Assembly: GCA_030653435.1 (NCBI GenBank)
Contig: JAURZI010000079.1
Span: 1 to 64,000, forward strand
From: Methylovulum sp.
GTDB taxonomy: Bacteria; Pseudomonadota; Gammaproteobacteria; Methylococcales; Methylomonadaceae
Direction of reading: 5' to 3'
DNA length: 64,000 nt
Part shown: in pieces, positions 1 through 64,000 of the stretch
Position numbering within the stretch: the first letter of the stretch is position 1
Layout of the letters: each line of letters begins with the position of its first letter
The notes under the pieces: model-generated
Databases searched by the model: none
What the model saw: only the letters and a program-made list of their open reading frames with translations
What the model was told of the DNA's origin: nothing
Translations under genes and position numbers: made by a program

Positions 1-1
1 C

Positions 2-190
2 TTGGTCAAAGGCTGCCAAATGATCAGGGAACAATCGGCACGCATGGCGAGTTGCATCAATGACCTGGAAGCGTTGACCGAATTATTGAAAGAATTGGCG
101 GAACGCTTTACCTACGGTTGTTCGCTGAACTCAAGAAAAACAAAGCCCAACACATCACAACGCTTTGATATAGGCAGTGCTTTTTTCTAA
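2..190 (+). CDS. 3' end of an unidentified gene (partial)
   Basis: The reading frame is open from the left edge and stops at 188-190, so only the last ~62 codons are present. The visible part is a charged amphipathic helix (IREQSARMASCINDLEALT, then LLKELAERF) followed by a short basic tail. The heptad-like pattern resembles the C-terminal end of a methyl-accepting chemotaxis protein, but there is no conserved signalling hairpin in view, so this is only a suggestion. It is directly followed by the palindromic repeat region. The upstream sequence would settle its identity. Confidence 0.4.
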   Translation: MVKGCQMIREQSARMASCINDLEALTELLKELAERFTYGCSLNSRKTKPNTSQRFDIGSAFF

Positions 191-204
191 AGTTGATGCC
201 TATG

Positions 205-388
205 GGGCACATGCTGTTTGTGCCCACGCGGACAATGTCGGGTTGTGCGGGAAATGGTGGGCAAACGATAAAACTGTTTGCCCACCCTACACGGTAAATT
301 GATGCTATGTTTGATAACCAAACCGCCCTTGGGAAACTGGGGGCGGTTTTTTATGGTGTTCGTGGCGGGCACATGCTGTTCGTGCCCA
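205..388. repeat. Palindromic repeat cluster, copy A
   Basis: Three inverted repeats lie in a row. GGGCACA/TGTGCCC-type hairpins occur near 205-225 and again near 367-388 in almost the same words. Between them, GGTGGGCAAAC (256-266) pairs with GTTTGCCCACC (276-286), and AACCGCCC (321-328) pairs with GGGCGGTT followed by a T run (to 352), which looks like an intrinsic terminator. The second half (CCCACCCTAC, then ATTGAT, then AACCGCCCTTGGGAAAC) recurs at 533-620, 1256-1350 and 1785-1870. Confidence 0.75.
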
Positions 389-420
389 CCGTTACAACGG
401 TTTATGATGTAATGCAAAAC

Positions 421-464
421 AAAAACCGCCCTTTTCGACATCAACCGAATTGGGCGGTTTTTTT
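421..464. terminator. Bidirectional intrinsic terminator-like hairpin
   Basis: AAAAACCGCCC (421-431) pairs with GGGCGGTTTTTTT (452-464) around a 20-nt loop. An A run precedes and a T run follows the GC stem, so it could terminate transcription from either side. It is a variant of the repeated hairpins in this region, with a different loop. Confidence 0.6.
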
Positions 465-532
465 ATGCCCGATGCTTTGGCGTGACAACGCCATTGCAAA
501 CGCTTTTTTTGCCAACCCTTGACGGTTGAAAC

Positions 533-620
533 GGTGGGCAAAACCGCCTGCCCACCCTACGCGGTACATTGATCCTGTTTGCATAACCAAACCGCCTTTG
601 GGGAACCGGGGGCGGTTTAT
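533..620. repeat. Palindromic repeat, copy B
   Basis: Second copy of the repeat unit: GGTGGGCA...TGCCCACCCTAC, then GGTACATTGAT, then an AACCGCC/GGCGGTT hairpin (589-618). It ends about 60 bp upstream of the RAYT transposase gene in the same orientation as copy A. Confidence 0.75.
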
Positions 621-681
621 TTGTGCCGATGGTTTTGTGTGATAATGCAACATCTTTCTTTTACAACGGCTAACCAACCTG

Positions 682-1233
682 ATGTCACGCTACCGACGCG
701 CCGACCTACCCGGCGCAACCTATTTTTTTACGGTGGTAACCTATCGTCGTCGTCCCATCCTGTGTGACGCACCGGTGCGGGCGGCGTTGCGTTCGGCAAT
801 CAAAACCGTGCAATCACGCCATCCCTTCATCATCGATGCGTGGGTTTTGTTGCCTGATCACTTGCATTGCCTCTGGACACTGCCGCCCGGCGATGCTAAT
901 TACCCCATGCGCTGGGGACAAATCAAACGGCTGGTTTCACAAACCTGCATCGAACAATACCATCGACCGGAATGGCTAACGGCATCTAAAACCAAACACC
1001 GTGAATCCACTTTCTGGCAACGGCGCTATTGGGAACATTGCATCACGGCCGATACAGACTATTCACATCATCGCGATTACATTGCCATCAATCCGTTAAA
1101 ACATGGCCTGGTGCCGCGTGTGCGGGATTGGCCTTATTCAACATTCCATCGTGATGTTACCCACGGCATTTACCCGCTGGATTGGGCAGGCTCCACCGAA
1201 TTGCCTGATTTGCCCTGCGGTGAACCCGAATAA
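682..1233 (+). CDS. REP-associated tyrosine transposase (RAYT, Y1 family)
   Basis: 183 aa, a usual length for RAYTs of the IS200/IS605-like Y1 transposase superfamily. Visible hallmarks are the N-terminal YRRADLPGATYFFTVVTYRR, the HUH-type metal site DHLHCLW around residue 60, the YWEH segment near residue 115, and the catalytic-tyrosine helix YIAINPLKHGLV near residue 133 with the family's WPYSTF after it. Family members nick and join single-stranded REP palindromes and are thought to spread them. Here the gene is surrounded by four copies of one palindromic repeat, fitting that role. There are no IS ends tight against the gene, so it looks like a domesticated single-copy RAYT. Confidence 0.93.
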   Translation: MSRYRRADLPGATYFFTVVTYRRRPILCDAPVRAALRSAIKTVQSRHPFIIDAWVLLPDHLHCLWTLPPGDANYPMRWGQIKRLVSQTCIEQYHRPEWLTASKTKHRESTFWQRRYWEHCITADTDYSHHRDYIAINPLKHGLVPRVRDWPYSTFHRDVTHGIYPLDWAGSTELPDLPCGEPE

Positions 1234-1255
1234 CTGCGAATAACTGGGGTCAGCC

Positions 1256-1350
1256 AGGTTGGGTGGGCAACGCTTTTCTGCCCACCTTTTCATGGTACAT
1301 TGATGCTTGATTAACCGAACCGTCCTTGGGAAGCTGGGGGCGGTTTTTTA
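1256..1350. repeat. Palindromic repeat, copy C
   Basis: Starts 22 bp after the RAYT stop. GGTGGGCAACG...TGCCCACC is followed by GGTACATTGATGCTTGATTAACC and an imperfect AACCGTCC/GGGGGCGGTT hairpin with a T6 run (1318-1349). The hairpin directly precedes hicB. Confidence 0.75.
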
Positions 1351-1391
1351 TTGTGGTAGAATTGGTTTTTAAATTTGCCAGGGGAAATGAA

Positions 1392-1592
1392 ATGACTAAC
1401 TTCACACTGGAATATTGGCAGGATGATGATTGGTATGTGGGGAAACTACGCGAGTTACCTAATTGTTTTAGCCAAGGCAAAACATTGCAAGAGTTAGAAG
1501 AAAATATCAAAGAAGTTTATGCGCTATTACTTGAAGATGAAATGCCGGTACCGCTGAATGCAAAAATAAAAGTGTTGAACCTTGCAATATAA
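1392..1592 (+). CDS. hicB: HicB-family antitoxin
   Basis: 66 aa. The sequence MTNFTLEYWQDDDWYVGKL followed by LPNCFSQGKTLQELEENIKE is the HicB partial RNase H-like fold (a beta hairpin, the 'G...GKT..E...N..E' helix). An upstream in-frame TTG at 1326 exists, but AGGGGAAA just before the ATG at 1392 gives a good ribosome binding site, and the upstream codons are repeat sequence. HicB proteins bind and neutralise the mRNA interferase HicA and often repress their own operon; this short form has no visible DNA-binding domain after the core. It overlaps hicA by four bases. Confidence 0.85.
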   Translation: MTNFTLEYWQDDDWYVGKLRELPNCFSQGKTLQELEENIKEVYALLLEDEMPVPLNAKIKVLNLAI

Positions 1593-1771
1593 AACGAAAT
1601 GATTTAATTCGATTACTTGTTGCAAATGGCTGCATTTTGCATCGTCATGGTGGTCGGCACGATATTTACGCTAATCAAGTGGGTGCAAAGTCACCTGTTC
1701 CGCGCCATGCGGAAATAAAAGATTCTTTGGTGAGAATTATTTTAAAACAGCTCAACATTACGCTTGACTGA
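1589..1771 (+). pseudogene. hicA: HicA-family toxin with lost or non-canonical start (ATA)
   Basis: Too short for usual ORF calling. From 1589 the frame reads IKRNDLIRLLVANGCILHRH, then GGRHDIYAN and PVPRHAEIKDSLVRIILKQL, i.e. a complete ~60-aa HicA double-stranded RNA-binding-like fold with the catalytic His of HGG.H. No ATG, GTG or TTG exists upstream before the in-frame stop at 1538. The expected start Met is encoded by ATA at 1589-1591, exactly where an ATGA overlap with the hicB stop would lie. A single G-to-A change at 1591 would give ATAA: hicB still stops, hicA loses its start. The toxin is therefore either silenced or made at low level from ATA. Confidence 0.75.
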
Positions 1772-1784
1772 CTAGCGTGTAGTT

Positions 1785-1870
1785 TGCGCTGGTTACCAAG
1801 CTGGATCTGGGTAACCCAACCCTTGTTGATTGACCGAACTGCCTCTTGGGAAACCGGGGGCGGTTTTTTC
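1785..1870. repeat. Palindromic repeat, copy D
   Basis: Just downstream of hicA. GGTTACC...GGTAACCC replaces the GGTGGGCA stem, then TTGATTGACCGAACTGCC...GGGGGCGGTTTTTT repeats the shared right half with its T run. Together with copy C it brackets the hicBA pair. Confidence 0.65.
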
Positions 1871-1950
1871 GTTTGCGTTGCACTGTAAATCTTTTGGGTA
1901 TTCCGGATATTGCCATGGCGACCATCACATTGGCATCCAAACGCTTTTAT

Positions 1951-2262
1951 TCAAGATGGTCTAGTGCGCGGAGCACCTTCCTCATCAAACTGCAACACCG
2001 TCAACTCGCCGTCGGCATCGGTAATCTCGGCCTGCCGTAACACATTATTGCTGTAATACGTGTAGCGGTGCTCCAGTTCGATTTCCCCATAGACCACTTT
2101 TTGGCATAACAACAGCCGCTCTTGCACGTCGAAATATCCCTGAAAATAAGTGTTGCGGTTGTTCAACTGCGTTGCAGTTAGCGGGTCAACCAGTTTCAGC
2201 GGTAATTTAACGCCGCTGTAGCTTATAAAATAACGGCAATCGCAGCACCCTTCACTATTCAT
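1951..2262 (-). CDS. Conserved hypothetical protein (CDCRYFISYSG family)
   Basis: 103 aa from the ATG at 2262; an in-frame ATG at 2307 would add 15 residues. Begins MNSEGCCDCRYFISYSGVKL and continues with LVDPLTATQLNNRNTYFQGY, then a beta-rich stretch (ERLLLCQKVVYGEIELEHRY, YYSNNVLRQAEI) ending in acidic residues. The pattern looks like a small conserved domain family of unknown function found in proteobacteria (I recall it as DUF6156, unverified), with no signal peptide or membrane segment. It is divergent from the downstream AAA+ gene and isolated from other genes. Confidence 0.6.
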   Translation of the reverse strand: MNSEGCCDCRYFISYSGVKLPLKLVDPLTATQLNNRNTYFQGYFDVQERLLLCQKVVYGEIELEHRYTYYSNNVLRQAEITDADGELTVLQFDEEGAPRTRPS

Positions 2263-2516
2263 GATCACTATACCCTGTTGCAAATAGAGTTGTTTGAAAG
2301 CAAGCATTGTGCCTTTGTTGCAAGCCAGTCACTGCGGGCATTCGCGCCATGCCGCACTGTCGTAAAATCGCCTTAACCACCGCCGCTTGTCGGTTTTGCG
2401 ACAGCACAATTGGTCTGATGCCTAAATAATTCAATAGCTTTCGGATGGCGCTGTTTTTGCTTCACTAGGGTTATTGTCTGAAAGCGGCTGTTTGCCGCAA
2501 CCCAACAGGAAGCCCT

Positions 2517-4220
2517 ATGAAATTGCAGATCGAGCGCCGTTATGTCGAAAATCTGACCGAAACTTTCCCGCATCTGATTACGCTGAAGGAACAACTGCGT
2601 TTTGGCAACAAGGCCGAAGTGTTTTATCAACAGTTGTCCGCACATGAGTGGCAGTTCCTGCATGGACAGTATGTCGCTTCAGGCGCACAAAGCCAGGCGG
2701 CGTTGCTGGCAACCCTGCAAAGCGCATTGCAAGATGGCGGCAACCGCTACGAAGCCGAGCAACTGGAACTGGCGCTGTCGGCTATCACCCGTTATCTGAT
2801 AGATCACGCCCAGCGCGGCTGGTTGTTCCATGCCGATGCGAAGGGCAGGGTCTGCGCCTATTTGATTACTCGGCTCGATTATACGCCGCCCGGCGAGGAA
2901 GAAGCGGGCCGCATCCTGGTCGAGCTGAAAGCGAATACCAAAGGCAAGATTGCCGTTGAAACATTGGTGATACGCGCCAGGGATATAGCCGGAAAAACCA
3001 TCGCCGAAATATTGGCCGCAAAAGGCTATTTGAAAGAAACCCCGGAACTGATCGCCGTTTACGACGAAGCTGCCGCCCGCTACTTCGACTGGCGTGGCCG
3101 TTACGGCGAGCAGTTTTCCGGCTGGGGCACGGCAATTTATGTCGAAGACCCGTCTGCCAGCCATCGCAACAGCGATTGGACGCGCAAGGACACCGTGGTG
3201 CTGTCGTCGGCGGGCGGCTCTTGCCGCTTGGTCAACGACGAAAATATCCTCAGCGAGCGTGCGTTGACTCTGGAAACGTCCGGCGACATTCTTGGCAAAT
3301 ATTTACGCAAAGCCGGTAAAAGCATGCGCTATGACAGCAAGACTGAACATGCGATGGAAGCCTCGAAAGCCGACATACCCAAAGGCGTGTTCACCGATGT
3401 GCCTATCCATGGTTATATCCTGATGTTTCATCTGGAACTGCATCATCATGTTTGGGTGCATGTCGATGACATAGAGCCTTACCAATATCAGCCTGAATTG
3501 AAACAAAAACTGATTTTGCCGCCGGAACAAACCGATCTGATCGACATACTCACAGCCGAAATGGATATGCTGATGGACGATATTGTTGCCGGTAAATCCG
3601 GCGGCACCACGGTGTTGTGTGCGGGGCCTGCCGGTGTAGGCAAAACCCTGACCGCCGAAGTTTATTCGGAAATCATTAAGCGCCCTCTATATCGGGTGCA
3701 TTCCGGGCAATTGGGCCTGAATGTCGCGGAAATGGAAAAAGTGCTCAAAGACACGCTGATCCGCGCCCAGCGCTGGGGTGCAGTGATGTTGATCGACGAG
3801 GCCGACGTTTATATCAAGCGCCGTAGCGATAATCTGGCTGCCAATGCCGTGGTCGGCGTGTTTTTACGGGTTTTGGAGTATTTCAACGGCCTGTTGTTTT
3901 TAACGACCAACCGCGTCGACGACATCGACGAAGCGATTATTTCCCGCTGCATTGCGATGATCAAATACCACGCCCCCAACAGCGCCGACCGCCGTAAAAT
4001 ATGGGGTGTCATGACCGAGCAGTTTGCCTTGCCGGTCGACCAGGCCTTGCTAGAGCAATTGGCGGAAATCTTTCCAACCGCCACTGGCCGCGACATCAAG
4101 GGACTGACCAAACTGGTCGCCAAGTTTTGCCAGCAAAAGCAACTGGCGCCTAGCCTGGACGTATTCAAGCGCTGCTCGGTGTTTCGGGGTTTGGAGTTGG
4201 CGGGGGTGGAAGAGGATTGA
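2517..4220 (+). CDS. AAA+ ATPase with unknown N-terminal region
   Basis: 567 aa. Residues ~1-330 match nothing I recognise; ~355-520 is an AAA+ module with Walker A GPAGVGKT (~370), Walker B VMLIDEAD (~426), sensor-1 LFLTTNR and an arginine-finger segment DEAIISRCIAMI, and a short lid domain follows. Such single-module AAA+ proteins remodel or unfold protein partners as hexamers; the partner here is unknown. No protease or membrane domain is visible and no neighbour runs with it. The ATG at 2517 follows AGGAAG. Confidence 0.85.
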   Translation: MKLQIERRYVENLTETFPHLITLKEQLRFGNKAEVFYQQLSAHEWQFLHGQYVASGAQSQAALLATLQSALQDGGNRYEAEQLELALSAITRYLIDHAQRGWLFHADAKGRVCAYLITRLDYTPPGEEEAGRILVELKANTKGKIAVETLVIRARDIAGKTIAEILAAKGYLKETPELIAVYDEAAARYFDWRGRYGEQFSGWGTAIYVEDPSASHRNSDWTRKDTVVLSSAGGSCRLVNDENILSERALTLETSGDILGKYLRKAGKSMRYDSKTEHAMEASKADIPKGVFTDVPIHGYILMFHLELHHHVWVHVDDIEPYQYQPELKQKLILPPEQTDLIDILTAEMDMLMDDIVAGKSGGTTVLCAGPAGVGKTLTAEVYSEIIKRPLYRVHSGQLGLNVAEMEKVLKDTLIRAQRWGAVMLIDEADVYIKRRSDNLAANAVVGVFLRVLEYFNGLLFLTTNRVDDIDEAIISRCIAMIKYHAPNSADRRKIWGVMTEQFALPVDQALLEQLAEIFPTATGRDIKGLTKLVAKFCQQKQLAPSLDVFKRCSVFRGLELAGVEED

Positions 4221-4224
4221 TGGG

Positions 4225-4245
4225 CGCCATAGAAATCGTATGGCG
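4225..4245 (+). terminator. Possible terminator hairpin after the AAA+ gene
   Basis: CGCCATA pairs with TATGGCG across a 7-nt loop immediately after the stop. There is no T run, so termination strength is uncertain. Confidence 0.35.
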
Positions 4246-4365
4246 GCAAACCTGCGTAGGGTACGAATCGGAGCCGGGTTTAGATTTAAAAATAAAAGTT
4301 GCTGTTCAGCTGATGCTAAGTAATGATGTAAAAGTTATTCGGAATTCATAACGAGGCTAACTGCT

Positions 4366-4712
4366 ATGCGTGACGAATATGATTTTAGTAATGACAAACT
4401 CGCCAACGAGGTTCCGCATTTGACGCAACTTCAAGCAGAAAACATCGGCAAAAGCCGTATCACGCTTTTTTGGATGATGATATTGTGGCTGCTTTTCGTG
4501 AGCGGGCCGAGCAAAGTGGTAAGGCCTATCAAACACTGATTGACGAGGCTTTGCGTGTCAGTTTGTCTCCAGGGTCGGAACCGCGGACTGTTGATATACC
4601 ACCCTGTCAGTTTTGCACGGACGTATCAGAAAATCCACCGGGCGTTTCATCGGACAGTTGCAAAGCCTGTGCTTCTTTTTGTACCGTCTCTTTTTGCTGT
4701 TGCGACAGATAA
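4366..4712 (+). pseudogene. BrnA-type antitoxin, frameshifted
   Basis: The ATG at 4366 opens MRDEYDFSNDKLANEVPHL...GKSRITLF, the usual start of BrnA/CopG-like antitoxins. The frame then turns to WMM after a run of six T (4466-4471). Reading the run as seven T restores ITLFLDDDIVAAFRERAEQ and GKAYQTLIDEALRVSL, the ribbon-helix-helix core. So one T has been lost (or the run slips). The shifted frame continues beyond the expected end into a gene coded on the other strand, so its natural stop is also lost. No BrnT toxin lies upstream in the 145-bp gap, making this an orphan remnant. Confidence 0.75.
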
Positions 4713-4798
4713 GTCCCCGTCATTATTACCGCCATGATGACCAGGTAAACCACCGACGCAATACGCCTGACTTTTTTGCTGTTCTCATAATCGCTCAT
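4607..4798 (-). CDS. Small single-span membrane protein
   Basis: 63 aa from the ATG at 4798 (purine-rich GGTGGGGG upstream). MSDYENSKKVRRIASVVYLV then IMAVIMTGTYL gives one transmembrane helix at about residues 13-31 with the basic end inside, followed by a polar Q/E-rich tail. I do not recognise a family. It lies 48 bp after the 169-aa membrane protein and the HPP gene on the same strand and may be the last gene of that unit. Its 3' half overlaps the antitoxin remnant on the other strand. Confidence 0.55.
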   Translation of the reverse strand: MSDYENSKKVRRIASVVYLVIMAVIMTGTYLSQQQKETVQKEAQALQLSDETPGGFSDTSVQN

Positions 4799-4846
4799 TA
4801 TTAACACCCCCCACCTTGACATAATAAATAACACCAAACCCTGCCG

Positions 4847-5356
4847 TCAGTTGCTGCGCGCAGGGAAGCCTAAGAAGATCGCCGTTACTTTTTCGGCGCC
4901 GAGTACACGGATGAGTTCGACGCCAACACAATAGATGATTAACAGCATGAACAACACGAGGTTTAGCGCCCAAAAGCGCGGCCATACCACACCAGTCAGC
5001 AGATGTGAAACCGCGACTGAAACCCCGTCATATTTCACAACCAGTGGGATCAATTCCTCCAACAGCCTGAATAGCCAGGCAAACATGCTGTAAATAAGTG
5101 CTTTCCAGAAGATGCCGAACACCAGCGGCAGGTCTGCCATGCAATTGGCAACCCGCAGTTTGTTGACGATCAGGATGGCTTTCGCGACAATCAGCGCCCC
5201 TATCGTTGCGGCGCTGGAATCGCCCAGTGTTATGCCATAACTGTCTTCAACAAGTTTTCTCGTGAAGGCTAACAGATGAAATGCCGCCAGAAAAAACAAT
5301 ACGGTTGGGATAGATGTCTTTATGTCTTCTTTTACGGTCAGTAACACGTTGCTCAT
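4847..5356 (-). CDS. Conserved multi-span membrane protein, function unknown
   Basis: 169 aa with four probable transmembrane segments: TVLFFLAAFHLLAF (~18-32), IGALIVAKAILIV (~52-64), FGIFWKALIYSMFAWLF (~80-96) and WALNLVLFMLLIIYCVGVEL (~129-150). No catalytic motif, no signal peptide. It follows the HPP-CBS gene after 130 bp on the same strand, which suggests a shared transcript, but the job of the protein is not evident. Confidence 0.6.
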   Translation of the reverse strand: MSNVLLTVKEDIKTSIPTVLFFLAAFHLLAFTRKLVEDSYGITLGDSSAATIGALIVAKAILIVNKLRVANCMADLPLVFGIFWKALIYSMFAWLFRLLEELIPLVVKYDGVSVAVSHLLTGVVWPRFWALNLVLFMLLIIYCVGVELIRVLGAEKVTAIFLGFPARSN

Positions 5357-5488
5357 TGTTTACTCGCGCTTAAGTTGTGCGGATATTTGCATGGACTGGC
5401 CCGCTTGCCAAGCATTATAAGCGGCTAAGGGGATTTTGGCGAAAAGGAAGGGCGCGGCAAGCTGTTTCGATGCGGTTTGTCAGCTGTT

Positions 5489-6664
5489 TTAGTTCTGTTT
5501 GCTGCCGCCGGACAGCGCATGGTTATACAGCGCGGCAATTAAATGTCCCTGGTGCACCATGCCGACCAGGCGATTTTCATGGTCAACAATCGGAATTTGC
5601 CGGTAACCCTGATTGGACATTAGAGGAATAAGTTCGACGATATGCGTGCTTGCAGGCAGCACGGCAACGCAAGTGCTCATGATTTGCCCGACTGCTTCCG
5701 GCTTGTCTGTTGAAATATCCGGGGTGCGGCGTATAAACGCCCGAAACTTGTCCTGAAAATTTTCATAGGCATTCAAGTTTACAAATTTAAAGAAATCGTT
5801 CCACGTGACAATACCAATGACTCGCCGCGATTTGTCTATGACAGGCAGGGCCTTGCGTTTCTCGCGGTACATGATTTGCCAAGCTGCTTCAATTTCGGTT
5901 CCGAATTCAACGGGCTGCATAGCTTGATCCATAATATCCCCACAGGTGATGATATTACGGCTGCGCTTAAAGCTATTGCGCTGGGCATCGTTCAGTAAAT
6001 GGCTTAAGTCCCCAGGCGTAATGTCGATAAAAACATCCCTGCTTTCCAGCGCCTGTTCCAGATCCTGTGTGGAAATGCCGGTGAGTTGCGTTTCAGCTGC
6101 GGTGTTGCGTTGAGTTTTTTTAGGGCGTATAGGCTGCTGGCGTACTGGATATTGATAGCCCAAAACGTAGCGATTGATCACAATTGCCAAGATAAGCATG
6201 ATGGTGACATTCAAGCCAACCGGCATCAGCACAAAGCCATAACCCAGCGTAGCGGCGGCGTCCCGCGCCAGCAACGGCACCAGTGCGGTTGCGGCACCGG
6301 GCGGATGCAGGCAGCGCAACAACAGCATTGCCAGCACGCTGCCGCCGACTGCACAGCTTGAACTCAGCACGGTGCCTGCGAAGTTTGCGGCGCAAGCAAC
6401 ACCGATAATAGCAGAGACCAGATGTCCGCCGACCAGTGGCCATGGCTGTGCCAGCGGGCTGGTGGGGATAATAAACAAAATCACCGCAGACGCGCCCATA
6501 GACGCCACAACCACCGGATAAGCGATGTTCAAGTGCAGGCTTTGGCTGCATAAGGCTACGATTAATAGGGCAACTGAACAGGCCAAGACGGCAAGAGCTT
6601 TACCTTTTAGGCTGAGATTGACCGGATCTATAGGTAGGCAACGGATAAATTGATCTATGTTCAT
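5489..6664 (-). CDS. HPP family membrane protein with tandem CBS domains
   Basis: 391 aa from the ATG at 6664 (an ATG at 6673 is also in frame). Residues ~20-170 are the HPP domain: four to five hydrophobic helices, the PTSPLAQPWPLVGGH segment and the diagnostic HPPGAATALVPLL. Residues ~245-385 are two CBS domains (CGDIMDQAMQPVEFG...; VGQIMSTCVAVLPASTHIVE...), which usually bind adenosine nucleotides and gate the attached module. A plant chloroplast HPP protein is reported to transport nitrite; transport of a nitrogen oxide here is inference, helped by the divergent SufR-like regulator and the nor genes. Confidence 0.85.
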   Translation of the reverse strand: MNIDQFIRCLPIDPVNLSLKGKALAVLACSVALLIVALCSQSLHLNIAYPVVVASMGASAVILFIIPTSPLAQPWPLVGGHLVSAIIGVACAANFAGTVLSSSCAVGGSVLAMLLLRCLHPPGAATALVPLLARDAAATLGYGFVLMPVGLNVTIMLILAIVINRYVLGYQYPVRQQPIRPKKTQRNTAAETQLTGISTQDLEQALESRDVFIDITPGDLSHLLNDAQRNSFKRSRNIITCGDIMDQAMQPVEFGTEIEAAWQIMYREKRKALPVIDKSRRVIGIVTWNDFFKFVNLNAYENFQDKFRAFIRRTPDISTDKPEAVGQIMSTCVAVLPASTHIVELIPLMSNQGYRQIPIVDHENRLVGMVHQGHLIAALYNHALSGGSKQN

Positions 6665-6718
6665 GATAACCATCTGGCAAGAATGATGGCAAAAAGCATA
6701 ACAAACAAAATATACTTA

Positions 6719-6735
6719 AACAATATATATATGTT
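6719..6735. promoter_or_regulatory. Candidate operator between HPP gene and SufR-like regulator
   Basis: AACA (6719-6722) and TGTT (6732-6735) flank a nine-base alternating AT core in the 145-bp divergent promoter region. The dyad resembles the short arms of operators used by winged-helix dimers such as SufR, and the surrounding AT-rich stretch can hold -10 elements for both directions. No experiment supports it. Confidence 0.35.
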
Positions 6736-6809
6736 ATATTATGCTCTTATATTGAATGGGGGGTGGGTTTTTGTTATCCTTGGTTTAATTCAATTGACAA
6801 GAGGATGTT

Positions 6810-7442
6810 ATGGCGGAAAAAGTCGGGTCACGACAACAGCAAATTTTAAAATTATTACTTGAAAATAAAGCCGGGCTGAGCATTGATGAAGTGGCGGCGG
6901 CGTTGGATATTTCGCGTAACGCAGTGCAGCAGCATTTCACGGCGCTGGAAAGGGACGGTTATATACAAACCGGTGGCTTGAATAAGACCGCAGGACGCCC
7001 GGTTCGCGCCTATATCCTCACGGAAGCGGGTATTAACTGTTTTCCCAAGCAATATGCGTGGTTTTCCGAGCTGATTGTCAGCAGTTTGAAGGAAGAAATG
7101 GGGTCGGAAGCGTTTAAGCGTTATTTGCATAAACTGGGCACATCGCTTTCGCAAAGTCTGCTGCCCCAGTTTGAAGGCAAGCCTAACAGCGAACGCATGG
7201 CTGAATTGCTTAAGGTGATGGCGCAACTGGGTTTTCAGGCTAAAGCGGTGGTGGATAGCGATGACAGCAGCATCGAAGCCTGTAACTGTATCTATCATGA
7301 GTTGGCGCAAAAGCACGAGGAAATTTGTGAATTTGACCGGGCATTAATTACATCCTTACTGGATAAAGATATAGACCATGTTGAATGTATGGCAAAAGGC
7401 GGCGCTATTTGCCGCTTCAAGATTATCAAACAATCAGGCTGA
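6810..7442 (+). CDS. SufR-like winged-helix regulator with Fe-S cysteines
   Basis: 210 aa. Residues ~5-75 form a winged helix (RQQQILKLLLENKAGLSIDE, VAAALDISRNAVQQHFTAL, GRPVRAYILTEAG). The C-terminal third carries four cysteines: EACNCIYHELAQKHEEICEF and ECMAKGGAICRF, a layout like the Fe-S binding cysteines of SufR-type repressors that sense Fe-S status, oxidants or nitric oxide. AAGAGG precedes the ATG at 6810. It is divergent from the HPP gene and 270 bp upstream of the nor unit in the same direction, suggesting control of NO metabolism rather than of suf genes, none of which are present. Confidence 0.8.
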   Translation: MAEKVGSRQQQILKLLLENKAGLSIDEVAAALDISRNAVQQHFTALERDGYIQTGGLNKTAGRPVRAYILTEAGINCFPKQYAWFSELIVSSLKEEMGSEAFKRYLHKLGTSLSQSLLPQFEGKPNSERMAELLKVMAQLGFQAKAVVDSDDSSIEACNCIYHELAQKHEEICEFDRALITSLLDKDIDHVECMAKGGAICRFKIIKQSG

Positions 7443-7711
7443 TTGACCTGTCTACAACCTACATTCATCCATCCAGGATAAATTTAGCCTTTTAATGGTA
7501 GGGAGCGCTGCCGCGCGCCTTACGCATCAAAGTCGTGCGTGGGCGTAAAGGCGCGCAGCTGAATGTTGTGTAAGCGGGGGGTGTATGATCGGTCAAGCAT
7601 CCGATCTTCAAACATACTAGCATCCACGTCCAGGAGCGCGTAGCACGGCTGGGGGATGCAAAGCACAAAACCATTCTGGGCAAGCGGCCCGTTTCCGAGC
7701 GATAAACAGCC
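7443..7711. other. Intergenic region before the nor unit
   Basis: Holds a hairpin GCGCGCC-TTACGC (7513-7525) / GCGTAAAGGCGCGC (7543-7556, one-base bulge), which may terminate the regulator transcript or be a mobile palindrome. From about 7588 to the stop at 7703 one frame reads IHVQERVARLGDAKHK then TILGKRPVSER, which looks protein-like but has no start and no recognised family; it may be the tail of a decayed gene. No clear FNR/NNR box was found. Confidence 0.4.
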
Positions 7712-8041
7712 ATGATTGAACCCGTCGAGTTAAAAGATTTCTTTATCACGTTTTTCTCATCCGCATTAATTATTATGGCTGGAGCCAGTTACGCCTTGCT
7801 GTTTGCCTGGTCAAAAACCAATGCAAAGACGGGCATCAAAGTGGCGGCTTACAGCGCTTATCTGGTGTTGGCGGTCTCGGTTGCCGAACTGACGTATGCC
7901 GCGCATTTTTCAGGTTACTGGCTGATTATTTCCATCACGATGCTGGTCGGCTATTTTTTTGCGCCGATAGGCATCTGGCATCTATGTGTTAAAACCCATA
8001 CCGATCACGATTTAACAACAACAGAGGAGGATAAGCTATGA
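7712..8041 (+). CDS. Small membrane protein of the nor unit
   Basis: 109 aa with three hydrophobic helices: FFITFFSSALIIMAGASYALLFAW (~10-33), VAAYSAYLVLAVSVAEL (~45-61) and GYWLIISITMLVGYFFAPIGIWHL (~68-91), then a polar His/Thr/Glu-rich tail. Its stop overlaps the norC start (ATGA, 8038-8041), so the two are translationally coupled. I do not know a named family; size and position recall the small NorE/NorF-like accessory membrane proteins of nor operons, but similarity to them is not evident by eye. It could help assemble or stabilise the reductase. Confidence 0.65.
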   Translation: MIEPVELKDFFITFFSSALIIMAGASYALLFAWSKTNAKTGIKVAAYSAYLVLAVSVAELTYAAHFSGYWLIISITMLVGYFFAPIGIWHLCVKTHTDHDLTTTEEDKL

Positions 8042-8634
8042 ACGTAACACCCTTATGGGCGTCGGAATCATTCTGGAAAAAAACGGCAATCTGGGTAACC
8101 GCCGGATCATTTATCATTTTAGTCGTTTTAACGTTTGATTCATTAAGCCAAACCCAAGCGGGCGGTAAGCGTGTCCCCGCCTATGCCGTCATTAACAAAA
8201 AAATCGATTATCAATATAAAGCGGATCTGCATAAATTTGTGCCGGTTATCGGAGACGCCGAACTGTTGTTCGGTAAAGAGTTTACCGAAGCAGAAGCCGA
8301 AGAATGGGTCACGTTAGGCAAAAAAACCACGCAAGCCAAAAATTGCATGAATTGTCATACGCTGTTGGGGAACGGCGCCTATTATGCCCCGGACTTGACC
8401 AAAGCCTGGCTTGATAAAGGTTGGATATCCAAAGAGATGCGCGAAGATTTGATGGTGAAATTTTTGATGAATCCGGAAAAAAATGCCCGCACCTTTGGCA
8501 GCAACCGCAAAATGCCCAACCTGAACATCACCGAAGCAGAAGCGAAAGGCGTGGTGGCGTTTTTAAAATGGATGTCCAGCATTGATACCAACGGCTTCCC
8601 TTATAACTTTAAAACAATTAATGCGGAGGAATGA
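8038..8634 (+). CDS. norC: Nitric oxide reductase subunit C (cytochrome c)
   Basis: 198 aa. One N-terminal anchor (AIWVTAGSFIILVVLTF, ~17-33) followed by a periplasmic mono-haem cytochrome c domain with haem site NCMNCHTLLGNGAYYAPDL (~101-119) and the axial-Met region NRKMPNLNIT (~160). NorC passes electrons from soluble cytochromes to the NorB haem b; the complex reduces two NO to N2O on the periplasmic side of the membrane. GGAGG precedes the start, which overlaps the upstream small gene, and its own stop overlaps norB. At ~198 aa it is longer than the ~146-aa Pseudomonas subunit because of the linker between anchor and haem domain. Confidence 0.93.
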   Translation: MNVTPLWASESFWKKTAIWVTAGSFIILVVLTFDSLSQTQAGGKRVPAYAVINKKIDYQYKADLHKFVPVIGDAELLFGKEFTEAEAEEWVTLGKKTTQAKNCMNCHTLLGNGAYYAPDLTKAWLDKGWISKEMREDLMVKFLMNPEKNARTFGSNRKMPNLNITEAEAKGVVAFLKWMSSIDTNGFPYNFKTINAEE

Positions 8635-10154
8635 ACATGGATACGAGCAATACGATGGGCATCATGCAAAAGGCGGCCGGGTTATTTGATCGGGTGCAGG
8701 GTCGGGTCAACGACTTCAAAACCTGGGTGGCGCTGGACAGCACCCATCTAAGCGCCGGACAGCAACTGGCGGTCAAATACTTTACCGTCGCGGTTATTCT
8801 GTTTTTTGCACAGATCCTGTTTGGCATGCTGGCGGCAACACAGTTTATTTTTCCAAATTTTTTATACGGTTTTTTGGATTTCAGCGTCAACCGCATGGTG
8901 CATATCAATGCGATGGTGGTCTGGATGTTGTACGGCTTTATCGGTTGTGTCTATTGGCTGCTTGAAGATGAAAGCGGCACGGACATTGTCGGCCTGAAGC
9001 TCGGTAACATCGCTTTTTGGGTGCTGACCGGCGCCGTCACGCTGGTGGTGCTGGTTTACCTGCTGGTGCAAATCGGCCCCGGCAAGGACTCCAGCCTGTG
9101 GTTGATCAACGAAGGCCGCGAATACATCGAAGCGCCGCGTTGGGCGGACATCGGCATTGTGGTCGTGATGCTGATATTTTTCTATAACGTCGTCGCCACC
9201 TTCAGCAAAGGCAAGTGGTCGGGCATTGCCGGCGTGTTGACGCTGGACTTGGTCGCGCTGGCCGGCCTTTATACCGCCGGCATGTTTTATATGACCAATA
9301 TCACCCACGACCAGTATTGGTGGTGGTGGGTGATCCATTTATGGGTGGAAGCGACCTGGGAAGTATTGGTCGGTGTCATCATGGCCTGGTCCTTGATGAA
9401 ATTACTGGGCGTTAAACGCAAAATCGTGCAAACCTGGTTGTATATTGAAGTCGCGTTGATGTTCGGTTCGGGTATTTTAGGGCTGGGGCATCATTATTTC
9501 TGGATCGGCACACCCGAATACTGGCTGACCATAGGCGGCTTTTTCTCGGCGCTGGAACCGATTCCGTTGGTCGCGATGGTTGTCCATGCCGTTTATGATG
9601 CCGGTAGCCATTCCTTTAAAAACGGCAATCACCCAGCCTTGGCATGGATCATCGCTCAGGCTTTCGGTAATTTTTTTGGCGCCGGTGTATGGGGCTTTAT
9701 GCACACGCTGCCGCAAATCAATTTATACACCCACGGTACACAATGGTCGGCGTCACACGGACATTTGGCGTTTTTCGGGGCTTACGCGACGATTAATATC
9801 GCATTCTTTTATCTGGCTATCCAGCACTGGCGCGGCGATGTTTGGATGAGCGACGGCATTAAAAATGGCTGGCGCTGGAAATGGGCATTAGGCTTATTGA
9901 ATGGCGGTGTATTAGGCATGACGATTGCCTTATTGATTGCCGGTTATGAACAGTCATTCATCGAACGCGCCGTTGAAGGGTCAACCTGGGCGGGTTATTT
10001 TATCGCGCAGAACCACCCGTCATTCCAAAGCGCGATGGTATGGCGCTGGTTTTTCGGTCTGGTTACGTTGGTTGGCCTGGTGTTGTTAATCTGGGATTTG
10101 TTGACTATCGGCAAGGGTGAAGAACGCAAAGCGGTGGTGATTAGCGCTGAATAA
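8631..10154 (+). CDS. norB: Nitric oxide reductase subunit B (catalytic)
   Basis: 507 aa, about 12 transmembrane helices, haem-copper oxidase superfamily. Visible ligands: MVHINAMVVW (low-spin haem), WVIHLWVEATWEV (first Fe-B His plus the Glu), LGHHYFW (the two further Fe-B His), SALEPIPL (second conserved Glu) and SASHGHLAFFGAY (haem b3 and low-spin haem). Presence of the HxxxE and absence of the oxidase Tyr-His crosslink motif make it a c-type NO reductase, not an oxidase. It starts at the ATGA overlap with norC; a second ATG at 8637 is possible. Together with a dedicated regulator this would remove NO produced during ammonia co-oxidation or denitrification. Confidence 0.94.
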   Translation: MNMDTSNTMGIMQKAAGLFDRVQGRVNDFKTWVALDSTHLSAGQQLAVKYFTVAVILFFAQILFGMLAATQFIFPNFLYGFLDFSVNRMVHINAMVVWMLYGFIGCVYWLLEDESGTDIVGLKLGNIAFWVLTGAVTLVVLVYLLVQIGPGKDSSLWLINEGREYIEAPRWADIGIVVVMLIFFYNVVATFSKGKWSGIAGVLTLDLVALAGLYTAGMFYMTNITHDQYWWWWVIHLWVEATWEVLVGVIMAWSLMKLLGVKRKIVQTWLYIEVALMFGSGILGLGHHYFWIGTPEYWLTIGGFFSALEPIPLVAMVVHAVYDAGSHSFKNGNHPALAWIIAQAFGNFFGAGVWGFMHTLPQINLYTHGTQWSASHGHLAFFGAYATINIAFFYLAIQHWRGDVWMSDGIKNGWRWKWALGLLNGGVLGMTIALLIAGYEQSFIERAVEGSTWAGYFIAQNHPSFQSAMVWRWFFGLVTLVGLVLLIWDLLTIGKGEERKAVVISAE

Positions 10155-10173
10155 CGGCTTACACTGCTAATGT

Positions 10174-10207
10174 CAGACCTGACAGGTTGTGCGGCCTGTC
10201 AGGTCTG
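10174..10207. terminator. Perfect 13-bp hairpin between norB and pilU
   Basis: CAGACCTGACAGG (10174-10186) pairs perfectly with CCTGTCAGGTCTG (10195-10207) around an 8-nt loop, in the gap between two convergent genes. No T run follows on either strand, so it may act as a bidirectional stop or 3'-end stabiliser. Confidence 0.6.
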
Positions 10208-10256
10208 GCCGGTGCTGACCGTTCAATACCGGTAATCCGGCAGGCGCGGGTTGCGG

Positions 10257-11495
10257 CTATTGGATGACTTTTCCCGGATTGTTCGGATCACTCCAGTCTA
10301 TTTTTGCCTCTGCTAGTTTAACGGCGTTTTGTTTGGTTTTTTCTTTGTCGTCTACCTCTTCTTCTTTATCAATGGCTTGCAACGACAAGCCGCCAGCTGC
10401 GGGGTTATCTCCGCCTTCCGGTGCGGCGGAACCAAAGCCGTCACTCAAGTTTATTTTCAATTTGAGGTTATTCGGTGAATCGGAGTTTTGCAAGGCATCG
10501 TCCAGGGAAATGATGCCGTCTTTGTAAAGCCGCATCAGATGGCTGTCAAAAGTCTGCATGCCGATGTTTTCCGATTTCTCCATGGCTTCTTTAATACTCT
10601 GTACTTCGCCTTTCAAGATCAGGTCGCGCACCAGTTGCGATGTCAGCAGGATTTCAATGGCGGCTACACGTTTGCCGTCAATCGTGGGTACCAGCCGTTG
10701 CGAGACAAAGGCTTTTAAATTAAGCGACAAATCCAGCAGTAATTGGTTGTGGCGTTCTTCCGGGAAGAAATTGAGGATTCTGTCCAGCGCCTGGTTGGAA
10801 TTGTTGGCGTGCAATGTCGATAAGCATAAATGTCCGGTTTCCGCAAAAGCCAGAGCATGTTCCATCGTCTCCCTGGAGCGTATTTCGCCGATCAGGATGA
10901 CGTCGGGCGCCTGGCGCAAGGTATTTTTCAGCGCATCTTCATAACTCATGGTATCGACGCCGACTTCGCGCTGGTTGACCAGCGATTTTTTATGCGGGTG
11001 GATATACTCGATAGGGTCTTCTATCGTAATGATATGCCCGGACGCATTGGTGTTGCGGTAGTCGATCAGCGCCGCCAGCGAGGTCGATTTGCCCGAACCG
11101 GTACCGCCGACAAACAGGATCAGACCGCGTTTTTCCATGATGGTCTTCTTTAGGATAGGTGGCAGACCCAGCTTATCGGCATTGGGGATATCTACCTTGA
11201 TATTGCGGATGACCAAGGCAAAATTGTTGCGTTGCCTGAATATATTGATCCTAAAGCGGCCTATGCCGGGTTCTGAAATGGCCAGATTCAATTCAGGCGT
11301 ATGTTCAAACGCCTTTTGCTGATCTATATCCATCAGGCTGTAAGCGATTTCCTTGAGTTTGTCGTTGGTCAGCTTAATGTTTTCAATCGGTTTAAGTGTG
11401 CCCTGAAATTTAGCTGCCGGCGGCGCATCTACAGTCAGGTAAAGGTCGGAACCATCGTGGTGGACAAGAATTTTGAGGTAGTCTTTGAATTCCAT
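10257..11495 (-). CDS. pilU: Type IV pilus retraction ATPase PilU
   Basis: 412 aa from MEFKDYLKILV at 11495 (an upstream in-frame codon at 11540 lacks support). Walker A GGTGSGKST, the Asp-box ITIEDPIEYIH, Walker B DVILIGEIR and the His-box LCLSTLHANN place it in the PilT/VirB11 family. Length above that of PilT, the MEFKDYL start and the long charged C-terminal tail (DKEEEVDDKEKTKQN) point to PilU. It works with PilT on the cytoplasmic face to retract pili. The usual pilT partner is not in this window, and the gene stands alone. Confidence 0.88.
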   Translation of the reverse strand: MEFKDYLKILVHHDGSDLYLTVDAPPAAKFQGTLKPIENIKLTNDKLKEIAYSLMDIDQQKAFEHTPELNLAISEPGIGRFRINIFRQRNNFALVIRNIKVDIPNADKLGLPPILKKTIMEKRGLILFVGGTGSGKSTSLAALIDYRNTNASGHIITIEDPIEYIHPHKKSLVNQREVGVDTMSYEDALKNTLRQAPDVILIGEIRSRETMEHALAFAETGHLCLSTLHANNSNQALDRILNFFPEERHNQLLLDLSLNLKAFVSQRLVPTIDGKRVAAIEILLTSQLVRDLILKGEVQSIKEAMEKSENIGMQTFDSHLMRLYKDGIISLDDALQNSDSPNNLKLKINLSDGFGSAAPEGGDNPAAGGLSLQAIDKEEEVDDKEKTKQNAVKLAEAKIDWSDPNNPGKVIQ

Positions 11496-11633
11496 AGCAA
11501 GCTCGGTGAAAAATAGTGGTGGTCGGATGTAGTTTACCAAACTGGGGCGTAGGCGCTAGCTTATCACCCGGTTATCAAACAAAACCGCGTATAATGCGCC
11601 GTTGTTAGACAACTTTTTAATTAACCAGAGTTT

Positions 11634-12671
11634 ATGAGTAAGCAAAGAAAAGCGGTGGCATTAATTTCCGGTGGTTTAGATTCGATGCTGGCCGCAAAAA
11701 CCGTCATGGCCCAGGGTGTGCACGTCGAAGGGATTAATTTTTATACCGGTTTTTGTGTGGAGGGCCATACCCATGCCATACGCGAAAAAGCCAAGCCCAA
11801 ACGCAATAATGCCTTGTGGGTCGCCGAGCAATTGGGCATTAAGCTGCATATCGTCGATGTCATCGAAGACTATAAAAAAGTGCTGATTAATCCCAAACAT
11901 GGCTACGGTGCGCATCTTAACCCTTGTTTGGACTGTAAGATATTCATGGTCAATAAAGCCAAGCAATGGCTGGCCGAAAACGACTTTGACTTCATTATTA
12001 CCGGTGAAGTCATCGGACAGCGGCCGATGTCGCAACGCAAAAATACCATGCCGATTATTGCCAAACAATCCGGCGCCGATGATTTGCTGTTACGACCCTT
12101 ATGCGCAAAAAATCTGCCGGAAACCTTGCCGGAACGCGAAGGTTGGATTGATAGGGAAAAACTGCACGACATCACAGGACGTTCGCGTAAGCCGCAGATG
12201 GCGATGGCGGAGCAATTTGGTTTTGATGATTACTCACAACCTGCCGGGGGCTGTTGTTTTCTGGTCGATAAGTTTTATAGCTCGAAATTGCTCGATTTGT
12301 GGCAGGCGCAAGGCAGTAAAGACTATGAACTCGACGACGTCATGCTGTTGAAAGTCGGTCGCCATATCAGGCCAGCCGCCAACTTTAAGCTGATAGTCGC
12401 GAGGGAAGAAGGCGAAGGCCGGTTTCTGCAAGGCTACAAAAAAGACTATGTCAGCCTGATTTCAGTCAGCCATAACGGGCCTTTGGTGTTGCTGGACGGC
12501 GAGGCTTCGGCGGAAGATTTATATCTGGCGGCAAGAATTACCGCGCGCTTTGGGCAAGGGCGCGATGCCGAGCAGGTGGATGTCGCGATAGTCGAGAGGG
12601 ACGGCCTGGAGCGTGTGCTTACGGTGCTGCCGTTACCGCAGGCGGAGATTCCCAAGGCCTGGTATATTTAA
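11634..12671 (+). CDS. PP-loop tRNA-thiolation-like enzyme with C-terminal NFACT-R-like region
   Basis: 345 aa. ALISGGLDSMLAAK at residues ~9-22 is the ATP-PP loop of MnmA/ThiI-type enzymes that adenylate tRNA uridine before sulfur transfer. NPCLDCKIFM (~98) gives a CxxC pair, GEVIGQRPMSQRKNT is family-specific, and SQPAGGCCFL (~200) has a further Cys pair. The last ~110 residues (DDVMLLKVGRHIRPA, KLIVAREEGEGRFL) resemble the NFACT-R/DUF814-type domain. Similar proteins are annotated tRNA 2-thiouridylase-like or sulfur-relay proteins; true substrate is unproven. It is too different from MnmA to be called that. Confidence 0.7.
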   Translation: MSKQRKAVALISGGLDSMLAAKTVMAQGVHVEGINFYTGFCVEGHTHAIREKAKPKRNNALWVAEQLGIKLHIVDVIEDYKKVLINPKHGYGAHLNPCLDCKIFMVNKAKQWLAENDFDFIITGEVIGQRPMSQRKNTMPIIAKQSGADDLLLRPLCAKNLPETLPEREGWIDREKLHDITGRSRKPQMAMAEQFGFDDYSQPAGGCCFLVDKFYSSKLLDLWQAQGSKDYELDDVMLLKVGRHIRPAANFKLIVAREEGEGRFLQGYKKDYVSLISVSHNGPLVLLDGEASAEDLYLAARITARFGQGRDAEQVDVAIVERDGLERVLTVLPLPQAEIPKAWYI

Positions 12672-12773
12672 CGGTATGGCGTTCAAAACCTGGTTTGGAC
12701 TTTTACAGTTAGGGCCTTAAGCTTAGGGGGAGGTGAGATTCCCCAACGTATCTTGTTACCTGTATTTTTTAGC

Positions 12774-12969
12774 TACTCCCATCTGAGTCAAAAAGCGTTG
12801 AAGTTTTTGCCAGAGGTCATTATTCAGCCTTTTCCCACCGTAGGGCGCGCTGTGCGCGCCATCGGCGGCTCAGTACCGGAAAAGGCGCGCGCGGCGCGCC
12901 CTACGTTTCGTGTAACGGTAGGCGTTGCCGGTTTCAAAACTTAGACGTTTTCTCGATCAGATGGGAGTA
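12774..12969 (+). mobile_element. MITE-like element, copy 1
   Basis: 196 bp bounded by TACTCCCATCTGA (12774) and TCAGATGGGAGTA (ending 12969), a perfect 13-bp terminal inverted repeat with TA at both edges, as for elements moved by Tc1/mariner/IS630-type transposases. The middle holds GC-rich nested palindromes (GGGCGCGCTGTGCGCGCC; GGCGCGCGCGGCGCGCC). It carries no ORF. A second copy, inverted and roughly 90% alike by eye, lies at 18303-18499. Its right end is 18 bp upstream of the Uma2 start and supplies the sequence just before the ribosome binding site. Confidence 0.85.
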
Positions 12970-12987
12970 ATAGAGGAGTCAACCCAC

Positions 12988-13623
12988 ATGAGCGCAATCA
13001 TTAAAAATGCTGATGAATCCGGGAACGATGCCCTGTCCAAATCCCGTCAATCTGAACAGTTGACTGAAGACGAGTATTTAAGCAGCGAACTGACATCCGA
13101 TGTGAAGCGCGAGTATATCGACGGCCAGATTTATGCTATGGCAGGTGTCGGATACAACCATAATTGTATTGCGGTTACTATCGCCCGCAAATTCGGCAAT
13201 CATCTTGAAGGCACGCCTTGCACTACCTTTATAGCGGACATGAAGGTGCGTTTAGGAAAAGACTATGTTTATCCTGATGTGCTGGTCGATTGCAGTACGC
13301 TATCGGGCAATGATTATTTCTCAACATCGCCGGTGATTATTGTTGAAGTGTTATCGAAATCAACCCGAAAAATGGATACGACCGCAAAACTCGTGCGTTA
13401 CATCAATCTGCCGTCTTTACAGGAATATGTCTTGATAGAACAAGACTTTGTTTCTGTTCAAGTGCTGCGTAAAGCCCATGCCTGGCAACCGGACTATTAC
13501 TATCTGGGCGATTGGGTTACGTTTGAATCCATTGGCCTGACATTAACCGTTGAAGAAATTTATGATCGCGTTGATAACGCGGACATGAATGAATTCAGGC
13601 AGGAACAGCAATTACCTGAATAA
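12988..13623 (+). CDS. Uma2-family PD-(D/E)XK nuclease-fold protein, paralogue 1
   Basis: 211 aa from ATG 12988 (RBS GAGGAG at 12973-12978). The Uma2/DUF820 core is clear: YLSSELTSDVKREYIDGQIY (conserved E..DG), NHNCIAVTIARKF, VYPDVLVDC and VIIVEVLS, the last two giving the D...E.x pair of a restriction-endonuclease fold. The basic residue after the motif (SKSTRK) fits an active site. Cellular role of Uma2 proteins is unsettled; they multiply in genomes rich in mobile DNA. The downstream paralogue at 17675 shares the whole core and the end DMNEFRQ-QQ. Confidence 0.85.
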   Translation: MSAIIKNADESGNDALSKSRQSEQLTEDEYLSSELTSDVKREYIDGQIYAMAGVGYNHNCIAVTIARKFGNHLEGTPCTTFIADMKVRLGKDYVYPDVLVDCSTLSGNDYFSTSPVIIVEVLSKSTRKMDTTAKLVRYINLPSLQEYVLIEQDFVSVQVLRKAHAWQPDYYYLGDWVTFESIGLTLTVEEIYDRVDNADMNEFRQEQQLPE

Positions 13624-13765
13624 AAACGGGGGGAGATTAACCGCGAAAGTTTTAAGGCGTGATCGCGTCGCTAGTTAGTCAACACAATGCTCACGTCACT
13701 AGGCATTGAGTCATAAATAGTGTTTTTAACAACGAACCGTCCCGCGTTGTGCATGAGGATAAATA

Positions 13766-14596
13766 ATGACCGCAAAATATCTCAATCCTTACACCGATTT
13801 TGGCTTTAAAAAACTGTTTGGTGAAGAAGGCAGTAAAGATCTGTTAATGGATTTTTTAAATCAATTATTACCGCTCCAACATCAAATTGCCGAATTAAGC
13901 TTCAAAAATCCTGAAAAAGCCCCAGCTACCGCTAAAGAACGCAAAGCTATTTTCGATATTTATTGCCAAAATAGCAAAGGCGAACGCTTTATTGTCGAAA
14001 TGCAAAAAGCGAAAGTTAAATTCTTTAAAGACCGTTCTTTGTTTTATTCAACGTTTCCGATTAAAGAACAAGCTCAAAAAGGCGGTTGGGATTTTAAACT
14101 CATGCCTGTTTATTTTATTGCGATTTTAGATTTTATTTATGATGAAAAAGAGGAGGCCAGTAAATTTCGGCGTGATGTCAGTTTGAAAGACCAAGACGGT
14201 GAGGTTTTTTATGACAAGCTACATTTTAAATTTTTACAAATGCCATTGTTTACGAAACAAGAACATGAGTTAGAAACGCATTTTGATAAATGGATTTATT
14301 TTTTGAAAAACCTGGAAAATTTTGATCATATTCCGGCCATCTTAAACGAGCCTATTTTTCAGAAAGGCTTCGAGATTGCCGAACTTGCCCATTTAAAACC
14401 TAAACAATTTGAGATTTACCAAAAGAGTTTGTTGGACTATTGGGAAATGAAGAATGTGACTGACAACTCGTTTGAGGAAGGGAAAATTGAAGGCATAAAA
14501 ACAGTGGCTAAAGCGTTAAAAGCACAGGGCATTGCCATCGACATTATCATGACAACAACGGGTTTAACTCAACAAGAGATTGAAGAGGCAGTGTAG
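13766..14596 (+). CDS. Rpn-family PD-(D/E)XK nuclease / putative transposase
   Basis: 276 aa. Begins MTAKYLNPYTDFGFKKLFG, the standard Rpn (PDDEXK_2) opening; AIFDIYCQNSKGERFIVEMQ (~71-90) is the catalytic D...ExQ segment, and RSLFYSTFPIKEQAQKGG is the conserved following helix. Residues ~225-276 form a helical tail (SFEEGKIEGIKTVAKALKAQ, then GLTQQEIEEAV). Relatives in E. coli are DNA endonucleases that raise recombination and are toxic when overproduced. The gene is strikingly AT-rich beside its GC-richer neighbours, a sign of transfer, and sits between the two MITE copies. Confidence 0.88.
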   Translation: MTAKYLNPYTDFGFKKLFGEEGSKDLLMDFLNQLLPLQHQIAELSFKNPEKAPATAKERKAIFDIYCQNSKGERFIVEMQKAKVKFFKDRSLFYSTFPIKEQAQKGGWDFKLMPVYFIAILDFIYDEKEEASKFRRDVSLKDQDGEVFYDKLHFKFLQMPLFTKQEHELETHFDKWIYFLKNLENFDHIPAILNEPIFQKGFEIAELAHLKPKQFEIYQKSLLDYWEMKNVTDNSFEEGKIEGIKTVAKALKAQGIAIDIIMTTTGLTQQEIEEAV

Positions 14597-14598
14597 AT

Positions 14599-14826
14599 AT
14601 GGCTGATATAAAAGAGCTTTTGAAAGATTGGGAAATGCAGCTGGTTTGGGAGGCGAGTTTTGAGGATGGCTATAAAAAGGGCATAAAATTAGGCATTGCA
14701 GAGTGTTTGTTGGCAAGGGGCGTAGCTAGTGAAATGATTGTAAAAGCAACCGGATTATCAAACGCTGAGGTTGAAGGTTTGGCGAGTCCACTTTTAAATA
14801 ATAATGAGGAGGTTGATGATGAATAA
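14599..14826 (+). CDS. 75-aa protein duplicating the Rpn C-terminal tail; possible antitoxin
   Basis: Starts two bases after the Rpn stop, with GAAGAGG upstream. LLKDWEMQLVWEASFEDGYK lines up with the Rpn LLDYWEMKNVTDNSFEEGKI, and the following GIKLGIAECLLARGVASEMI then KATGLSNAEVE lines up with GIKTVAKALKAQGIAIDIIM then TTTGLTQQEIE. So it is the Rpn tail as a separate gene, with no nuclease part. In E. coli rpnA an internally initiated C-terminal fragment is reported to block the full-length toxin; this could be the same idea as its own gene, or the remains of a second, truncated Rpn copy. Confidence 0.7.
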   Translation: MADIKELLKDWEMQLVWEASFEDGYKKGIKLGIAECLLARGVASEMIVKATGLSNAEVEGLASPLLNNNEEVDDE

Positions 14827-14938
14827 CATTTTTAACGCTAAATCGCTCGGCTTTGCGGCAGGGTTCACGGTGTTGTTGGCGGGTTTGCTGTTGTTGTGCG
14901 GGCAACCGGCTTTTGCTGCGCTCACCACGCCGATTTGA
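14816..14938 (+). CDS. 40-aa signal-peptide-like ORF
   Basis: Overlaps the end of the 75-aa gene and follows AATGAGGAGG. MMNNIFNAKSLGFAAGFTVL then LAGLLLLCGQPAFAALTTPI is a textbook Sec signal sequence with an AFA-A cleavage site and only about six residues left. It may be the beginning of a secreted protein cut off by rearrangement, or a short leader; TusA begins two bases later. Too short to judge further. Confidence 0.4.
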   Translation: MMNNIFNAKSLGFAAGFTVLLAGLLLLCGQPAFAALTTPI

Positions 14939-14939
14939 A

Positions 14940-15167
14940 ATGATAAAAGAAACCCTAAACACCCGCCGCCTGCTGTGTCCCTTGCCGGTCATCCGTACCC
15001 AGGACAAAGTCAAACAATTGTCGCCCGGTGCTGTGCTGGAAGTGGTCGGCACTGATCCGGGCATCATGCAGGACATTCCGGCCTGGTGCCGCATCAATGG
15101 GCATAAGGTGCTGGATATGCGCGCAGGCGACCATGAATATACGATTGTTTTGGAAGTGGGTGGGTAA
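14940..15167 (+). CDS. TusA-family sulfurtransferase
   Basis: 75 aa from ATG 14940. RRLLCPLPVIRTQDKVKQL carries the CPxP motif with the sulfur-carrying Cys13, followed by PGAVLEVVGTDPGIMQDIPA and WCRINGHKVLDM as in TusA proteins. The family carries persulfide sulfur between proteins, for tRNA thiolation or other sulfur chemistry. Its stop overlaps the start of the cation efflux gene, so the two are co-translated. The PP-loop enzyme at 11634 could be a partner but is not in the same operon. Confidence 0.85.
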   Translation: MIKETLNTRRLLCPLPVIRTQDKVKQLSPGAVLEVVGTDPGIMQDIPAWCRINGHKVLDMRAGDHEYTIVLEVGG

Positions 15168-16315
15168 TGGCTGAACTAATGGATACGGCTAGCGCCGATA
15201 AACTGAAAAAACGCGCCAGTCTGGTCGGGGCCGGCGTTAATGTGTCGCAAACGGCGATCAAGCTGACTTTCGGTATTCTGGGCCAGTCGGCGGCGTTAAT
15301 TGCCGATGGCATCCATTCCTTGTCCGATTTGCTTAGCGATTTATTGGTGATTATCGCGGTCAGGCTGGGCAGTCGCGCGGCTGATCCCGACCATCCTTAC
15401 GGGCACCGGCGTTTTGAAACTATTGCCACGGTGATTTTGGGCGTCAGCTTGATCGGCATTAGCGCGGCCATTGTTTGGCATGTTCTGGAACGCGTCAATA
15501 CGCCGGGAACGCTGCCGGTTCCCGATGCGCGGACTATGGGTATCGCGGCCTTGTCGATTTTGTTGAACGAATGGCTTTATCACTATACCAAGCGTATCGC
15601 CAAACGCACCCGTTCGAAATTATTGCTGGCCAACGCCTGGCATCAACGTAGCGATGCCTTGTCGTCATTGGTTGTGTTATTGGGCATAGGCGGCGTTTTG
15701 CTGGGCTACCCGTTTGCCGATGCTTTAGCCGCTATTGTGGTGGCGTTGATGGTCGCCAAGATCGGTTTGAGTCTGGTGCTGGATAGCATCAGGGAATTGG
15801 TTGACACATCGTTGCCGCCAGTTGTGGTGGCGGAAATCCGTAAAGCCATTATGGCGATAGCCGGAGTTGAAGGCATCCATTTGTTGCGTACCCGGCAAAT
15901 GGGCGAAGACGCTTATATTGACGCACATATCGTCGTTGATGCACGGATTACCGTCTCTGAAGGCCATTGCATAGGCGATGCGGTCAGGGATGAGTTGATT
16001 AGCCGTTTCGATGATGTGCTGGATGTCTTGGTGCATATTGATCCTGAGGACGACCAAGGGCTTTTAGGTGGTGAAAAACCGCTGACGCGTGATGACGTGC
16101 AGGGCTTGCTCCAATATTATCTCGCTGACCTGCCTTTATGCGATTTTCGTATCCATTATCTGAATGGGCATATAGAAGTCGAAGTTGTATTGCCTTTTGC
16201 GCTCAGTGAGCAAGCGGAGCAGTTGGCGGTCATAAAAAAGCAATGCTTGCAGATGCAGTCTGATATCCAAAAAATTGATAAGGTATTCGTGTTTTTTAAA
16301 ATCGTGCCCGAGTAG
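15167..16315 (+). CDS. Cation diffusion facilitator family metal efflux protein
   Basis: 382 aa. Six transmembrane helices; metal site residues appear as ADGIHSLSDLLSD (helix II, HxxxD) and ANAWHQRSDALSS (helix V, HxxxD). DPDHPYGHRRFETIATVILG is the conserved loop after helix II. The cytosolic tail (~215-300) is the usual ferredoxin-like dimer domain, with an extra ~80 residues (DQGLLGGEKPLTRDDVQGLL...) beyond typical FieF (~300 aa), resembling a second partial copy of the fold. Antiports Zn2+, Fe2+ or similar against protons. Overlaps tusA by one base. Confidence 0.9.
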   Translation: MAELMDTASADKLKKRASLVGAGVNVSQTAIKLTFGILGQSAALIADGIHSLSDLLSDLLVIIAVRLGSRAADPDHPYGHRRFETIATVILGVSLIGISAAIVWHVLERVNTPGTLPVPDARTMGIAALSILLNEWLYHYTKRIAKRTRSKLLLANAWHQRSDALSSLVVLLGIGGVLLGYPFADALAAIVVALMVAKIGLSLVLDSIRELVDTSLPPVVVAEIRKAIMAIAGVEGIHLLRTRQMGEDAYIDAHIVVDARITVSEGHCIGDAVRDELISRFDDVLDVLVHIDPEDDQGLLGGEKPLTRDDVQGLLQYYLADLPLCDFRIHYLNGHIEVEVVLPFALSEQAEQLAVIKKQCLQMQSDIQKIDKVFVFFKIVPE

Positions 16316-16363
16316 GCTGAGCGGGTGGTTGTTCCTGCTTTGTATAAGGTAGGTTCAGTTTAG

Positions 16364-16387
16364 TGGCTTCATGCTGGGTTGAAGCCA
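16364..16387 (+). terminator. Hairpin between cation efflux gene and argJ
   Basis: TGGCTTCA (16364-16371) and TGAAGCCA (16380-16387) form a perfect 8-bp stem with an 8-nt loop, followed by TATTTCC. Probably ends the tusA-efflux transcript before argJ. Confidence 0.5.
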
Positions 16388-16412
16388 TATTTCCAACTTT
16401 AAGGAGTAATTC

Positions 16413-17627
16413 ATGGCAGTCGGTCAATGCGACTTTCCGGTAATGCCGGTGGTGCCGGGCATCACCTTAGGCACAGCTTGTGCGGGTATCAAACAAACCG
16501 TCAAAGACGATATTTTGGTTTTCGCAATGGCTGAACAAGCCAGTTGTGCGGCAGTGTTCACCCAAAACGCCTTTTGCGCTGCCCCGGTATGGCTGGCCAG
16601 GGCTAATCTGGCGCATGCGCCGCGCTGGTTGCTGGTCAATTCGGGTAATGCCAATGCCGGTACTGGCGATCAGGGTATGCAGGACGCATTAAAAACCTGT
16701 GCCGATCTTGCCGGCCTTGTTGGCGGTGACGCTAAGCAGATCCTGCCGTTTTCCACCGGCGTGATAGGGCAGCCGTTACCGGCGGACAAAATCAAAGCGG
16801 CTTTGCCTGCGGCGGTCGGGGCGCTGGCCCCGGCGAACTGGGACAAAGCGGCCCGCGCCATCATGACGACGGATACCTTCCCCAAAGGCGTCACCCGGAC
16901 TATCCTGCTGGATGGCGCAGCCGTCACGATTAACGGCATATCCAAAGGCGCCGGCATGATACAGCCGAATATGGCGACCATGCTGGGATTTATCGCAACC
17001 GATGCCAAAATTGGTCAACCGTTGTTGCAAGCCTGTTTGGCTATCGCCGTTGAACAATCTTTCAACCGTATCACGGTCGATGGCGATACTTCAACCAATG
17101 ACGCTTGCGTGCTGATGGCCAGCGGCGCTTCGTCGGCACCGGAAATCCTTGCCGGCACCGGCCATTACCGTTTGTTTGCCGATGCGGTCATGCAGGTGTG
17201 CAAGCAATTGGCGGAATGGATAATCCGCGATGGCGAAGGCGCGACCAAATTGATGCGTATTGTTGTTGCCGATGCGCTTAGCGATGCGGAAGCGGTGCAG
17301 GTTGCTAAAACCATTGCCCATTCACCGTTGGTGAAAACCGCTTTTTTTGCCAGCGATCCCAATTGGGGGCGGATTCTTGCCGCAGTCGGACGCGCGGGTG
17401 TGGCACAGATGGTGTTGGCGGACGTGCAAATTTTCCTGGATGATGTCTGTATCGTCAGGAATGGCGGCAGGGATTCCGGTTATACCGAAGAGGCCGGTCA
17501 GCGCGTCATGGATCAGGAAGAGATTACCGTGACGGTTAAGCTGGGGCGCGGCAGCGCTGTCCAGGAAGTCTTAACCTGTGATTTTTCTTATGATTATGTG
17601 AAGATTAACGCGGAATATCGGACGTGA
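16413..17627 (+). CDS. argJ: Glutamate N-acetyltransferase / amino-acid N-acetyltransferase ArgJ
   Basis: 404 aa, usual length. KGAGMIQPNMATMLGFIATD holds the autocleavage site; Thr189 after NMA becomes the N-terminal nucleophile of the beta chain. FNRITVDGDTSTND and ASDPNWGRILAAVGRAGV are family signatures. It transfers the acetyl group from N-acetylornithine to glutamate (cyclic arginine pathway). Bifunctional versions also use acetyl-CoA; since an argA is present at 49493, this one may be only the transferase. AAGGAG lies before the ATG. Confidence 0.95.
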   Translation: MAVGQCDFPVMPVVPGITLGTACAGIKQTVKDDILVFAMAEQASCAAVFTQNAFCAAPVWLARANLAHAPRWLLVNSGNANAGTGDQGMQDALKTCADLAGLVGGDAKQILPFSTGVIGQPLPADKIKAALPAAVGALAPANWDKAARAIMTTDTFPKGVTRTILLDGAAVTINGISKGAGMIQPNMATMLGFIATDAKIGQPLLQACLAIAVEQSFNRITVDGDTSTNDACVLMASGASSAPEILAGTGHYRLFADAVMQVCKQLAEWIIRDGEGATKLMRIVVADALSDAEAVQVAKTIAHSPLVKTAFFASDPNWGRILAAVGRAGVAQMVLADVQIFLDDVCIVRNGGRDSGYTEEAGQRVMDQEEITVTVKLGRGSAVQEVLTCDFSYDYVKINAEYRT

Positions 17628-17674
17628 TGCTGCACCGCTAAGGTGCGTAAATTGACCAATCGAGGAGGTGTTCT

Positions 17675-18289
17675 ATGCCGCGACAACCCGGATATCAAAG
17701 CGTTTGCATGACTGAAACAGAGTACCTGAGAGCTGAAATAACGGCTGACGTGAAACATGAATACATCGATGGTCATGTCTATGCGATGAGCGGTGCAAAA
17801 AAAAATCATAATTTGCTGTCAGGCAATATTTTTTCAAATTTTCGGGATCACTTGAAAGGTACGCCCTGTGTTACTTATATGGCGGACATGAAAGTCAAGG
17901 CAGGTGGCGCAAACTATTTTTATCCTGATGTGGTGGTGGACTGTAACGAGGCGACAGGGGATGACTATTTCACAGAGTCCCCTGTCATTATTGTTGAGGT
18001 GCTTTCCCAAGCGACCCGAAAAAACGATATGACCACAAAGTTTCTCAGGTACATCAATATACCTACGTTAAAAGAGTATGTTTTAGTCGAACAAGATGTC
18101 GTTGCTATGCAGATATTCCGAAAAAACAATGATTGGAAGGCGGATTATTATTGCCTTGGCGATAGTGTCATGTTCGAATCGATAGGCTTGACATTAACGG
18201 TGGAAGACATTTATGAGCGCATAGATAATCGGGATATGAATGAATTCAGGCAAGCACAACAAGAAACCGCTTTAAAAGACGCATTATAA
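17675..18289 (+). CDS. Uma2-family PD-(D/E)XK nuclease-fold protein, paralogue 2
   Basis: 204 aa from ATG 17675 (GGAGG upstream); MTETEYL at 17708 is an alternative. Same core as the 12988 gene: EYLRAEITADVKHEYIDGHV, YFYPDVVVDC, PVIIVEVLSQATRKND, YINIPTLKEYVLVEQD, ending DMNEFRQAQQ. The likeness to paralogue 1 runs over almost the full length, so they share a recent ancestor. It ends 14 bp before MITE copy 2, mirroring how paralogue 1 begins beside copy 1. Confidence 0.85.
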   Translation: MPRQPGYQSVCMTETEYLRAEITADVKHEYIDGHVYAMSGAKKNHNLLSGNIFSNFRDHLKGTPCVTYMADMKVKAGGANYFYPDVVVDCNEATGDDYFTESPVIIVEVLSQATRKNDMTTKFLRYINIPTLKEYVLVEQDVVAMQIFRKNNDWKADYYCLGDSVMFESIGLTLTVEDIYERIDNRDMNEFRQAQQETALKDAL

Positions 18290-18302
18290 TAATGCAGGAT
18301 AA

Positions 18303-18499
18303 TACTCCCATCTGATCGAGAAAACGTCTAAGTTCTGAAAACCAGCAACGCCTACCGTCATACAAAACGTAGGGCGTGCCGCGCGCGCCTTTTCCGATAC
18401 CGAGCCGCCGATGGCGCGCGCAGCGCGCCCTGCGGTGTGAAAGGGCTGAATAATGACCTCTGGCAAAATCTTCAACGCTTTTTGACTCAGATGGGAGTA
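18303..18499 (-). mobile_element. MITE-like element, copy 2 (inverted relative to copy 1)
   Basis: TACTCCCATCTGA (18303) to TCAGATGGGAGTA (18499). Its reverse complement reads through copy 1 nearly base for base, with scattered substitutions and a few indels in the core. Edges are again TA. No ORF. The pair forms a large inverted repeat around the 5.3-kb segment between them. Confidence 0.85.
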
Positions 18500-18500
18500 A

Positions 18501-18541
18501 TGCAGGCTTGGAGCTGCCGATGAAGGGCTATCCAGCCTGCA
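18501..18541 (-). terminator. Hairpin after the M36 protease gene
   Basis: TGCAGGCTTGGA (18501-18512) pairs with TCCAGCCTGCA (18531-18541) with one bulge; lies just past the protease stop, which is on the minus strand, and abuts the MITE. Confidence 0.5.
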
Positions 18542-18551
18542 TTGTGCTCTG

Positions 18552-21197
18552 CTAGGGTGTCGAGAAATCTTCCACGACACCGGCATGATTCATGGAATAA
18601 CGCTTGGGCCCTTTGGCATGGACTCCAGCACCGCGTTTGGCGAAGGCACGCCAGAATGCGGCATAATCGGCAGGGTCACGGACTTTCGCCACGGCCAGCA
18701 GCGCATCGCGCGCCTCCAGGAAAGTGGGGTCCGCCGGGGTCAGTTTCAGCGAGGCCACCAGATAATCCAGCATCCGGTCTTGCGCTTGTCGGAAACTCAA
18801 CCGGCCGTTATCGTTTAACAGTTCGGCGTAGGCTTCCCATAACATCGACGCCCACACTTCACCGCTACTATGCAATTCAGCATTGCTGAACGGGTCGTAA
18901 AAGGCCACGGGGATGCCGGTCGGCAGCGCCACACCATTCATGATATGTTTGAAGGTCAACGGGTTTTTGTTTAGGTCGGTAGAATAAGGATAGCGGCGGA
19001 TACCGAAATAATAGGATCTGGGCTGGTTGTCCGCCACATACTGTGCAATCGCATAAGTGCCCTGGAACTGGGCATTGTTTTCGACTTGGCGGTCTTCCTC
19101 TTTTACTATCGCCAGCAGCGCCAGAAAGTCGCTCCAGCCTTCGCCCATGGCTCGGCCCTGGTTGTTGGCTATGCTCCCAATCAGTCGGTGGCTTAAAAAA
19201 TGCCCCCATTCATGGACAATAATAGTGTTATCCAAGGCGCTGTTATAAGGAGCCAACTGTTTTTTCAGCATAGTCGCTGAAATGTCCAGTTGAGCCGGGT
19301 TGGCTGTGGCGATTGCCTGTTTGATGGTGTTGCCAACGGTTTGGTTGATGCCCAGGGTTGGAATGCTTATTGTACTGTCGGTTCCTCCCATCGGTATCAT
19401 TGCGCCTGGGGCATTATTGGCAATAATGGCGCCTATGGCTCCGGCATCCTGGGCGTGCTTGACTTTTTCGACAAACAAACAACTCCCCCGATCTATCAGT
19501 GCGATAGCGCCGACCAAGTCGGAGGCATTGCTAAACGGTGTCTGGCAGGCATCTGTTGCGGTTCCCTCGCCATCGTCAACGGCGACTATTTTTCCGCCGT
19601 TAAGGCGGAAGTCTTGCGGGCCAAATTCGGCCGTGCTGACGCGATACTTTTTGTTGGCGCCGCTGGCATCCGTTACGGTCAGGTTTTTTGCCCCATTATG
19701 CGTCCACAAATACAGCTGCATGGTAGCGGGTTCGCCATCCAGTGGCGTGTTCATATTGGCATTGTTTGTGCCACCGTAGTCGTTGACTTCGACTTTCATG
19801 CGGTCGACCTCTTCACCGCCACGGCCATAGTTTTGGTCCTGGCCGTTACCGGCTTGCTCGTTGAAGCCGTGGTCATAAAGCCAGTCGTGCAGAAAATTAG
19901 TGGTGTAAAAAGCCTGCACGATAGCCGCTTGGATTTGTGTAGGCGAGTTTGCGTCGTCAAACACTGAAAAATCGTAAGCGTAAGCGAAAGCATAAGGGGA
20001 GTTAAGCGGCGCGCGTAAATCCCCCTTATTAAAACCGCTAGGCGTATTGATGTCGGCATAGGCATCGACATTATTACCGACGGTTTGCGTGGCTGTGGGT
20101 GGCAGCCAAGGATCGCAGCTACTGAGAGGCCCGCAGCTTAACGTGATGAGGTTGGCGGTTACCGGTGTGGCGGGTTGGGTTGGCTGCACGGCAGGGAACG
20201 GTGTCAGGTCATTGCCGTAGGGGCTGTCGTAAGGCAACGGCAGCACGCCATCTTCTGCCCAAACACGATACGTATAAGCGGTGGCTTCTGATTCGATCAG
20301 CGTATTGCGTGACAATAACTCGCCGTTCACGGCCGAGATCACATAGGCATAAGCCGCAGTGTCGCCGCCACCGTCCTTATGGGTGGTGTCCAGTTCCAGA
20401 TAATAGGCGGGTTCCAGGCGGTCGGGCAGGGCATAATACACGCGTTTGGCCCGAACCGGTTTGGTTAGCGTATGGGTTGCCGGTTTGGGTACTGGCGAGC
20501 GTAACGCATACCATTGATAGGGTGCGCGCTGTTTTTCCAGGACCAGCAGGTTGGCGGGCAGGTTTTCCGCGTATAAGTCATTAAACGCCGCAGAAATAGC
20601 TTGTTGTATCGTTAGCTGGAAAGGGGGCAGTGCACTGGCAGTCTGTGAAGATGAGGGTATTTGTGGCGCTAAATAGCCGGAAATGGCGGTAAGCGCTAAG
20701 GAACGGTCCATTAATAAATCAATGCGGCGCTCAAATACATCGATGCCGTCGACTTGTTGCGTTAAGCGCACAACGATGCCGTTATCGCCGATATTATGCA
20801 CATGATGCAGCTTGGCGCTGTGCAGCGCCGCCGGGCTTAGCCGATAGGCGTCGGCATAACGGGCTAAATGGGCGCGGGCGGCATTTTCCAGCATCGGGGT
20901 TGTGATGCTGGCTGCAGTATGCGGAGCTGCTTTGGTTCCGGCTAGTCCGGCAGCCCAGAGAAACGTCGGCACTCCCAAGGCATTTTCAATGGCTAATGGC
21001 TGGGCCGTATCGACCCATGTTGATGCCTGTGTCGACAGCCCTGCGCTAAGGGGGTGTTCCGTGTTTTTGCTGCGCTCGGCATAAGCACTGTAATTAGGTA
21101 AAAGCTGCTGCGGGCTTGCCTGCGGCTGTGATGCGGCAAATAACAGCCCTAAACCACTCAGTAATAAAGGTCGGGCGATTGGATTTTTCTTGTGCAT
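18552..21197 (-). CDS. Secreted M36 (fungalysin-like) metalloprotease with PA domain
   Basis: 881 aa from ATG 21197; a codon at 21227 is less likely because MHKKNPIARPLLLSGLGLLF then AASQPQASPQ is a Sec signal peptide. Propeptide with FTP-like region ~100-300. The zinc site is VHEWGHFLSHRL (HExxH, ~660) with the third ligand in MGEGWSDFLALL (~690). A PA domain (LIDRGSCLFVEKVKHAQDAG) is inserted at ~560-640, before the zinc helix, as in bacterial M36 members. Extracellular digestion of protein is the likely role. The gene stands alone, with a short palindromic repeat upstream. Confidence 0.9.
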   Translation of the reverse strand: MHKKNPIARPLLLSGLGLLFAASQPQASPQQLLPNYSAYAERSKNTEHPLSAGLSTQASTWVDTAQPLAIENALGVPTFLWAAGLAGTKAAPHTAASITTPMLENAARAHLARYADAYRLSPAALHSAKLHHVHNIGDNGIVVRLTQQVDGIDVFERRIDLLMDRSLALTAISGYLAPQIPSSSQTASALPPFQLTIQQAISAAFNDLYAENLPANLLVLEKQRAPYQWYALRSPVPKPATHTLTKPVRAKRVYYALPDRLEPAYYLELDTTHKDGGGDTAAYAYVISAVNGELLSRNTLIESEATAYTYRVWAEDGVLPLPYDSPYGNDLTPFPAVQPTQPATPVTANLITLSCGPLSSCDPWLPPTATQTVGNNVDAYADINTPSGFNKGDLRAPLNSPYAFAYAYDFSVFDDANSPTQIQAAIVQAFYTTNFLHDWLYDHGFNEQAGNGQDQNYGRGGEEVDRMKVEVNDYGGTNNANMNTPLDGEPATMQLYLWTHNGAKNLTVTDASGANKKYRVSTAEFGPQDFRLNGGKIVAVDDGEGTATDACQTPFSNASDLVGAIALIDRGSCLFVEKVKHAQDAGAIGAIIANNAPGAMIPMGGTDSTISIPTLGINQTVGNTIKQAIATANPAQLDISATMLKKQLAPYNSALDNTIIVHEWGHFLSHRLIGSIANNQGRAMGEGWSDFLALLAIVKEEDRQVENNAQFQGTYAIAQYVADNQPRSYYFGIRRYPYSTDLNKNPLTFKHIMNGVALPTGIPVAFYDPFSNAELHSSGEVWASMLWEAYAELLNDNGRLSFRQAQDRMLDYLVASLKLTPADPTFLEARDALLAVAKVRDPADYAAFWRAFAKRGAGVHAKGPKRYSMNHAGVVEDFSTP

Positions 21198-21211
21198 AGC
21201 GTCCTCTGGAT

Positions 21212-21293
21212 AGGGCGTGCCGCGCACGCCGTTTGGGTGGCAAGGTTAAGCGTGGGTTTTACCCCAGGCTGCAAGGCACGCGCTGCACGCCCT
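21212..21293. repeat. Palindromic repeat upstream of the M36 gene
   Basis: AGGGCGTGC (21212-21220) pairs with GCACGCCCT (21285-21293); inside are GGCGTGCCGCGCACGCC and GGCACGCGCTGCACGCC. The words match the core of the MITE copies (GTAGGGCGTGCCGCGCGCGCC) without their ends, so it looks like a core-only relative. Confidence 0.5.
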
Positions 21294-21344
21294 GACTGGT
21301 GGAATCCTGTTACTGCGGATGCGCCGAATTTTAATCATGGCAAG

Positions 21345-22412
21345 TTACTGTGCACGCCGTAGCGCAAACAAAGCGCAGGCCGATACGGTAAGGCTAGGGA
21401 TGAATGCCATTAGCGGCGGGCTAAGATTATAAATCAAGCCCAGGTGACCGACGGTAATGTCGATGATATTGAAGCCCATGCCGATGACGACGCCGATCAG
21501 GATTCTCGCCCCGGCGCTGACGCCGCGCCTAATGCCGACGACAAAAGGGGTGGATACCAGCAGCATGACGAATATAACCAGCGGGTTGACGATACGACCC
21601 CAGAAAGCCGCTTCAAACAAGTGTGATTTTTGCTGGTTTTCTTTTAAGAAGCTGATATACATCGCCAAGTCATAAAGCGACAGGTTGTCCGGGTTCACGA
21701 CCACGATTTTTAATAAATCAGGGGCAATCGAAGAATTCCAGATTTGCTCCGGGGCGGTATCGGCCTGCATCTGCCCGGTTGAAATATCCGAACGTTGTAT
21801 CTGTTGTAATCGCCATTGCTGTTGGCCTAAAAAAATGGCCTGATCGGCATGCACGGCCTGTTGTAAATGTTGCTGCTCGTCAATTTCATAAATGCTGATA
21901 TCTGCGAGATTGCCGTTATCTTCAATTTTTCGGATATTGATAAAGCGTTTACCCTCACGCAGCCATAGCCCATATCGGGTACGCATGACCACGGGCTTAT
22001 GTTGCGCGGTCGCCCTGATGAGCTGGGCTTTTTGCTCGGTTAACGGCGCGATCAATTCACCGACGAACAAGGCTAGCGCCACCAAGACAATGCCGGCCGC
22101 CATGACGGCCTTGATGATGCCGAAAAGCGATAGCCCTGCTGCACGCATCGCGGTCAATTCATGATGGTTGGCCATTGCGCCTAGCGTAAACAAGCTGCCC
22201 AGTAGCGCAGATGCCGGCATCAATTCATAAAATACTGTCGGCGATGTTAAGGCCAGGAAATAAAAAACCTGGGTCAAGCCGTAGTCGCCTATGCCAATAT
22301 CATCAAGCTCGTCACTTAACGTGAATAAATTGAATAAGGTCAGCAGCAGCAGCAATGCAATCAGTGAACTCTTTAAAATGTCTTTGGCGATATAAGCGGT
22401 CAACACATTCAT
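21345..22412 (-). CDS. lptG: LPS export ABC permease LptG
   Basis: 355 aa from MNVLTAYIAKDILKSSLIAL at 22412, which overlaps the lptF stop by four bases. Three N-terminal helices, a periplasmic beta-jellyroll (~125-265: YGLWLREGKRFINIRKIEDN) and three C-terminal helices ending with PPLMAFIPSLTVSACALFAL. LptF, LptG and LptB2 extract lipopolysaccharide from the inner membrane and push it to the LptC-A-D bridge. In-frame codons upstream to 22463 lie inside lptF and are not used. Confidence 0.93.
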   Translation of the reverse strand: MNVLTAYIAKDILKSSLIALLLLLTLFNLFTLSDELDDIGIGDYGLTQVFYFLALTSPTVFYELMPASALLGSLFTLGAMANHHELTAMRAAGLSLFGIIKAVMAAGIVLVALALFVGELIAPLTEQKAQLIRATAQHKPVVMRTRYGLWLREGKRFINIRKIEDNGNLADISIYEIDEQQHLQQAVHADQAIFLGQQQWRLQQIQRSDISTGQMQADTAPEQIWNSSIAPDLLKIVVVNPDNLSLYDLAMYISFLKENQQKSHLFEAAFWGRIVNPLVIFVMLLVSTPFVVGIRRGVSAGARILIGVVIGMGFNIIDITVGHLGLIYNLSPPLMAFIPSLTVSACALFALRRAQ

Positions 22413-23506
22413 AACACTGTTTTTTCCCTGATTTTTATCGCCAGCCATTGCCAGCCATACCATCTGGCTAATAATAAACCTGCGATGACAAGCAGGAAGG
22501 CATTAACGCCGACACCGCCCAACCATGCCGGAATCGACGCATTGATGACCCATACCTGGGTCAACCGGGCCAGGTTGCCGTAACTGAAATAAATTAAAAA
22601 GCCCATCAAGATATTGCCGTAAACGCCGCCGCGCGGCGAGATTTGCGCTAATGGCACACCAATCAGGCTTAATAGCAGCATGCTGGCCGGAATCGAAAAA
22701 CGCCGTTGCAGTTCGGCTATATCGGCGTTTTTTTGGGAGCCCCACAAGGTTGCTGTGGCGACAGCGGGCTGGTTCAGGTTGACTGTAGTGTCTTGTTCAT
22801 CGACTCTTACAGCGTATTCGGCAAATGTTTCCAGCGCATAATTCAGCTGTCCGGGTTGCCCTTGCACACGTTCGCCCTGTTCGAAAATAATATAGGCGCC
22901 GTCCGGCAAATTTTCCAAGCGCGCCGATTTTGCATTGATAATCGCGAGCTTGCCCTGTTGTCGGCTCTGCACAAAAACCTGGTGCATCTTTTTGTCGTCA
23001 GTGATTTTTTCGACATAAAACACCAGGTCGCCCTGGCTGTATTCGCTAAACTTGCCGGCGGCTATGCCGCGCAGATCGGAGGATTCTTCATCCTGGTGCA
23101 TGATGCGGGTAATGCTGGCCTCGGCCCAAGGGCTGGCATACAGCGATAAACCGGCGGCGATCAGGCTTAAGGGCAACACCATCAGGAACACGCCCCGGTA
23201 AAGTGTGCCTGCACCGCCGCCCGCCGAGGATATGGCGGACATTTCCTGGTCCCGGTACATTCTGCCCAGTACCATCAGTACCGCCATAAACAGCGCGGCG
23301 GGCAGTAGCGTCACGCTGATAATAACGGTTTTTAAGGCCAACAGGCTGAACAGGGTTTCACTGGAGACGCGGCCTTCTATCGCCTTATCCAGCACTCTGA
23401 TGAACTCCCTGCTGACGATGATGACGACAATGACCGACCAGACCGACAATAGCGTTTTTACTAAATCCTGTACTATTGACTTGTCCAGAACGGTGACGGG
23501 AAACAT
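22409..23506 (-). CDS. lptF: LPS export ABC permease LptF
   Basis: 365 aa from MFPVTVLDKSIVQDLVKTLL at 23506. Same architecture as LptG: VWSVIVVIIVSREFIRVLDK, ALFMAVLMVLGRMYRDQEMS, periplasmic beta domain, then SLIGVPLAQISPRGGVYGNI with the family loop. Heads the lptFG pair and is divergent from pepA, with 168 bp between, the standard gammaproteobacterial layout. Confidence 0.93.
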   Translation of the reverse strand: MFPVTVLDKSIVQDLVKTLLSVWSVIVVIIVSREFIRVLDKAIEGRVSSETLFSLLALKTVIISVTLLPAALFMAVLMVLGRMYRDQEMSAISSAGGGAGTLYRGVFLMVLPLSLIAAGLSLYASPWAEASITRIMHQDEESSDLRGIAAGKFSEYSQGDLVFYVEKITDDKKMHQVFVQSRQQGKLAIINAKSARLENLPDGAYIIFEQGERVQGQPGQLNYALETFAEYAVRVDEQDTTVNLNQPAVATATLWGSQKNADIAELQRRFSIPASMLLLSLIGVPLAQISPRGGVYGNILMGFLIYFSYGNLARLTQVWVINASIPAWLGGVGVNAFLLVIAGLLLARWYGWQWLAIKIREKTVL

Positions 23507-23674
23507 CAGCGGGTTATGGCCTTTAGTGCAATCTGCTTGCAAATCGGTCTCCTCAATCAAAATCAATGAAGTGTTGTATAATTAGTGAGCGGGGAAGCGA
23601 TGATATGGCTTCCTTAAGACAACTGTCCCCAGCCGGATTAATCCAACTGACCCACCCACTAGACGATAAATGTT

Positions 23675-25168
23675 ATGGACTATTCTATAGAAACCGCGCC
23701 ATTAGAAAAACTGCCATGTGACTGCCTGATTGTCGGCGTTTACCAAGATTTGCAACTCAGTCCATCGGCGACACTGCTCAACAATAGCACGCAAGCGCTG
23801 ATAGGCAAAGTGCTCAGCCGTGGCGACATCAGCGGTAAAAATGGCGAAACCGTGTTGTTGAACACTATCCCTGACAGCGTTATTGAACGCATCCTGCTGG
23901 TTGGTATGGGTGAAAACAAGCCGATGACCGCTAAAGATTACATTAAAGTGCTGTCGGCGGCGATTAACAGTTTGAAAAAGCCGCAAATAAAATCGGTGCA
24001 TTGCACGCTGGCAGAGATTAATGTTGACGCCTGTGACTGGCAGTGGAAATCACAAAAAATAGTCGAAATATTCAGTGATGCCGCATATCAATATACGCAC
24101 ACAAAATCGGATAAGGACACCGAAAGTAAAGTGGAAAAAATCGGCATTACCGCTCCTGAACATGCACAAGCGCAGGCACTGGCCGGTATGGAGCAAGGTC
24201 GGGCGATAGCCGAAGGCGTCAGTCTTGCGAAATGGCTGGCCGATTTGCCGGGCAATATCTGTACACCCGCTTATCTGGCAGCACAGGCGCTGGAGCTGGG
24301 GGGAAAGTTTGCCAAATTGTCGGTCAGCATCCTTGAAGAAGCTGACATGGCAGCGCTAGGTATGGGGGCTTTGTTGTCGGTTACGCGCGGCAGCCGCCAG
24401 CCCGCCAAATTGATTACGCTGGATTACCAGGGCGGCGAGAAAAACAGCAAACCTATCGTGTTGGTCGGCAAAGGCCTGACGTTTGATGCCGGTGGCATTT
24501 CGTTAAAGCCGGGGCTGGGCATGGATGAAATGAAATACGATATGTGTGGCGGTGCTGCGGTGCTGGGCACGTTGCAGGCCGCAGCACAAATGAATTTACC
24601 TTTGAATATTATCGGCTTGGTGCCGGCCTCGGAGAACCTGCCCGATGGCGATGCCAACAAGCCCGGCGATATTGTCACCAGTATGTCCGGCAAAACTATC
24701 GAAGTGTTAAACACCGACGCCGAAGGCCGCTTGATACTGTGCGACACGCTGACATACGCGGAACGCTACCATCCTGATGTCGTTATCGACCTAGCAACCT
24801 TGACCGGCGCGTGCCTGGTCGCCTTGGGCCGTATCCCCAGCGGCTTGCTCGGCAATGATGATGAGTTGTGCGAGGAGTTGTTGGCGGCTAGCGAAACGGC
24901 CAACGACAGCTTATGGCGCTTGCCGTTATGGGAAGAATATCAGGAATTGTTGAAATCCAATTTTGCCGATATGGCCAATATCGGCGGCAAAGATGCCGGC
25001 ACGATAACCGCAGCCTGTTTCCTGTCGCGTTTTGCCGAGAGCTTCCGCTGGGCGCATCTGGATATTGCCGGGACCGCATGGCGTAGCGGCCCTACTAAAG
25101 GCGCGACAGGCCGTCCTGTGCCGCTGTTAACGCAATACCTCATTAATCGGGCGGCGTTTCAGGCTTGA
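23675..25168 (+). CDS. pepA: Leucyl aminopeptidase PepA (M17)
   Basis: 497 aa. The two-metal site is visible as LVGKGLTFDAGGISLKPG (Lys, Asp), MKYDMCGGAAVLG and the signature NTDAEGRLILCDTL. N-terminal ~170 residues are the macro-like domain. Cuts N-terminal residues from peptides as a hexamer; in E. coli it also binds DNA at XerCD sites and at carAB, which cannot be judged here. First gene of pepA-holC-valS. Confidence 0.95.
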   Translation: MDYSIETAPLEKLPCDCLIVGVYQDLQLSPSATLLNNSTQALIGKVLSRGDISGKNGETVLLNTIPDSVIERILLVGMGENKPMTAKDYIKVLSAAINSLKKPQIKSVHCTLAEINVDACDWQWKSQKIVEIFSDAAYQYTHTKSDKDTESKVEKIGITAPEHAQAQALAGMEQGRAIAEGVSLAKWLADLPGNICTPAYLAAQALELGGKFAKLSVSILEEADMAALGMGALLSVTRGSRQPAKLITLDYQGGEKNSKPIVLVGKGLTFDAGGISLKPGLGMDEMKYDMCGGAAVLGTLQAAAQMNLPLNIIGLVPASENLPDGDANKPGDIVTSMSGKTIEVLNTDAEGRLILCDTLTYAERYHPDVVIDLATLTGACLVALGRIPSGLLGNDDELCEELLAASETANDSLWRLPLWEEYQELLKSNFADMANIGGKDAGTITAACFLSRFAESFRWAHLDIAGTAWRSGPTKGATGRPVPLLTQYLINRAAFQA

Positions 25169-25180
25169 TGACTGCAAGCC

Positions 25181-25618
25181 ATGCCCACGGTTAGTTTTTA
25201 CCTGTTGCCGTCCGATTCTGCACACGAACGTTGCCTGTTTGGCTGCAAGCTGATAGAAAAGTCATACCGTAGCGGGTGTTTTTGTTATGTGCTGACCGAT
25301 ACGGCAGCACAAAGCCGGTTGATGGACGAACTGCTATGGACATTCAGGGCGGGCAGTTTTATTCCGCACCAGTTGTATACGGGCGAGCTGCCCGTTGTTG
25401 AAAACATTATTTTAATCGGCTCAACGAATCCGCCGGGGGCTTGGCAAAAAAACATCGTCAACTTATCTACGCAATGCCCTGAGGATTTCCAACAAGTCGA
25501 ACGCATTCTGGAAATCCTGGACGGTAGCGAAGACACCAAAGCCGCTGGTCGGCAACGTTATCGCCGTTATCAGCAGGCAGGGATTGAGCCGAATACGCAT
25601 AAAATCAACCCTAATTAG
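25181..25618 (+). CDS. holC: DNA polymerase III subunit chi HolC
   Basis: 145 aa, normal size. Starts MPTVSFYLLPSDSAHERCLF and contains LIEKSYRSGCFCYVLTD, LLWTFRAGSFIPHQL and the HolC end GRQRYRRYQQAGIEPNTHK. Chi links the clamp loader (through psi) to SSB. Twelve bases after pepA, in the conserved order pepA-holC-valS. Confidence 0.9.
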   Translation: MPTVSFYLLPSDSAHERCLFGCKLIEKSYRSGCFCYVLTDTAAQSRLMDELLWTFRAGSFIPHQLYTGELPVVENIILIGSTNPPGAWQKNIVNLSTQCPEDFQQVERILEILDGSEDTKAAGRQRYRRYQQAGIEPNTHKINPN

Positions 25619-25714
25619 CGTTGGCGGCGGTAGCCGGGCGCAAACCGGGAGAGCATGGCTAGCGTATGGCCTGATCCTGTTAACATAAACCATTCAAATA
25701 ACCATAACGCATTC

Positions 25715-28561
25715 ATGGAAAAAACATACTCCCCTCATTCAATCGAACAACGCTGGTACCAAAATTGGGAAGATAACGGATATTTTGCCGCCAAACCGGA
25801 CGGCGAATCCTATTGCATCATGATTCCGCCGCCTAATGTGACAGGAAGCCTGCACATGGGCCATGCGTTTCAAGACACCATCATGGATGGGCTGATCCGC
25901 TATCATCGGATGAAAGGTTGCAGTACGTTGTGGCAAGCAGGCACCGACCATGCCGGGATTGCTACACAAATGGTGGTCGAGCGCCTGTGCAATGCGGAAG
26001 GCAAAACCCGCCATGATTACGGCCGCGAACAGTTCATTGACAAGGTTTGGCAGTGGAAAGAGGAATCAGGCGGTACGATTACCAGACAATTGCGCCGTAT
26101 GGGGTCTTCCCTGGACTGGACGCGCGAGCGCTTCACGATGGATGAGGGAATGTCCGCTGCCGTGCAGGAAGTGTTTGTCCGACTCTATGAAGAAGGGCTG
26201 ATTTATCGCGGCAAGCGTCTAGTCAATTGGGATCCGGTTTTGCATACCGCGGTGTCCGATCTGGAAGTGCTGTCCGAAGAAGAAAACGGCTTTATGTGGC
26301 ATTTACGTTACCCGCTGTCGAACGGGCAAGGGCATTTGGTCGTTGCGACGACCCGTCCTGAAACCATGCTGGGCGATGCCGCCGTGGCGATACACCCGAA
26401 TGACGAGCGATATAAACATTTGTTGGGTGAATTCGTCGAATTGCCGCTTACCGGCAGGCGCATCCCGATTATTGCCGATGACTATGTAGATCCGGAATTT
26501 GGCACCGGTTGCGTCAAGATCACGCCGGCGCATGACTTTAATGATTACGAGGTATGGACGCGGCACCGGCATATTTCGGTGATACAGGACTTGCCGCACG
26601 GCGGCTTGATGAATATTTTCACAGTTGACGCCAAAGTTTGTGCCGATGACCTTGTTCCTGAGCAATATCGGGGCTTAGACCGCTTTGATGCCCGCAAACA
26701 AATCATCGCAGACCTGGAAACTCAAGGCTTGTTGGAAAAAATCGCCGACCATAAGCTGATGGTGCCGCGCGGTGACCGGACGGGTAGCGTCATTGAACCG
26801 CTGTTAACCGATCAGTGGTATGTCAAAGTCGAGGGGTTGGCAAAACCCGCGATTACGGCGGTTGAAAACGGCGACATTAAATTCGTGCCGGATAACTGGA
26901 AAAATACTTATTTTGAATGGATGCGTAATATCCAGGACTGGTGCATCTCGCGGCAAATCTGGTGGGGGCACAGGATCCCTGCTTGGTATGATGACCAGGG
27001 TAATGTTTATGTCGGCGCTAGTGAAGCAGCCATTCGCAAACAGCATGGCCTGCCGCAGGACTATTCGCTAAATCAGGATGAAGATGTTTTGGACACCTGG
27101 TTCTCATCAGCGTTATGGCCGTTTTCCACGTTGGGCTGGCCCGAACAAACCCCGGAATTGGCACGGCATTACCCGACCAGCGTACTGGTCACCGGGTTTG
27201 ACATTATTTTCTTCTGGGTGGCCAGGATGATTATGATGGGCTTGAAGTTCCAGGGGACTGTACCGTTTAAGGAAGTGTATATCCATGGTCTGGTGCGCGA
27301 CGCCGAAGGCCAGAAAATGTCCAAATCCAAAGGCAATGTGTTGGATCCTATTGATATTATCGATGGCATCGCTTTGGACGCCTTGGTTGAAAAACGGACG
27401 TCTGGCATGATGCAGCCGCATCTTCAGAAAAAAATCGAGCAGGCCACGCGTAAACAGTTTCCCGATGGCATACAGTCTTACGGCACGGATGCGTTGAGGT
27501 TTACTTTTGCGTCCTTGGCCTCCACTGGGCGCGATATTCGTTTCGATCTCGCGCGCACTGAGGGGTACCGCAATTTTTGCAATAAATTGTGGAACGCGGC
27601 ACGCTATGTATTGATGAACACCGAAGGTCAGGATAACGGCTTATCCGATGCGCCTTGTGAGTATACGCAAGCGGATCGCTGGATTACTGCCAGATTGCAA
27701 CAAGTCACGGAAGCGACCTGCAATGCCATCGAGCAATACCGCTTTGACTTGGCGGCGCAAGCGATTTATGACTTTACCTGGAATGAATATTGCGATTGGT
27801 ATCTGGAATTGGCAAAAGTGTCTTTGCAATCGGGTACCGCCAAGGATGGTGTGCATGCCGCAAGTTCGCCTGAAGCGAGCGTTGCGGATACCGCTTTACA
27901 GAGAGGTACGCGCAAAACGCTGTTGACGGTCTTAGAAACCGTATTACGCCTGGCGCATCCGATCATGCCGTTCATCACCGAAGAAATCTGGCAACGAGTT
28001 GCGCCGCTGTTAGGCATTGAGGGCGTAACTATTATGTTACAGGCTTATCCCGAAAGCGATGCCGGACAAATCGATGCGCTAGCCATCGCGGAAATCAATT
28101 GGGTCATGAACGTTATTTTGGGAGTGCGCCGTATTCGCGGGGAAATGAATATTGCGCCGGGTAAGCCGTTGCCTGTATTGTTGCAGAAAGGTAGCGACGC
28201 TGACCGGCAAGGCGTCGCGAATAATCTGGTTTATCTGCAAAAACTGGGGCGAATGGCGTCTGTTGCATGGCTGGACGCTGATGACGTGGCGCCCGAATCC
28301 GCGATAGCCCTGGTCGGCGACATGAATATCCTGATTCCGATGGCCGGGCTGTGTGATAAAGTGGCTGAGCTGGCGCGGTTGGAAAAAGAGATCCAAAAAA
28401 TTAACAATGAGTTGCCGCGCGTTGCAGGCAAGTTAGACAATCCGGCTTTTGTCGATAAGGCGCCGCCCGAAGTCATTGACAAAGAAAAAGCCAGGTTGGC
28501 GGATTTACGTTCGATGCTTGGTAATCTCGAACAACAACATGCCAAAATCAGGGCATTATAG
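25715..28561 (+). CDS. valS: Valyl-tRNA synthetase
   Basis: 948 aa from [20 protein letters not shown] at 25715; the in-frame codon at 25655 would add 20 unusual residues. HIGH motif [16 protein letters not shown] (~42-57), the CP1 editing domain ([34 protein letters not shown]), KMSKS as [14 protein letters not shown] (~535) and a C-terminal coiled coil ([20 protein letters not shown]). Charges tRNA-Val and removes mischarged Thr. Length matches the E. coli enzyme. Confidence 0.96.
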
Positions 28562-28673
28562 TTTGCGCCTGCACTATCTGGCGGGCGGTTTATTGGGTTT
28601 AGTTTGAAGGTCGGCTGGACAGCGTGCTTATTTCATCTATATTTCTCTAACGTAACCGACACAAAATCACTAC

Positions 28674-30386
28674 ATGGCAACGACACCAACAGATTTTCAA
28701 GCTAGGGGCCTTATTCAACTATTGATTCAGGATGGTTTGCTGACGGAAAGCGACGCCCAGATTTATAGTAAAGAAGCGAAACAAAACAAGCAGAGATTAA
28801 TTAGTTATCTGGTCAGCAACAAATTGGTCGATAGCAAAGTGATCGCAGCAAAATCGTCAGTCGAATTCGGGTTTCCTTATTTTGACCTGGATGCCATTGA
28901 TTGCCGTAGCCTTCCGGTAGCCTTAGTCAGTGAAAAACTGATACGTTCGCATCATGTCTTACCTCTATATACGCGCGGTAAAACCCTGTTTCTGGCGATG
29001 TCTGACCCGACCAACCATCAGGCCGTCGAAGACATCAAGTTCCAAAGCCTGTTGCGCCCGGAAATTATTCTCGTTGAAGAGAACAAGCTGACCAATGCCA
29101 TTGAACTGGCGTTGGAATCCGTTGACACGTCGATGGCCGAGCTACTGGACTCGGATCTCGATAACCTGAATATTGCGGGGGGCCCCGACGAGGGGGCCGT
29201 CGATGTCAATTCCGATATTGATGAAGCGCCGATTGTCCGTTTTGTTAATAAGATATTGCTGGATGCCATTAAAAAAGGTGTGTCGGATATACACATGGAG
29301 CCTTATGAAAAAAACTTCCGTATCCGTTTCAGGGGAGACGGTATGCTCTATGCGGTGGCAAGCCCTCCGGCCAATGTGGCGACCCGCATTATCTCCAGGG
29401 TTAAGGTGATGTCCAAGATGGACATTGCTGAGCGTAGGGTGCCGCAGGACGGACGTATAAAAATGATTTTGTCCAAAAACCGGACCATTGATTTTCGTGT
29501 CAATACCTTGCCTACCCTGTTCGGCGAAAAAGTCGTCTTGCGGATTTTGGATCCCACTACCGCCCAGATCGGTATTGAAAGGCTGGGGTTTGAGCCGGAA
29601 CAACAACGCTTGTTTCTGGAAGCGATACACAAACCCTATGGTCTGGTTTTGGTCACCGGGCCTACCGGTAGTGGAAAAACGGTATCCCTTTATACGGGCC
29701 TGAATATCCTTAACAGCATAGACCGGAATATTTCCACTGCTGAAGACCCTGTTGAAATCACCGTGGAAGGGATTAACCAGGTCAACGTCAACGTCAAGGC
29801 AGGTTTGACGTTTGCGAGTGCCTTGCGGGCTTTTTTGCGGCAAGATCCCGACATTATCATGGTCGGCGAAATTCGTGATTTGGAAACTGCGGATATTGCC
29901 GTAAAGGCGGCGCAAACAGGTCACTTGGTATTGTCGACTCTGCATACCAATGATGCGCCGCAAACCTTGAACCGCTTGATGCAAATGGGTGTTGCGCCCT
30001 TTAATATAGTCTCCGCCGTTAATTTGATCATGGCGCAGCGGTTGGCCAGGCGGTTATGCGAATATTGTAAAGTGCCCGCTAAGTTTCCTGAGAAGATCCT
30101 GCTTTCGGCAGGTTTTAAAGCAGAAGAATTGCAAGGCCTTAACATATTTGGGCCATCGACCGGTTGCGAGCATTGTAATCAAGGTTATAAGGGCCGTGTG
30201 GGAATTTATCAGGTGATGACCTTGAGCGAAGGTATGCGTACACTGATCCTGGAAGGCGGTAACGCCTTACAGCTTACCGCGCTGGCTAAAGCCGAAGGCA
30301 TTAATGATTTGCGGGTGTCGGGATTGAACAAAATTCGCCAGGGCATTACCAGCCTGGAAGAAATCGATAGAGTAACCAAGGAATAA
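28674..30386 (+). CDS. pilB: Type IV pilus extension ATPase PilB
   Basis: 570 aa. N-terminal MshEN-type domain (~10-150), then the secretion ATPase: Walker A GPTGSGKT (~335), Asp-box STAEDPVEI, Walker B DIIMVGEIRD, His-box LVLSTLHTND, and the zinc-binding tetracysteine CEYCK...CEHCNQG (~460-505). Powers pilus assembly at the inner membrane. First gene of pilB-pilC-pilD; no pilA precedes it, unlike in Pseudomonas. Confidence 0.95.
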   Translation: MATTPTDFQARGLIQLLIQDGLLTESDAQIYSKEAKQNKQRLISYLVSNKLVDSKVIAAKSSVEFGFPYFDLDAIDCRSLPVALVSEKLIRSHHVLPLYTRGKTLFLAMSDPTNHQAVEDIKFQSLLRPEIILVEENKLTNAIELALESVDTSMAELLDSDLDNLNIAGGPDEGAVDVNSDIDEAPIVRFVNKILLDAIKKGVSDIHMEPYEKNFRIRFRGDGMLYAVASPPANVATRIISRVKVMSKMDIAERRVPQDGRIKMILSKNRTIDFRVNTLPTLFGEKVVLRILDPTTAQIGIERLGFEPEQQRLFLEAIHKPYGLVLVTGPTGSGKTVSLYTGLNILNSIDRNISTAEDPVEITVEGINQVNVNVKAGLTFASALRAFLRQDPDIIMVGEIRDLETADIAVKAAQTGHLVLSTLHTNDAPQTLNRLMQMGVAPFNIVSAVNLIMAQRLARRLCEYCKVPAKFPEKILLSAGFKAEELQGLNIFGPSTGCEHCNQGYKGRVGIYQVMTLSEGMRTLILEGGNALQLTALAKAEGINDLRVSGLNKIRQGITSLEEIDRVTKE

Positions 30387-30388
30387 CA

Positions 30389-31609
30389 ATGGCAGAGCAA
30401 ACTGACAAGCTGGATTTTATTTGGGAAGGAGTCGACAAAAGCAGGGCGAAAATTAAAGGGGAAATTACCGCGCGAAACGAAACGGTGGCCAAAGTTGAAT
30501 TAAGGCGGCAGGGGTATCGCGTCACTAAAATCAAGAAAAAAGGCAAGCCCTTATTCAGCCCCAGACAAAAAGCCATTACGCCCGGCGATATTGCGGTTTT
30601 TGCTCGGCAATTGGCGACTATGCTGGCTTCGGGTATCGCCTTGGTACAGGCCATTGATATTGTTGGCAAAGGCCATGAGAATCCAAGCATGCAAGCCCTC
30701 TTGGCAGGCATCAAGTTTGATATCGAGGGTGGGGATGGCCTGGCTGTGGCGCTGAAGAGAAGGCCTCTGTATTTTGATGAATTGTTCTGTAACCTAGTTG
30801 AGGCGGGAGAGCATGCCGGGGTGCTGGATTCCTTGTTGGACAAGATCGCCACATACAAGGAAAAAACCGAATCCATGAAGAAGAAGATCAAGAAGGCGTT
30901 GACTTATCCTATTGCCGTTGTTGTCGTTGCTTTTATTGTGACCGCTATTTTGTTGCTGTTTGTCGTGCCTGTTTTTGAAGACCTTTTTAAAAGCTTCGGT
31001 GCCGATTTGCCGTCATTCACGCGCATGGTTGTCAATATGTCCAAATGGTTGCAACAATGGTGGTGGATAGTTATTGGTTGTGTGTTGGCTTTTTATTACA
31101 CCTTCAGTTTTTTCAAGAAACGTTCACGACCATTCAATCACTTTCTCGACAAGGTCTTATTGCAGCTTCCTGTTGTCGGCCTGATTATCAACAAATCGGC
31201 CATTGCCCGTTTTGCCCGAACCCTGTCCACGATGTCGGCCGCAGGCGTGCCCTTGGTGGAGGCTTTGCAATCCGTGGCGGGCGCCTGCGGCAATATTATC
31301 TATGCAGAAGTCGTCATGAAAATGCGTGAAGAAGTGGCGACAGGCCAACGCCTGCAATTTGCCATGCAGCAAGCCAATATGTGGCCGCACATGGTCCAAC
31401 AGATGGTTGCTATCGGCGAGGAAGCGGGTTCCATGGATGCCATGCTGTCAAAAGTGGCGGACTTTTACGAAGAAGAAGTCGATAACTTGGTTGATAACCT
31501 GAGCAGTTTAATGGAGCCTATCATCATGGTTATTCTAGGTATTTTAGTGGGCGGCTTGATCGTTGCGATGTATCTGCCTATATTCAAAATGGGCGCTGCC
31601 GTGGGTTAA
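30389..31609 (+). CDS. pilC: Type IV pilus inner-membrane platform protein PilC
   Basis: 406 aa. Two GspF domains: FARQLATMLASGIALVQAID (~70) and FARTLSTMSAAGVPLVEALQ (~275), each followed by a conserved LxxAGExxG segment (NLVEAGEHAGVLD; VAIGEEAGSMD) and hydrophobic helices (YPIAVVVVAFIVTAILLLFV; IMVILGILVGGLIVAMYLPI). Couples PilB and retraction ATPases to pilin movement. Two bases after pilB. Confidence 0.95.
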   Translation: MAEQTDKLDFIWEGVDKSRAKIKGEITARNETVAKVELRRQGYRVTKIKKKGKPLFSPRQKAITPGDIAVFARQLATMLASGIALVQAIDIVGKGHENPSMQALLAGIKFDIEGGDGLAVALKRRPLYFDELFCNLVEAGEHAGVLDSLLDKIATYKEKTESMKKKIKKALTYPIAVVVVAFIVTAILLLFVVPVFEDLFKSFGADLPSFTRMVVNMSKWLQQWWWIVIGCVLAFYYTFSFFKKRSRPFNHFLDKVLLQLPVVGLIINKSAIARFARTLSTMSAAGVPLVEALQSVAGACGNIIYAEVVMKMREEVATGQRLQFAMQQANMWPHMVQQMVAIGEEAGSMDAMLSKVADFYEEEVDNLVDNLSSLMEPIIMVILGILVGGLIVAMYLPIFKMGAAVG

Positions 31610-31748
31610 CGGTTCAAGAAAGACACGTAAAAAAAACACAACAAGCTTCTTCCGATTGTTTTTTCGTACCTATCGTGGACACTACTTTTTTCGAGATGCG
31701 TCTCTTGATGGGATGTTTTTTCTCATGAATGACCTTAATTTATAACTC

Positions 31749-32621
31749 ATGATGCAGCAACTTGATATTCTGTTAAATACACCCAGCCTTTGTGCGGCGC
31801 TTGCGGGTATTATCGGCTTGCTGGTAGGCAGCTTTCTCAACGTGGTTATTTATCGGTTGCCGGTCATGATGCACCGAAATTGGCGTAAAGAATGCCTTGA
31901 ACACCTGGGCTTGGATGCTGAAGCCGGACAGCCGCGGTTCGACTTGGTTTTGCCACTGTCCCGTTGCCCGATGTGCCAAGCGGCTATCAAACCTTATCAG
32001 AACATACCGGTAATCAGTTATATTTTATTAAAAGGACAATGTGCACATTGTCGTCATCCTATTGCGCTACGCTATCCGATCATCGAGGCCTTTACCGCAG
32101 CCGCTTCCGTAATGGTCGTTTGGCATTTCGGTTATGCGCCGCAAGCTATTTTTGCCTTGCTGCTGACCTGGTCATTGATTGCGTTAAGCTTTATCGATAT
32201 TGATCATCATTTGTTGCCTGATTGCATCACGTTGCCGCTGCTGTGGTTGGGGCTATTGCTGAGCGTGTTCGATGTGTTTACCGACGCGCATGCCAGCATT
32301 ATCGGTGCAGTGGCAGGCTATCTGATACTTTGGACGGTCTACCAATTGTTTAAGCTAGCGACCGGAAAAGAAGGCATGGGCTATGGCGATTTTAAATTGC
32401 TGGCTTTATGGGGGGCGTGGTTGGGTTGGCAATATTTGCCGATGATTATTTTATTGTCGTCATTGGTGGGTTCGGTGATAGGTATCACGATGATGGTTGT
32501 TGCCAAACGCGACCATAATATCCCTATCCCGTTTGGGCCTTATTTGGCTGCGGCAGGATGGATAGCCTTGCTGTGGGGCAATGACCTCAACCAATTTTAC
32601 TTAACAATGGCCGGTTTTTAA
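31749..32621 (+). CDS. pilD: Prepilin peptidase / N-methyltransferase PilD
   Basis: 290 aa (ATG at 31752 also possible). LVGSFLNVVIYRLPVMM, the zinc tetracysteine CPMC...CAHC (~72-97), first catalytic Asp in SFIDIDHHLLPD and second in GMGYGDFKLLALWGAW (A24 family). Cleaves type IV and type II pseudopilin leaders and methylates the new N-terminus. 139 bp after pilC; that gap holds no pilin gene. Confidence 0.95.
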   Translation: MMQQLDILLNTPSLCAALAGIIGLLVGSFLNVVIYRLPVMMHRNWRKECLEHLGLDAEAGQPRFDLVLPLSRCPMCQAAIKPYQNIPVISYILLKGQCAHCRHPIALRYPIIEAFTAAASVMVVWHFGYAPQAIFALLLTWSLIALSFIDIDHHLLPDCITLPLLWLGLLLSVFDVFTDAHASIIGAVAGYLILWTVYQLFKLATGKEGMGYGDFKLLALWGAWLGWQYLPMIILLSSLVGSVIGITMMVVAKRDHNIPIPFGPYLAAAGWIALLWGNDLNQFYLTMAGF

Positions 32622-32623
32622 GG

Positions 32624-33241
32624 ATGCTGAAAATCGGCCTTACCGGGGGCATAGGCTGCGGCAAAAGCACAGTTGCCCAGCTTTTCACCCAGCTTGGCGT
32701 GCCGGTTATCGACGCCGACAATATTGCCCGCCGTCTGGTTGCCGTAGGGCAGCCGGCCTTGCTTGCAATACGCCAGGCTTTTGGTGCAGGTATACTTGCT
32801 CAGGACGGATCTTTAGACAGGGCTGCGCTCAGGGAGATTATTTTTTCCGATGCCGAAGAAAAGCTCAAGCTTGAAACCTTATTGCATCCATTAATATACC
32901 AGTCTATACAAGCAGAGGTAGTGCTGCTTATGCAGCAAGCCCGATCCGCTTATTGCATTATATGCTTGCCCTTGCTGTTTGAATCGGGCAAAGCCGACGG
33001 TTTTGTCGACAGGATATTGGTCATAGACTGTCCGGTTGAAGAACAGATAGCCCGTGTCAGCGCGCGCGACCATTTAACCCTGGAAAGGGTGCAGAGCATA
33101 ATCGCTAGCCAAGTCCCCCGACCATATAGATTAACCCACGCCGATGATGTGATCGATAATTCAAAGACCGATGATAGGCTTGCAGAAAGGGTTAAAAAAC
33201 TGCACAATCTCTATCTCTCAATAAGCGACGCCAGGATTTAA
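32624..33241 (+). CDS. coaE: Dephospho-CoA kinase
   Basis: 205 aa. P-loop GLTGGIGCGKSTV at the N-terminus, VIDADNIARRLV, LHPLIYQSI and PLLFESG are CoaE hallmarks. Phosphorylates the ribose 3'-OH of dephospho-CoA, the last step to CoA. Two bases after pilD, as in other gammaproteobacteria. Confidence 0.95.
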   Translation: MLKIGLTGGIGCGKSTVAQLFTQLGVPVIDADNIARRLVAVGQPALLAIRQAFGAGILAQDGSLDRAALREIIFSDAEEKLKLETLLHPLIYQSIQAEVVLLMQQARSAYCIICLPLLFESGKADGFVDRILVIDCPVEEQIARVSARDHLTLERVQSIIASQVPRPYRLTHADDVIDNSKTDDRLAERVKKLHNLYLSISDARI

Positions 33242-33242
33242 C

Positions 33243-34019
33243 TTGTCTGTGAACACCACTATTACCTATGAATTCCCACTCAATGAACGTATCCGTGTTT
33301 TCATAAGGCTAGAGCAGCTATTTCAACAATTCAGCCACTTTTCCGCAGGAGCTACCGTAGCCGACAAGCGGGCGGCGATTATTGTCCTGCTTGATATTAT
33401 GTCGATTTTCAGGCGTAACGACTTAAAATCGGAAATATTAAAGGAACTCGACCGTAACGCAAAAACACTGAATAAAATCGCTAACAGTGACGGGGTGGAT
33501 GCTGAAAAATTACAGCATATCTTGTCCGAACTCTCTAAAATCAGTAAAAAACTCTACGCTGTGACCGGAAAAGTCGGTATTAATGTTATGGAAAGCGATC
33601 TGTTCCAAAGCATTGCCCAGCGCAGTTCGATACCCGGCGGCACCTGTTCTTTCGATTTACCGGAATACCATTATTGGCTGGAACAGGATGAGGATGTCCG
33701 AAAAAAAGACCTGGATGTTTGGAGTAGCCCGTTTAACGATATACGCACGGGCATAGATTTGATCCTTAGTTTTATACGCAGCAGCAATTCATCGACCGAA
33801 GAAGTGGCGGTCGCCGGGTTCTTCCAGTTCTCGCTGGATCGCAGTCAGCCTTTTCAAATGCTTAAGATCAGTCTGGACAAATCCTTGCCGTGTTTTGCAG
33901 AAATCAGCGGTGGCAAGCACCGTTGCACGGTTCGCTTTATGGTGCCGCCTGTCGATGATAAGCGTCCGACCCAGAGCCCTGATGATATCCCTTTCACGCT
34001 GACCTGCTGCTTGTTCTGA
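33243..34019 (+). CDS. zapD: Cell division protein ZapD
   Basis: 258 aa from TTG 33243; GTG at 33249 gives [20 protein letters not shown] and is equally possible. [17 protein letters not shown]-type ([20 protein letters not shown]) and [19 protein letters not shown] match ZapD (YacF), an FtsZ-bundling protein at the Z ring. No ATG is available. Overlaps yacG by one base. Confidence 0.92.
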
Positions 34020-34222
34020 TGTCGGCATCCAGGCCAACGTTGACCGTAAAATGTCCGACTTGCGACCGTGCCGTGCCTTGGTTGCCGGAGCAGTTGTTTA
34101 AGCCGTTTTGCTGTGAACGGTGTAAGTTGATCGATTTGGGTGAATGGGTCATGGAAGAAAAAAGGATACCTGGCGAGCCGTTAGTGGACGACGATGAGCA
34201 CAGCGACACCTTTTGGCAATAG
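34019..34222 (+). CDS. yacG: DNA gyrase inhibitor YacG
   Basis: 67 aa. Zinc site CPTC...CCERCK, then [18 protein letters not shown], the full family pattern. Reported in E. coli to bind GyrB and inhibit gyrase. End of the coaE-zapD-yacG run; convergent with the Nudix gene, one base apart. Confidence 0.94.
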
Positions 34223-34223
34223 C

Positions 34224-35162
34224 TTATTCGAGGAAAGCCCTGATGGATGCAATGCCTTGGGCGCCGGCCAGACGCGCTGTGGTTAATGAAGACAAGGACA
34301 TGCCTCCCAGTGCGTACACTGGCAAATTAACTTGGGTAAGCAGTTGCGCGAATTGTTCCCAGCCCAAGGTAGCGGCATCTGGATGGGTATGGGTTGGCAT
34401 TACGGGTGCCAGGACCGCAAAATCAACGCCTATGGCCTGGGCGTGTAGCAATTCCTGAAGATTATGGCACGATGCGCCTAGCCATCGTGCCGATTCGGGA
34501 CGTTTGCCAATACCCAGCAGGTCACGGCTGGTCAAATGAATGCCATCGACATGCGGCCCGTTATGCGCTTGGGCGGCAGAATTCATCAGCAACAGAACCC
34601 CTTGTTGCTGACACAAGGGGTAAGCCTGGTTTACAAACCGGCTGACTTCTGCCGGTGTCAAGTTTTTCAATCTTGCCTGCACCAGTTTTACGCCTTGATT
34701 CAGGATATGATGCAGCTGCGCCAATAATTGCGGCGGGTCGGCATCATCGAGGATGGCATAATAGTGTGGTAATAGCGCTGCGTTAATAATCGGCGCATTG
34801 GCCGGCGGGAAGTCATAATGCTTTAGTTCCTTGGCTTCAGCCCATTGCCAGCGCTGGCCCTCGCAGCTTTTAGCCTCACCTGAAAAATGCTCCACCAAAA
34901 ACACATTCAGTTGCACGGCTAAATCCGGATATTGATGCCTGATGCAAATCAGCGGCGTTGCGGCATGGACAGTAATATCCAGTTCTTCTTTGAGTTCACG
35001 GGTCAGGGCCGCTTCAGCGGTTTCTCCCGGTTCTAGCTTGCCGCCCGGAAATTCCCACAAGCCGCCTTGGTGCAATGATCGGTTACGGAGCGAGATTAAG
35101 AACTGTCCGCTGGCATTTTTTACTACGCCAACAGCGACTTGCAGTGGTATGTGGCTAGTCAC
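34224..35162 (-). CDS. Nudix hydrolase (MutT-like) fused to a ThiE-like domain
   Basis: 312 aa. Residues 1-130: MutT with Nudix box GGKLEPGETAEAALTRELKEE and the typical MutT start VAVGVVKNASGQFLISLR. Residues ~140-312: a TIM barrel of the thiamine-phosphate synthase type (LVQARLKNLTPAEVSRFVNQ, HVDGIHLTSRDL, VLAPVMPTHTHPDAATLGWE, VYALGGMS). The barrel keeps the fold but its role is unclear. Such fusions are common next to yacG in gammaproteobacteria; the MutT half should remove 8-oxo-dGTP. Confidence 0.9.
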   Translation of the reverse strand: MTSHIPLQVAVGVVKNASGQFLISLRNRSLHQGGLWEFPGGKLEPGETAEAALTRELKEELDITVHAATPLICIRHQYPDLAVQLNVFLVEHFSGEAKSCEGQRWQWAEAKELKHYDFPPANAPIINAALLPHYYAILDDADPPQLLAQLHHILNQGVKLVQARLKNLTPAEVSRFVNQAYPLCQQQGVLLLMNSAAQAHNGPHVDGIHLTSRDLLGIGKRPESARWLGASCHNLQELLHAQAIGVDFAVLAPVMPTHTHPDAATLGWEQFAQLLTQVNLPVYALGGMSLSSLTTARLAGAQGIASIRAFLE

Positions 35163-35268
35163 GGATACCTCGTTGATACGGAAGGGATGGGCATCGCGCC
35201 CTATAAGATCTTAAGTGGCAGCGGTCGGTCTGGATAATGTTGAAGCCGCTGTTAAGCTTGGGCGATGC

Positions 35269-35306
35269 GGGTAACCGTAAGGGCAATATAGCCCTTACGG
35301 TTACCC
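35269..35306 (-). terminator. Perfect 16-bp hairpin after aspS
   Basis: GGGTAACCGTAAGGGC (35269-35284) and GCCCTTACGGTTACCC (35291-35306) pair perfectly across a 6-nt loop, between the aspS stop and the Nudix gene on the same strand. Very stable; no T run follows. Confidence 0.65.
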
Positions 35307-35316
35307 TAGCCCTCTG

Positions 35317-37101
35317 TTAATCTTTTTTCTTGCCCGCTGGCTTAATCAACCGTATACCCAACTCTTTAAGCTGCTCATCGGTGACCACCGCAGGGGCGCT
35401 GACCAATGGGCAAGCCGCTGACTGGGTTTTAGGGAAGGCGATGACATCACGGATAGAGCTTGAACCCGTCATCAGCATCACCAAACGGTCCAGGCCAAAC
35501 GCCAAACCACCGTGAGGAGGCGCGCCGTATTTCAGCGCATCGAGCAGGAAGCCGAATTTTTCCCTGGCTTCGTCTTCTTTAATACCCAAAATTTCAAATA
35601 CGGTTTGCTGCATTGCCGGGCGGTTAATACGGATCGAACCGCCACCGACTTCCGTGCCGTTCAAGACCAAGTCATAAGCGCGTGAAAGAGCTGCGCCGGG
35701 ATTGGCGACCAGATCCTCGACCGAACAGCTAGGTGCGGTGAACGGGTGATGTATGGCGTTGTAACGTCCGGTTTTTTCATCCCAGTCAAACATCGGGAAA
35801 TCGACAACCCAGACCGGTTTCCAGTCGCCTTCCAGCAAATTAAGGTCATGCCCTAGCTTGACGCGTAACGCCCCCATCGCCTCGTTAACGATGCTGGCTT
35901 TATCGGCGCCAAAGAAAATCAGATCGCCGTTTTCTGCGCCGGTTTTAGCCATTACGCGGGCCCAGATGTCAGCTGGCGCAAACTTGACTATCGGTGACTG
36001 CAAGCCGTCGATACCGGCAGCCAGATCATTTACCTTGATGTACGCCAGCCCTTTTGCACCGTAGATGCCGACGAATTTAGTCAAGTCGTCAATGTCTTTG
36101 CGGCTGAGTTCGCCGCCCTTAGGCAGGCGCATTGCGACGACACGGCCTTTGGGGTCGTTGGCGGGGGCTGAAAAGACTTTAAAATCGACATCTTTCATTT
36201 CGTCGGCGATGTCAACCAGTTCCATAGGGATGCGTAAATCCGGGCGGTCGATGCCAAAGCGTGAGATGGCTTCTTGATAGGTCATGCGTGGAAACACCGC
36301 ATCCAACTCGACATTGATGACCTTGGCAAACAGTTGACGGATCATTTCTTCCATGATGGCCATGATTTCATCTTCGGTCATGAAGGATGTTTCAATATCA
36401 AGCTGGGTAAACTCCGGCTGCCTGTCGGCGCGCAAATCCTCGTCACGGAAACAACGCACGACTTGATAATACCGGTCCATGCCTGCAACCATCAGAATTT
36501 GCTTATATAATTGCGGAGATTGGGGTAGCGCAAAAAAGGCGTTTTCGTGAGTACGGCTAGGTACGATGTAGTCTCTTGCGCCTTCCGGCGTGGCTTTGGT
36601 CAGGTAAGGCGTTTCAATTTCGAAAAATTCGTTATCGTCCAGAAAGTTTCTCAATACGCGCGTGACGTCGCGGCGCACTTTCATTTTTTCCTGCATCACC
36701 GTGCGGCGCAGATCTATGTAACGATAGCGCAAGCGCAGTTCTTCATTGACTTCTATATCACTTTCCACAGGAAACGGCGGGGTTTCTGACTCGTTCAGAA
36801 CCTCGATGCCTTTGGCGAGCACTTCAATTTCGCCGGAGTGCATACTGGCGTTGACCGTGCCGGCCGGGCGGTTACGGACGATACCGCTTACTTTTAGCAC
36901 ATATTCACTGCGGACATGTTCGGCAATGGCAAAGGTTTCGGCGGCATCGGGATCAACGACGATTTGCACGATGCCCGCACGGTCGCGTAAATCGATAAAA
37001 ATAACCCCGCCATGATCGCGTCGTCTGTGTACCCAACCGCAGATGTCAACGGTTTCGCCTAGCTGTTGTGTGTTTAATTCTCCGCACTTGTGGGTACGCA
37101 T
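35317..37101 (-). CDS. aspS: Aspartyl-tRNA synthetase
   Basis: 594 aa from [20 protein letters not shown] at 37101; the longer frame to 37197 adds non-homologous residues. OB-fold anticodon domain ([20 protein letters not shown]), class II motif 2 ([20 protein letters not shown]), the bacterial GAD insertion (~290-420) and motif 3 ([15 protein letters not shown]). Charges tRNA-Asp; whether it also charges tRNA-Asn depends on gat genes not seen here. fmdB lies upstream as usual. Confidence 0.96.
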
Positions 37102-37281
37102 AGTATTTCTCTGTATTTGAAAAGGTTTATTGGAATGGGGTTTGGTTTGAAACCCAAGTTGACTGGATGACGTTGGCAATACGCTGCGCCTGCCCATAAC
37201 CGGAGGCCAAAGCCGACGAACACGCCAGTGTGTTTTGCAGTACGGGCTGGGGCGGGCAGGCGCGGTGTCGTAAGCAGCGGC

Positions 37282-37554
37282 TTAGGTATTTTTGCAGCTG
37301 CCGCCGGCGCATGTTTTCGCTGGCGTGCTTACCGGCGAAGCCGAGGCTTCCCCAGCGACATTTTTTTTGGTGCCGCTTTTGAAATCGGTTTCATACCAGC
37401 CACCGCCTTTCAAACGGAAACCAGCCGCCGAAATTTTTTTCATCAATTCAGGTCGGTTACAGGCCGGGCAAATAATTAAGGGTTCTGCACTGAGCTTTTG
37501 TAACGCTTCGTGCTCGTGGCCGCAGGATTGGCATTGATATTCGTAAATTGGCAT
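37282..37554 (-). CDS. FmdB-family zinc ribbon protein
   Basis: 90 aa. MPIYEYQCQSCGHEHEALQK and CPACNRPELMKKISAAGFRL give the CxxC...CxxC ribbon; then GGGWYETDFKS and an Ala/Ser-rich tail ending in CAGGSCKNT. Family of unknown function, called 'formamidase regulatory protein' by history only. Upstream of aspS on the same strand, a standard pairing. Confidence 0.9.
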   Translation of the reverse strand: MPIYEYQCQSCGHEHEALQKLSAEPLIICPACNRPELMKKISAAGFRLKGGGWYETDFKSGTKKNVAGEASASPVSTPAKTCAGGSCKNT

Positions 37555-37667
37555 AGACTGCTCCTAACAAAAATAATAACTACGAAGGCACAGGTTAAGT
37601 TTTTCAAGGCACTTGCTGTAGATCTTACTATAAAATGATTGTCCATTTTACAGACACACCGCCAACA

Positions 37668-38699
37668 ATGAAAACATTAACCATTACCCGTCCCGATGAT
37701 TGGCACACGCATGTCAGAAACGGCGCCGTTTTAAAAGCGGTTATGCCGCATACGGCTAAGCAATTTGCCCGTGCCGTCATCATGCCCAACCTTAAGCCGC
37801 CAGTGACTACCGTGGCGCAAGCCCATGTTTACCGGCAGGAGATTTTACAGGCAATCCCGGCAGGAAGCGGCTTTACGCCCTTGATGACGCTTTATTTGAC
37901 GGCTGCGACGACGGTAGATGAAATCAGCAAAGCCGCCGAATCCGAGCATGTGTATGCGTTTAAGCTGTATCCGGCGGGGGCGACGACCCATTCGGACGCC
38001 GGGGTTACCGATATTAATGCGATCTATCCGTTATTGGCGGCAATGGAAAAATATGGTCTGCCGCTGTTGATCCATGGCGAGGTCACCGACGATGCTTGTG
38101 ATATTTTTGATCGTGAGCGCGTGTTTGTAGACACGCATTTAACGGCTATCCATCGTCATTTCCCAGGTTTGCGTATCGTGCTCGAACACCTTACGACGAC
38201 TGAAGCCGTGCAGTTTGTGCGCTCGGCAAGCGCCAATGTGGCGGCAACGATCACGCCGCAACATCTGCTGTTTAACCGTAATGCGCTATTGGTGGGTGGC
38301 ATACGCCCGCATCATTATTGCTTGCCGATCCTGAAGCGTGAACATCATCGGCTGGCTTTGGTCGCCGCAGCCACCAGTGGCAACCCAAAATTCTTTTTAG
38401 GTACGGATAGCGCCCCGCATTTGACCGTGCTCAAAGAAAGTGCCTGTGGTTGCGCGGGTTGTTATAGCGCTCATGCGGCCCTGGAACTCTACGCCGAAGC
38501 CTTTGAACGTGCCGGGGCGCTGGATAAGCTGGAAGGCTTCGCCAGTTTTTACGGCGCCGATTTTTATCGCTTGCCTAGAAACACCGGTACGGTTACGTTA
38601 CAAAAATCGGCGTGGCAAGTGCCGCCCGCTTATGTAAGCGATGGGGTGGCGATCACACCATTGCAAGCAGGCGAAGTGCTGAACTGGAAGCTGCTGTGA
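37668..38699 (+). CDS. pyrC: Dihydroorotase
   Basis: 343 aa from MKTLTITRPDDWHTHVRNG at 37668 (37635 is an unlikely start). Metal ligands: WHTH near the N-terminus, carboxylated Lys in YAFKLYPAGATTHSD (~100), HGEV, LEHLTT and the Asp of LGTDSAPH. Class II (E. coli-type). Third step of pyrimidine synthesis: closes carbamoyl aspartate to dihydroorotate. Confidence 0.96.
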   Translation: MKTLTITRPDDWHTHVRNGAVLKAVMPHTAKQFARAVIMPNLKPPVTTVAQAHVYRQEILQAIPAGSGFTPLMTLYLTAATTVDEISKAAESEHVYAFKLYPAGATTHSDAGVTDINAIYPLLAAMEKYGLPLLIHGEVTDDACDIFDRERVFVDTHLTAIHRHFPGLRIVLEHLTTTEAVQFVRSASANVAATITPQHLLFNRNALLVGGIRPHHYCLPILKREHHRLALVAAATSGNPKFFLGTDSAPHLTVLKESACGCAGCYSAHAALELYAEAFERAGALDKLEGFASFYGADFYRLPRNTGTVTLQKSAWQVPPAYVSDGVAITPLQAGEVLNWKLL

Positions 38700-38821
38700 A
38701 AAAGGGGTTTGTACTGTTTATACGGAACAGCCATGCCACATTCAGGGTTTTTATTTTTTATTCCGTGCCAAGTTCGCGTAACATGCCGCGTTATCTCTTT
38801 TTTTAGGTCATCACACGATAC

Positions 38822-39445
38822 ATGGATACTCCTGCAATACCTTTGGACAAACGCTTTAGAGGCTATCTACCTGTTATAGTCGATATAGAAACGGCTGGCT
38901 TTAACCCTAAAAAAAATGCTTTGTTGGAAATTGCCGCCGTTATCGTGGAGTTGGACAGCAATGGTGATTTAGGCATTACCGAACGTTATGCCACGCATGT
39001 AGTCCCTTTTAAAAACTCGGAATTGGACGATGCGGCGCTAAAATTTAATGGTATAGACCCCCATCATCCGTTCCGTATGGCGATTGATGAAAAAGACGCG
39101 CTGGATCTGCTATTTAAGCCCATCAGGCATGCAATAAAACGTAATAATTGCACGCGGGCGATTTTGGTGGGTCATAACCCGGCTTTTGACATCGCTTTTT
39201 TGAATGCGGCTATTCATAGGACGCAAATAAAACGCAGCCCTTTTCACCCATTCAGCAGTTTTGACACGGCAACCCTGGGTGGTTTGGCTTACCAACAGAC
39301 CGTGCTGGCGAAAATAGCCCAAGTGGCGGGCTTGGAATGGGATAATGAAAAAGCGCATTCAGCACTCTATGACGCAGAAAAAACGGCTGAATTGTTTTGT
39401 ATGATTGTTAATCAATGGCGAGCATTGACCGATAGTAAGAGATGA
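38822..39445 (+). CDS. rnt: Ribonuclease T
   Basis: 207 aa. DEDDh exonuclease: VIVDIETAGFNPKKNALLEI (DxE), LVGHNPAFDIAFLNAAIHR (D) and AHSALYDAEKTAELF (H...D). Trims 3' ends of tRNA and 5S rRNA. Follows pyrC, the common neighbour. Confidence 0.95.
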   Translation: MDTPAIPLDKRFRGYLPVIVDIETAGFNPKKNALLEIAAVIVELDSNGDLGITERYATHVVPFKNSELDDAALKFNGIDPHHPFRMAIDEKDALDLLFKPIRHAIKRNNCTRAILVGHNPAFDIAFLNAAIHRTQIKRSPFHPFSSFDTATLGGLAYQQTVLAKIAQVAGLEWDNEKAHSALYDAEKTAELFCMIVNQWRALTDSKR

Positions 39446-39679
39446 TAATTAAATCAATCTATTATTGTTTGGTGGCATGTCAAAAAAACGGTTCTTAGCT
39501 TATAGGCGCCTGCTCACATAATTGTCGAAAAGAGTAAGAACCCGATCATTATCTGCTGCAAGCGGTTATCATCATATGGGTGAGCAATACCTAACCAATG
39601 ATATTAGCGGGAACAGTTCGGGCTGCCATAGCGTTGCTAGAAACGGCATATAAGAAAAACCGCCCGCGCACCATAATGT

Positions 39680-40651
39680 TCAAAAATCCACATCGAAAAC
39701 AATTTCGTATCCTTCGACGTTGTCGCCGTAAAGATAATTACCGCCAATTGAGGTTTGGGTGATATAGCGGTTCTTTTTGCTCAAGTCGGCTTCCACGCGG
39801 TATCCAAAGGCGGCCAAGTTAGAAAAACCTAGGGCATCGCTGTTTTCACCCAAAAAAACCGTACTGTCCACATGAAAAACGCCGGTTAGCGGAACGGCAA
39901 AGGGATGCAATCCCAAGGGTGACGAAAGGTCGGCCGCAAAATGCAGCAAATCGGTTTGTTTGGTAAAGCCTTGCAGATTTTTCGGTTCTGAGAAACTGCT
40001 AATGATGCTGTGGTTATAAACGCCTGTCGAAGTTAACGTAAAACGGCCTAATTCAACACGGTGCTCGACACCCAGCCCGATATTGGCCAATGCGACATCG
40101 GTTGACCAATTGACCACCAGATTCTCAATCAGCTGTTTGGCCTGCAAGGCGTCCGCGCCACGGAAACCTATGCTGTTATTAATCCGGCCTATGCCCACAT
40201 CGATGGCAGGCTTTAGCGTCCATTGCTTGGATAGCGGCAGGGCCAACATCAACCCCACAAGTCCGCTGTAAGCCTCTGACTGGGGCTTCACCTCATCTTG
40301 GGAAATGCCTGCGAGCAAATTTCGGGAATCGACCTTGGCATAATTAAATCCACCTCGAAGCAACAATTTCGTATCATCAAACTCGGCAATTTCCGTTGCC
40401 AGCGGTAACTTTACAATATCGAATTGCGAACCCAAACGGTTATCGACATTCAACACATAGCCCGACGTGGACGCATCGGAAATAAACCCTATCAATTGGG
40501 CGTAGCCCGCCGTGACATTGTCGCTACGCAAAGTCTGGTCAGCGGCAAGCCGGTTTGCCAGACCAGCCAATTCGGATTGCGATAGCGCAAGTACCGTCCC
40601 AGACCAGGCAAAAACAGGCAGCAGCAAGATTTTTAAAATATTTTTTTGCAT
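39680..40651 (-). CDS. Probable outer-membrane beta-barrel protein
   Basis: 323 aa from MQKNILKILLLPVFAWSGTV at 40651, a Sec signal peptide cut after VLA. The rest is alternating-residue strands with many aromatics (FDDTKLLLRGGFNYAKVD; WTLKPAIDVGIGRINNSIGF; VELGRFTLTSTGVYNHSI) and a last strand ending in Phe (GYEIVFDVDF), the outer-membrane insertion signal. No named family recognised; similar to autotransporter-like or Solitary OmpA-like barrels in form only. No partner gene beside it. Confidence 0.65.
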   Translation of the reverse strand: MQKNILKILLLPVFAWSGTVLALSQSELAGLANRLAADQTLRSDNVTAGYAQLIGFISDASTSGYVLNVDNRLGSQFDIVKLPLATEIAEFDDTKLLLRGGFNYAKVDSRNLLAGISQDEVKPQSEAYSGLVGLMLALPLSKQWTLKPAIDVGIGRINNSIGFRGADALQAKQLIENLVVNWSTDVALANIGLGVEHRVELGRFTLTSTGVYNHSIISSFSEPKNLQGFTKQTDLLHFAADLSSPLGLHPFAVPLTGVFHVDSTVFLGENSDALGFSNLAAFGYRVEADLSKKNRYITQTSIGGNYLYGDNVEGYEIVFDVDF

Positions 40652-41125
40652 AATTAAGTTCCGACAGGTTGGAATGCCCAGATTACCCATTTAGGTGGCA
40701 AATAATGACCAAAAAATTACAGTCGCCAACACCTGGAATTAAAAGATAACCAGTACAAATGAAAATAGGTAGACTCTTAAAAGAGCTGTTCATAGGTTTA
40801 GGATACATTATTATATATTCCGAACGGTCTAGTTTTCGGTTTTGTAAGTCAAGCCCGTTCGTGGTGAGCTGGTCGTACCCTGCGTGGCTGAACCGTCCAT
40901 CCTTCGTCAGGACTCTCCTGAGCTTCTTCGAAGGACGCAGGGTTCGGCTCCATCTTTATGTGTTCGAGTCTTTAGTCTTGAGCCAAAAAACCGAAAACTT
41001 GACCGTTTTAAGTATAGGTCAAAAAATGGTGAATCTAAGCTTTTTAGTTTTAATTTTGTTCATTCGCGCAGCTCATAAAGGCTGTCAATCTTAATCCTCT
41101 TAAAATGCGATCATTGTGAAAAAAT
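40652..41125. other. Intergenic region upstream of proA with a dispersed repeat
   Basis: No convincing gene. At 40850-40975 lies an imperfect inverted repeat built from AAGCCCGTTCGTGGTGAGC, CCATCCTTCGTCAGGACTC and CTGAGCTTCTTCGAAGGACG, the 'CCCGTTCGTGGTGAGC...TCCTTCGA' type of dispersed palindrome common in many proteobacteria. An ORF drawn through it (40759-41094) has no protein-like features. Confidence 0.5.
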
Positions 41126-42379
41126 ATGTGTACTAATGCCGTTCAAGCTATTGCCGAACAAAGTCGCCTTGCGGCACGCCAGTTATCATCAACGGCCGAG
41201 TCATTACGAAATCATGCCTTGGCTAAAATGGCCGGAGCGCTTGAGTCGGTTAAGCATCAGGTTATGGAAATTAATGCCCAAGAAATTGTAAAAGCCCGCG
41301 ATGAAGGGCAGTCGGAGGCGATGATCAAGCGTCTGACGATTGATGACAAAACATTTCAATACATGCTTTCCCGATTAAACAAAGTGGCACAGTTGCCTGA
41401 TCCGCTGAATCGGATACTGGCAGGCCATACCAATCCGTCCGGGCTGCGGGTCTACAAAAAATCGGTGCCGCTCGGCGTTATCGGCATTATTTATGAGTCG
41501 CGCCCCAACGTCACGACCGATGCTGCAGGTGTGTGTATAAAAAGTGGTAATGCAGTGATCTTACGGGGCGGTTCGGAAGCACTTCAAACCAACACATTAC
41601 TAACAGATGCCATGATTGAAGGCGTTGTTAGCGCAGGGCTACCGCAACATGCGATACAGATCATCCGTACGCCCGGGCATGAAGCCGTAGGTGAGCTGCT
41701 CAAAATGGATGAATATATTGATGTGTTAATACCTCGTGGCGGGAAAGGGCTAATCAAGCGCATTGCCGAAGGCACCCGTATTCCCGTCATTAAACATTAC
41801 GACGGTATTTGCCACCTCTATATCGCAGCAGATGCTAATCCGGAGCAAGCCATCGCCATCGCGATTAATTCGAAATGCCAAAGCGTTCAGGTCTGTAACG
41901 CCCTAGAAACCCTGTTAGTCGATAAACAATGCGCCGAAAATTTATTGCCGCTACTTCAGACGGCATTTGCTTCAAACAAAATTGAACTGCGTGGTTGTGA
42001 CGCGACGCAAAAACTGTTGCCAAACATTCCATTGGCAACAGAAGATGACTGGCATACCGAATATCTCGCACCGATTCTTTCGGTAAAGATCGTGAAGGGT
42101 ATTGAAGAAGCCATTGACCATATTAACCACTACGGATCGGGACATACCGACGGTATCGTGACGCAAAGCCTGAATATGGCCAGACAGTTTGAAGAGCAGG
42201 TTGACTCGGCATCAGTCATGATCAACGCCTCAACAAGATTGTCCGGCGGTGGAGACTATGGTATGGGGTCAGTAGTGGGCATCAGCACGGATAAACTCCA
42301 TGTCCGTGGTCCGGTCGGACCCGACGAGCTTACAACCTACAAATGGGTGGCTTATGGGGAGGGTCATTTAAGGGGTTAG
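41126..42379 (+). CDS. proA: Gamma-glutamyl phosphate reductase
   Basis: 417 aa, normal. KSVPLGVIGIIYESRPNVTT, LRGGSEALQTN, the loop with the catalytic Cys CQSVQVCNALETLLV (~257) and SGHTDGIVTQ are ProA motifs. Makes glutamate semialdehyde from gamma-glutamyl phosphate for proline. proB is not next to it. Confidence 0.95.
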   Translation: MCTNAVQAIAEQSRLAARQLSSTAESLRNHALAKMAGALESVKHQVMEINAQEIVKARDEGQSEAMIKRLTIDDKTFQYMLSRLNKVAQLPDPLNRILAGHTNPSGLRVYKKSVPLGVIGIIYESRPNVTTDAAGVCIKSGNAVILRGGSEALQTNTLLTDAMIEGVVSAGLPQHAIQIIRTPGHEAVGELLKMDEYIDVLIPRGGKGLIKRIAEGTRIPVIKHYDGICHLYIAADANPEQAIAIAINSKCQSVQVCNALETLLVDKQCAENLLPLLQTAFASNKIELRGCDATQKLLPNIPLATEDDWHTEYLAPILSVKIVKGIEEAIDHINHYGSGHTDGIVTQSLNMARQFEEQVDSASVMINASTRLSGGGDYGMGSVVGISTDKLHVRGPVGPDELTTYKWVAYGEGHLRG

Positions 42380-42502
42380 GAAACCGCCAATATTCCTAAA
42401 CCTTATCAACTGATAATTAAACCCGGCCGCGTCGGCATCTTAAGTGACGGGAGGCATGTTTCCCCTAACATCAGCGGAAACATGGAACTTGCTTTGTTTT
42501 TC

Positions 42503-43309
42503 TTATTTTAAGGCAGTTTTTTCCGCAGTTTTAAATAATGTCGTGGGGGGTTGCGTGACACCTGAAGAAGTGGATACTTCGAGATAACCGTGCACGGTCC
42601 ATTTGAAAGAAAAATTCAAATGGACCGGAGCTAGATACCGCTCATTAGTCGGGTTTGAATGGCACTGGATTTCCATGTCGGCGCTCAAGTTTCCATCCTG
42701 GTCGAGCGTACCCTTGCCCAGAATACTGCCGCGATTACCTGTGCAAGTCCGCAAGTACGTATCATTTGCCCGCACCTGGTAGGCCTTACCTTTACGAACA
42801 ATAATCCACGTTTGTAGGCCGCTATCATCAGGGTCAGTTCCTGACCAAATGCCTTCTATGTTGTCAGAGATAAAGCCGGTTTTGAACAATGTCGAAGGTA
42901 ATTGGGTAACGCTAGACGCCGTGCTCCCCTCCAGATAACCATTTCGAGGTTTAAACACGAAGTTTAAATCAATAGGATCGATATAAGCTTCGTTAGTCGG
43001 ATTGGCGAGGCATTGAATTTTCAGTTCGGCAATCAAATTACCATCCTGATCCAATTTGCCTTTTCCTAAAACACTCCCGCGGTTGCCCGAACAGGCCCGT
43101 AGATAGGTATCGCTTAACCGCACCTGATATTCACCGGCTACGTCAGTGGCGGCAATCGACCAAGTCTGCAAGCCCCCATCGCTAGGATCATTGCCTGCCC
43201 AGAGACCTTGCAGCGGATCCGTGGTCTGCGCTATGGATGGGGCGGCTAAGCCATGAAATATCGCCCCGGCTATCGCCAGAACAACCGGTTTTATTTTTTT
43301 AGCAAACAT
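42503..43309 (-). CDS. Secreted protein with two tandem repeats, unknown function
   Basis: 268 aa from MFAKKIKPVVLAIAGAIFHG at 43309; Sec signal cut near PSIAQ-T. The rest is an internal duplication of ~110 residues: LQGLWAGNDPSDGGLQTWSI ... YLRACSGNRGSVLGKGKLDQ and IEGIWSGTDPDDSGLQTWII ... YLRTCTGNRGSILGKGTLDQ. Each repeat ends with CxxNPTNE and a GYLE-ST strand. Two Cys per repeat suggest disulfides. Beta-rich, possibly lipocalin-like. I recognise no family. Confidence 0.7.
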   Translation of the reverse strand: MFAKKIKPVVLAIAGAIFHGLAAPSIAQTTDPLQGLWAGNDPSDGGLQTWSIAATDVAGEYQVRLSDTYLRACSGNRGSVLGKGKLDQDGNLIAELKIQCLANPTNEAYIDPIDLNFVFKPRNGYLEGSTASSVTQLPSTLFKTGFISDNIEGIWSGTDPDDSGLQTWIIVRKGKAYQVRANDTYLRTCTGNRGSILGKGTLDQDGNLSADMEIQCHSNPTNERYLAPVHLNFSFKWTVHGYLEVSTSSGVTQPPTTLFKTAEKTALK

Positions 43310-44101
43310 AACAATCCTCTTTTCTAATAAATATGTGAGAACCCATGACGTTTTCATGGCTGGCCAGAATAACTGCGGCATATCGCATGTGTTGTCCTAT
43401 GCTAATTTTTTTAGATGATGGGTGCGGGTTAGGGGCATAGCTAAATTCTAGTTGCTGCCGCAACGGTCATGCAAGTTATCAACACCTGGGGTGATTGCAG
43501 TCAAGCGCTCAACATAGTTAGCCTGTTCAATGACAGCGCAATGACCGGCATGGGGTTGGGCCTGCAACACACGCATAGACCGCCATTAACTAACCCACAA
43601 ACTAAGGCTTTATTAGCTTCATAAGCTTTTGGGCTGGCAAAATTGTGCGAAAAGTAGCTAAGCCGATTTATGCGCCAGTGGACACCACAACAGTGTTTGC
43701 CCTCAAGGGTCCAATACACACTCAAAGACAATGCGTCGCCTGTAACGTTTTATAGGGCCTAGTGCCGCCGCCGTTTTTACCCATTGGAAGTGGTGGGCCA
43801 CAGGCAAAGATGATTAATGCGCTGGGAAAGCTGTAATCTACCGCACACTCCAAACCACGTGCAAAGCAGCGGATAAGGTCTGGGAACACCTGCATTTTGT
43901 GGTTGAAATTCCGGTTAGTGTTGCAGGTGTTTATTTCGAAGCGCACCAGGACTGCGCCATTTATATCAATATTTGCTTGTGCCGGTTGAGGTTATTAAGT
44001 AACACATTGTATTTATGCGTTTTTAACCCTAATGGCTTTGCACTATGGGTATGCTTGAGTTAATCGCCGGAGACAGCCTGAAGTCTTGGTTACGCAGTAA
44101 G
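43310..44101. other. Gene-free ~800 bp between secreted protein and grxD
   Basis: Six frames give only short ORFs (minus 43501-43731 and 43722-43946) rich in Cys, Arg and Asn and without usable start context. The two minus-strand frames abut, so a decayed gene is possible, but I recognise nothing. No repeat or tRNA seen. Confidence 0.4.
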
Positions 44102-44134
44102 GCTGCCCGGATTAGCTAGGTTAACACGGGCAGC
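44102..44134 (-). terminator. Hairpin after grxD
   Basis: GCTGCCCG (44102-44109) pairs with CGGGCAGC (44127-44134), right after the grxD stop on the minus strand; weak T content afterwards. Confidence 0.5.
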
Positions 44135-44140
44135 GTGGCA

Positions 44141-44464
44141 TTATGCCGCTACGCAGCCAACAGCGGCCAGCATAGTGACTAGCTCGCCTTTTTTGTACAA
44201 ATCGATCACGATATCGCAGCCGCCGACGAGTTCGCCGTTAATGTACAACTGCGGATAGGTCGGCCAGTTTGAATGCTCTTTCAGTGCTTCGCGCAATTCA
44301 GGATCTTCAAAGATATTGACGTACATATATTTCGCTTGGCACAAATCCAATATTTGTACGGTTTGTCCTGAAAAACCGCATTGTGGAAAATCCGGCGACC
44401 CTTTCATGTATAACACGACTGGATTATTTTCAAGCTGGTCTTTAATTCTTTCTATTACGTTCAT
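44141..44464 (-). CDS. grxD: Monothiol glutaredoxin (Grx4 type)
   Basis: 107 aa from ATG 44464, placed 9 bases after GAAGG; two ATGs further up (44470, 44473) sit against that RBS. VVLYMKGSPDFPQCGFSGQT has the CGFS active site, then NWPTYPQLYINGELVGGCDI for glutathione binding. These proteins carry [2Fe-2S] clusters to Fe-S assembly partners rather than reducing disulfides. Confidence 0.95.
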   Translation of the reverse strand: MNVIERIKDQLENNPVVLYMKGSPDFPQCGFSGQTVQILDLCQAKYMYVNIFEDPELREALKEHSNWPTYPQLYINGELVGGCDIVIDLYKKGELVTMLAAVGCVAA

Positions 44465-44613
44465 GGTCATCATCCTTCAATAAATAAATACTGAGGGATT
44501 CTATCAACTTTGTGCCGCTTAAAAAAGCATTGTTATTGCTTGGTGCTTGCCTAGGTGGTGATTGATACTTATAATCGAGCATTTTTTTCAGGCAGCCAGA
44601 TTGCCGTTTTACT

Positions 44614-45807
44614 ATGCAGGCAGACCTTATGACCAGCCACGTTATGCCAACCTACCAGCGTTTGCCCATTACCTTCGATAGGGGTGAGGGCGTATGGCTG
44701 TGGGATGAAAATAATACCCGCTATCTGGATGCGTTGTCCGGTATCGCCGTATGTAACCTGGGCCACGCACATCCGGCTGTGCATAAGGCAGTATGTGAAC
44801 AGAGCGGGAAATTGCTACACACCTCCAATATATACGGCATTGCCGTGCAAGAGCGGCTGGCCGACCGGCTAATCGCCAAAAGTGGTATGGATAATGTGTT
44901 TTTCTGCAATTCAGGCGCGGAAGCAAATGAAGCGGCCATCAAGCTGGCGCGTAAATACGGTCATAGCCTAGGGATCAGCTGTCCCGCTATTATTGTTATG
45001 GAAAAAAGTTTTCATGGGCGCACGCTGGCTACCCTGAGTGCAACCGGTAATGCCAAAGTGCAGCAAGGTTTTGCGCCGTTGGTGGAAGGCTTTATCCGGG
45101 TGGCCTACAACGATGTGGGGGCGATAGAGCAGGCGCTGGCCCAGCATGGCAATATTGTCGCCATTTTGCTTGAGCCGGTGCAGGGGGAAGGCGGGGTTAA
45201 TATCCCCGATGCCGATTATTTGAACCGGGTACGGGAATTGTGCGATAGCCATCAATTACTGATGATGCTGGATGAAATACAGACCGGCGTGGGACGTACC
45301 GGTAAATTTCTGGCGTTCCAGCACAACCTTATCCTGCCCGATGTCTGTACTATGGCCAAGGCTTTGGGCAACGGTGTGCCGATAGGCGCGTGCCTCGCGC
45401 GGGGCAAAGCAGCTGGGATATTGACGGCAGGGGCGCACGGCTCTACATTTGGCGGCAACCCTTTGGCCTGTAGCGCCGCTTTGGCGGTTTTGTCGACCTT
45501 GGATGAAGAAAACCTGATTGAATCGGCTGCACAAAAAGGGGATGTGATTTGTGCAGGATTTATTGCCCGGTTGGCGGATAACAAACATGTTGTGGATATA
45601 CGCCACAAAGGCCTGATGATCGGTATCGAACTGGACGCGCCTTGTGCGGAGTTGGTCAAATTGGCATTGCAACGCCAATTATTGATCAATGTCACCAATG
45701 ATACGACCATCCGTTTGTTGCCGCCGCTAATTATTGACGGGCAGCAGATAACGCAACTCGTAGACAGCTTATCCGCCCTTATTCAAGACTATACGGGACA
45801 ATCATGA
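44614..45807 (+). CDS. argD: Acetylornithine aminotransferase
   Basis: 397 aa ([20 protein letters not shown] at 44629 is the alternative start). Class III PLP aminotransferase: [45 protein letters not shown] and the PLP lysine in [14 protein letters not shown] (~250). Transfers an amino group from glutamate to N-acetylglutamate semialdehyde. Overlaps argF by four bases. Confidence 0.94.
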
Positions 45808-46706
45808 ATCCTAGACACTTTATCAGCCTGCTCGACCTGTCCGGCGAGGAATTACGCGCCTTGATCCGTCGCGCGATGGTCTTAAAAAATCATCGCGACC
45901 CCGATTACCAACCTTTAAAAGGCCAAGTCCTGGCGATGATTTTTGAAAAATCATCAACCCGCACGCGTATTTCTTTTGAGGCGGGCATGGCCCATTTTGG
46001 CGGCAGCGCCTTGTTTTTATCGCCTAGGGATACGCAATTAGGGCGTGGCGAACCCTTACGGGACAGCGCTAAAGTGATTTCCAGCATGGTTGATTGCATC
46101 ATGCTCAGAACGGACCGGCACGAAACGGTGACGACTTTTGCCGAGCATTCCCGCGTACCGGTCATTAATGGCTTGACCGATGAGCAGCATCCTTGCCAGT
46201 TGCTCGCCGACATGCAGACTTATTTTGAACTGCGCGGCGATATTCAAGGTAAAACGGTGGCATGGGTCGGTGACGGCAATAATATGTGCCATTCTTATAT
46301 TCATGCCGCCATGCGCCTTGGTTTTGTGTTGCATATTGCCTGCCCTGCCGGTTACCGGCCTTTGCCCTCTATCGTCGCTACGGCCGGGCATAGCGTTAAG
46401 TTTTTTGATACGGCATCGGCTGCCGTTAAGCAGGCTGACTTGGTTGTCACTGATGTGTGGGCCAGTATGGGGCAGGAAGAAGAACAAAAACAGCGGGTTT
46501 GCGATTTTAAAGGCTATGAGATCAATGCCGCCATCATGGGCGCGGCGGCCGACGATGCGCTGTTTATGCACTGTTTGCCTGCCCACCGTGGCGAGGAGGT
46601 CAGCAGCGATGTGATAGACGGCCCGCAAAGCGTCGTTTTTCAGGAGGCCGAAAATCGCCTGCATGCACAAAAAGCATTGCTGGAATTTCTTATCTGCGGA
46701 AAATAA
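45804..46706 (+). CDS. argF: Ornithine carbamoyltransferase
   Basis: 300 aa. Carbamoyl-phosphate loop [50 protein letters not shown] and the ornithine loop [13 protein letters not shown]. Condenses ornithine and carbamoyl phosphate to citrulline. Co-translated with argD through an ATGA overlap. Confidence 0.96.
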
Positions 46707-46761
46707 CGTTAAAATTCCCTACAGACGGCTACCCAACTTTAAGATAAGTACAGAGATTACT

Positions 46762-47430
46762 GTGAAAAAAATATTACTTTCGTTTGTTATCTTATGGGCC
46801 GGTTTCGCAACGGTGCAGGCTGAAACCGTTTATGTCACCGACAATTTGAATTTATCGCTCAGAAGCGAGGCCAGCAACGACGCTAAAGTGTTAAAACTGT
46901 TGCCTACCGGAACGCCGCTGATGGTCATGGGTGAGAAAACCAAATCAGGTTTTACTCCCGTCCGTATGAGTAACGGCATGGAAGGCTATATACAAACCCG
47001 CCATATCCAGAAAGAGCCGCCTGCCAGGGATCAGGTGGAAGCCAGCAGCAAGAACCTGAAAGCATTGCAAACGGAAAATGCGGCGCTTAAAGCCGAGCTA
47101 AAAACGGTTAAGGAATCCATTACACCGGGCACTTCGTTGGAAAAATCCCTGGCGACAGAGCGCGACAGTTTAAGCCTGGAGCTAGGCGAACTGAAAAAAG
47201 CGGCGGCAGGCGTCATCCAGTTAAAAAATGAACGTGATGAACTTCAGGAACGCGTGGTCAATGCCGAACGCGAGTTGCAGCAACTCAAGCTGGAAAATCA
47301 GGCGCTAAAAGATACCACCAATCAGGACTGGTTTTTGTACGGCGGCATACTGTCCCTGTTCAGCGTTATTTTAGGCTTTATACTGCCTAAACTGGGCTGG
47401 CGACGCAAAAGCAGCTGGGATTCATATTAA
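46762..47430 (+). CDS. SH3-domain coiled-coil membrane protein (YgiM-like, TIGR04211 type)
   Basis: 222 aa from GTG 46762, which gives [20 protein letters not shown], a proper signal peptide; the longer frame from 46663 overlaps argF. Bacterial SH3 domain ~22-90 ([28 protein letters not shown]), coiled coil ~100-190, single C-terminal helix [19 protein letters not shown] and a basic end WRRKSS. So the SH3 domain is periplasmic and tethered to the inner membrane. Likely binds cell wall peptides; role unknown. Confidence 0.88.
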
Positions 47431-47519
47431 ATACAGCCAACATAACGCGAAACTCGGCAGCAGTCGGGTGTCGAGGCTTTACCCCATCTTTTTCAAACCT
47501 TTTTCCAGGAATTGTTTAC

Positions 47520-49232
47520 ATGCCCAATTCAGACGACGCCCATCATTCAAAATCCAGTACCCGCACCTATTCTTCTTTAGTCGTGGACGGCATGGAGCGC
47601 GCACCTAGCCGCGCCATGTTGCATGCCGTCGGTTTTAGTAACGAAGACTTTAAAAAACCGCAAATCGGGATTGCTTCAACCTGGAGCATGGTCACGCCGT
47701 GCAATATGCACATCAACAAACTGGCTGATGATGCGGCTGTCGGCGTCAACAACGCTGCTGGCAAGGCGGTAATTTTCAATACCATCACGATTTCCGACGG
47801 CATCTCCATGGGTACGGAGGGTATGAAATATTCGCTGGTATCGCGCGAAGTGATTGCCGATTCGATAGAAACCGTGGTGGGTTGCCAAGGTTTTGACGGC
47901 ATCGTCGCGATCGGCGGCTGCGACAAAAACATGCCCGGCTGCATGATTGCTATTTCACGACTGAATCGCCCGGCCATCTTTGTCTATGGCGGTACGATTA
48001 TGCCAGGTTGCCACAAAGACAAAAAACTGGATGTGGTTTCCGTATTTGAAGCCGTAGGCGCCAGGGCCAATGGCAAAATAGATGACGCCGAACTCGCCGA
48101 AATTGAAGCCAAGGCGATACCCGGCGCCGGTTCCTGCGGCGGCATGTACACGGCCAATACCATGGCTTCGGCGATAGAAGCGCTGGGCATGAGCTTGCCC
48201 AACAGCTCCGCGCAAGCAGCAATTTCCAATGACAAGCGTCTGGACTGCGAACGCGCCGGTGCGGCGGTGCTGGAATTGTTGAAAAAAGGCATCAAACCTA
48301 GCGACATCATGACTAAAGCAGCCTTTGAAAATGCTATTACTGTCGTTATCGCGCTGGGCGGTTCGACCAATGCGGTGCTGCATATTCTGGCGATGGCCAA
48401 TGCCGCCAATGTCGATATTACCCTGGACGATTTTACGCGTATCGGCAAGCGTGTCCCTATGCTGGCGGACTTGAAACCCAGCGGCCGTTATCAGATGGCG
48501 GAACTGATTGAAATCGGCGGCATTCAGCCGTTAATGAAAGTGTTGCTGGATGCCGGTTTGTTGCATGGCGATTGTCTGACCGTCACCGGCCTTACGCTTG
48601 CGGAAAATCTGGCTGATGTCAGCTATTACCCAGAGGGTCAGGACATGATCCATGCGTTGGATAACCCGATCAAAAAAGACAGTCATTTGGTCATCTTATA
48701 TGGCAATCTGGCGCCCGGCGGCGCGGTTGCCAAAATCACCGGCAAAGAAGGTTTGCGTTTCATCGGTACAGCCAAGGTATTCGATGCCGAAGAGCAGGCC
48801 TTGCAAAGCATATTAAATGGCGACATCGTTAAAGGCGATGTCATCGTTATCCGCTACGAAGGTCCTAAAGGAGGACCCGGCATGCGCGAAATGCTGTCGC
48901 CTACATCGGCGATTATGGGCAAAGGCTTGGGCAAAGAAGTCGCATTAATCACCGATGGCCGTTTTTCCGGCGGCACGCATGGTTTTGTCGTGGGTCATAT
49001 CACGCCTGAAGCTTATGTCGGCGGGCCGCTGGCGATTATTGAAAACGGCGACACAATTGCAATTGATGCCGAAAATAATGAATTAAAACTGCATGTTAAC
49101 GAGCATGAAATCGCCAGACGCCTGGAAAAGTGGCAACAGCCTGAGCCGCGTTATACCAGGGGCGTGTTGGCGAAATATGCCAGGTTGGTGAGTTCGGCTT
49201 CTTTGGGGGCGGTTACCGATAATTTGGATTGA
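47520..49232 (+). CDS. ilvD: Dihydroxy-acid dehydratase
   Basis: 570 aa. Fe-S cysteines in [11 protein letters not shown] (~60), [15 protein letters not shown] (~133) and [14 protein letters not shown] (~205); [10 protein letters not shown]-type [20 protein letters not shown] near the C-terminus. The three-Cys pattern and ~560-570-aa length are those of the [2Fe-2S] type, which is more oxygen-tolerant than the E. coli [4Fe-4S] enzyme. Makes the 2-oxo acids for isoleucine, valine and leucine. Confidence 0.94.
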
Positions 49233-49492
49233 GGGTTTGACGGAATTTTTTCAACTTGCTATTTGACTGGAGTTTGGGGGAAACCAAGCACCATAATGAG
49301 TCAGGTATCGATTTAATTTATAAAACAAATAGCATTGTTGTGTCAGTTACAGCCACTGCAACTAAGGTTAAAATTGAATCGTCTTTAAGAAACGTTGATT
49401 CCAAGTATTCGGGCTACTTTTTCAAGTTTTTTCCATTTCCAAAGATGCAGTAAGCCAGGTAGGGTACGCGAGACATACCGAACTTTAATACC

Positions 49493-50815
49493 ATGATATT
49501 ACAAAACGAATTCGTCAACTGGTTCAGAGCCTCATCCCCCTACATCCACGCCCACCGTAACAAAACCTTTGTTATTTCTTTCGGTGGCGAGGCGGTGTTG
49601 GCGGCTGATTTTGATCACCATGTCCATGATTTTGCACTGCTTAACAGCTTAGGGATACGGCTGGTGCTGGTGCATGGCATCCGCCCGCAAATCGATCAGC
49701 GTCTGGCTAAACTGAATGCTGCGCCGCGTTTTAATAATAATTTGCGTATTACCGACGATCTGGCCCTGCAATGCGTAAAAGAAGCGGCAGGTCTGGTTCG
49801 CGTGGAGATTGAAGCGTTGCTGTCTTTAGGCTTGGCGAACTCGCCGATGGCGGGCGCTAAAATTAAAGTCGCTTCCGGCAATTTTGTCACCGCCAAGCCC
49901 CTGGGCGTCATCGATGGTGTTGATTATGGCCATACCGGCGAAGTGCGCCGTATCGACAGTGCCGCCATTCATCAGCAACTCGATCAGGATAATGTGGTTT
50001 TGATTTCGCCTATCGGTTATTCGCCCAGCGGCGAAATCTTTAATTTGTCCGCCGAGCAGATAGCCACGGCCGTTGCTATCGCGTTAAAGGCTGAAAAACT
50101 GGTGTTATTGACCGAACAAAACTGTTGCAATCCCGATAGTGGCGAGCATATCCAGCAGATGACCACGGCTGAAGCTAATGCTTTTCTGGAAGAGTACCCG
50201 GCTTTGGCGGAGACTGCCAGCCAACCGCTAAAGGCGGCGATCCAAGCCTGCCAGTCCGGGATAGCGCGGGCGCATCTTATCAACAGAAGCCAGGATGGTG
50301 CGTTGTTATTGGAGTTGTTTAGCCGTGACGGTATTGGCACCCTGGTCAGTTCAATGCCGTTTGAGGAGTTGCGGCCAGCGGCGTTGGACGATATAGGCGG
50401 CATTCTGGAATTGATTAAGCCGCTGGAGCAGCAAGGCATACTGGCGAAGCGGTCCAGGGAAAAAATTGAAATGGAAATCGCCGATTATATTGTCATCGAG
50501 CGCGATGGCCTGATTATCGGCTGCCTGGCCCTGCATCCCAATCAGCAGCGCCAGTTCGGAGCGCTGGCTTGTTTGGCGGTGCACCCGGAATATCAGCGCT
50601 CGGCGCGCGCCAACCGTCTTTTGGACTATGCTTACCGCAAGGCCAGACAGCTTAACCTGAAAAAATTATTTGTCCTATCAACGCAAACCATGCACTGGTT
50701 TATCGAGCGGGGTTTTTTGTCGTCAGATATTAACAGTCTTCCCGAACCGCTAAAGGCACTTTATAACCCGCAAAGAAACTCTAAAGTGCTTTGCAAAGAC
50801 CTGGAACAGCCCTGA
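49493..50815 (+). CDS. argA: N-acetylglutamate synthase (amino-acid kinase + GNAT)
   Basis: 440 aa. Residues ~1-290: amino-acid kinase domain (FVISFGGEAVLAADFDHHVH, LVLVHGIRPQIDQRLAKL, VLISPIGYSPSGEIFNLSAE) used for arginine feedback. Residues ~300-440: GNAT acetyltransferase (GALACLAVHPEYQRSARANR, FVLSTQTMHWFIERGF). First step of arginine synthesis. It precedes cpdA by two bases. Confidence 0.95.
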   Translation: MILQNEFVNWFRASSPYIHAHRNKTFVISFGGEAVLAADFDHHVHDFALLNSLGIRLVLVHGIRPQIDQRLAKLNAAPRFNNNLRITDDLALQCVKEAAGLVRVEIEALLSLGLANSPMAGAKIKVASGNFVTAKPLGVIDGVDYGHTGEVRRIDSAAIHQQLDQDNVVLISPIGYSPSGEIFNLSAEQIATAVAIALKAEKLVLLTEQNCCNPDSGEHIQQMTTAEANAFLEEYPALAETASQPLKAAIQACQSGIARAHLINRSQDGALLLELFSRDGIGTLVSSMPFEELRPAALDDIGGILELIKPLEQQGILAKRSREKIEMEIADYIVIERDGLIIGCLALHPNQQRQFGALACLAVHPEYQRSARANRLLDYAYRKARQLNLKKLFVLSTQTMHWFIERGFLSSDINSLPEPLKALYNPQRNSKVLCKDLEQP

Positions 50816-50817
50816 CG

Positions 50818-51636
50818 ATGACAACTTTATCTGACCGCTTGACTACCGATTGTTTGTCTATATTACAGCTCACTGATTTGCATATTCTTGCCAATCAGGA
50901 TGCGACATTGCTGGGTGTTAATACCGCCTATTATTTCGATGCGGTGTTAGCGGCGGCTTTTGCCCAACACCGGAATTTTGATTTAATCCTGCTTACCGGC
51001 GATCTAGCCCAAGATCCGGTCGTTGCAAGTTACCGGCATATTTTGGACAAGCTGCAAGCACTTGCGATACCTTGTATTTGTCTGCCCGGCAATCACGATG
51101 ACAGTGCCTTGATGCAACAGGTTTTCAATACCGGCTTGATAAGCTGTCGCAAGCAGCTAATTTTGAAAGGGTGGCAAATCATCAGTCTGGACAGTCAGGT
51201 GCCGGGTTCGGATGGCGGGTATCTGCATGAGGCGGAATTAACGTTTCTGGCAGACTGCCTGTGTAGCCATGCTGGACAATACACGTTAGTTGCCGTGCAC
51301 CATCATTGCCTGAAGACGGATAGCCTGTGGATGGATAAGATGATGATAGAAAACAGCGAGCAGTTTTTAGCGGTTGCCAGTCAACACCCTCAGGTCAAGC
51401 TGGTCGTCAATGGTCATATCCATCAAATAATGGACAAGGCTATAGCGGGTGTGCGCGTATTAGGCACACCCTCCACCTGTTTTCAGTTTAAGCCCGGAAG
51501 TCGGGAGTTTGAGCTCGATACCACATCGCCAGCGTACCGATATCTGCAATTGCATGCGGATGGACGGATTGAAACCGATGTGTTCCGGTTGCCTGGGCAA
51601 TTGACGGGGCTGTTGACAGACACCGAAGGTTACTAA
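50818..51636 (+). CDS. cpdA: 3',5'-cAMP phosphodiesterase CpdA-type
   Basis: 272 aa from [20 protein letters not shown] at 50818; a GTG/ATG at 50791 would overlap argA. Calcineurin-like metal motifs in order: [36 protein letters not shown] and [10 protein letters not shown]. Class III cAMP phosphodiesterase in proteobacteria; a different cyclic substrate cannot be excluded. Ends overlapping the stop of rppH from the other strand. Confidence 0.9.
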
Positions 51637-52166
51637 GCCTTTATTTTTTTGATTTTTTTTGCCGGATAACCATCGGCCTTAACGGGTATGCCATTAGTCG
51701 CCAGGATGACGCCCAGCTCACTCATCGCTTTTTGGTAGACCTTACGTTTGAAATACACGACATCGTTAAGCGGCTCCCAATAATCCACCCAGCGCCAGCT
51801 GTCAAATTCAGGCTTGGCGCAATGGTCAAAACGGACATTGGAGTCTGCCGTTATCAAGCGCAAGATATACCATATTTGTTTTTGGCCTATACATAACGGC
51901 AATGAATTCTTGCGTATATAGCGATCCGGCAACTGGTATTTTAACCAGTAGCGAGTTCGACCCAGTATTTGTACGTGCTGCTTTTGTAGCCCGGTTTCTT
52001 CCCACAATTCTCGATACATCGCTGCTTCAGGGTCTTCATTCTGATTGATTCCTCCTTGCGGGAACTGCCATGCGTTCACGCCCATCCGTTTTGCCCAAAA
52101 CACGCGACCCTCGTCATTGCAAAGGATGATCCCGACATTGGGCCGGTATCCTTTAGAGTCTATCAT
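51633..52166 (-). CDS. rppH: RNA pyrophosphohydrolase RppH
   Basis: 177 aa. [40 protein letters not shown] then RELWEETGL (Nudix box), [10 protein letters not shown]. Removes pyrophosphate from 5'-triphosphorylated mRNA, starting RNase E decay. Basic Lys-rich tail KKIKKIKA. Confidence 0.95.
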
Positions 52167-52288
52167 GTTAAAACCTGCGTTTATCTTAGCCTTATCTTAA
52201 ATCTGCGTGTGATATAGTGTGATGAGGCAAGTTAGTTTGTAATGCTTGCATTGTTCCATAAAAAAAGTGCTTATGCCATAGTATTAAT

Positions 52289-52348
52289 TGTTTCATAAGT
52301 AATCGCACCTTAATTTTCAAAATTGTTCCGGCGATTACTTATGAAACA
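52289..52348. repeat. Perfect 18-bp palindrome pair with 24-nt loop
   Basis: TGTTTCATAAGTAATCGC (52289-52306) and its exact reverse complement (52331-52348). First of two long hairpins in the gap between rppH and the HAD gene. No T run, no ORF. Confidence 0.85.
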
Positions 52349-52367
52349 CACATAACTTGTTAAGTGA

Positions 52368-52442
52368 ATGTATGTGTGTCCCATAAGTTCGCGCACTGTA
52401 ACCTCATCCTACTGTGCGCGAACTTATGGGACACACATACAT
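52368..52442. repeat. Perfect 29-bp palindrome pair with 17-nt loop
   Basis: The arm 52368-52396 (begins ATGTATGTGTGTCCCATAAG, ends TTCGCGCAC) is matched exactly by 52414-52442. It shares a TGT-YCATAAGT word with the first palindrome, so the two look like members of one family. It ends 30 bp before the HAD start codon and would fold strongly in the leader of that gene. Confidence 0.85.
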
Positions 52443-52472
52443 AGCCTTTTAATTACGTCAGACAGGATTAGC

Positions 52473-53159
52473 ATGAGTTTAGCCATTTTTGATTTGGATA
52501 ATACCCTGATAGGGGATGATAGTGACTATTTGTGGGGGCAATACCTTGTCGATCAGGGTGTAGTCGATAAGCTCCAGTATGAGGCTGCAAACGCAAAGTT
52601 TTATGAGTCATACAAGCAAGGCACGCTCGACATTAATGAGTTTTTAAGATTTTCCTTGCAGCCGCTGGCTGAAAATGACACCCAACAACTCTACCAGTGG
52701 CGGGCGCAATTTATTAAGGACATCATTACGCCGCTGTTGCTCAAGCCAGCACAACAGTTGATTGATAAACACAGGGCGCAAGGCGATACCTTGCTGGTCA
52801 TCACGGCTACTAACCGTTTTGTGACCGAGCCTATCGTCCAGTTGTACGGCATAGCCCATTTGTTGGCAACAACGCCAGAGTTTGTTGATGGCAAATTCAC
52901 CGGCGCGGTGACCGGGATACCCTGTTTTCAGCAAGGTAAAGTGGAATTGTTGGCAAACTGGCTGGAAACTTCAGGCGAAACAATGGGCGGCAGCTGGTTT
53001 TATAGCGATTCGCACAATGATTTGCCCTTGCTAAAGCGCGTAGATCATCCTGTTGCCGTCGATCCTGATGACAAACTGGCAGAATTCGCCAAAACGGCCG
53101 GTTGGCCGGTCATCAGCTTAAGAACTGATGAGTGTCCTATTCAGCATTTCCAAAAATAA
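52473..53159 (+). CDS. HAD-IB family phosphatase (SerB-like)
   Basis: 228 aa from MSLAIFDLDNTLIGDDSDYL at 52473; the frame open to 52368 is the palindrome and not coding. Motif I DLDNT, motif II VITATNRF, motif III/IV YSDSHNDLPLL match the TIGR01490-type HAD-IB group that includes phosphoserine phosphatase-like enzymes. Substrate unknown. Often near rppH in related genomes. Confidence 0.85.
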   Translation: MSLAIFDLDNTLIGDDSDYLWGQYLVDQGVVDKLQYEAANAKFYESYKQGTLDINEFLRFSLQPLAENDTQQLYQWRAQFIKDIITPLLLKPAQQLIDKHRAQGDTLLVITATNRFVTEPIVQLYGIAHLLATTPEFVDGKFTGAVTGIPCFQQGKVELLANWLETSGETMGGSWFYSDSHNDLPLLKRVDHPVAVDPDDKLAEFAKTAGWPVISLRTDECPIQHFQK

Positions 53160-53301
53160 TCATCCCGCAACAGTGTGCTCAGGTGTTGTCGGCGCAACAC
53201 AAAGTTACTGGACGCATCAGCGTGGCATCAGTTAGTATTTCATCGTTTTACTTATTTTAATAAAGAGTGACGAAGACGAATCACTCAGAGGAGGGGGGTT
53301 T

Positions 53302-54723
53302 ATGCAAACATATTTAACCATTATTGAAAATAACCTGGGCGGTTCTGTTATTTTTGCTGCGGTTGGCGTTTTTATTGCCAGTATGCTGCTTTGTTTATTA
53401 ATAAGTGCGCGTTATCGAAACAAGCTTGCCAAGGCAGATATCGCATTAAAAAATGAACGTGTTGCTTATGAACAGGAGCGCATGCAGTCTAGCGATGGGC
53501 TGAATGCCGCACATGAAAAAATACAGCAGCAGGAAGCCGCATTAACCGCTCAAGCCGATCGTATTGAGCAGATAGAACATGAGAAACAGGCAGCGCAGGC
53601 AGTTGCTGCGCGCGTAGCCATCCTTGAAGAGGAGAACCGGGAGCGTAACCGGCAAGTGCTGGAATTGCTTGATACCCTGGAACGGGAGTGGGAGCTTGAT
53701 GCCGATACGGCGGATGCAGGCGACTTATGGCAAAGGCTACACGTTGTTATTGCGGCATTGGGCAGTCGTTTGCATACCGAACAACGTCGCTGTGCCGAGA
53801 TGGAACAGATACTACTGGCTGGGCAAACGATGCTTGCTGAAAAAGAAACCGCTTTGGAAGAGTTAACCAGTGCCGTTGACGGGCAAGTCGCACTGCTTGC
53901 CGAAGCGGAGCAGGCTTTCGACGAACAGCTCAATACCGCCCAATTATCGTTAGCAAAACTCCAGGCAAAATATTTGGCCTATAAAAGATATTTTGGCAGA
54001 TTGGCCTGGGGGCGTATGCGGGTCTTTAATGACTTGAACATAGCGGCACAGCGCCTACATCAGCTGGAATCAAGTTTAGCTGGAGCGCATGCTGTTGAAC
54101 CGGTAATTCAGCAACAAGAAAACCAGTATGAAGAAATCCACGAAGTACGGTTTGAGGCGCAGCCTGACGAAGTCAGGGAAGAACTACAGGACGTTGCACC
54201 GGAAGAGCCTGCGGAGGTGCCGGTGCCAGTAGACGGGGTTAAACCGGCCAACCGGTTATTCGCACGCTTTGTTAATGCAGTGAAGACAGATTTTGGCATC
54301 GACAAACATAATGTTGCAAAAGATGATGCCAGTGGTGAAGATGAGGAGCCTCAGTCCGAAGACGAATTGGCGGTGGTAAGCGCAGCCCTTAATGACGCTG
54401 ATGTGCCGGTAACGGCGTTACCCGTGTCGGAGCTTGATGTGGTTGATGGTCAGGAATCCCTGCTTGCGAAACCAAGCGCAATAAGCACAGCAGTAGAAAA
54501 AGCGGCACATTTGCCGCAAGAGTTAAAGAGCCAATTGTTCAGTTTGTTCAAAAAACAAGCCCTAAGCCATGAAGGTGCGAACGGTTCTGAACAAGTGTTG
54601 CCGGAATCGGTCAAGCCGGATCAAGAGCCTGATAATAATGAAGTATTGCCAAAATCCGAGTTGGTGCCGGGGCAACTGAAAGGTCTGTACCGGAAAATGG
54701 CAGCGTTCACGCATAAGGGCTAG
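53302..54723 (+). CDS. Membrane-anchored coiled-coil protein, unknown
   Basis: 473 aa. One N-terminal helix GGSVIFAAVGVFIASMLLCL (~14-34), then a long coiled coil ~45-240 (heptads rich in Ala, Gln, Glu), a PV/E-rich disordered stretch ~280-330 and acidic low-complexity to the end, closing with a basic KGLYRKMAAFTHKG. No enzyme motif. Very strong RBS (GAGGAGGGGGG), preceded by a GAGTGA/TCACTC hairpin. By form it could be an envelope or division scaffold. Confidence 0.6.
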   Translation: MQTYLTIIENNLGGSVIFAAVGVFIASMLLCLLISARYRNKLAKADIALKNERVAYEQERMQSSDGLNAAHEKIQQQEAALTAQADRIEQIEHEKQAAQAVAARVAILEEENRERNRQVLELLDTLEREWELDADTADAGDLWQRLHVVIAALGSRLHTEQRRCAEMEQILLAGQTMLAEKETALEELTSAVDGQVALLAEAEQAFDEQLNTAQLSLAKLQAKYLAYKRYFGRLAWGRMRVFNDLNIAAQRLHQLESSLAGAHAVEPVIQQQENQYEEIHEVRFEAQPDEVREELQDVAPEEPAEVPVPVDGVKPANRLFARFVNAVKTDFGIDKHNVAKDDASGEDEEPQSEDELAVVSAALNDADVPVTALPVSELDVVDGQESLLAKPSAISTAVEKAAHLPQELKSQLFSLFKKQALSHEGANGSEQVLPESVKPDQEPDNNEVLPKSELVPGQLKGLYRKMAAFTHKG

Positions 54724-54807
54724 GCAAGCGGCGCAGCTGTTTTTACAAACGGATAATGAAGTAAGCGCTACGGAGCGGCTTAGAACCCCGCTCCTGCTTG
54801 GTCATGC

Positions 54808-55332
54808 CTAGGCGATCAATTTATAAAATTCGGTTTCGGAAATAATCTCGCCGTTATTTTCAACGCGGTCCAGATACAGTTTTCCGTCCAGATGGTCGCA
54901 TTCGTGCTGGAATATTCGTGCAATAAAGCCTTCCAGGTTTATTGTCCTCCGTACACCTTGCAGGTCGGTATATTGGCTGCTTATTGCCTGATAGCGCGGC
55001 ACCAGCGCACGTATAGCCGGAATGCTTAAGCAACCTTCCCAGCCTTTTTCAGTCTGGTCCGACAATGGTTGGAAATTCGGGTTAATCATCACGGTCGGCG
55101 CCATCTGCGGTGCATAGGGATAACGTTTGGTCGGTCGGGATGCGACGATGATGATACGCTTGGATACGCAAATTTGCGGTGCCGCGATGCCTACGCCTTG
55201 GGTGTCCATCATGATCTGCTGCATCAGTTCTATGGTTTGCCGGATATCGGGCGCATGGACATCCTCGACTGCCAGTGCGTGTTGCCTCAGGATTTTTGCC
55301 CCCAATTGGGCAATTTCGTGTGTCTGGTGCAT
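54808..55332 (-). CDS. def: Peptide deformylase
   Basis: 174 aa. Motifs GVGIAAPQI, EGCLSIP and QHECDHLDG supply the metal Cys and two His. IKHP-like start is replaced by IAQLGAKILRQHA, and the gene is not next to fmt, so it is probably a second, type 1-like deformylase. Removes N-formyl groups from new proteins. Confidence 0.92.
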   Translation of the reverse strand: MHQTHEIAQLGAKILRQHALAVEDVHAPDIRQTIELMQQIMMDTQGVGIAAPQICVSKRIIIVASRPTKRYPYAPQMAPTVMINPNFQPLSDQTEKGWEGCLSIPAIRALVPRYQAISSQYTDLQGVRRTINLEGFIARIFQHECDHLDGKLYLDRVENNGEIISETEFYKLIA

Positions 55333-55334
55333 GG

Positions 55335-57425
55335 CTAAACCTGCACTTCGTTCAATAGCAAAGTTTGGGCTTGTACTGTTTCTTCATCGCCTTTATGCGG
55401 CGCACGCTGATAGCTGCCGTCCGTTTGTAACAGCCAGACTTGGGTGTTGTCTTTAAGGTACAAATCCAGGTCATGTAAAATTCGCATAGACAGTTTTTTG
55501 TTTTCAATCGGGAAACAGATTTCCACGCGCTTGAACATATTGCGGTTCATCAAATCAGCGCTAGAAGCATAGACTTCCTGATCTCCACCATTAGCAAACG
55601 CATAAATGCGGGCATGTTCCAGAAAACGCCCGATTACCGCCCGGACTTCTATGTTCTCTGAAACGCCTGGAATGCCGGGTCGCAAGCAGCATATACCCCT
55701 GACCATCAGTTTGATTTCCACGCCGGCCTGTGACGCGCGGTAAAACGCTTGTATCAATTGTTCTTCAACGACAGCATTGACTTGCATAATGATTTTTGCA
55801 GGTCGCCCATTTTGAGCGTGGTTGATTTCCCGCTCAATTTTTTCCAGTAGGCCTTTGTGCAAAGAGAAGGGTGATTGCAGTAATTTATTGAGTCTGGTGA
55901 CCTTGCCCAGGCTGGTCAGTTGGGCAAAAACACGCCTGACATCTTCGCCGAGTTCCTTGTCGCAGGAAAACAGGCCGTAATCGGTGTAAATCTGTGCTGT
56001 TTTAGGGTGGTAGTTACCGGTGCCCAGATGCACATAATTACGCAATTGTTTGCCTTCCCGGCGTAACACTAGGCACATTTTGGCATGGGTTTTATAACCG
56101 ACCACGCCATACACCACATGGACGGCTGCTTCCTGTAATTTGGCGGCGAGGTCTATATTGGCTTTTTCATCGAACCGCGCCCGCAATTCAATGACAACGG
56201 TCACGACTTTGCCGGCTTTGGCGGCTTTAATTAATGCGCTGACGATAGGCGAATCGGCTCCCGTGCGGTAGAGCGTTTGTTTAATGGCCAGCACTTCAGG
56301 GGCATCGGCTGCTTGGCGTAAAAAATCCACGACCGGGGCAAACGATTCAAAAGGGTGGTGCAGCAAAATATCATGGCGCCTAATGGCGGCAAAAATGTCT
56401 TTATCCCGCGCCAATTGGGGCGGGACTGTGGGTTTAAACGGTATAAATTTAAGATCCGGGCGGTCAACCAGATCGTTGATTTCCTGTATTCTGTTGAGGT
56501 TGACCGGACCGTTGACCAGAAACAAGCGGTCGCGGGTCAGGCCGAAGCGGGCCAGTAAAAAATTAACCGTGTCATCCGGGCATTTCGCATCCACTTCGAG
56601 ACGGACTTCATCGCCGTAATTACGCATGGCCAGCTCACCTTGCACGGCTAGCAGCAAATCGTCAATGGCATCATCATCGACAAAAAAATCACTGTTCCGC
56701 GTTACCCTGAACTGATAGCAGCCCTTAACCGTCATGCCATGGAACAAATCCTCGACAAACGCATGAATAATGGATGATAAAAAAACAAAGTCATGAGGCC
56801 CGCTTTGCGTTTCGGAGGCCGGTAGTTTAATGACCCTGGGCAATGCCCTGGGTGCCTGTAAAATAGCTCTGCCGCTATTCCTGCCAAAAGCATCCTTGCC
56901 GGTCAATGAAATGATAAAGTTCAAACTTTTGTTAAGTATGCGCGGAAACGGGTGGGCGGAGTCGAGGCCGACAGGGGTTAAAATAGGCAACAGCTCTTCA
57001 TTAAAATAATTTGACAGCCATTTGTGCTGTGTTTCTGTCCAGTCTTTTCGGCGTATAAAATGGATATTTTCCTGGGCTAGCAGAGGGATCAGGACGTCAT
57101 TCAGGATCTTGTATTGGTCCTCCACCAGCTGATGTGCATGCACGGCAATTTGGGCGAGTTGCTCTCCCGGTGTTGTGCCATCCGGACTTATGGCATTAGG
57201 GTCTATGCTCGCCATTTCGATGACACTGGCTACGCGCACTTCAAAGAACTCGTCAAGGTTGGAGCAGGAAATGCACATATAATTCAGCCGCTCTAGTAAG
57301 GGCACACCGTCATTTTTAGCTTGTGCCAGCACCCGCTTATTGAACTCCAGCAAACTAAGGTCACGGTTGATATAAAGTTCTGGTTTTTGCAGATCTATCA
57401 TCTGTTTTGATGTGTTGAGTTCCAT
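55335..57425 (-). CDS. ppk1: Polyphosphate kinase 1
   Basis: 696 aa. YINRDLSLLEFNKRVLAQA start; catalytic PLD-like halves with HAKMCLVLRREGKQLRNYVH and LGTGNYHPKTAQIYTDYGLF (autophosphorylated His region) and the later MRGICCLRPGIPGVSENIEV. Reversibly makes polyphosphate from ATP. Two bases upstream (minus strand) of def. ppx is absent here. Confidence 0.95.
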   Translation of the reverse strand: MELNTSKQMIDLQKPELYINRDLSLLEFNKRVLAQAKNDGVPLLERLNYMCISCSNLDEFFEVRVASVIEMASIDPNAISPDGTTPGEQLAQIAVHAHQLVEDQYKILNDVLIPLLAQENIHFIRRKDWTETQHKWLSNYFNEELLPILTPVGLDSAHPFPRILNKSLNFIISLTGKDAFGRNSGRAILQAPRALPRVIKLPASETQSGPHDFVFLSSIIHAFVEDLFHGMTVKGCYQFRVTRNSDFFVDDDAIDDLLLAVQGELAMRNYGDEVRLEVDAKCPDDTVNFLLARFGLTRDRLFLVNGPVNLNRIQEINDLVDRPDLKFIPFKPTVPPQLARDKDIFAAIRRHDILLHHPFESFAPVVDFLRQAADAPEVLAIKQTLYRTGADSPIVSALIKAAKAGKVVTVVIELRARFDEKANIDLAAKLQEAAVHVVYGVVGYKTHAKMCLVLRREGKQLRNYVHLGTGNYHPKTAQIYTDYGLFSCDKELGEDVRRVFAQLTSLGKVTRLNKLLQSPFSLHKGLLEKIEREINHAQNGRPAKIIMQVNAVVEEQLIQAFYRASQAGVEIKLMVRGICCLRPGIPGVSENIEVRAVIGRFLEHARIYAFANGGDQEVYASSADLMNRNMFKRVEICFPIENKKLSMRILHDLDLYLKDNTQVWLLQTDGSYQRAPHKGDEETVQAQTLLLNEVQV

Positions 57426-57556
57426 TTTGTATCTTTAGTTAAATGACTCTGTTCAGGTGCTGAACACAGTCATTATGCGGAATTTAAAAATCAGCTTGTG
57501 CGTAAACGTTGGCTTGTTTTTCATCGAGCCTGTGTCGGGTTCTAATTGGCGTTCCA

Positions 57557-58486
57557 TCAGCTAAACCCGCGTTTGCCTTGTAAACCGCCGGTGTGCACGG
57601 CAATAATTTTCAGGCCGGGTTTAAAATGATGTTGGGCGATTAAATCATAGAGTGCGTAGAGCATTTTTCCAGTGTAGACGGGTTCAATGGGAATGCCTGT
57701 TTTAGCTTCAAAGCCATTAATAAAGGCGATTAGTTCAGGATTGGTTTTGGCAAAACCGCCAAAGTGGTAATCCGTATTAAGCTGCCAGTTGTGTTGCGGC
57801 GAGTCCAGCAGTTTGCCTATATCCGCCCTTAGGTAAGCCGCATTTTTCAATGCCGCAAAACCGATAATGCGGGTTGACGGTGCTGCGGCTTTAATCATAC
57901 CAGCTAAAGTCGTGCCTGTGCCACAGGGAGCGCAGAGTATATCGTAGGGGATAGCTATGTCATGTACCAGTTCCGCTACACCGGCTAATGCCAAGTTTTG
58001 GGCACCGCCCTCCGGTATCCAGTATTGACCGGGATTAAGGTCGGGCAAATCATGCCAGTTTTGGTAATGTCTGAGTTGTCGGTAGTCGGAACGGGATACA
58101 AACGTCAGTTCCATGCCCCAGCGCTGCATGTCCAGCAAGGTCGGCGTTAAGATTCTGGGGCGTTCGCCCCGGATAAAGCCTGTTGTTTGCAGGCCTAGTG
58201 CCTGGCCTGCATAGGCCAGTGCGTGTAAGTGATTAGAATAAGCCCCGCCCATGCTGACCAGCGTGTTGCAACCTATGGATAGTGCATGGTTCAGGATATA
58301 TTTGAGTTTACGCCATTTGTTCCCGGATATGACGGGATGCAATAAATCATCCCTTTTGATCCATAACTCCAGCTGTTGTTGTTCAAAAGCCGTGTCGTCA
58401 ATTTTGGTCAGGATCGACGCATTAAAAGTTGTTTCTAGCGCAATTAGTGCCGGCTGCATGGCCTGACGGGTTTGTTGGTCTATCAT
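57557..58486 (-). CDS. ACC deaminase / D-cysteine desulfhydrase family PLP enzyme
   Basis: 309 aa. PLP lysine in HPVISGNKWRKLKYILNHAL (~54), SMGGAYSNHLHALAYAG, GTGTTLAGMIKA phosphate cup and IAVHTGGLQGKRGF at the end. The family includes 1-aminocyclopropane-1-carboxylate deaminase and D-cysteine desulfhydrase; which one cannot be told from motifs. Ends by making ammonia and 2-oxobutyrate, or H2S and pyruvate. Confidence 0.85.
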   Translation of the reverse strand: MIDQQTRQAMQPALIALETTFNASILTKIDDTAFEQQQLELWIKRDDLLHPVISGNKWRKLKYILNHALSIGCNTLVSMGGAYSNHLHALAYAGQALGLQTTGFIRGERPRILTPTLLDMQRWGMELTFVSRSDYRQLRHYQNWHDLPDLNPGQYWIPEGGAQNLALAGVAELVHDIAIPYDILCAPCGTGTTLAGMIKAAAPSTRIIGFAALKNAAYLRADIGKLLDSPQHNWQLNTDYHFGGFAKTNPELIAFINGFEAKTGIPIEPVYTGKMLYALYDLIAQHHFKPGLKIIAVHTGGLQGKRGFS

Positions 58487-58500
58487 GCAGCCGAACCGGT

Positions 58501-59619
58501 TTAGACGATGTAACGGTTATAAACCATTTGTAGCATGTTCAGCTCGCCTTGCTCCGGCTTGCTCCAGCCTTGAATCTGAATGTCTTGCAGGATCTGTCGG
58601 CCTTGCCCGTCGTCTTCCATAGCCAATAAAATTTCGGCGATAATGTTTTCATCTGCTGTTAATTGCGGCGCTATGCAGAATAGATGACAGGCAAAATCCG
58701 TCTGGCTCTCATCGAGTTTACGGACATTATTACGGCTGAATGATGACAGCCCTTCAAACGTCTTTTTCAGCATGAAAACCAGATCACATTTTTTTCGTAT
58801 GAGTGTTTGCAACGCTTTGATTTCGTTTCCGGAAAAATCAAAGCGCAGCGTTGATGAATCCAGCCCGTTTTCATCACATAAGAAACGCCCTAACAGATAA
58901 ACAAAACTATCTTTGCTGGCTGTGCCGACACACACTTGCGCGTAATCTTTAAGTGTTCTCGCGTCATCCGCACGCGTCAGGATAACGACTTCATCGGCTT
59001 CCGCTAGTGGACGCATGACGGGCACAAAGCCATATTGCTTAATCATCAGGCAGGCTTCAAACGGTTTTGCAAATAATAAGTCGGTTGTATTAGCATCCGG
59101 CGTGTCGGTCGCTTGTTCGAAATGGATCGCCTTTTTCATGCGCCGTTGCAGATAAGTGTTCAACAAATACCAACCGGTAAGTTGCTGTCCTGATTGCAGA
59201 CTGGCAACAAAATTCAGCTTGTCGTGCGGAGCCATGGTGTTTACTACTGTTTTATGGTCGGTATGGCGGGGCGGTTCCGGGTTTGCCGATGTCGTGTCGG
59301 CAGCGCTAGCCTTGCCGTCTTTGACAAAGCGTCCTAGGCCGGTGATTTTAAACAGCATACTGACCATGCGGTCGAGTTGCTGGACTTCCACCTTGATTTT
59401 TTTGCGTTCCCAGGCTTCAAACAGTTTCAGCAATAAGGATAAGCCCATGGAATTGACCCGTTCAACCTGGCTGAAATCCAGCAAGACATAGGCGTCGGCT
59501 GGTAAGCCGTATAGCGGTTCCAGGGTTTCCGAGGCTTGTGCGTCAATGGAGCCGATGAAGTCATAGTGATAGTCTTTGCCGGAGACCGGTTGTATGGTAA
59601 AGGTATTGGTCATTGCCAT
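58501..59619 (-). CDS. STAS domain fused to a PhnD-like solute-binding fold
   Basis: 372 aa. Residues ~10-95 are a STAS domain (YVLLDFSQVERVNSMGLSLL, with the phosphorylatable Ser in RVNSMG). A linker ~95-130, then ~130-372 a periplasmic-binding-protein-like fold of the PhnD/SsuA type (DLLFAKPFEACLMIKQYGFV, VCVGTASKDSFVYLLGRF, CDLVFMLKKTFEGLS) but with no signal peptide, so cytosolic. It directly follows the SpoIIE-type phosphatase, two bases apart, and is its obvious substrate: dephosphorylated STAS would bind a partner depending on ligand. Confidence 0.8.
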   Translation of the reverse strand: MAMTNTFTIQPVSGKDYHYDFIGSIDAQASETLEPLYGLPADAYVLLDFSQVERVNSMGLSLLLKLFEAWERKKIKVEVQQLDRMVSMLFKITGLGRFVKDGKASAADTTSANPEPPRHTDHKTVVNTMAPHDKLNFVASLQSGQQLTGWYLLNTYLQRRMKKAIHFEQATDTPDANTTDLLFAKPFEACLMIKQYGFVPVMRPLAEADEVVILTRADDARTLKDYAQVCVGTASKDSFVYLLGRFLCDENGLDSSTLRFDFSGNEIKALQTLIRKKCDLVFMLKKTFEGLSSFSRNNVRKLDESQTDFACHLFCIAPQLTADENIIAEILLAMEDDGQGRQILQDIQIQGWSKPEQGELNMLQMVYNRYIV

Positions 59620-59621
59620 GA

Positions 59622-62333
59622 TTATGCCCTCGCCAGATAAGCAGCTTCATATTCGCTGTGATACAGGAATTGAATGCCCGAATCGACATCCATATCCACA
59701 GCGCCTTTGATGTCCCAAAGCGTGGTCACCTGCGTACGTTTTTGCGGGTGCACGCGAATCTGCAAATAATCCGACAAGCGCCACATCATGTATAGGCCAA
59801 CACCGCCGACACCGGCTTCGACACCTTCTTCCATCGCATGGGCAATATTTTTGAGGAATACGGCAGGCGTTAATGTCCCCCAGTTATCGGTAATCATTAA
59901 TCCCAGCAAGTCTGCCGACAGCGCAATATCAATACGCACTTCTTCATGCTCGGACAATTCCCTGGCTTCCCCTTTGGTGTAATAGGCAACGCCTTTGCCA
60001 TCGCGTGGCGCGGCATATAAGCTGTTTTCCGTCATTTCATCGAGGATAACCATTAATGCTTCTATGTGGTCTTTGGGTATCACGCCCTGGTCGTTCAACC
60101 ATGCCTGGATTTCCTCCATAATGAACAGCTTATCTTCGGTATGCGTTAAATGAAATTGCCGGTATTGTGGTTGTCCTGGCATCAATGCATATAAATCGTC
60201 GTCCGGCGATTCATGATGCTGGTTGAGCAAATGTTCCCAACCCAGTTTGTGGCAGAAGTCATCGTTACGCGGCAGTATGCGGCAAATGCCGTCTTGGCTA
60301 AACCGTGTCAACAGATCCGAATATCCATGTTCCGCTAAAAAGACGACATATTCTTTGGAGATGCGTGGTATGGGGTGTTCGCCGTGACGGTAAAAGTTTT
60401 CCGAAATGCGGATAATGTCGCTGGTCTCGTTGCTGACCGTTGCTTGTATCACGCGGTCGCTGTGGGTGATGGAGACTATTGTCACGTCATCGCTATACGC
60501 GGTGCCGCGGCAATGCAACCTTAGCGCCTCCATCAGCGTATTGCGTAGCACTTCCGGTTGTTCAGTGTCAATATTGGCATTAAGCATGGCTTCCAGACGG
60601 TCATAACCGAAGGCTACGCCCGTTGGCGATTCTTCTTCAACCAGTCCATCCGTATATAAAAATAACCGGTCGCCCACTTCCAACGTCAACTCGATGGCGG
60701 TTTCCATATAATCCGAGTCCGCGCTTTTGCCCAAGGGCAAGCCGGAGGCTTCGAGCATTTCCCAACGCTGGGCATTCTTGCGTAGCAAATAAGGCAACAC
60801 ATGACCAGCATTGGCAAAAATCAGCTTGCCGTTTCTGGCATCGAGGCTAAGGCAGGCCATCGTCATTAGCAGCGATTGCTGTGCGGTTGCACGCATCGTT
60901 TCATTCAATGAGTTGAGGATTTCGCTAGGGCTGGTGATGCCTTCGTGAATCAACGGATAAACACCGGCCTTGGCCGCCCCAACCATGGTTCCTGCAGCAA
61001 CGCCATGACCACTGACATCGCCGATAAGCAGAATGCTGTGATGGCCGCCAACCTTGTAATAATCGTAATAATCACCACCGACCTCACTAGACGTTAGCAG
61101 GTTTGCCAGCCCCTGAATACCAGGCAAGTCAATGACCGGTTGCGGTAAAATCGAGCGTTGCAATGTTGCGGCGAGATTGACTTCACCTTGCAGGCGTGAG
61201 CTTAGCTGCGCCAGTTCGGCATTAGCCTGTTTTACTTTTTGTTCGGCGGTTTTACGTTCGGTAATATCCAGTCCCGTCGCTAAAAACATCAACGGCTCGC
61301 CTGATTTGGAGTCTTTGATAACGGTTGGATTCCAGACGATGTTGATTAAATCCCCCGTACTTATCAGCATGGAGGTTTCAATTTCATCAGCAAATTCAAC
61401 GGCGCCCGACATCATGTCGGTAAATAGCCCCCGCAGGGCATATTGTTCGCCAACTGGAATAAATTGTTCGAAAAAATCATTTCCGCGGATTTCTTCTTCT
61501 GACCAGCCGCTGTTTTCTTCTGCGTAGTGGTTGAAAAGGACAATTTTCCTACCGGCATCTATGCCAATGATAAGTGCTTGGGTTGTGTTAATTACATTGT
61601 CCGCAAACGCTTTTTCCTGCCGCATTTTTATAGCGCTTTCTTTTAACTTTAAGACCAGTGGTTGTAACAACAATAAACCCACCAAGGTTAATGTCGCTAG
61701 TGAAATGCCGAACATCAGATGCTGTTTATTAGCCGTGCTGCCTAGCATAAATTCGCTTTGCCGCTGGTATATGGAGCTTATCTTGGATATTTCTTCCAAT
61801 AATCGGGGGGAGAGAGTAAAGAGTAATTTGTTAAGATCGGTACCACCCAGTTTAATCTGGCCTGCAGGAACCCTATATAATTCACGGACTGCGGACAAAT
61901 AAGCCCTCATCTGTGAATCTACTGGTTTATTGGTGTCGAAGTACAATATTCTTAGTTCATCAGACAAATTCCCGGGGACGTGGACAAGCCTGTCGCCCTC
62001 GCGGATAAAACGGTCTCCGGCGCTTAAAGAAGCATGGGCCTGATCGAGTTGGGTCATATTCGAAATGATTTTTGCATCTATTTTCTGCAATTCATTTTTA
62101 TCGGTAATATATGTTTTTTGTGTCAGTAAAAAATTGATATCTTCAATCAGTTGCCCTTGCTCAGTACTCATTTTTACGAGCCGTGCATTACCTTCCTGGC
62201 TTCGAATATCGGTGATGAGAACCATATAGGTTATCGTCGAGACAGCGCCAAGCACTAAAAGAACGGTCGCGTATTGGTCAAGCATGTGACCAATAATTCG
62301 TCGAAAAAAATCTTGCATCAAACTACTCCTCAA
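59622..62333 (-). CDS. Membrane PAS-SpoIIE phosphatase with HATPase domain
   Basis: 903 aa. Helix 1 TVLLVLGAVSTITYMVLI (~20-37), extracytoplasmic sensor (~40-195), helix 2 MFGISLATLTLVGLLLLQ (~205-222), PAS (~240-345: VINTTQALIIGIDAGRKIVL), coiled coil to DITERKTAEQKV, PP2C-like SpoIIE phosphatase (~385-625: GGDYYDYYKV, LIGDVSGHGVAAGTMVGA, LYTDGLVEEES), a spacer, and a GHKL ATPase (~740-870: LDEMTENSLYAAPRDGKG, MITDNWGTL, GVGGVGLYMM). Phosphatase and kinase-type domain in one chain is unusual for partner switching. Acts on the STAS protein downstream. Confidence 0.88.
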   Translation of the reverse strand: MRSSLMQDFFRRIIGHMLDQYATVLLVLGAVSTITYMVLITDIRSQEGNARLVKMSTEQGQLIEDINFLLTQKTYITDKNELQKIDAKIISNMTQLDQAHASLSAGDRFIREGDRLVHVPGNLSDELRILYFDTNKPVDSQMRAYLSAVRELYRVPAGQIKLGGTDLNKLLFTLSPRLLEEISKISSIYQRQSEFMLGSTANKQHLMFGISLATLTLVGLLLLQPLVLKLKESAIKMRQEKAFADNVINTTQALIIGIDAGRKIVLFNHYAEENSGWSEEEIRGNDFFEQFIPVGEQYALRGLFTDMMSGAVEFADEIETSMLISTGDLINIVWNPTVIKDSKSGEPLMFLATGLDITERKTAEQKVKQANAELAQLSSRLQGEVNLAATLQRSILPQPVIDLPGIQGLANLLTSSEVGGDYYDYYKVGGHHSILLIGDVSGHGVAAGTMVGAAKAGVYPLIHEGITSPSEILNSLNETMRATAQQSLLMTMACLSLDARNGKLIFANAGHVLPYLLRKNAQRWEMLEASGLPLGKSADSDYMETAIELTLEVGDRLFLYTDGLVEEESPTGVAFGYDRLEAMLNANIDTEQPEVLRNTLMEALRLHCRGTAYSDDVTIVSITHSDRVIQATVSNETSDIIRISENFYRHGEHPIPRISKEYVVFLAEHGYSDLLTRFSQDGICRILPRNDDFCHKLGWEHLLNQHHESPDDDLYALMPGQPQYRQFHLTHTEDKLFIMEEIQAWLNDQGVIPKDHIEALMVILDEMTENSLYAAPRDGKGVAYYTKGEARELSEHEEVRIDIALSADLLGLMITDNWGTLTPAVFLKNIAHAMEEGVEAGVGGVGLYMMWRLSDYLQIRVHPQKRTQVTTLWDIKGAVDMDVDSGIQFLYHSEYEAAYLARA

Positions 62334-62779
62334 TATATTTATTATTATTTTTTATTGTCATGCCTTGCGCCTTGATAGGCGTCCAACGCATAAAATCTGT
62401 GTGTTGTTGCAGGTTTAATGGGCAGGCGCTTACACATTATTGCTATGAAGTATTTTGCTTCAAGCTTTTGCCTTTCCGCGCTTAGGCGGGCCAATTATCA
62501 AACCCTAGCGGGTGAGAGTAAAGTTAATTTGCTTGAAATACGACGTGTATCAATAAAACCTTATAAAAACGGCTAACTATATGATCATATTTAAAAAATA
62601 AGGCACTGTTGTGACGTTTTTTATTGCGGATGTGGTCTCGGTTTAGGATGCTTGCCGGACAATGATATTTTTGGCACAGGGATGTGGGGAAGGTATTTCC
62701 TAACACTATCCAGATTTAAGTGGTTATTGCAGATTTTAAAATGCTGACGAAAAATTATTCTAGGTGATTGTTCAATAAC
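62334..62779. other. Intergenic region between SpoIIE-type gene and tyrS
   Basis: About 450 bp, AT-rich, no convincing ORF, no tRNA. CTCCTC at 62325-62331 is the ribosome binding site of the minus-strand gene. The small ORF 62524-62706 (minus) lacks RBS and protein-like composition. Confidence 0.45.
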
Positions 62780-62806
62780 TTTATAATGAGGTTATCTCAT
62801 TATAAA
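62780..62806. promoter_or_regulatory. 11-bp palindrome over a putative -10 element upstream of tyrS
   Basis: TTTATAATGAG (62780-62790) and CTCATTATAAA (62796-62806) pair perfectly with a 5-nt loop. TATAAT at 62782-62787 lies inside the left arm and, by symmetry, on the opposite strand in the right arm. Could be an operator that blocks the tyrS promoter, or a leader hairpin; 23 bp separate it from the start codon. Confidence 0.5.
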
Positions 62807-62829
62807 CAGACAGGATTTGGAGAAAGGTT

Positions 62830-64000
62830 TTGCAAGAAGATGAATTAGCACAGCTTCTAAGAGGAGCTGACGAAGTTTTGGTTGAACAGGAATTAATTAA
62901 AAAGCTGGCGGAAAACAGGCCGTTAAGGATCAAGGCCGGCTTTGACCCGACGGCTCCAGACCTGCATTTGGGGCATACTGTTTTAATCAATAAATTAAAA
63001 CAATTCCAAAACTTAGGTCATGACGTTTTATTTCTGATTGGTGACTTCACTGGAATGATTGGCGACCCAACAGGGAAAAACGTTACTCGCAAGCCCTTGA
63101 CGAGGGAGGAGGTGTTGGCTAATGCACAAACCTATCAGGAACAAGTTTTTAAAATACTCGACCCTGATAAAACGCAGGTGATGTTCAATTCAACGTGGAT
63201 GAATGCGATGTCGCCAGCAGATTTGATCCAATTGGCTGCAAAGCATACGGTGGCAAGAATGCTGGAACGCGATGATTTTAATAAGCGTTTTAAAAATAGC
63301 CAACCTATCGCTATCCATGAGTTTTTGTATCCTTTGATACAGGGGTACGATTCTGTAGCGATGAAATCTGATGTCGAATTAGGCGGTACGGATCAAAAGT
63401 TTAACTTGCTGGTCGGGCGCCAGTTGCAGGAGGCTTTTGGACAAAAGCCACAGATTGTCATTACGATGCCTATTCTCGAAGGATTGGATGGTGTACAAAA
63501 AATGTCAAAGTCACTTAATAACTACATCGGTATTGCGGATGCTGCCGATGATATGTTTGGCAAAATAATGTCCATATCGGATGAATTAATGTGGCGATAT
63601 TTTGAATTATTAAGTTTTCGGTCTATGGCTGAAATTAATCAATGGGCAACGCGCTGTAAGAACGGCGAAAATCCCCGAAATTATAAGGTCAAACTGGCAC
63701 AGGAAATTATAGAGAGGTTTCATGATGCAGCAGCAGCAGCTAAGGCGTTGGAGAACTTTGACGCAAGGTTTCAGCGGGGTGCGATACCCGATGAAATGGA
63801 GGAATTAATATTAAAAATTGATGGCAATCACTATAGTATTGCCAATTTATTAAAAGATGCCGGCTTAACGGCCAGCACCTCTGAAGCGATTCGCATGGTA
63901 AATCAAGGAGCTGTAAAAATTGATGGTGAAAAACTGGAGGAAGTTAAACTAGAAGTATCTGTCGGTACTGAGCATGTATACCAAGTTGGGAAAAGAAAAT
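62830..64000 (+). CDS. tyrS: Tyrosyl-tRNA synthetase (3' end beyond window)
   Basis: About 390 codons from TTG 62830 (RBS GAGAAAGG at 62819-62826); the nearest ATG (62840) is out of frame. HIGH-like [13 protein letters not shown] (~42), [13 protein letters not shown], and KMSKS in [15 protein letters not shown] (~228). C-terminal S4 domain ([20 protein letters not shown]) reaches the edge, so only a few codons are missing. Second subfamily (TyrRS-like 'TyrZ' length). Charges tRNA-Tyr. Confidence 0.95.

Follow-up and report, generated by a model that had tools for sequence, protein, structure and literature searches.

The window, that is, the entire stretch of 64,000 nucleotides of Methylovulum sp. 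DNA analysed here, carries two adjacent long palindromes between two genes and raises the question of what process could have placed them there and kept their arms perfect. They are built as the preliminary description had it: hairpin A has arms of 18 bp (52289-52306 and 52331-52348) around a 24-nt loop and hairpin B has arms of 29 bp (52368-52396 and 52414-52442) around a 17-nt loop, both without a mismatch and spaced by 19 bp. They are the two longest of the six perfect stems of at least 12 bp (loop of up to 40) in the window, and when 20 sequences were generated from a first-order Markov model of the window, no stem exceeded 12 bp, a length reached once. Another of the perfect stems, at 35269-35306, has 16 bp and a loop of 6 nt. 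Our analysis points, with a probability of about 0.9, to a non-autonomous MITE of the IS630 type that inserts at TA.

Limits of the element and its dispersed copies

Comparison with homologous full copies, and with the same site lacking the element in the relative G001 and others, delimits a 158-bp unit that contains both hairpins. The features at the locus are as follows:

51633..52166, minus strand: flanking NUDIX gene, RppH-like (PF00293)
52282..52439, plus strand: entire element (158 bp, non-autonomous), made up of hairpin A, the linker and hairpin B
52282..52283, strand not assigned: left TA, a probable copy of the duplicated target, judged from relatives, G001 among them, in which the site measures 2 bp, with TA itself seen at other loci only
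52282..52354, plus strand: hairpin A, including its perfect arms
52307..52330, plus strand: hairpin A loop, 24 nt
52355..52370, plus strand: linker between the hairpins, 16 nt here and present in the 29 aligned full copies
52371..52439, plus strand: hairpin B within the element, which the palindrome first described overshoots by 3 bases on each side
52397..52413, plus strand: hairpin B loop between the perfect arms, 17 nt
52438..52439, strand not assigned: right TA, a probable copy of the duplicated target on the same basis as the left one
52473..53159, plus strand: flanking HAD hydrolase gene (PF12710)

The element starts 7 bases upstream of the 52289 at which it was first described to begin, and no pairing joins the outer ends of hairpin A in this copy, which read TATTAAT on the left and CACATA on the right. 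The bases 52440-52442 (CAT) belong to the flanking DNA, since they are present in the element-free G001. Pfam matches agree with the original placement of the palindromes between rppH, here an RppH-like NUDIX gene, and a HAD gene. No terminator-like site was found in 52100-52600, and there is one promoter-like site near the element against 1.3 expected.

The genome itself (G000; 4.66 Mb, 161 contigs) holds nine full or partial copies, a count that excludes matches of 13-20 bases, judged to be chance:

Window: full copy with both hairpins
C160 at 31364: full copy with both hairpins
C49 at 128921 (C49a): full copy with both hairpins
C121 at 24518: full copy with both hairpins
C123 at 129287: partial, hairpin A
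C49 at 10993: partial, A plus the linker, with B reduced to a trace
C87 at 36656: partial, A with the linker
C120 at 39174: partial, hairpin B
C126 at 43024: partial, B with an A-like right end

Outside this count stands a lone arm, TATTAATTGTCCCATAAGTTC, at C121:14215, possibly the remnant of a lost element. Seven of 61 genomes, the present one included, match at E≤0.001, with additional copies in the relatives G006, G010 and G019. With the model R1, at least 12 of 237 family genomes match at E≤0.01 (up to 12 candidates scored per genome), and two-hairpin copies occur outside the genus too (G023, G175). A 171-base query found no match in plasmids and phages; the viral contig L136, entertained as a further copy, proved to have a 22-base pattern match only, in a stretch without such a hairpin. 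Two copies in different species (G006:C42 57211 and G019:C1 3944713) have identical flanking words, so at least one insertion may predate the split of the species. An origin by local inverted duplication without any mobile history, the reading that would have remained had the genome search found no other copy, has nothing in its favour beyond the palindromes themselves; it is contradicted by the other copies, which occupy unrelated loci and have related loops and linkers, and its probability is negligible.

Twenty-nine full copies with hairpin A, linker and hairpin B were aligned along their whole length, further full copies from the family search standing outside this alignment. They measure 158-172 bp; together with the nine copies in the genome itself, they make up a short, transposase-free, multicopy element of the kind expected for an IS630-derived MITE. 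Stem words divide them into two subfamilies, one mostly with AATCGC and CGCGCAC and the other with GCTTGC and CTTGCGCAG, and their outer ends vary among TATTAATTG, TATGTGTG, TATTACAAT and TATTAATTTT. The left end is TA in 26 of the 29 copies, with start words taken from a hand-made list; the TA at the right end of all 29 is no test, because right ends were chosen by patterns ending in TA. One copy in G006 (C19b) retains TATTAATA where hairpin B would be. Two long-palindrome hairpins per unit, joined by a constant linker and with loops in both orientations, are a less usual arrangement for a MITE.

Insertion sites and the neighboring genes

For seven of the nine own copies a relative could be aligned across the site, and the cleanest comparisons with relatives that lack the copy indicate a 2-bp target. 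At the window site, CCATAG-[TA...TA]-CATAGCC stands against CCATAG-CG-CATAGCC in G001; five of the six relatives have two bases there, CG or TG (G001, G010, G003, G008 and G016, the last four compared by eye), and G011 has five. TA was seen in none of these six, so that only the 2-bp size fits at this site. Elsewhere TA itself was recovered: at C49a in two of three sequences (G010 and G008; CC stands there in an own-genome paralogue), at C120 in the single relative aligned (G010), at C121 in one of six (G003; the other five have CA or GA, and the net size is two bases throughout) and at C123 in one of 16 (G011; the other 15 are mostly diverged and gapped and show no TA at the site, which G003 lacks). 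The comparisons at C87 and C126 were not clean, and for C160 and the second C49 copy no spanning match was found in the relatives. Of the seven own loci that could be compared in this way, four show TA, two of them in a minority of relatives. Judged from these alignments, insertion at TA with duplication of the target, as expected of an IS630-derived MITE, is the simplest account of the element-free sites.

Of 34 copies, none falls within an ORF of at least 110 aa, though this test is partly circular. The copy at C121:24518-24678 (L039:2519-2679) truncates a gene for an Fe/Mn superoxide dismutase (PF02777): the own ORF runs for 243 aa and stops within the element, and in relatives the reading frame continues through the site with the C-terminus of the dismutase. 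C49a lies between a histidine kinase, whose last residues are encoded by the element, and a response regulator, and the neighbors of C123 are genes for a glutamine amidotransferase and for histidine biosynthesis. In all, 25 ORFs flank the nine own copies, of which 16 match Pfam families and nine match none.

These neighborhoods bear on the idea that the palindromes are sites for a tyrosine recombinase or for integron-type recombination. Paired palindromes with common words could be read in this way, and an inversion of their loops (see below) could equally be a site-specific inversion. However, no transposase or recombinase family appears among the Pfam matches of the 25 flanking ORFs, contrary to the earlier suggestion that copies might border such genes; the anatomy of the sites also lends recombinase sites no support, and the dispersed insertions with their empty counterparts fit duplication of a TA target. 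We therefore regard this explanation as very improbable.

Matching ends on IS630-family elements

The earlier conjecture that the palindromes are transposon ends, and that they form one family, is borne out by both hairpins bearing an IS630-type terminal repeat and by the dispersal of the pair as one element. IS630-family elements of about 1.09 kb in genomes of the same family have ends, TATTAATCGT..CATAAGTT, that match the hairpin arms. The end pattern ATTAATNGTTNCATAAGTT, with one mismatch, occurs in 66 of 237 family genomes, and its reversed control never occurs more than once per strand in any genome; in several genomes the pattern lies close to contig ends, as longer repeats would. In G124 one pair of ends encloses a 337-aa gene for an IS630 transposase (NF033545, scoring 218 bits against a cut-off of 100, and PF13358). 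The element in G095 is whole and 1,093 bp long; that in G124 measures 1,094 bp, to the contig end. Altogether, six elements have matching ends on both sides of a transposase gene or its pieces (G124, G095, G169, G166, G137 and G130), and further single ends were found elsewhere, so that the terminal repeats are common to the short element and an IS630-family element. Among the six, the one-contig genome G169 has both ends beside a transposase gene of 74% identity, and G166, G137 and G130 have both ends beside transposase gene pieces. The right ends in G095, G169 and G166 read CAAAAG instead of CATAAG. Moreover, TATTAATCGTCCCATAAGTT, found in three G006 copies, is identical in its 20 bases to the start of IS ends that lie next to transposase sequence in G077, G137, G098 and G001, while the outer ends TATGTGTG and TATTACAAT occur on no IS among those listed.

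To see whether A corresponds to the left end of the IS and B to the right end, the hairpins were scored against 11 hand-picked IS ends over bases 19-30. Out of 12, the scores were 7.8 left versus 5.2 right for A of type I, 5.7 left versus 7.2 right for A of type II, 7.2 on both sides for B of type I, and 7.8 right versus 6.3 left for B of type II, giving no consistent assignment. From the end sequences, the IS630 transposase family is the probable mover of the element.

Transposase matches at E≤1e-20 were found in 28 of 237 genomes, many at only 24-45% identity, with none in G000, G006 or G019. A search of the genus at E≤1e-5 found matches in 8 of 20 genomes; among these only a piece of 34 aa in G001, at 74%, is close, and identity in the best-scoring matches is 39% and 34%. 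No intact cognate transposase was found in these 20 genomes, the IS630 matches in the own genome are distant or fragmentary, and G006, rich in copies, gave no match to DDE_3 at E≤0.001. The helper transposase seems to have been lost, or to have gone unassembled, where the element is now common; its absence from the own genome is no bar to the MITE reading, because past mobilization needs none now. A scan of 30 genus IS630 loci among the matches listed for the four arm motifs (≤4 mismatches) gave one weak match, in L208, judged to be chance. G019 has IS630 genes with 284-aa open frames at 13 places, and the ends studied here are absent from the four of these loci that were scanned.

A different mover is proposed by the comparison with REP/REPIN-type palindromes, which would be mobilized by a Y1 tyrosine transposase (RAYT/IS200 type). 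Single hairpins do occur, and the own genome has eight matches to PF01797, one of them in the window. Yet none of the four arm motifs (≤4 mismatches) is present at the loci of these eight matches, so that adjacency to a RAYT is not seen, and both the TA at the insertion sites and the IS630-like ends run against this reading, which we consider exceedingly improbable. The PF01797 match in the window, at 718-1083 (plus strand), lies in a 195-aa open frame, and a weaker one is at C160:16892; no arm motif of the element was found in either locus.

Arm correction, loop inversion and related elements

Arms resemble their own partners more than those of other copies: in hairpin A the mismatches, of 18 positions, are 0.59 with the own partner arm versus 2.22 with other copies, and in hairpin B, of 20 positions, 1.38 versus 4.30. 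The arm pairs are perfect over the compared positions in 18 of 29 copies for A and in 10 of 29 for B. Changes on both sides are seen at 21 of 42 pairs, several of the double changes being confined to one copy; 129 cells are doubly changed versus 46.3 in shuffles, with none of 500 shuffles as high, and the count of further pair types is less striking (10 of 500 shuffles). With the window copy and one G010 copy as the reference for orientation, the A loop is inverted in one of the 29 aligned copies and the B loop in 13, two of which (G014, G023) are weak, with low scores both ways. The B loop is found in both orientations within each of G000, G006, G010 and G019. Template switching is described as homogenizing palindrome arms and inverting their spacers (PMC8604942, PMC8794818).

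In the mechanism that these patterns suggest, an IS630-type transposase would have moved the element into TA sites, duplicating the TA; template switching between the arms during replication probably keeps them perfect and would also flip the loops; and the copies with one hairpin could be explained by deletion between direct repeats. Of the earlier proposal that perfect arms signify recent origin or selection, the recent origin fits the absence of copies from relatives; for the perfection of the arms, we infer that correction from arm to arm is a better explanation than age alone. Selection on the DNA ends may also contribute. In a rather unlikely elaboration, the MITE would be modular and many-ended: the transposase could use each palindromic end as a pair of ends in itself, making A, B or A+B mobile, and the arms would be rebuilt and the loops flipped by hairpin-end processing in the course of transposition as well as by ordinary replication.

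Strong pairing and covariation, together with very stable folds, could alternatively mean a structured RNA or an RNase III substrate in untranslated regions, perfect through selection on the transcript. Both genes in the window point away from the element, which may therefore belong to the 5′ region of one or the other, and the Correia elements of Neisseria bind RNase III (PMC2649163). Against this, the own-genome sites that were read are empty in relatives and loop inversion is a DNA event. Further, the non-Watson-Crick cells comprise 23 G-T and 13 A-C, or 15 and 12 without one column (8 G-T); with so little wobble bias, they hardly point to selection acting on a single RNA strand. Rfam returned 14 matches up to E 1, all below the gathering score (13 microRNA models and one viral element). 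This explanation is quite improbable, and the element may still have a secondary effect on transcripts.

Returning to the IS630-type MITE, several systems invite comparison. RUP of Streptococcus pneumoniae (107 bp, with 9-bp terminal repeats), for which IS630-Spn1 is the proposed mover, is likewise a small repeat with TA at its target and terminal repeats like those of an IS630-family element (PMC2229807); unlike it, the present element is 158-172 bp long, has two separate long palindromes with a linker and resides in methanotrophs. The Correia/NEMIS elements of Neisseria resemble it in a long form of about 155 bp, in TA ends and often a TA target (PMC2229807, PMC2649163) and, by published description, in alternative end sequences and in ends that are symmetric or asymmetric, whereas in them the repeat at one end pairs with that at the other, without two separate hairpins. 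CIR of Caulobacter and Brucella, by its description in the review, is similar in layout, with two long inverted repeats, a linker and TA termini; it is about 110 bp long, is described with a GANTC motif and has its target duplication marked as unknown there (PMC2229807). The IS630 elements of the same family (L268, L293 and L331) share the ends given above, or close variants, and the TA at the boundary; they differ in encoding a transposase and in size (L268, 1,093 bp; L293, 1,094 bp). With a mode of life like RUP, a layout like CIR and exchangeable ends like Correia, the element is therefore classed as a variant IS630-type MITE. A search of literature on methanotroph repeats, MITEs and IS630, made at the level of titles and with subscription papers mostly outside it, gave no title about this element.

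Within this family, arm correction and loop inversion can be counted across palindromes that are naturally related, which could allow template switching at bacterial palindromes to be measured without laboratory reporters. The family also carries a caution: covariation in a hairpin is not necessarily evidence of an RNA under selection. In these methanotrophs, such a repeat family can truncate genes and mislead ORF callers. The mechanically called ORF of the HAD gene (52368-53159, plus strand) has its ATG at 52368 inside the element and runs in frame into the gene; the true start is likely 52473, because the element-free relatives share that start region, and gene callers may mis-start the HAD gene at the window element.
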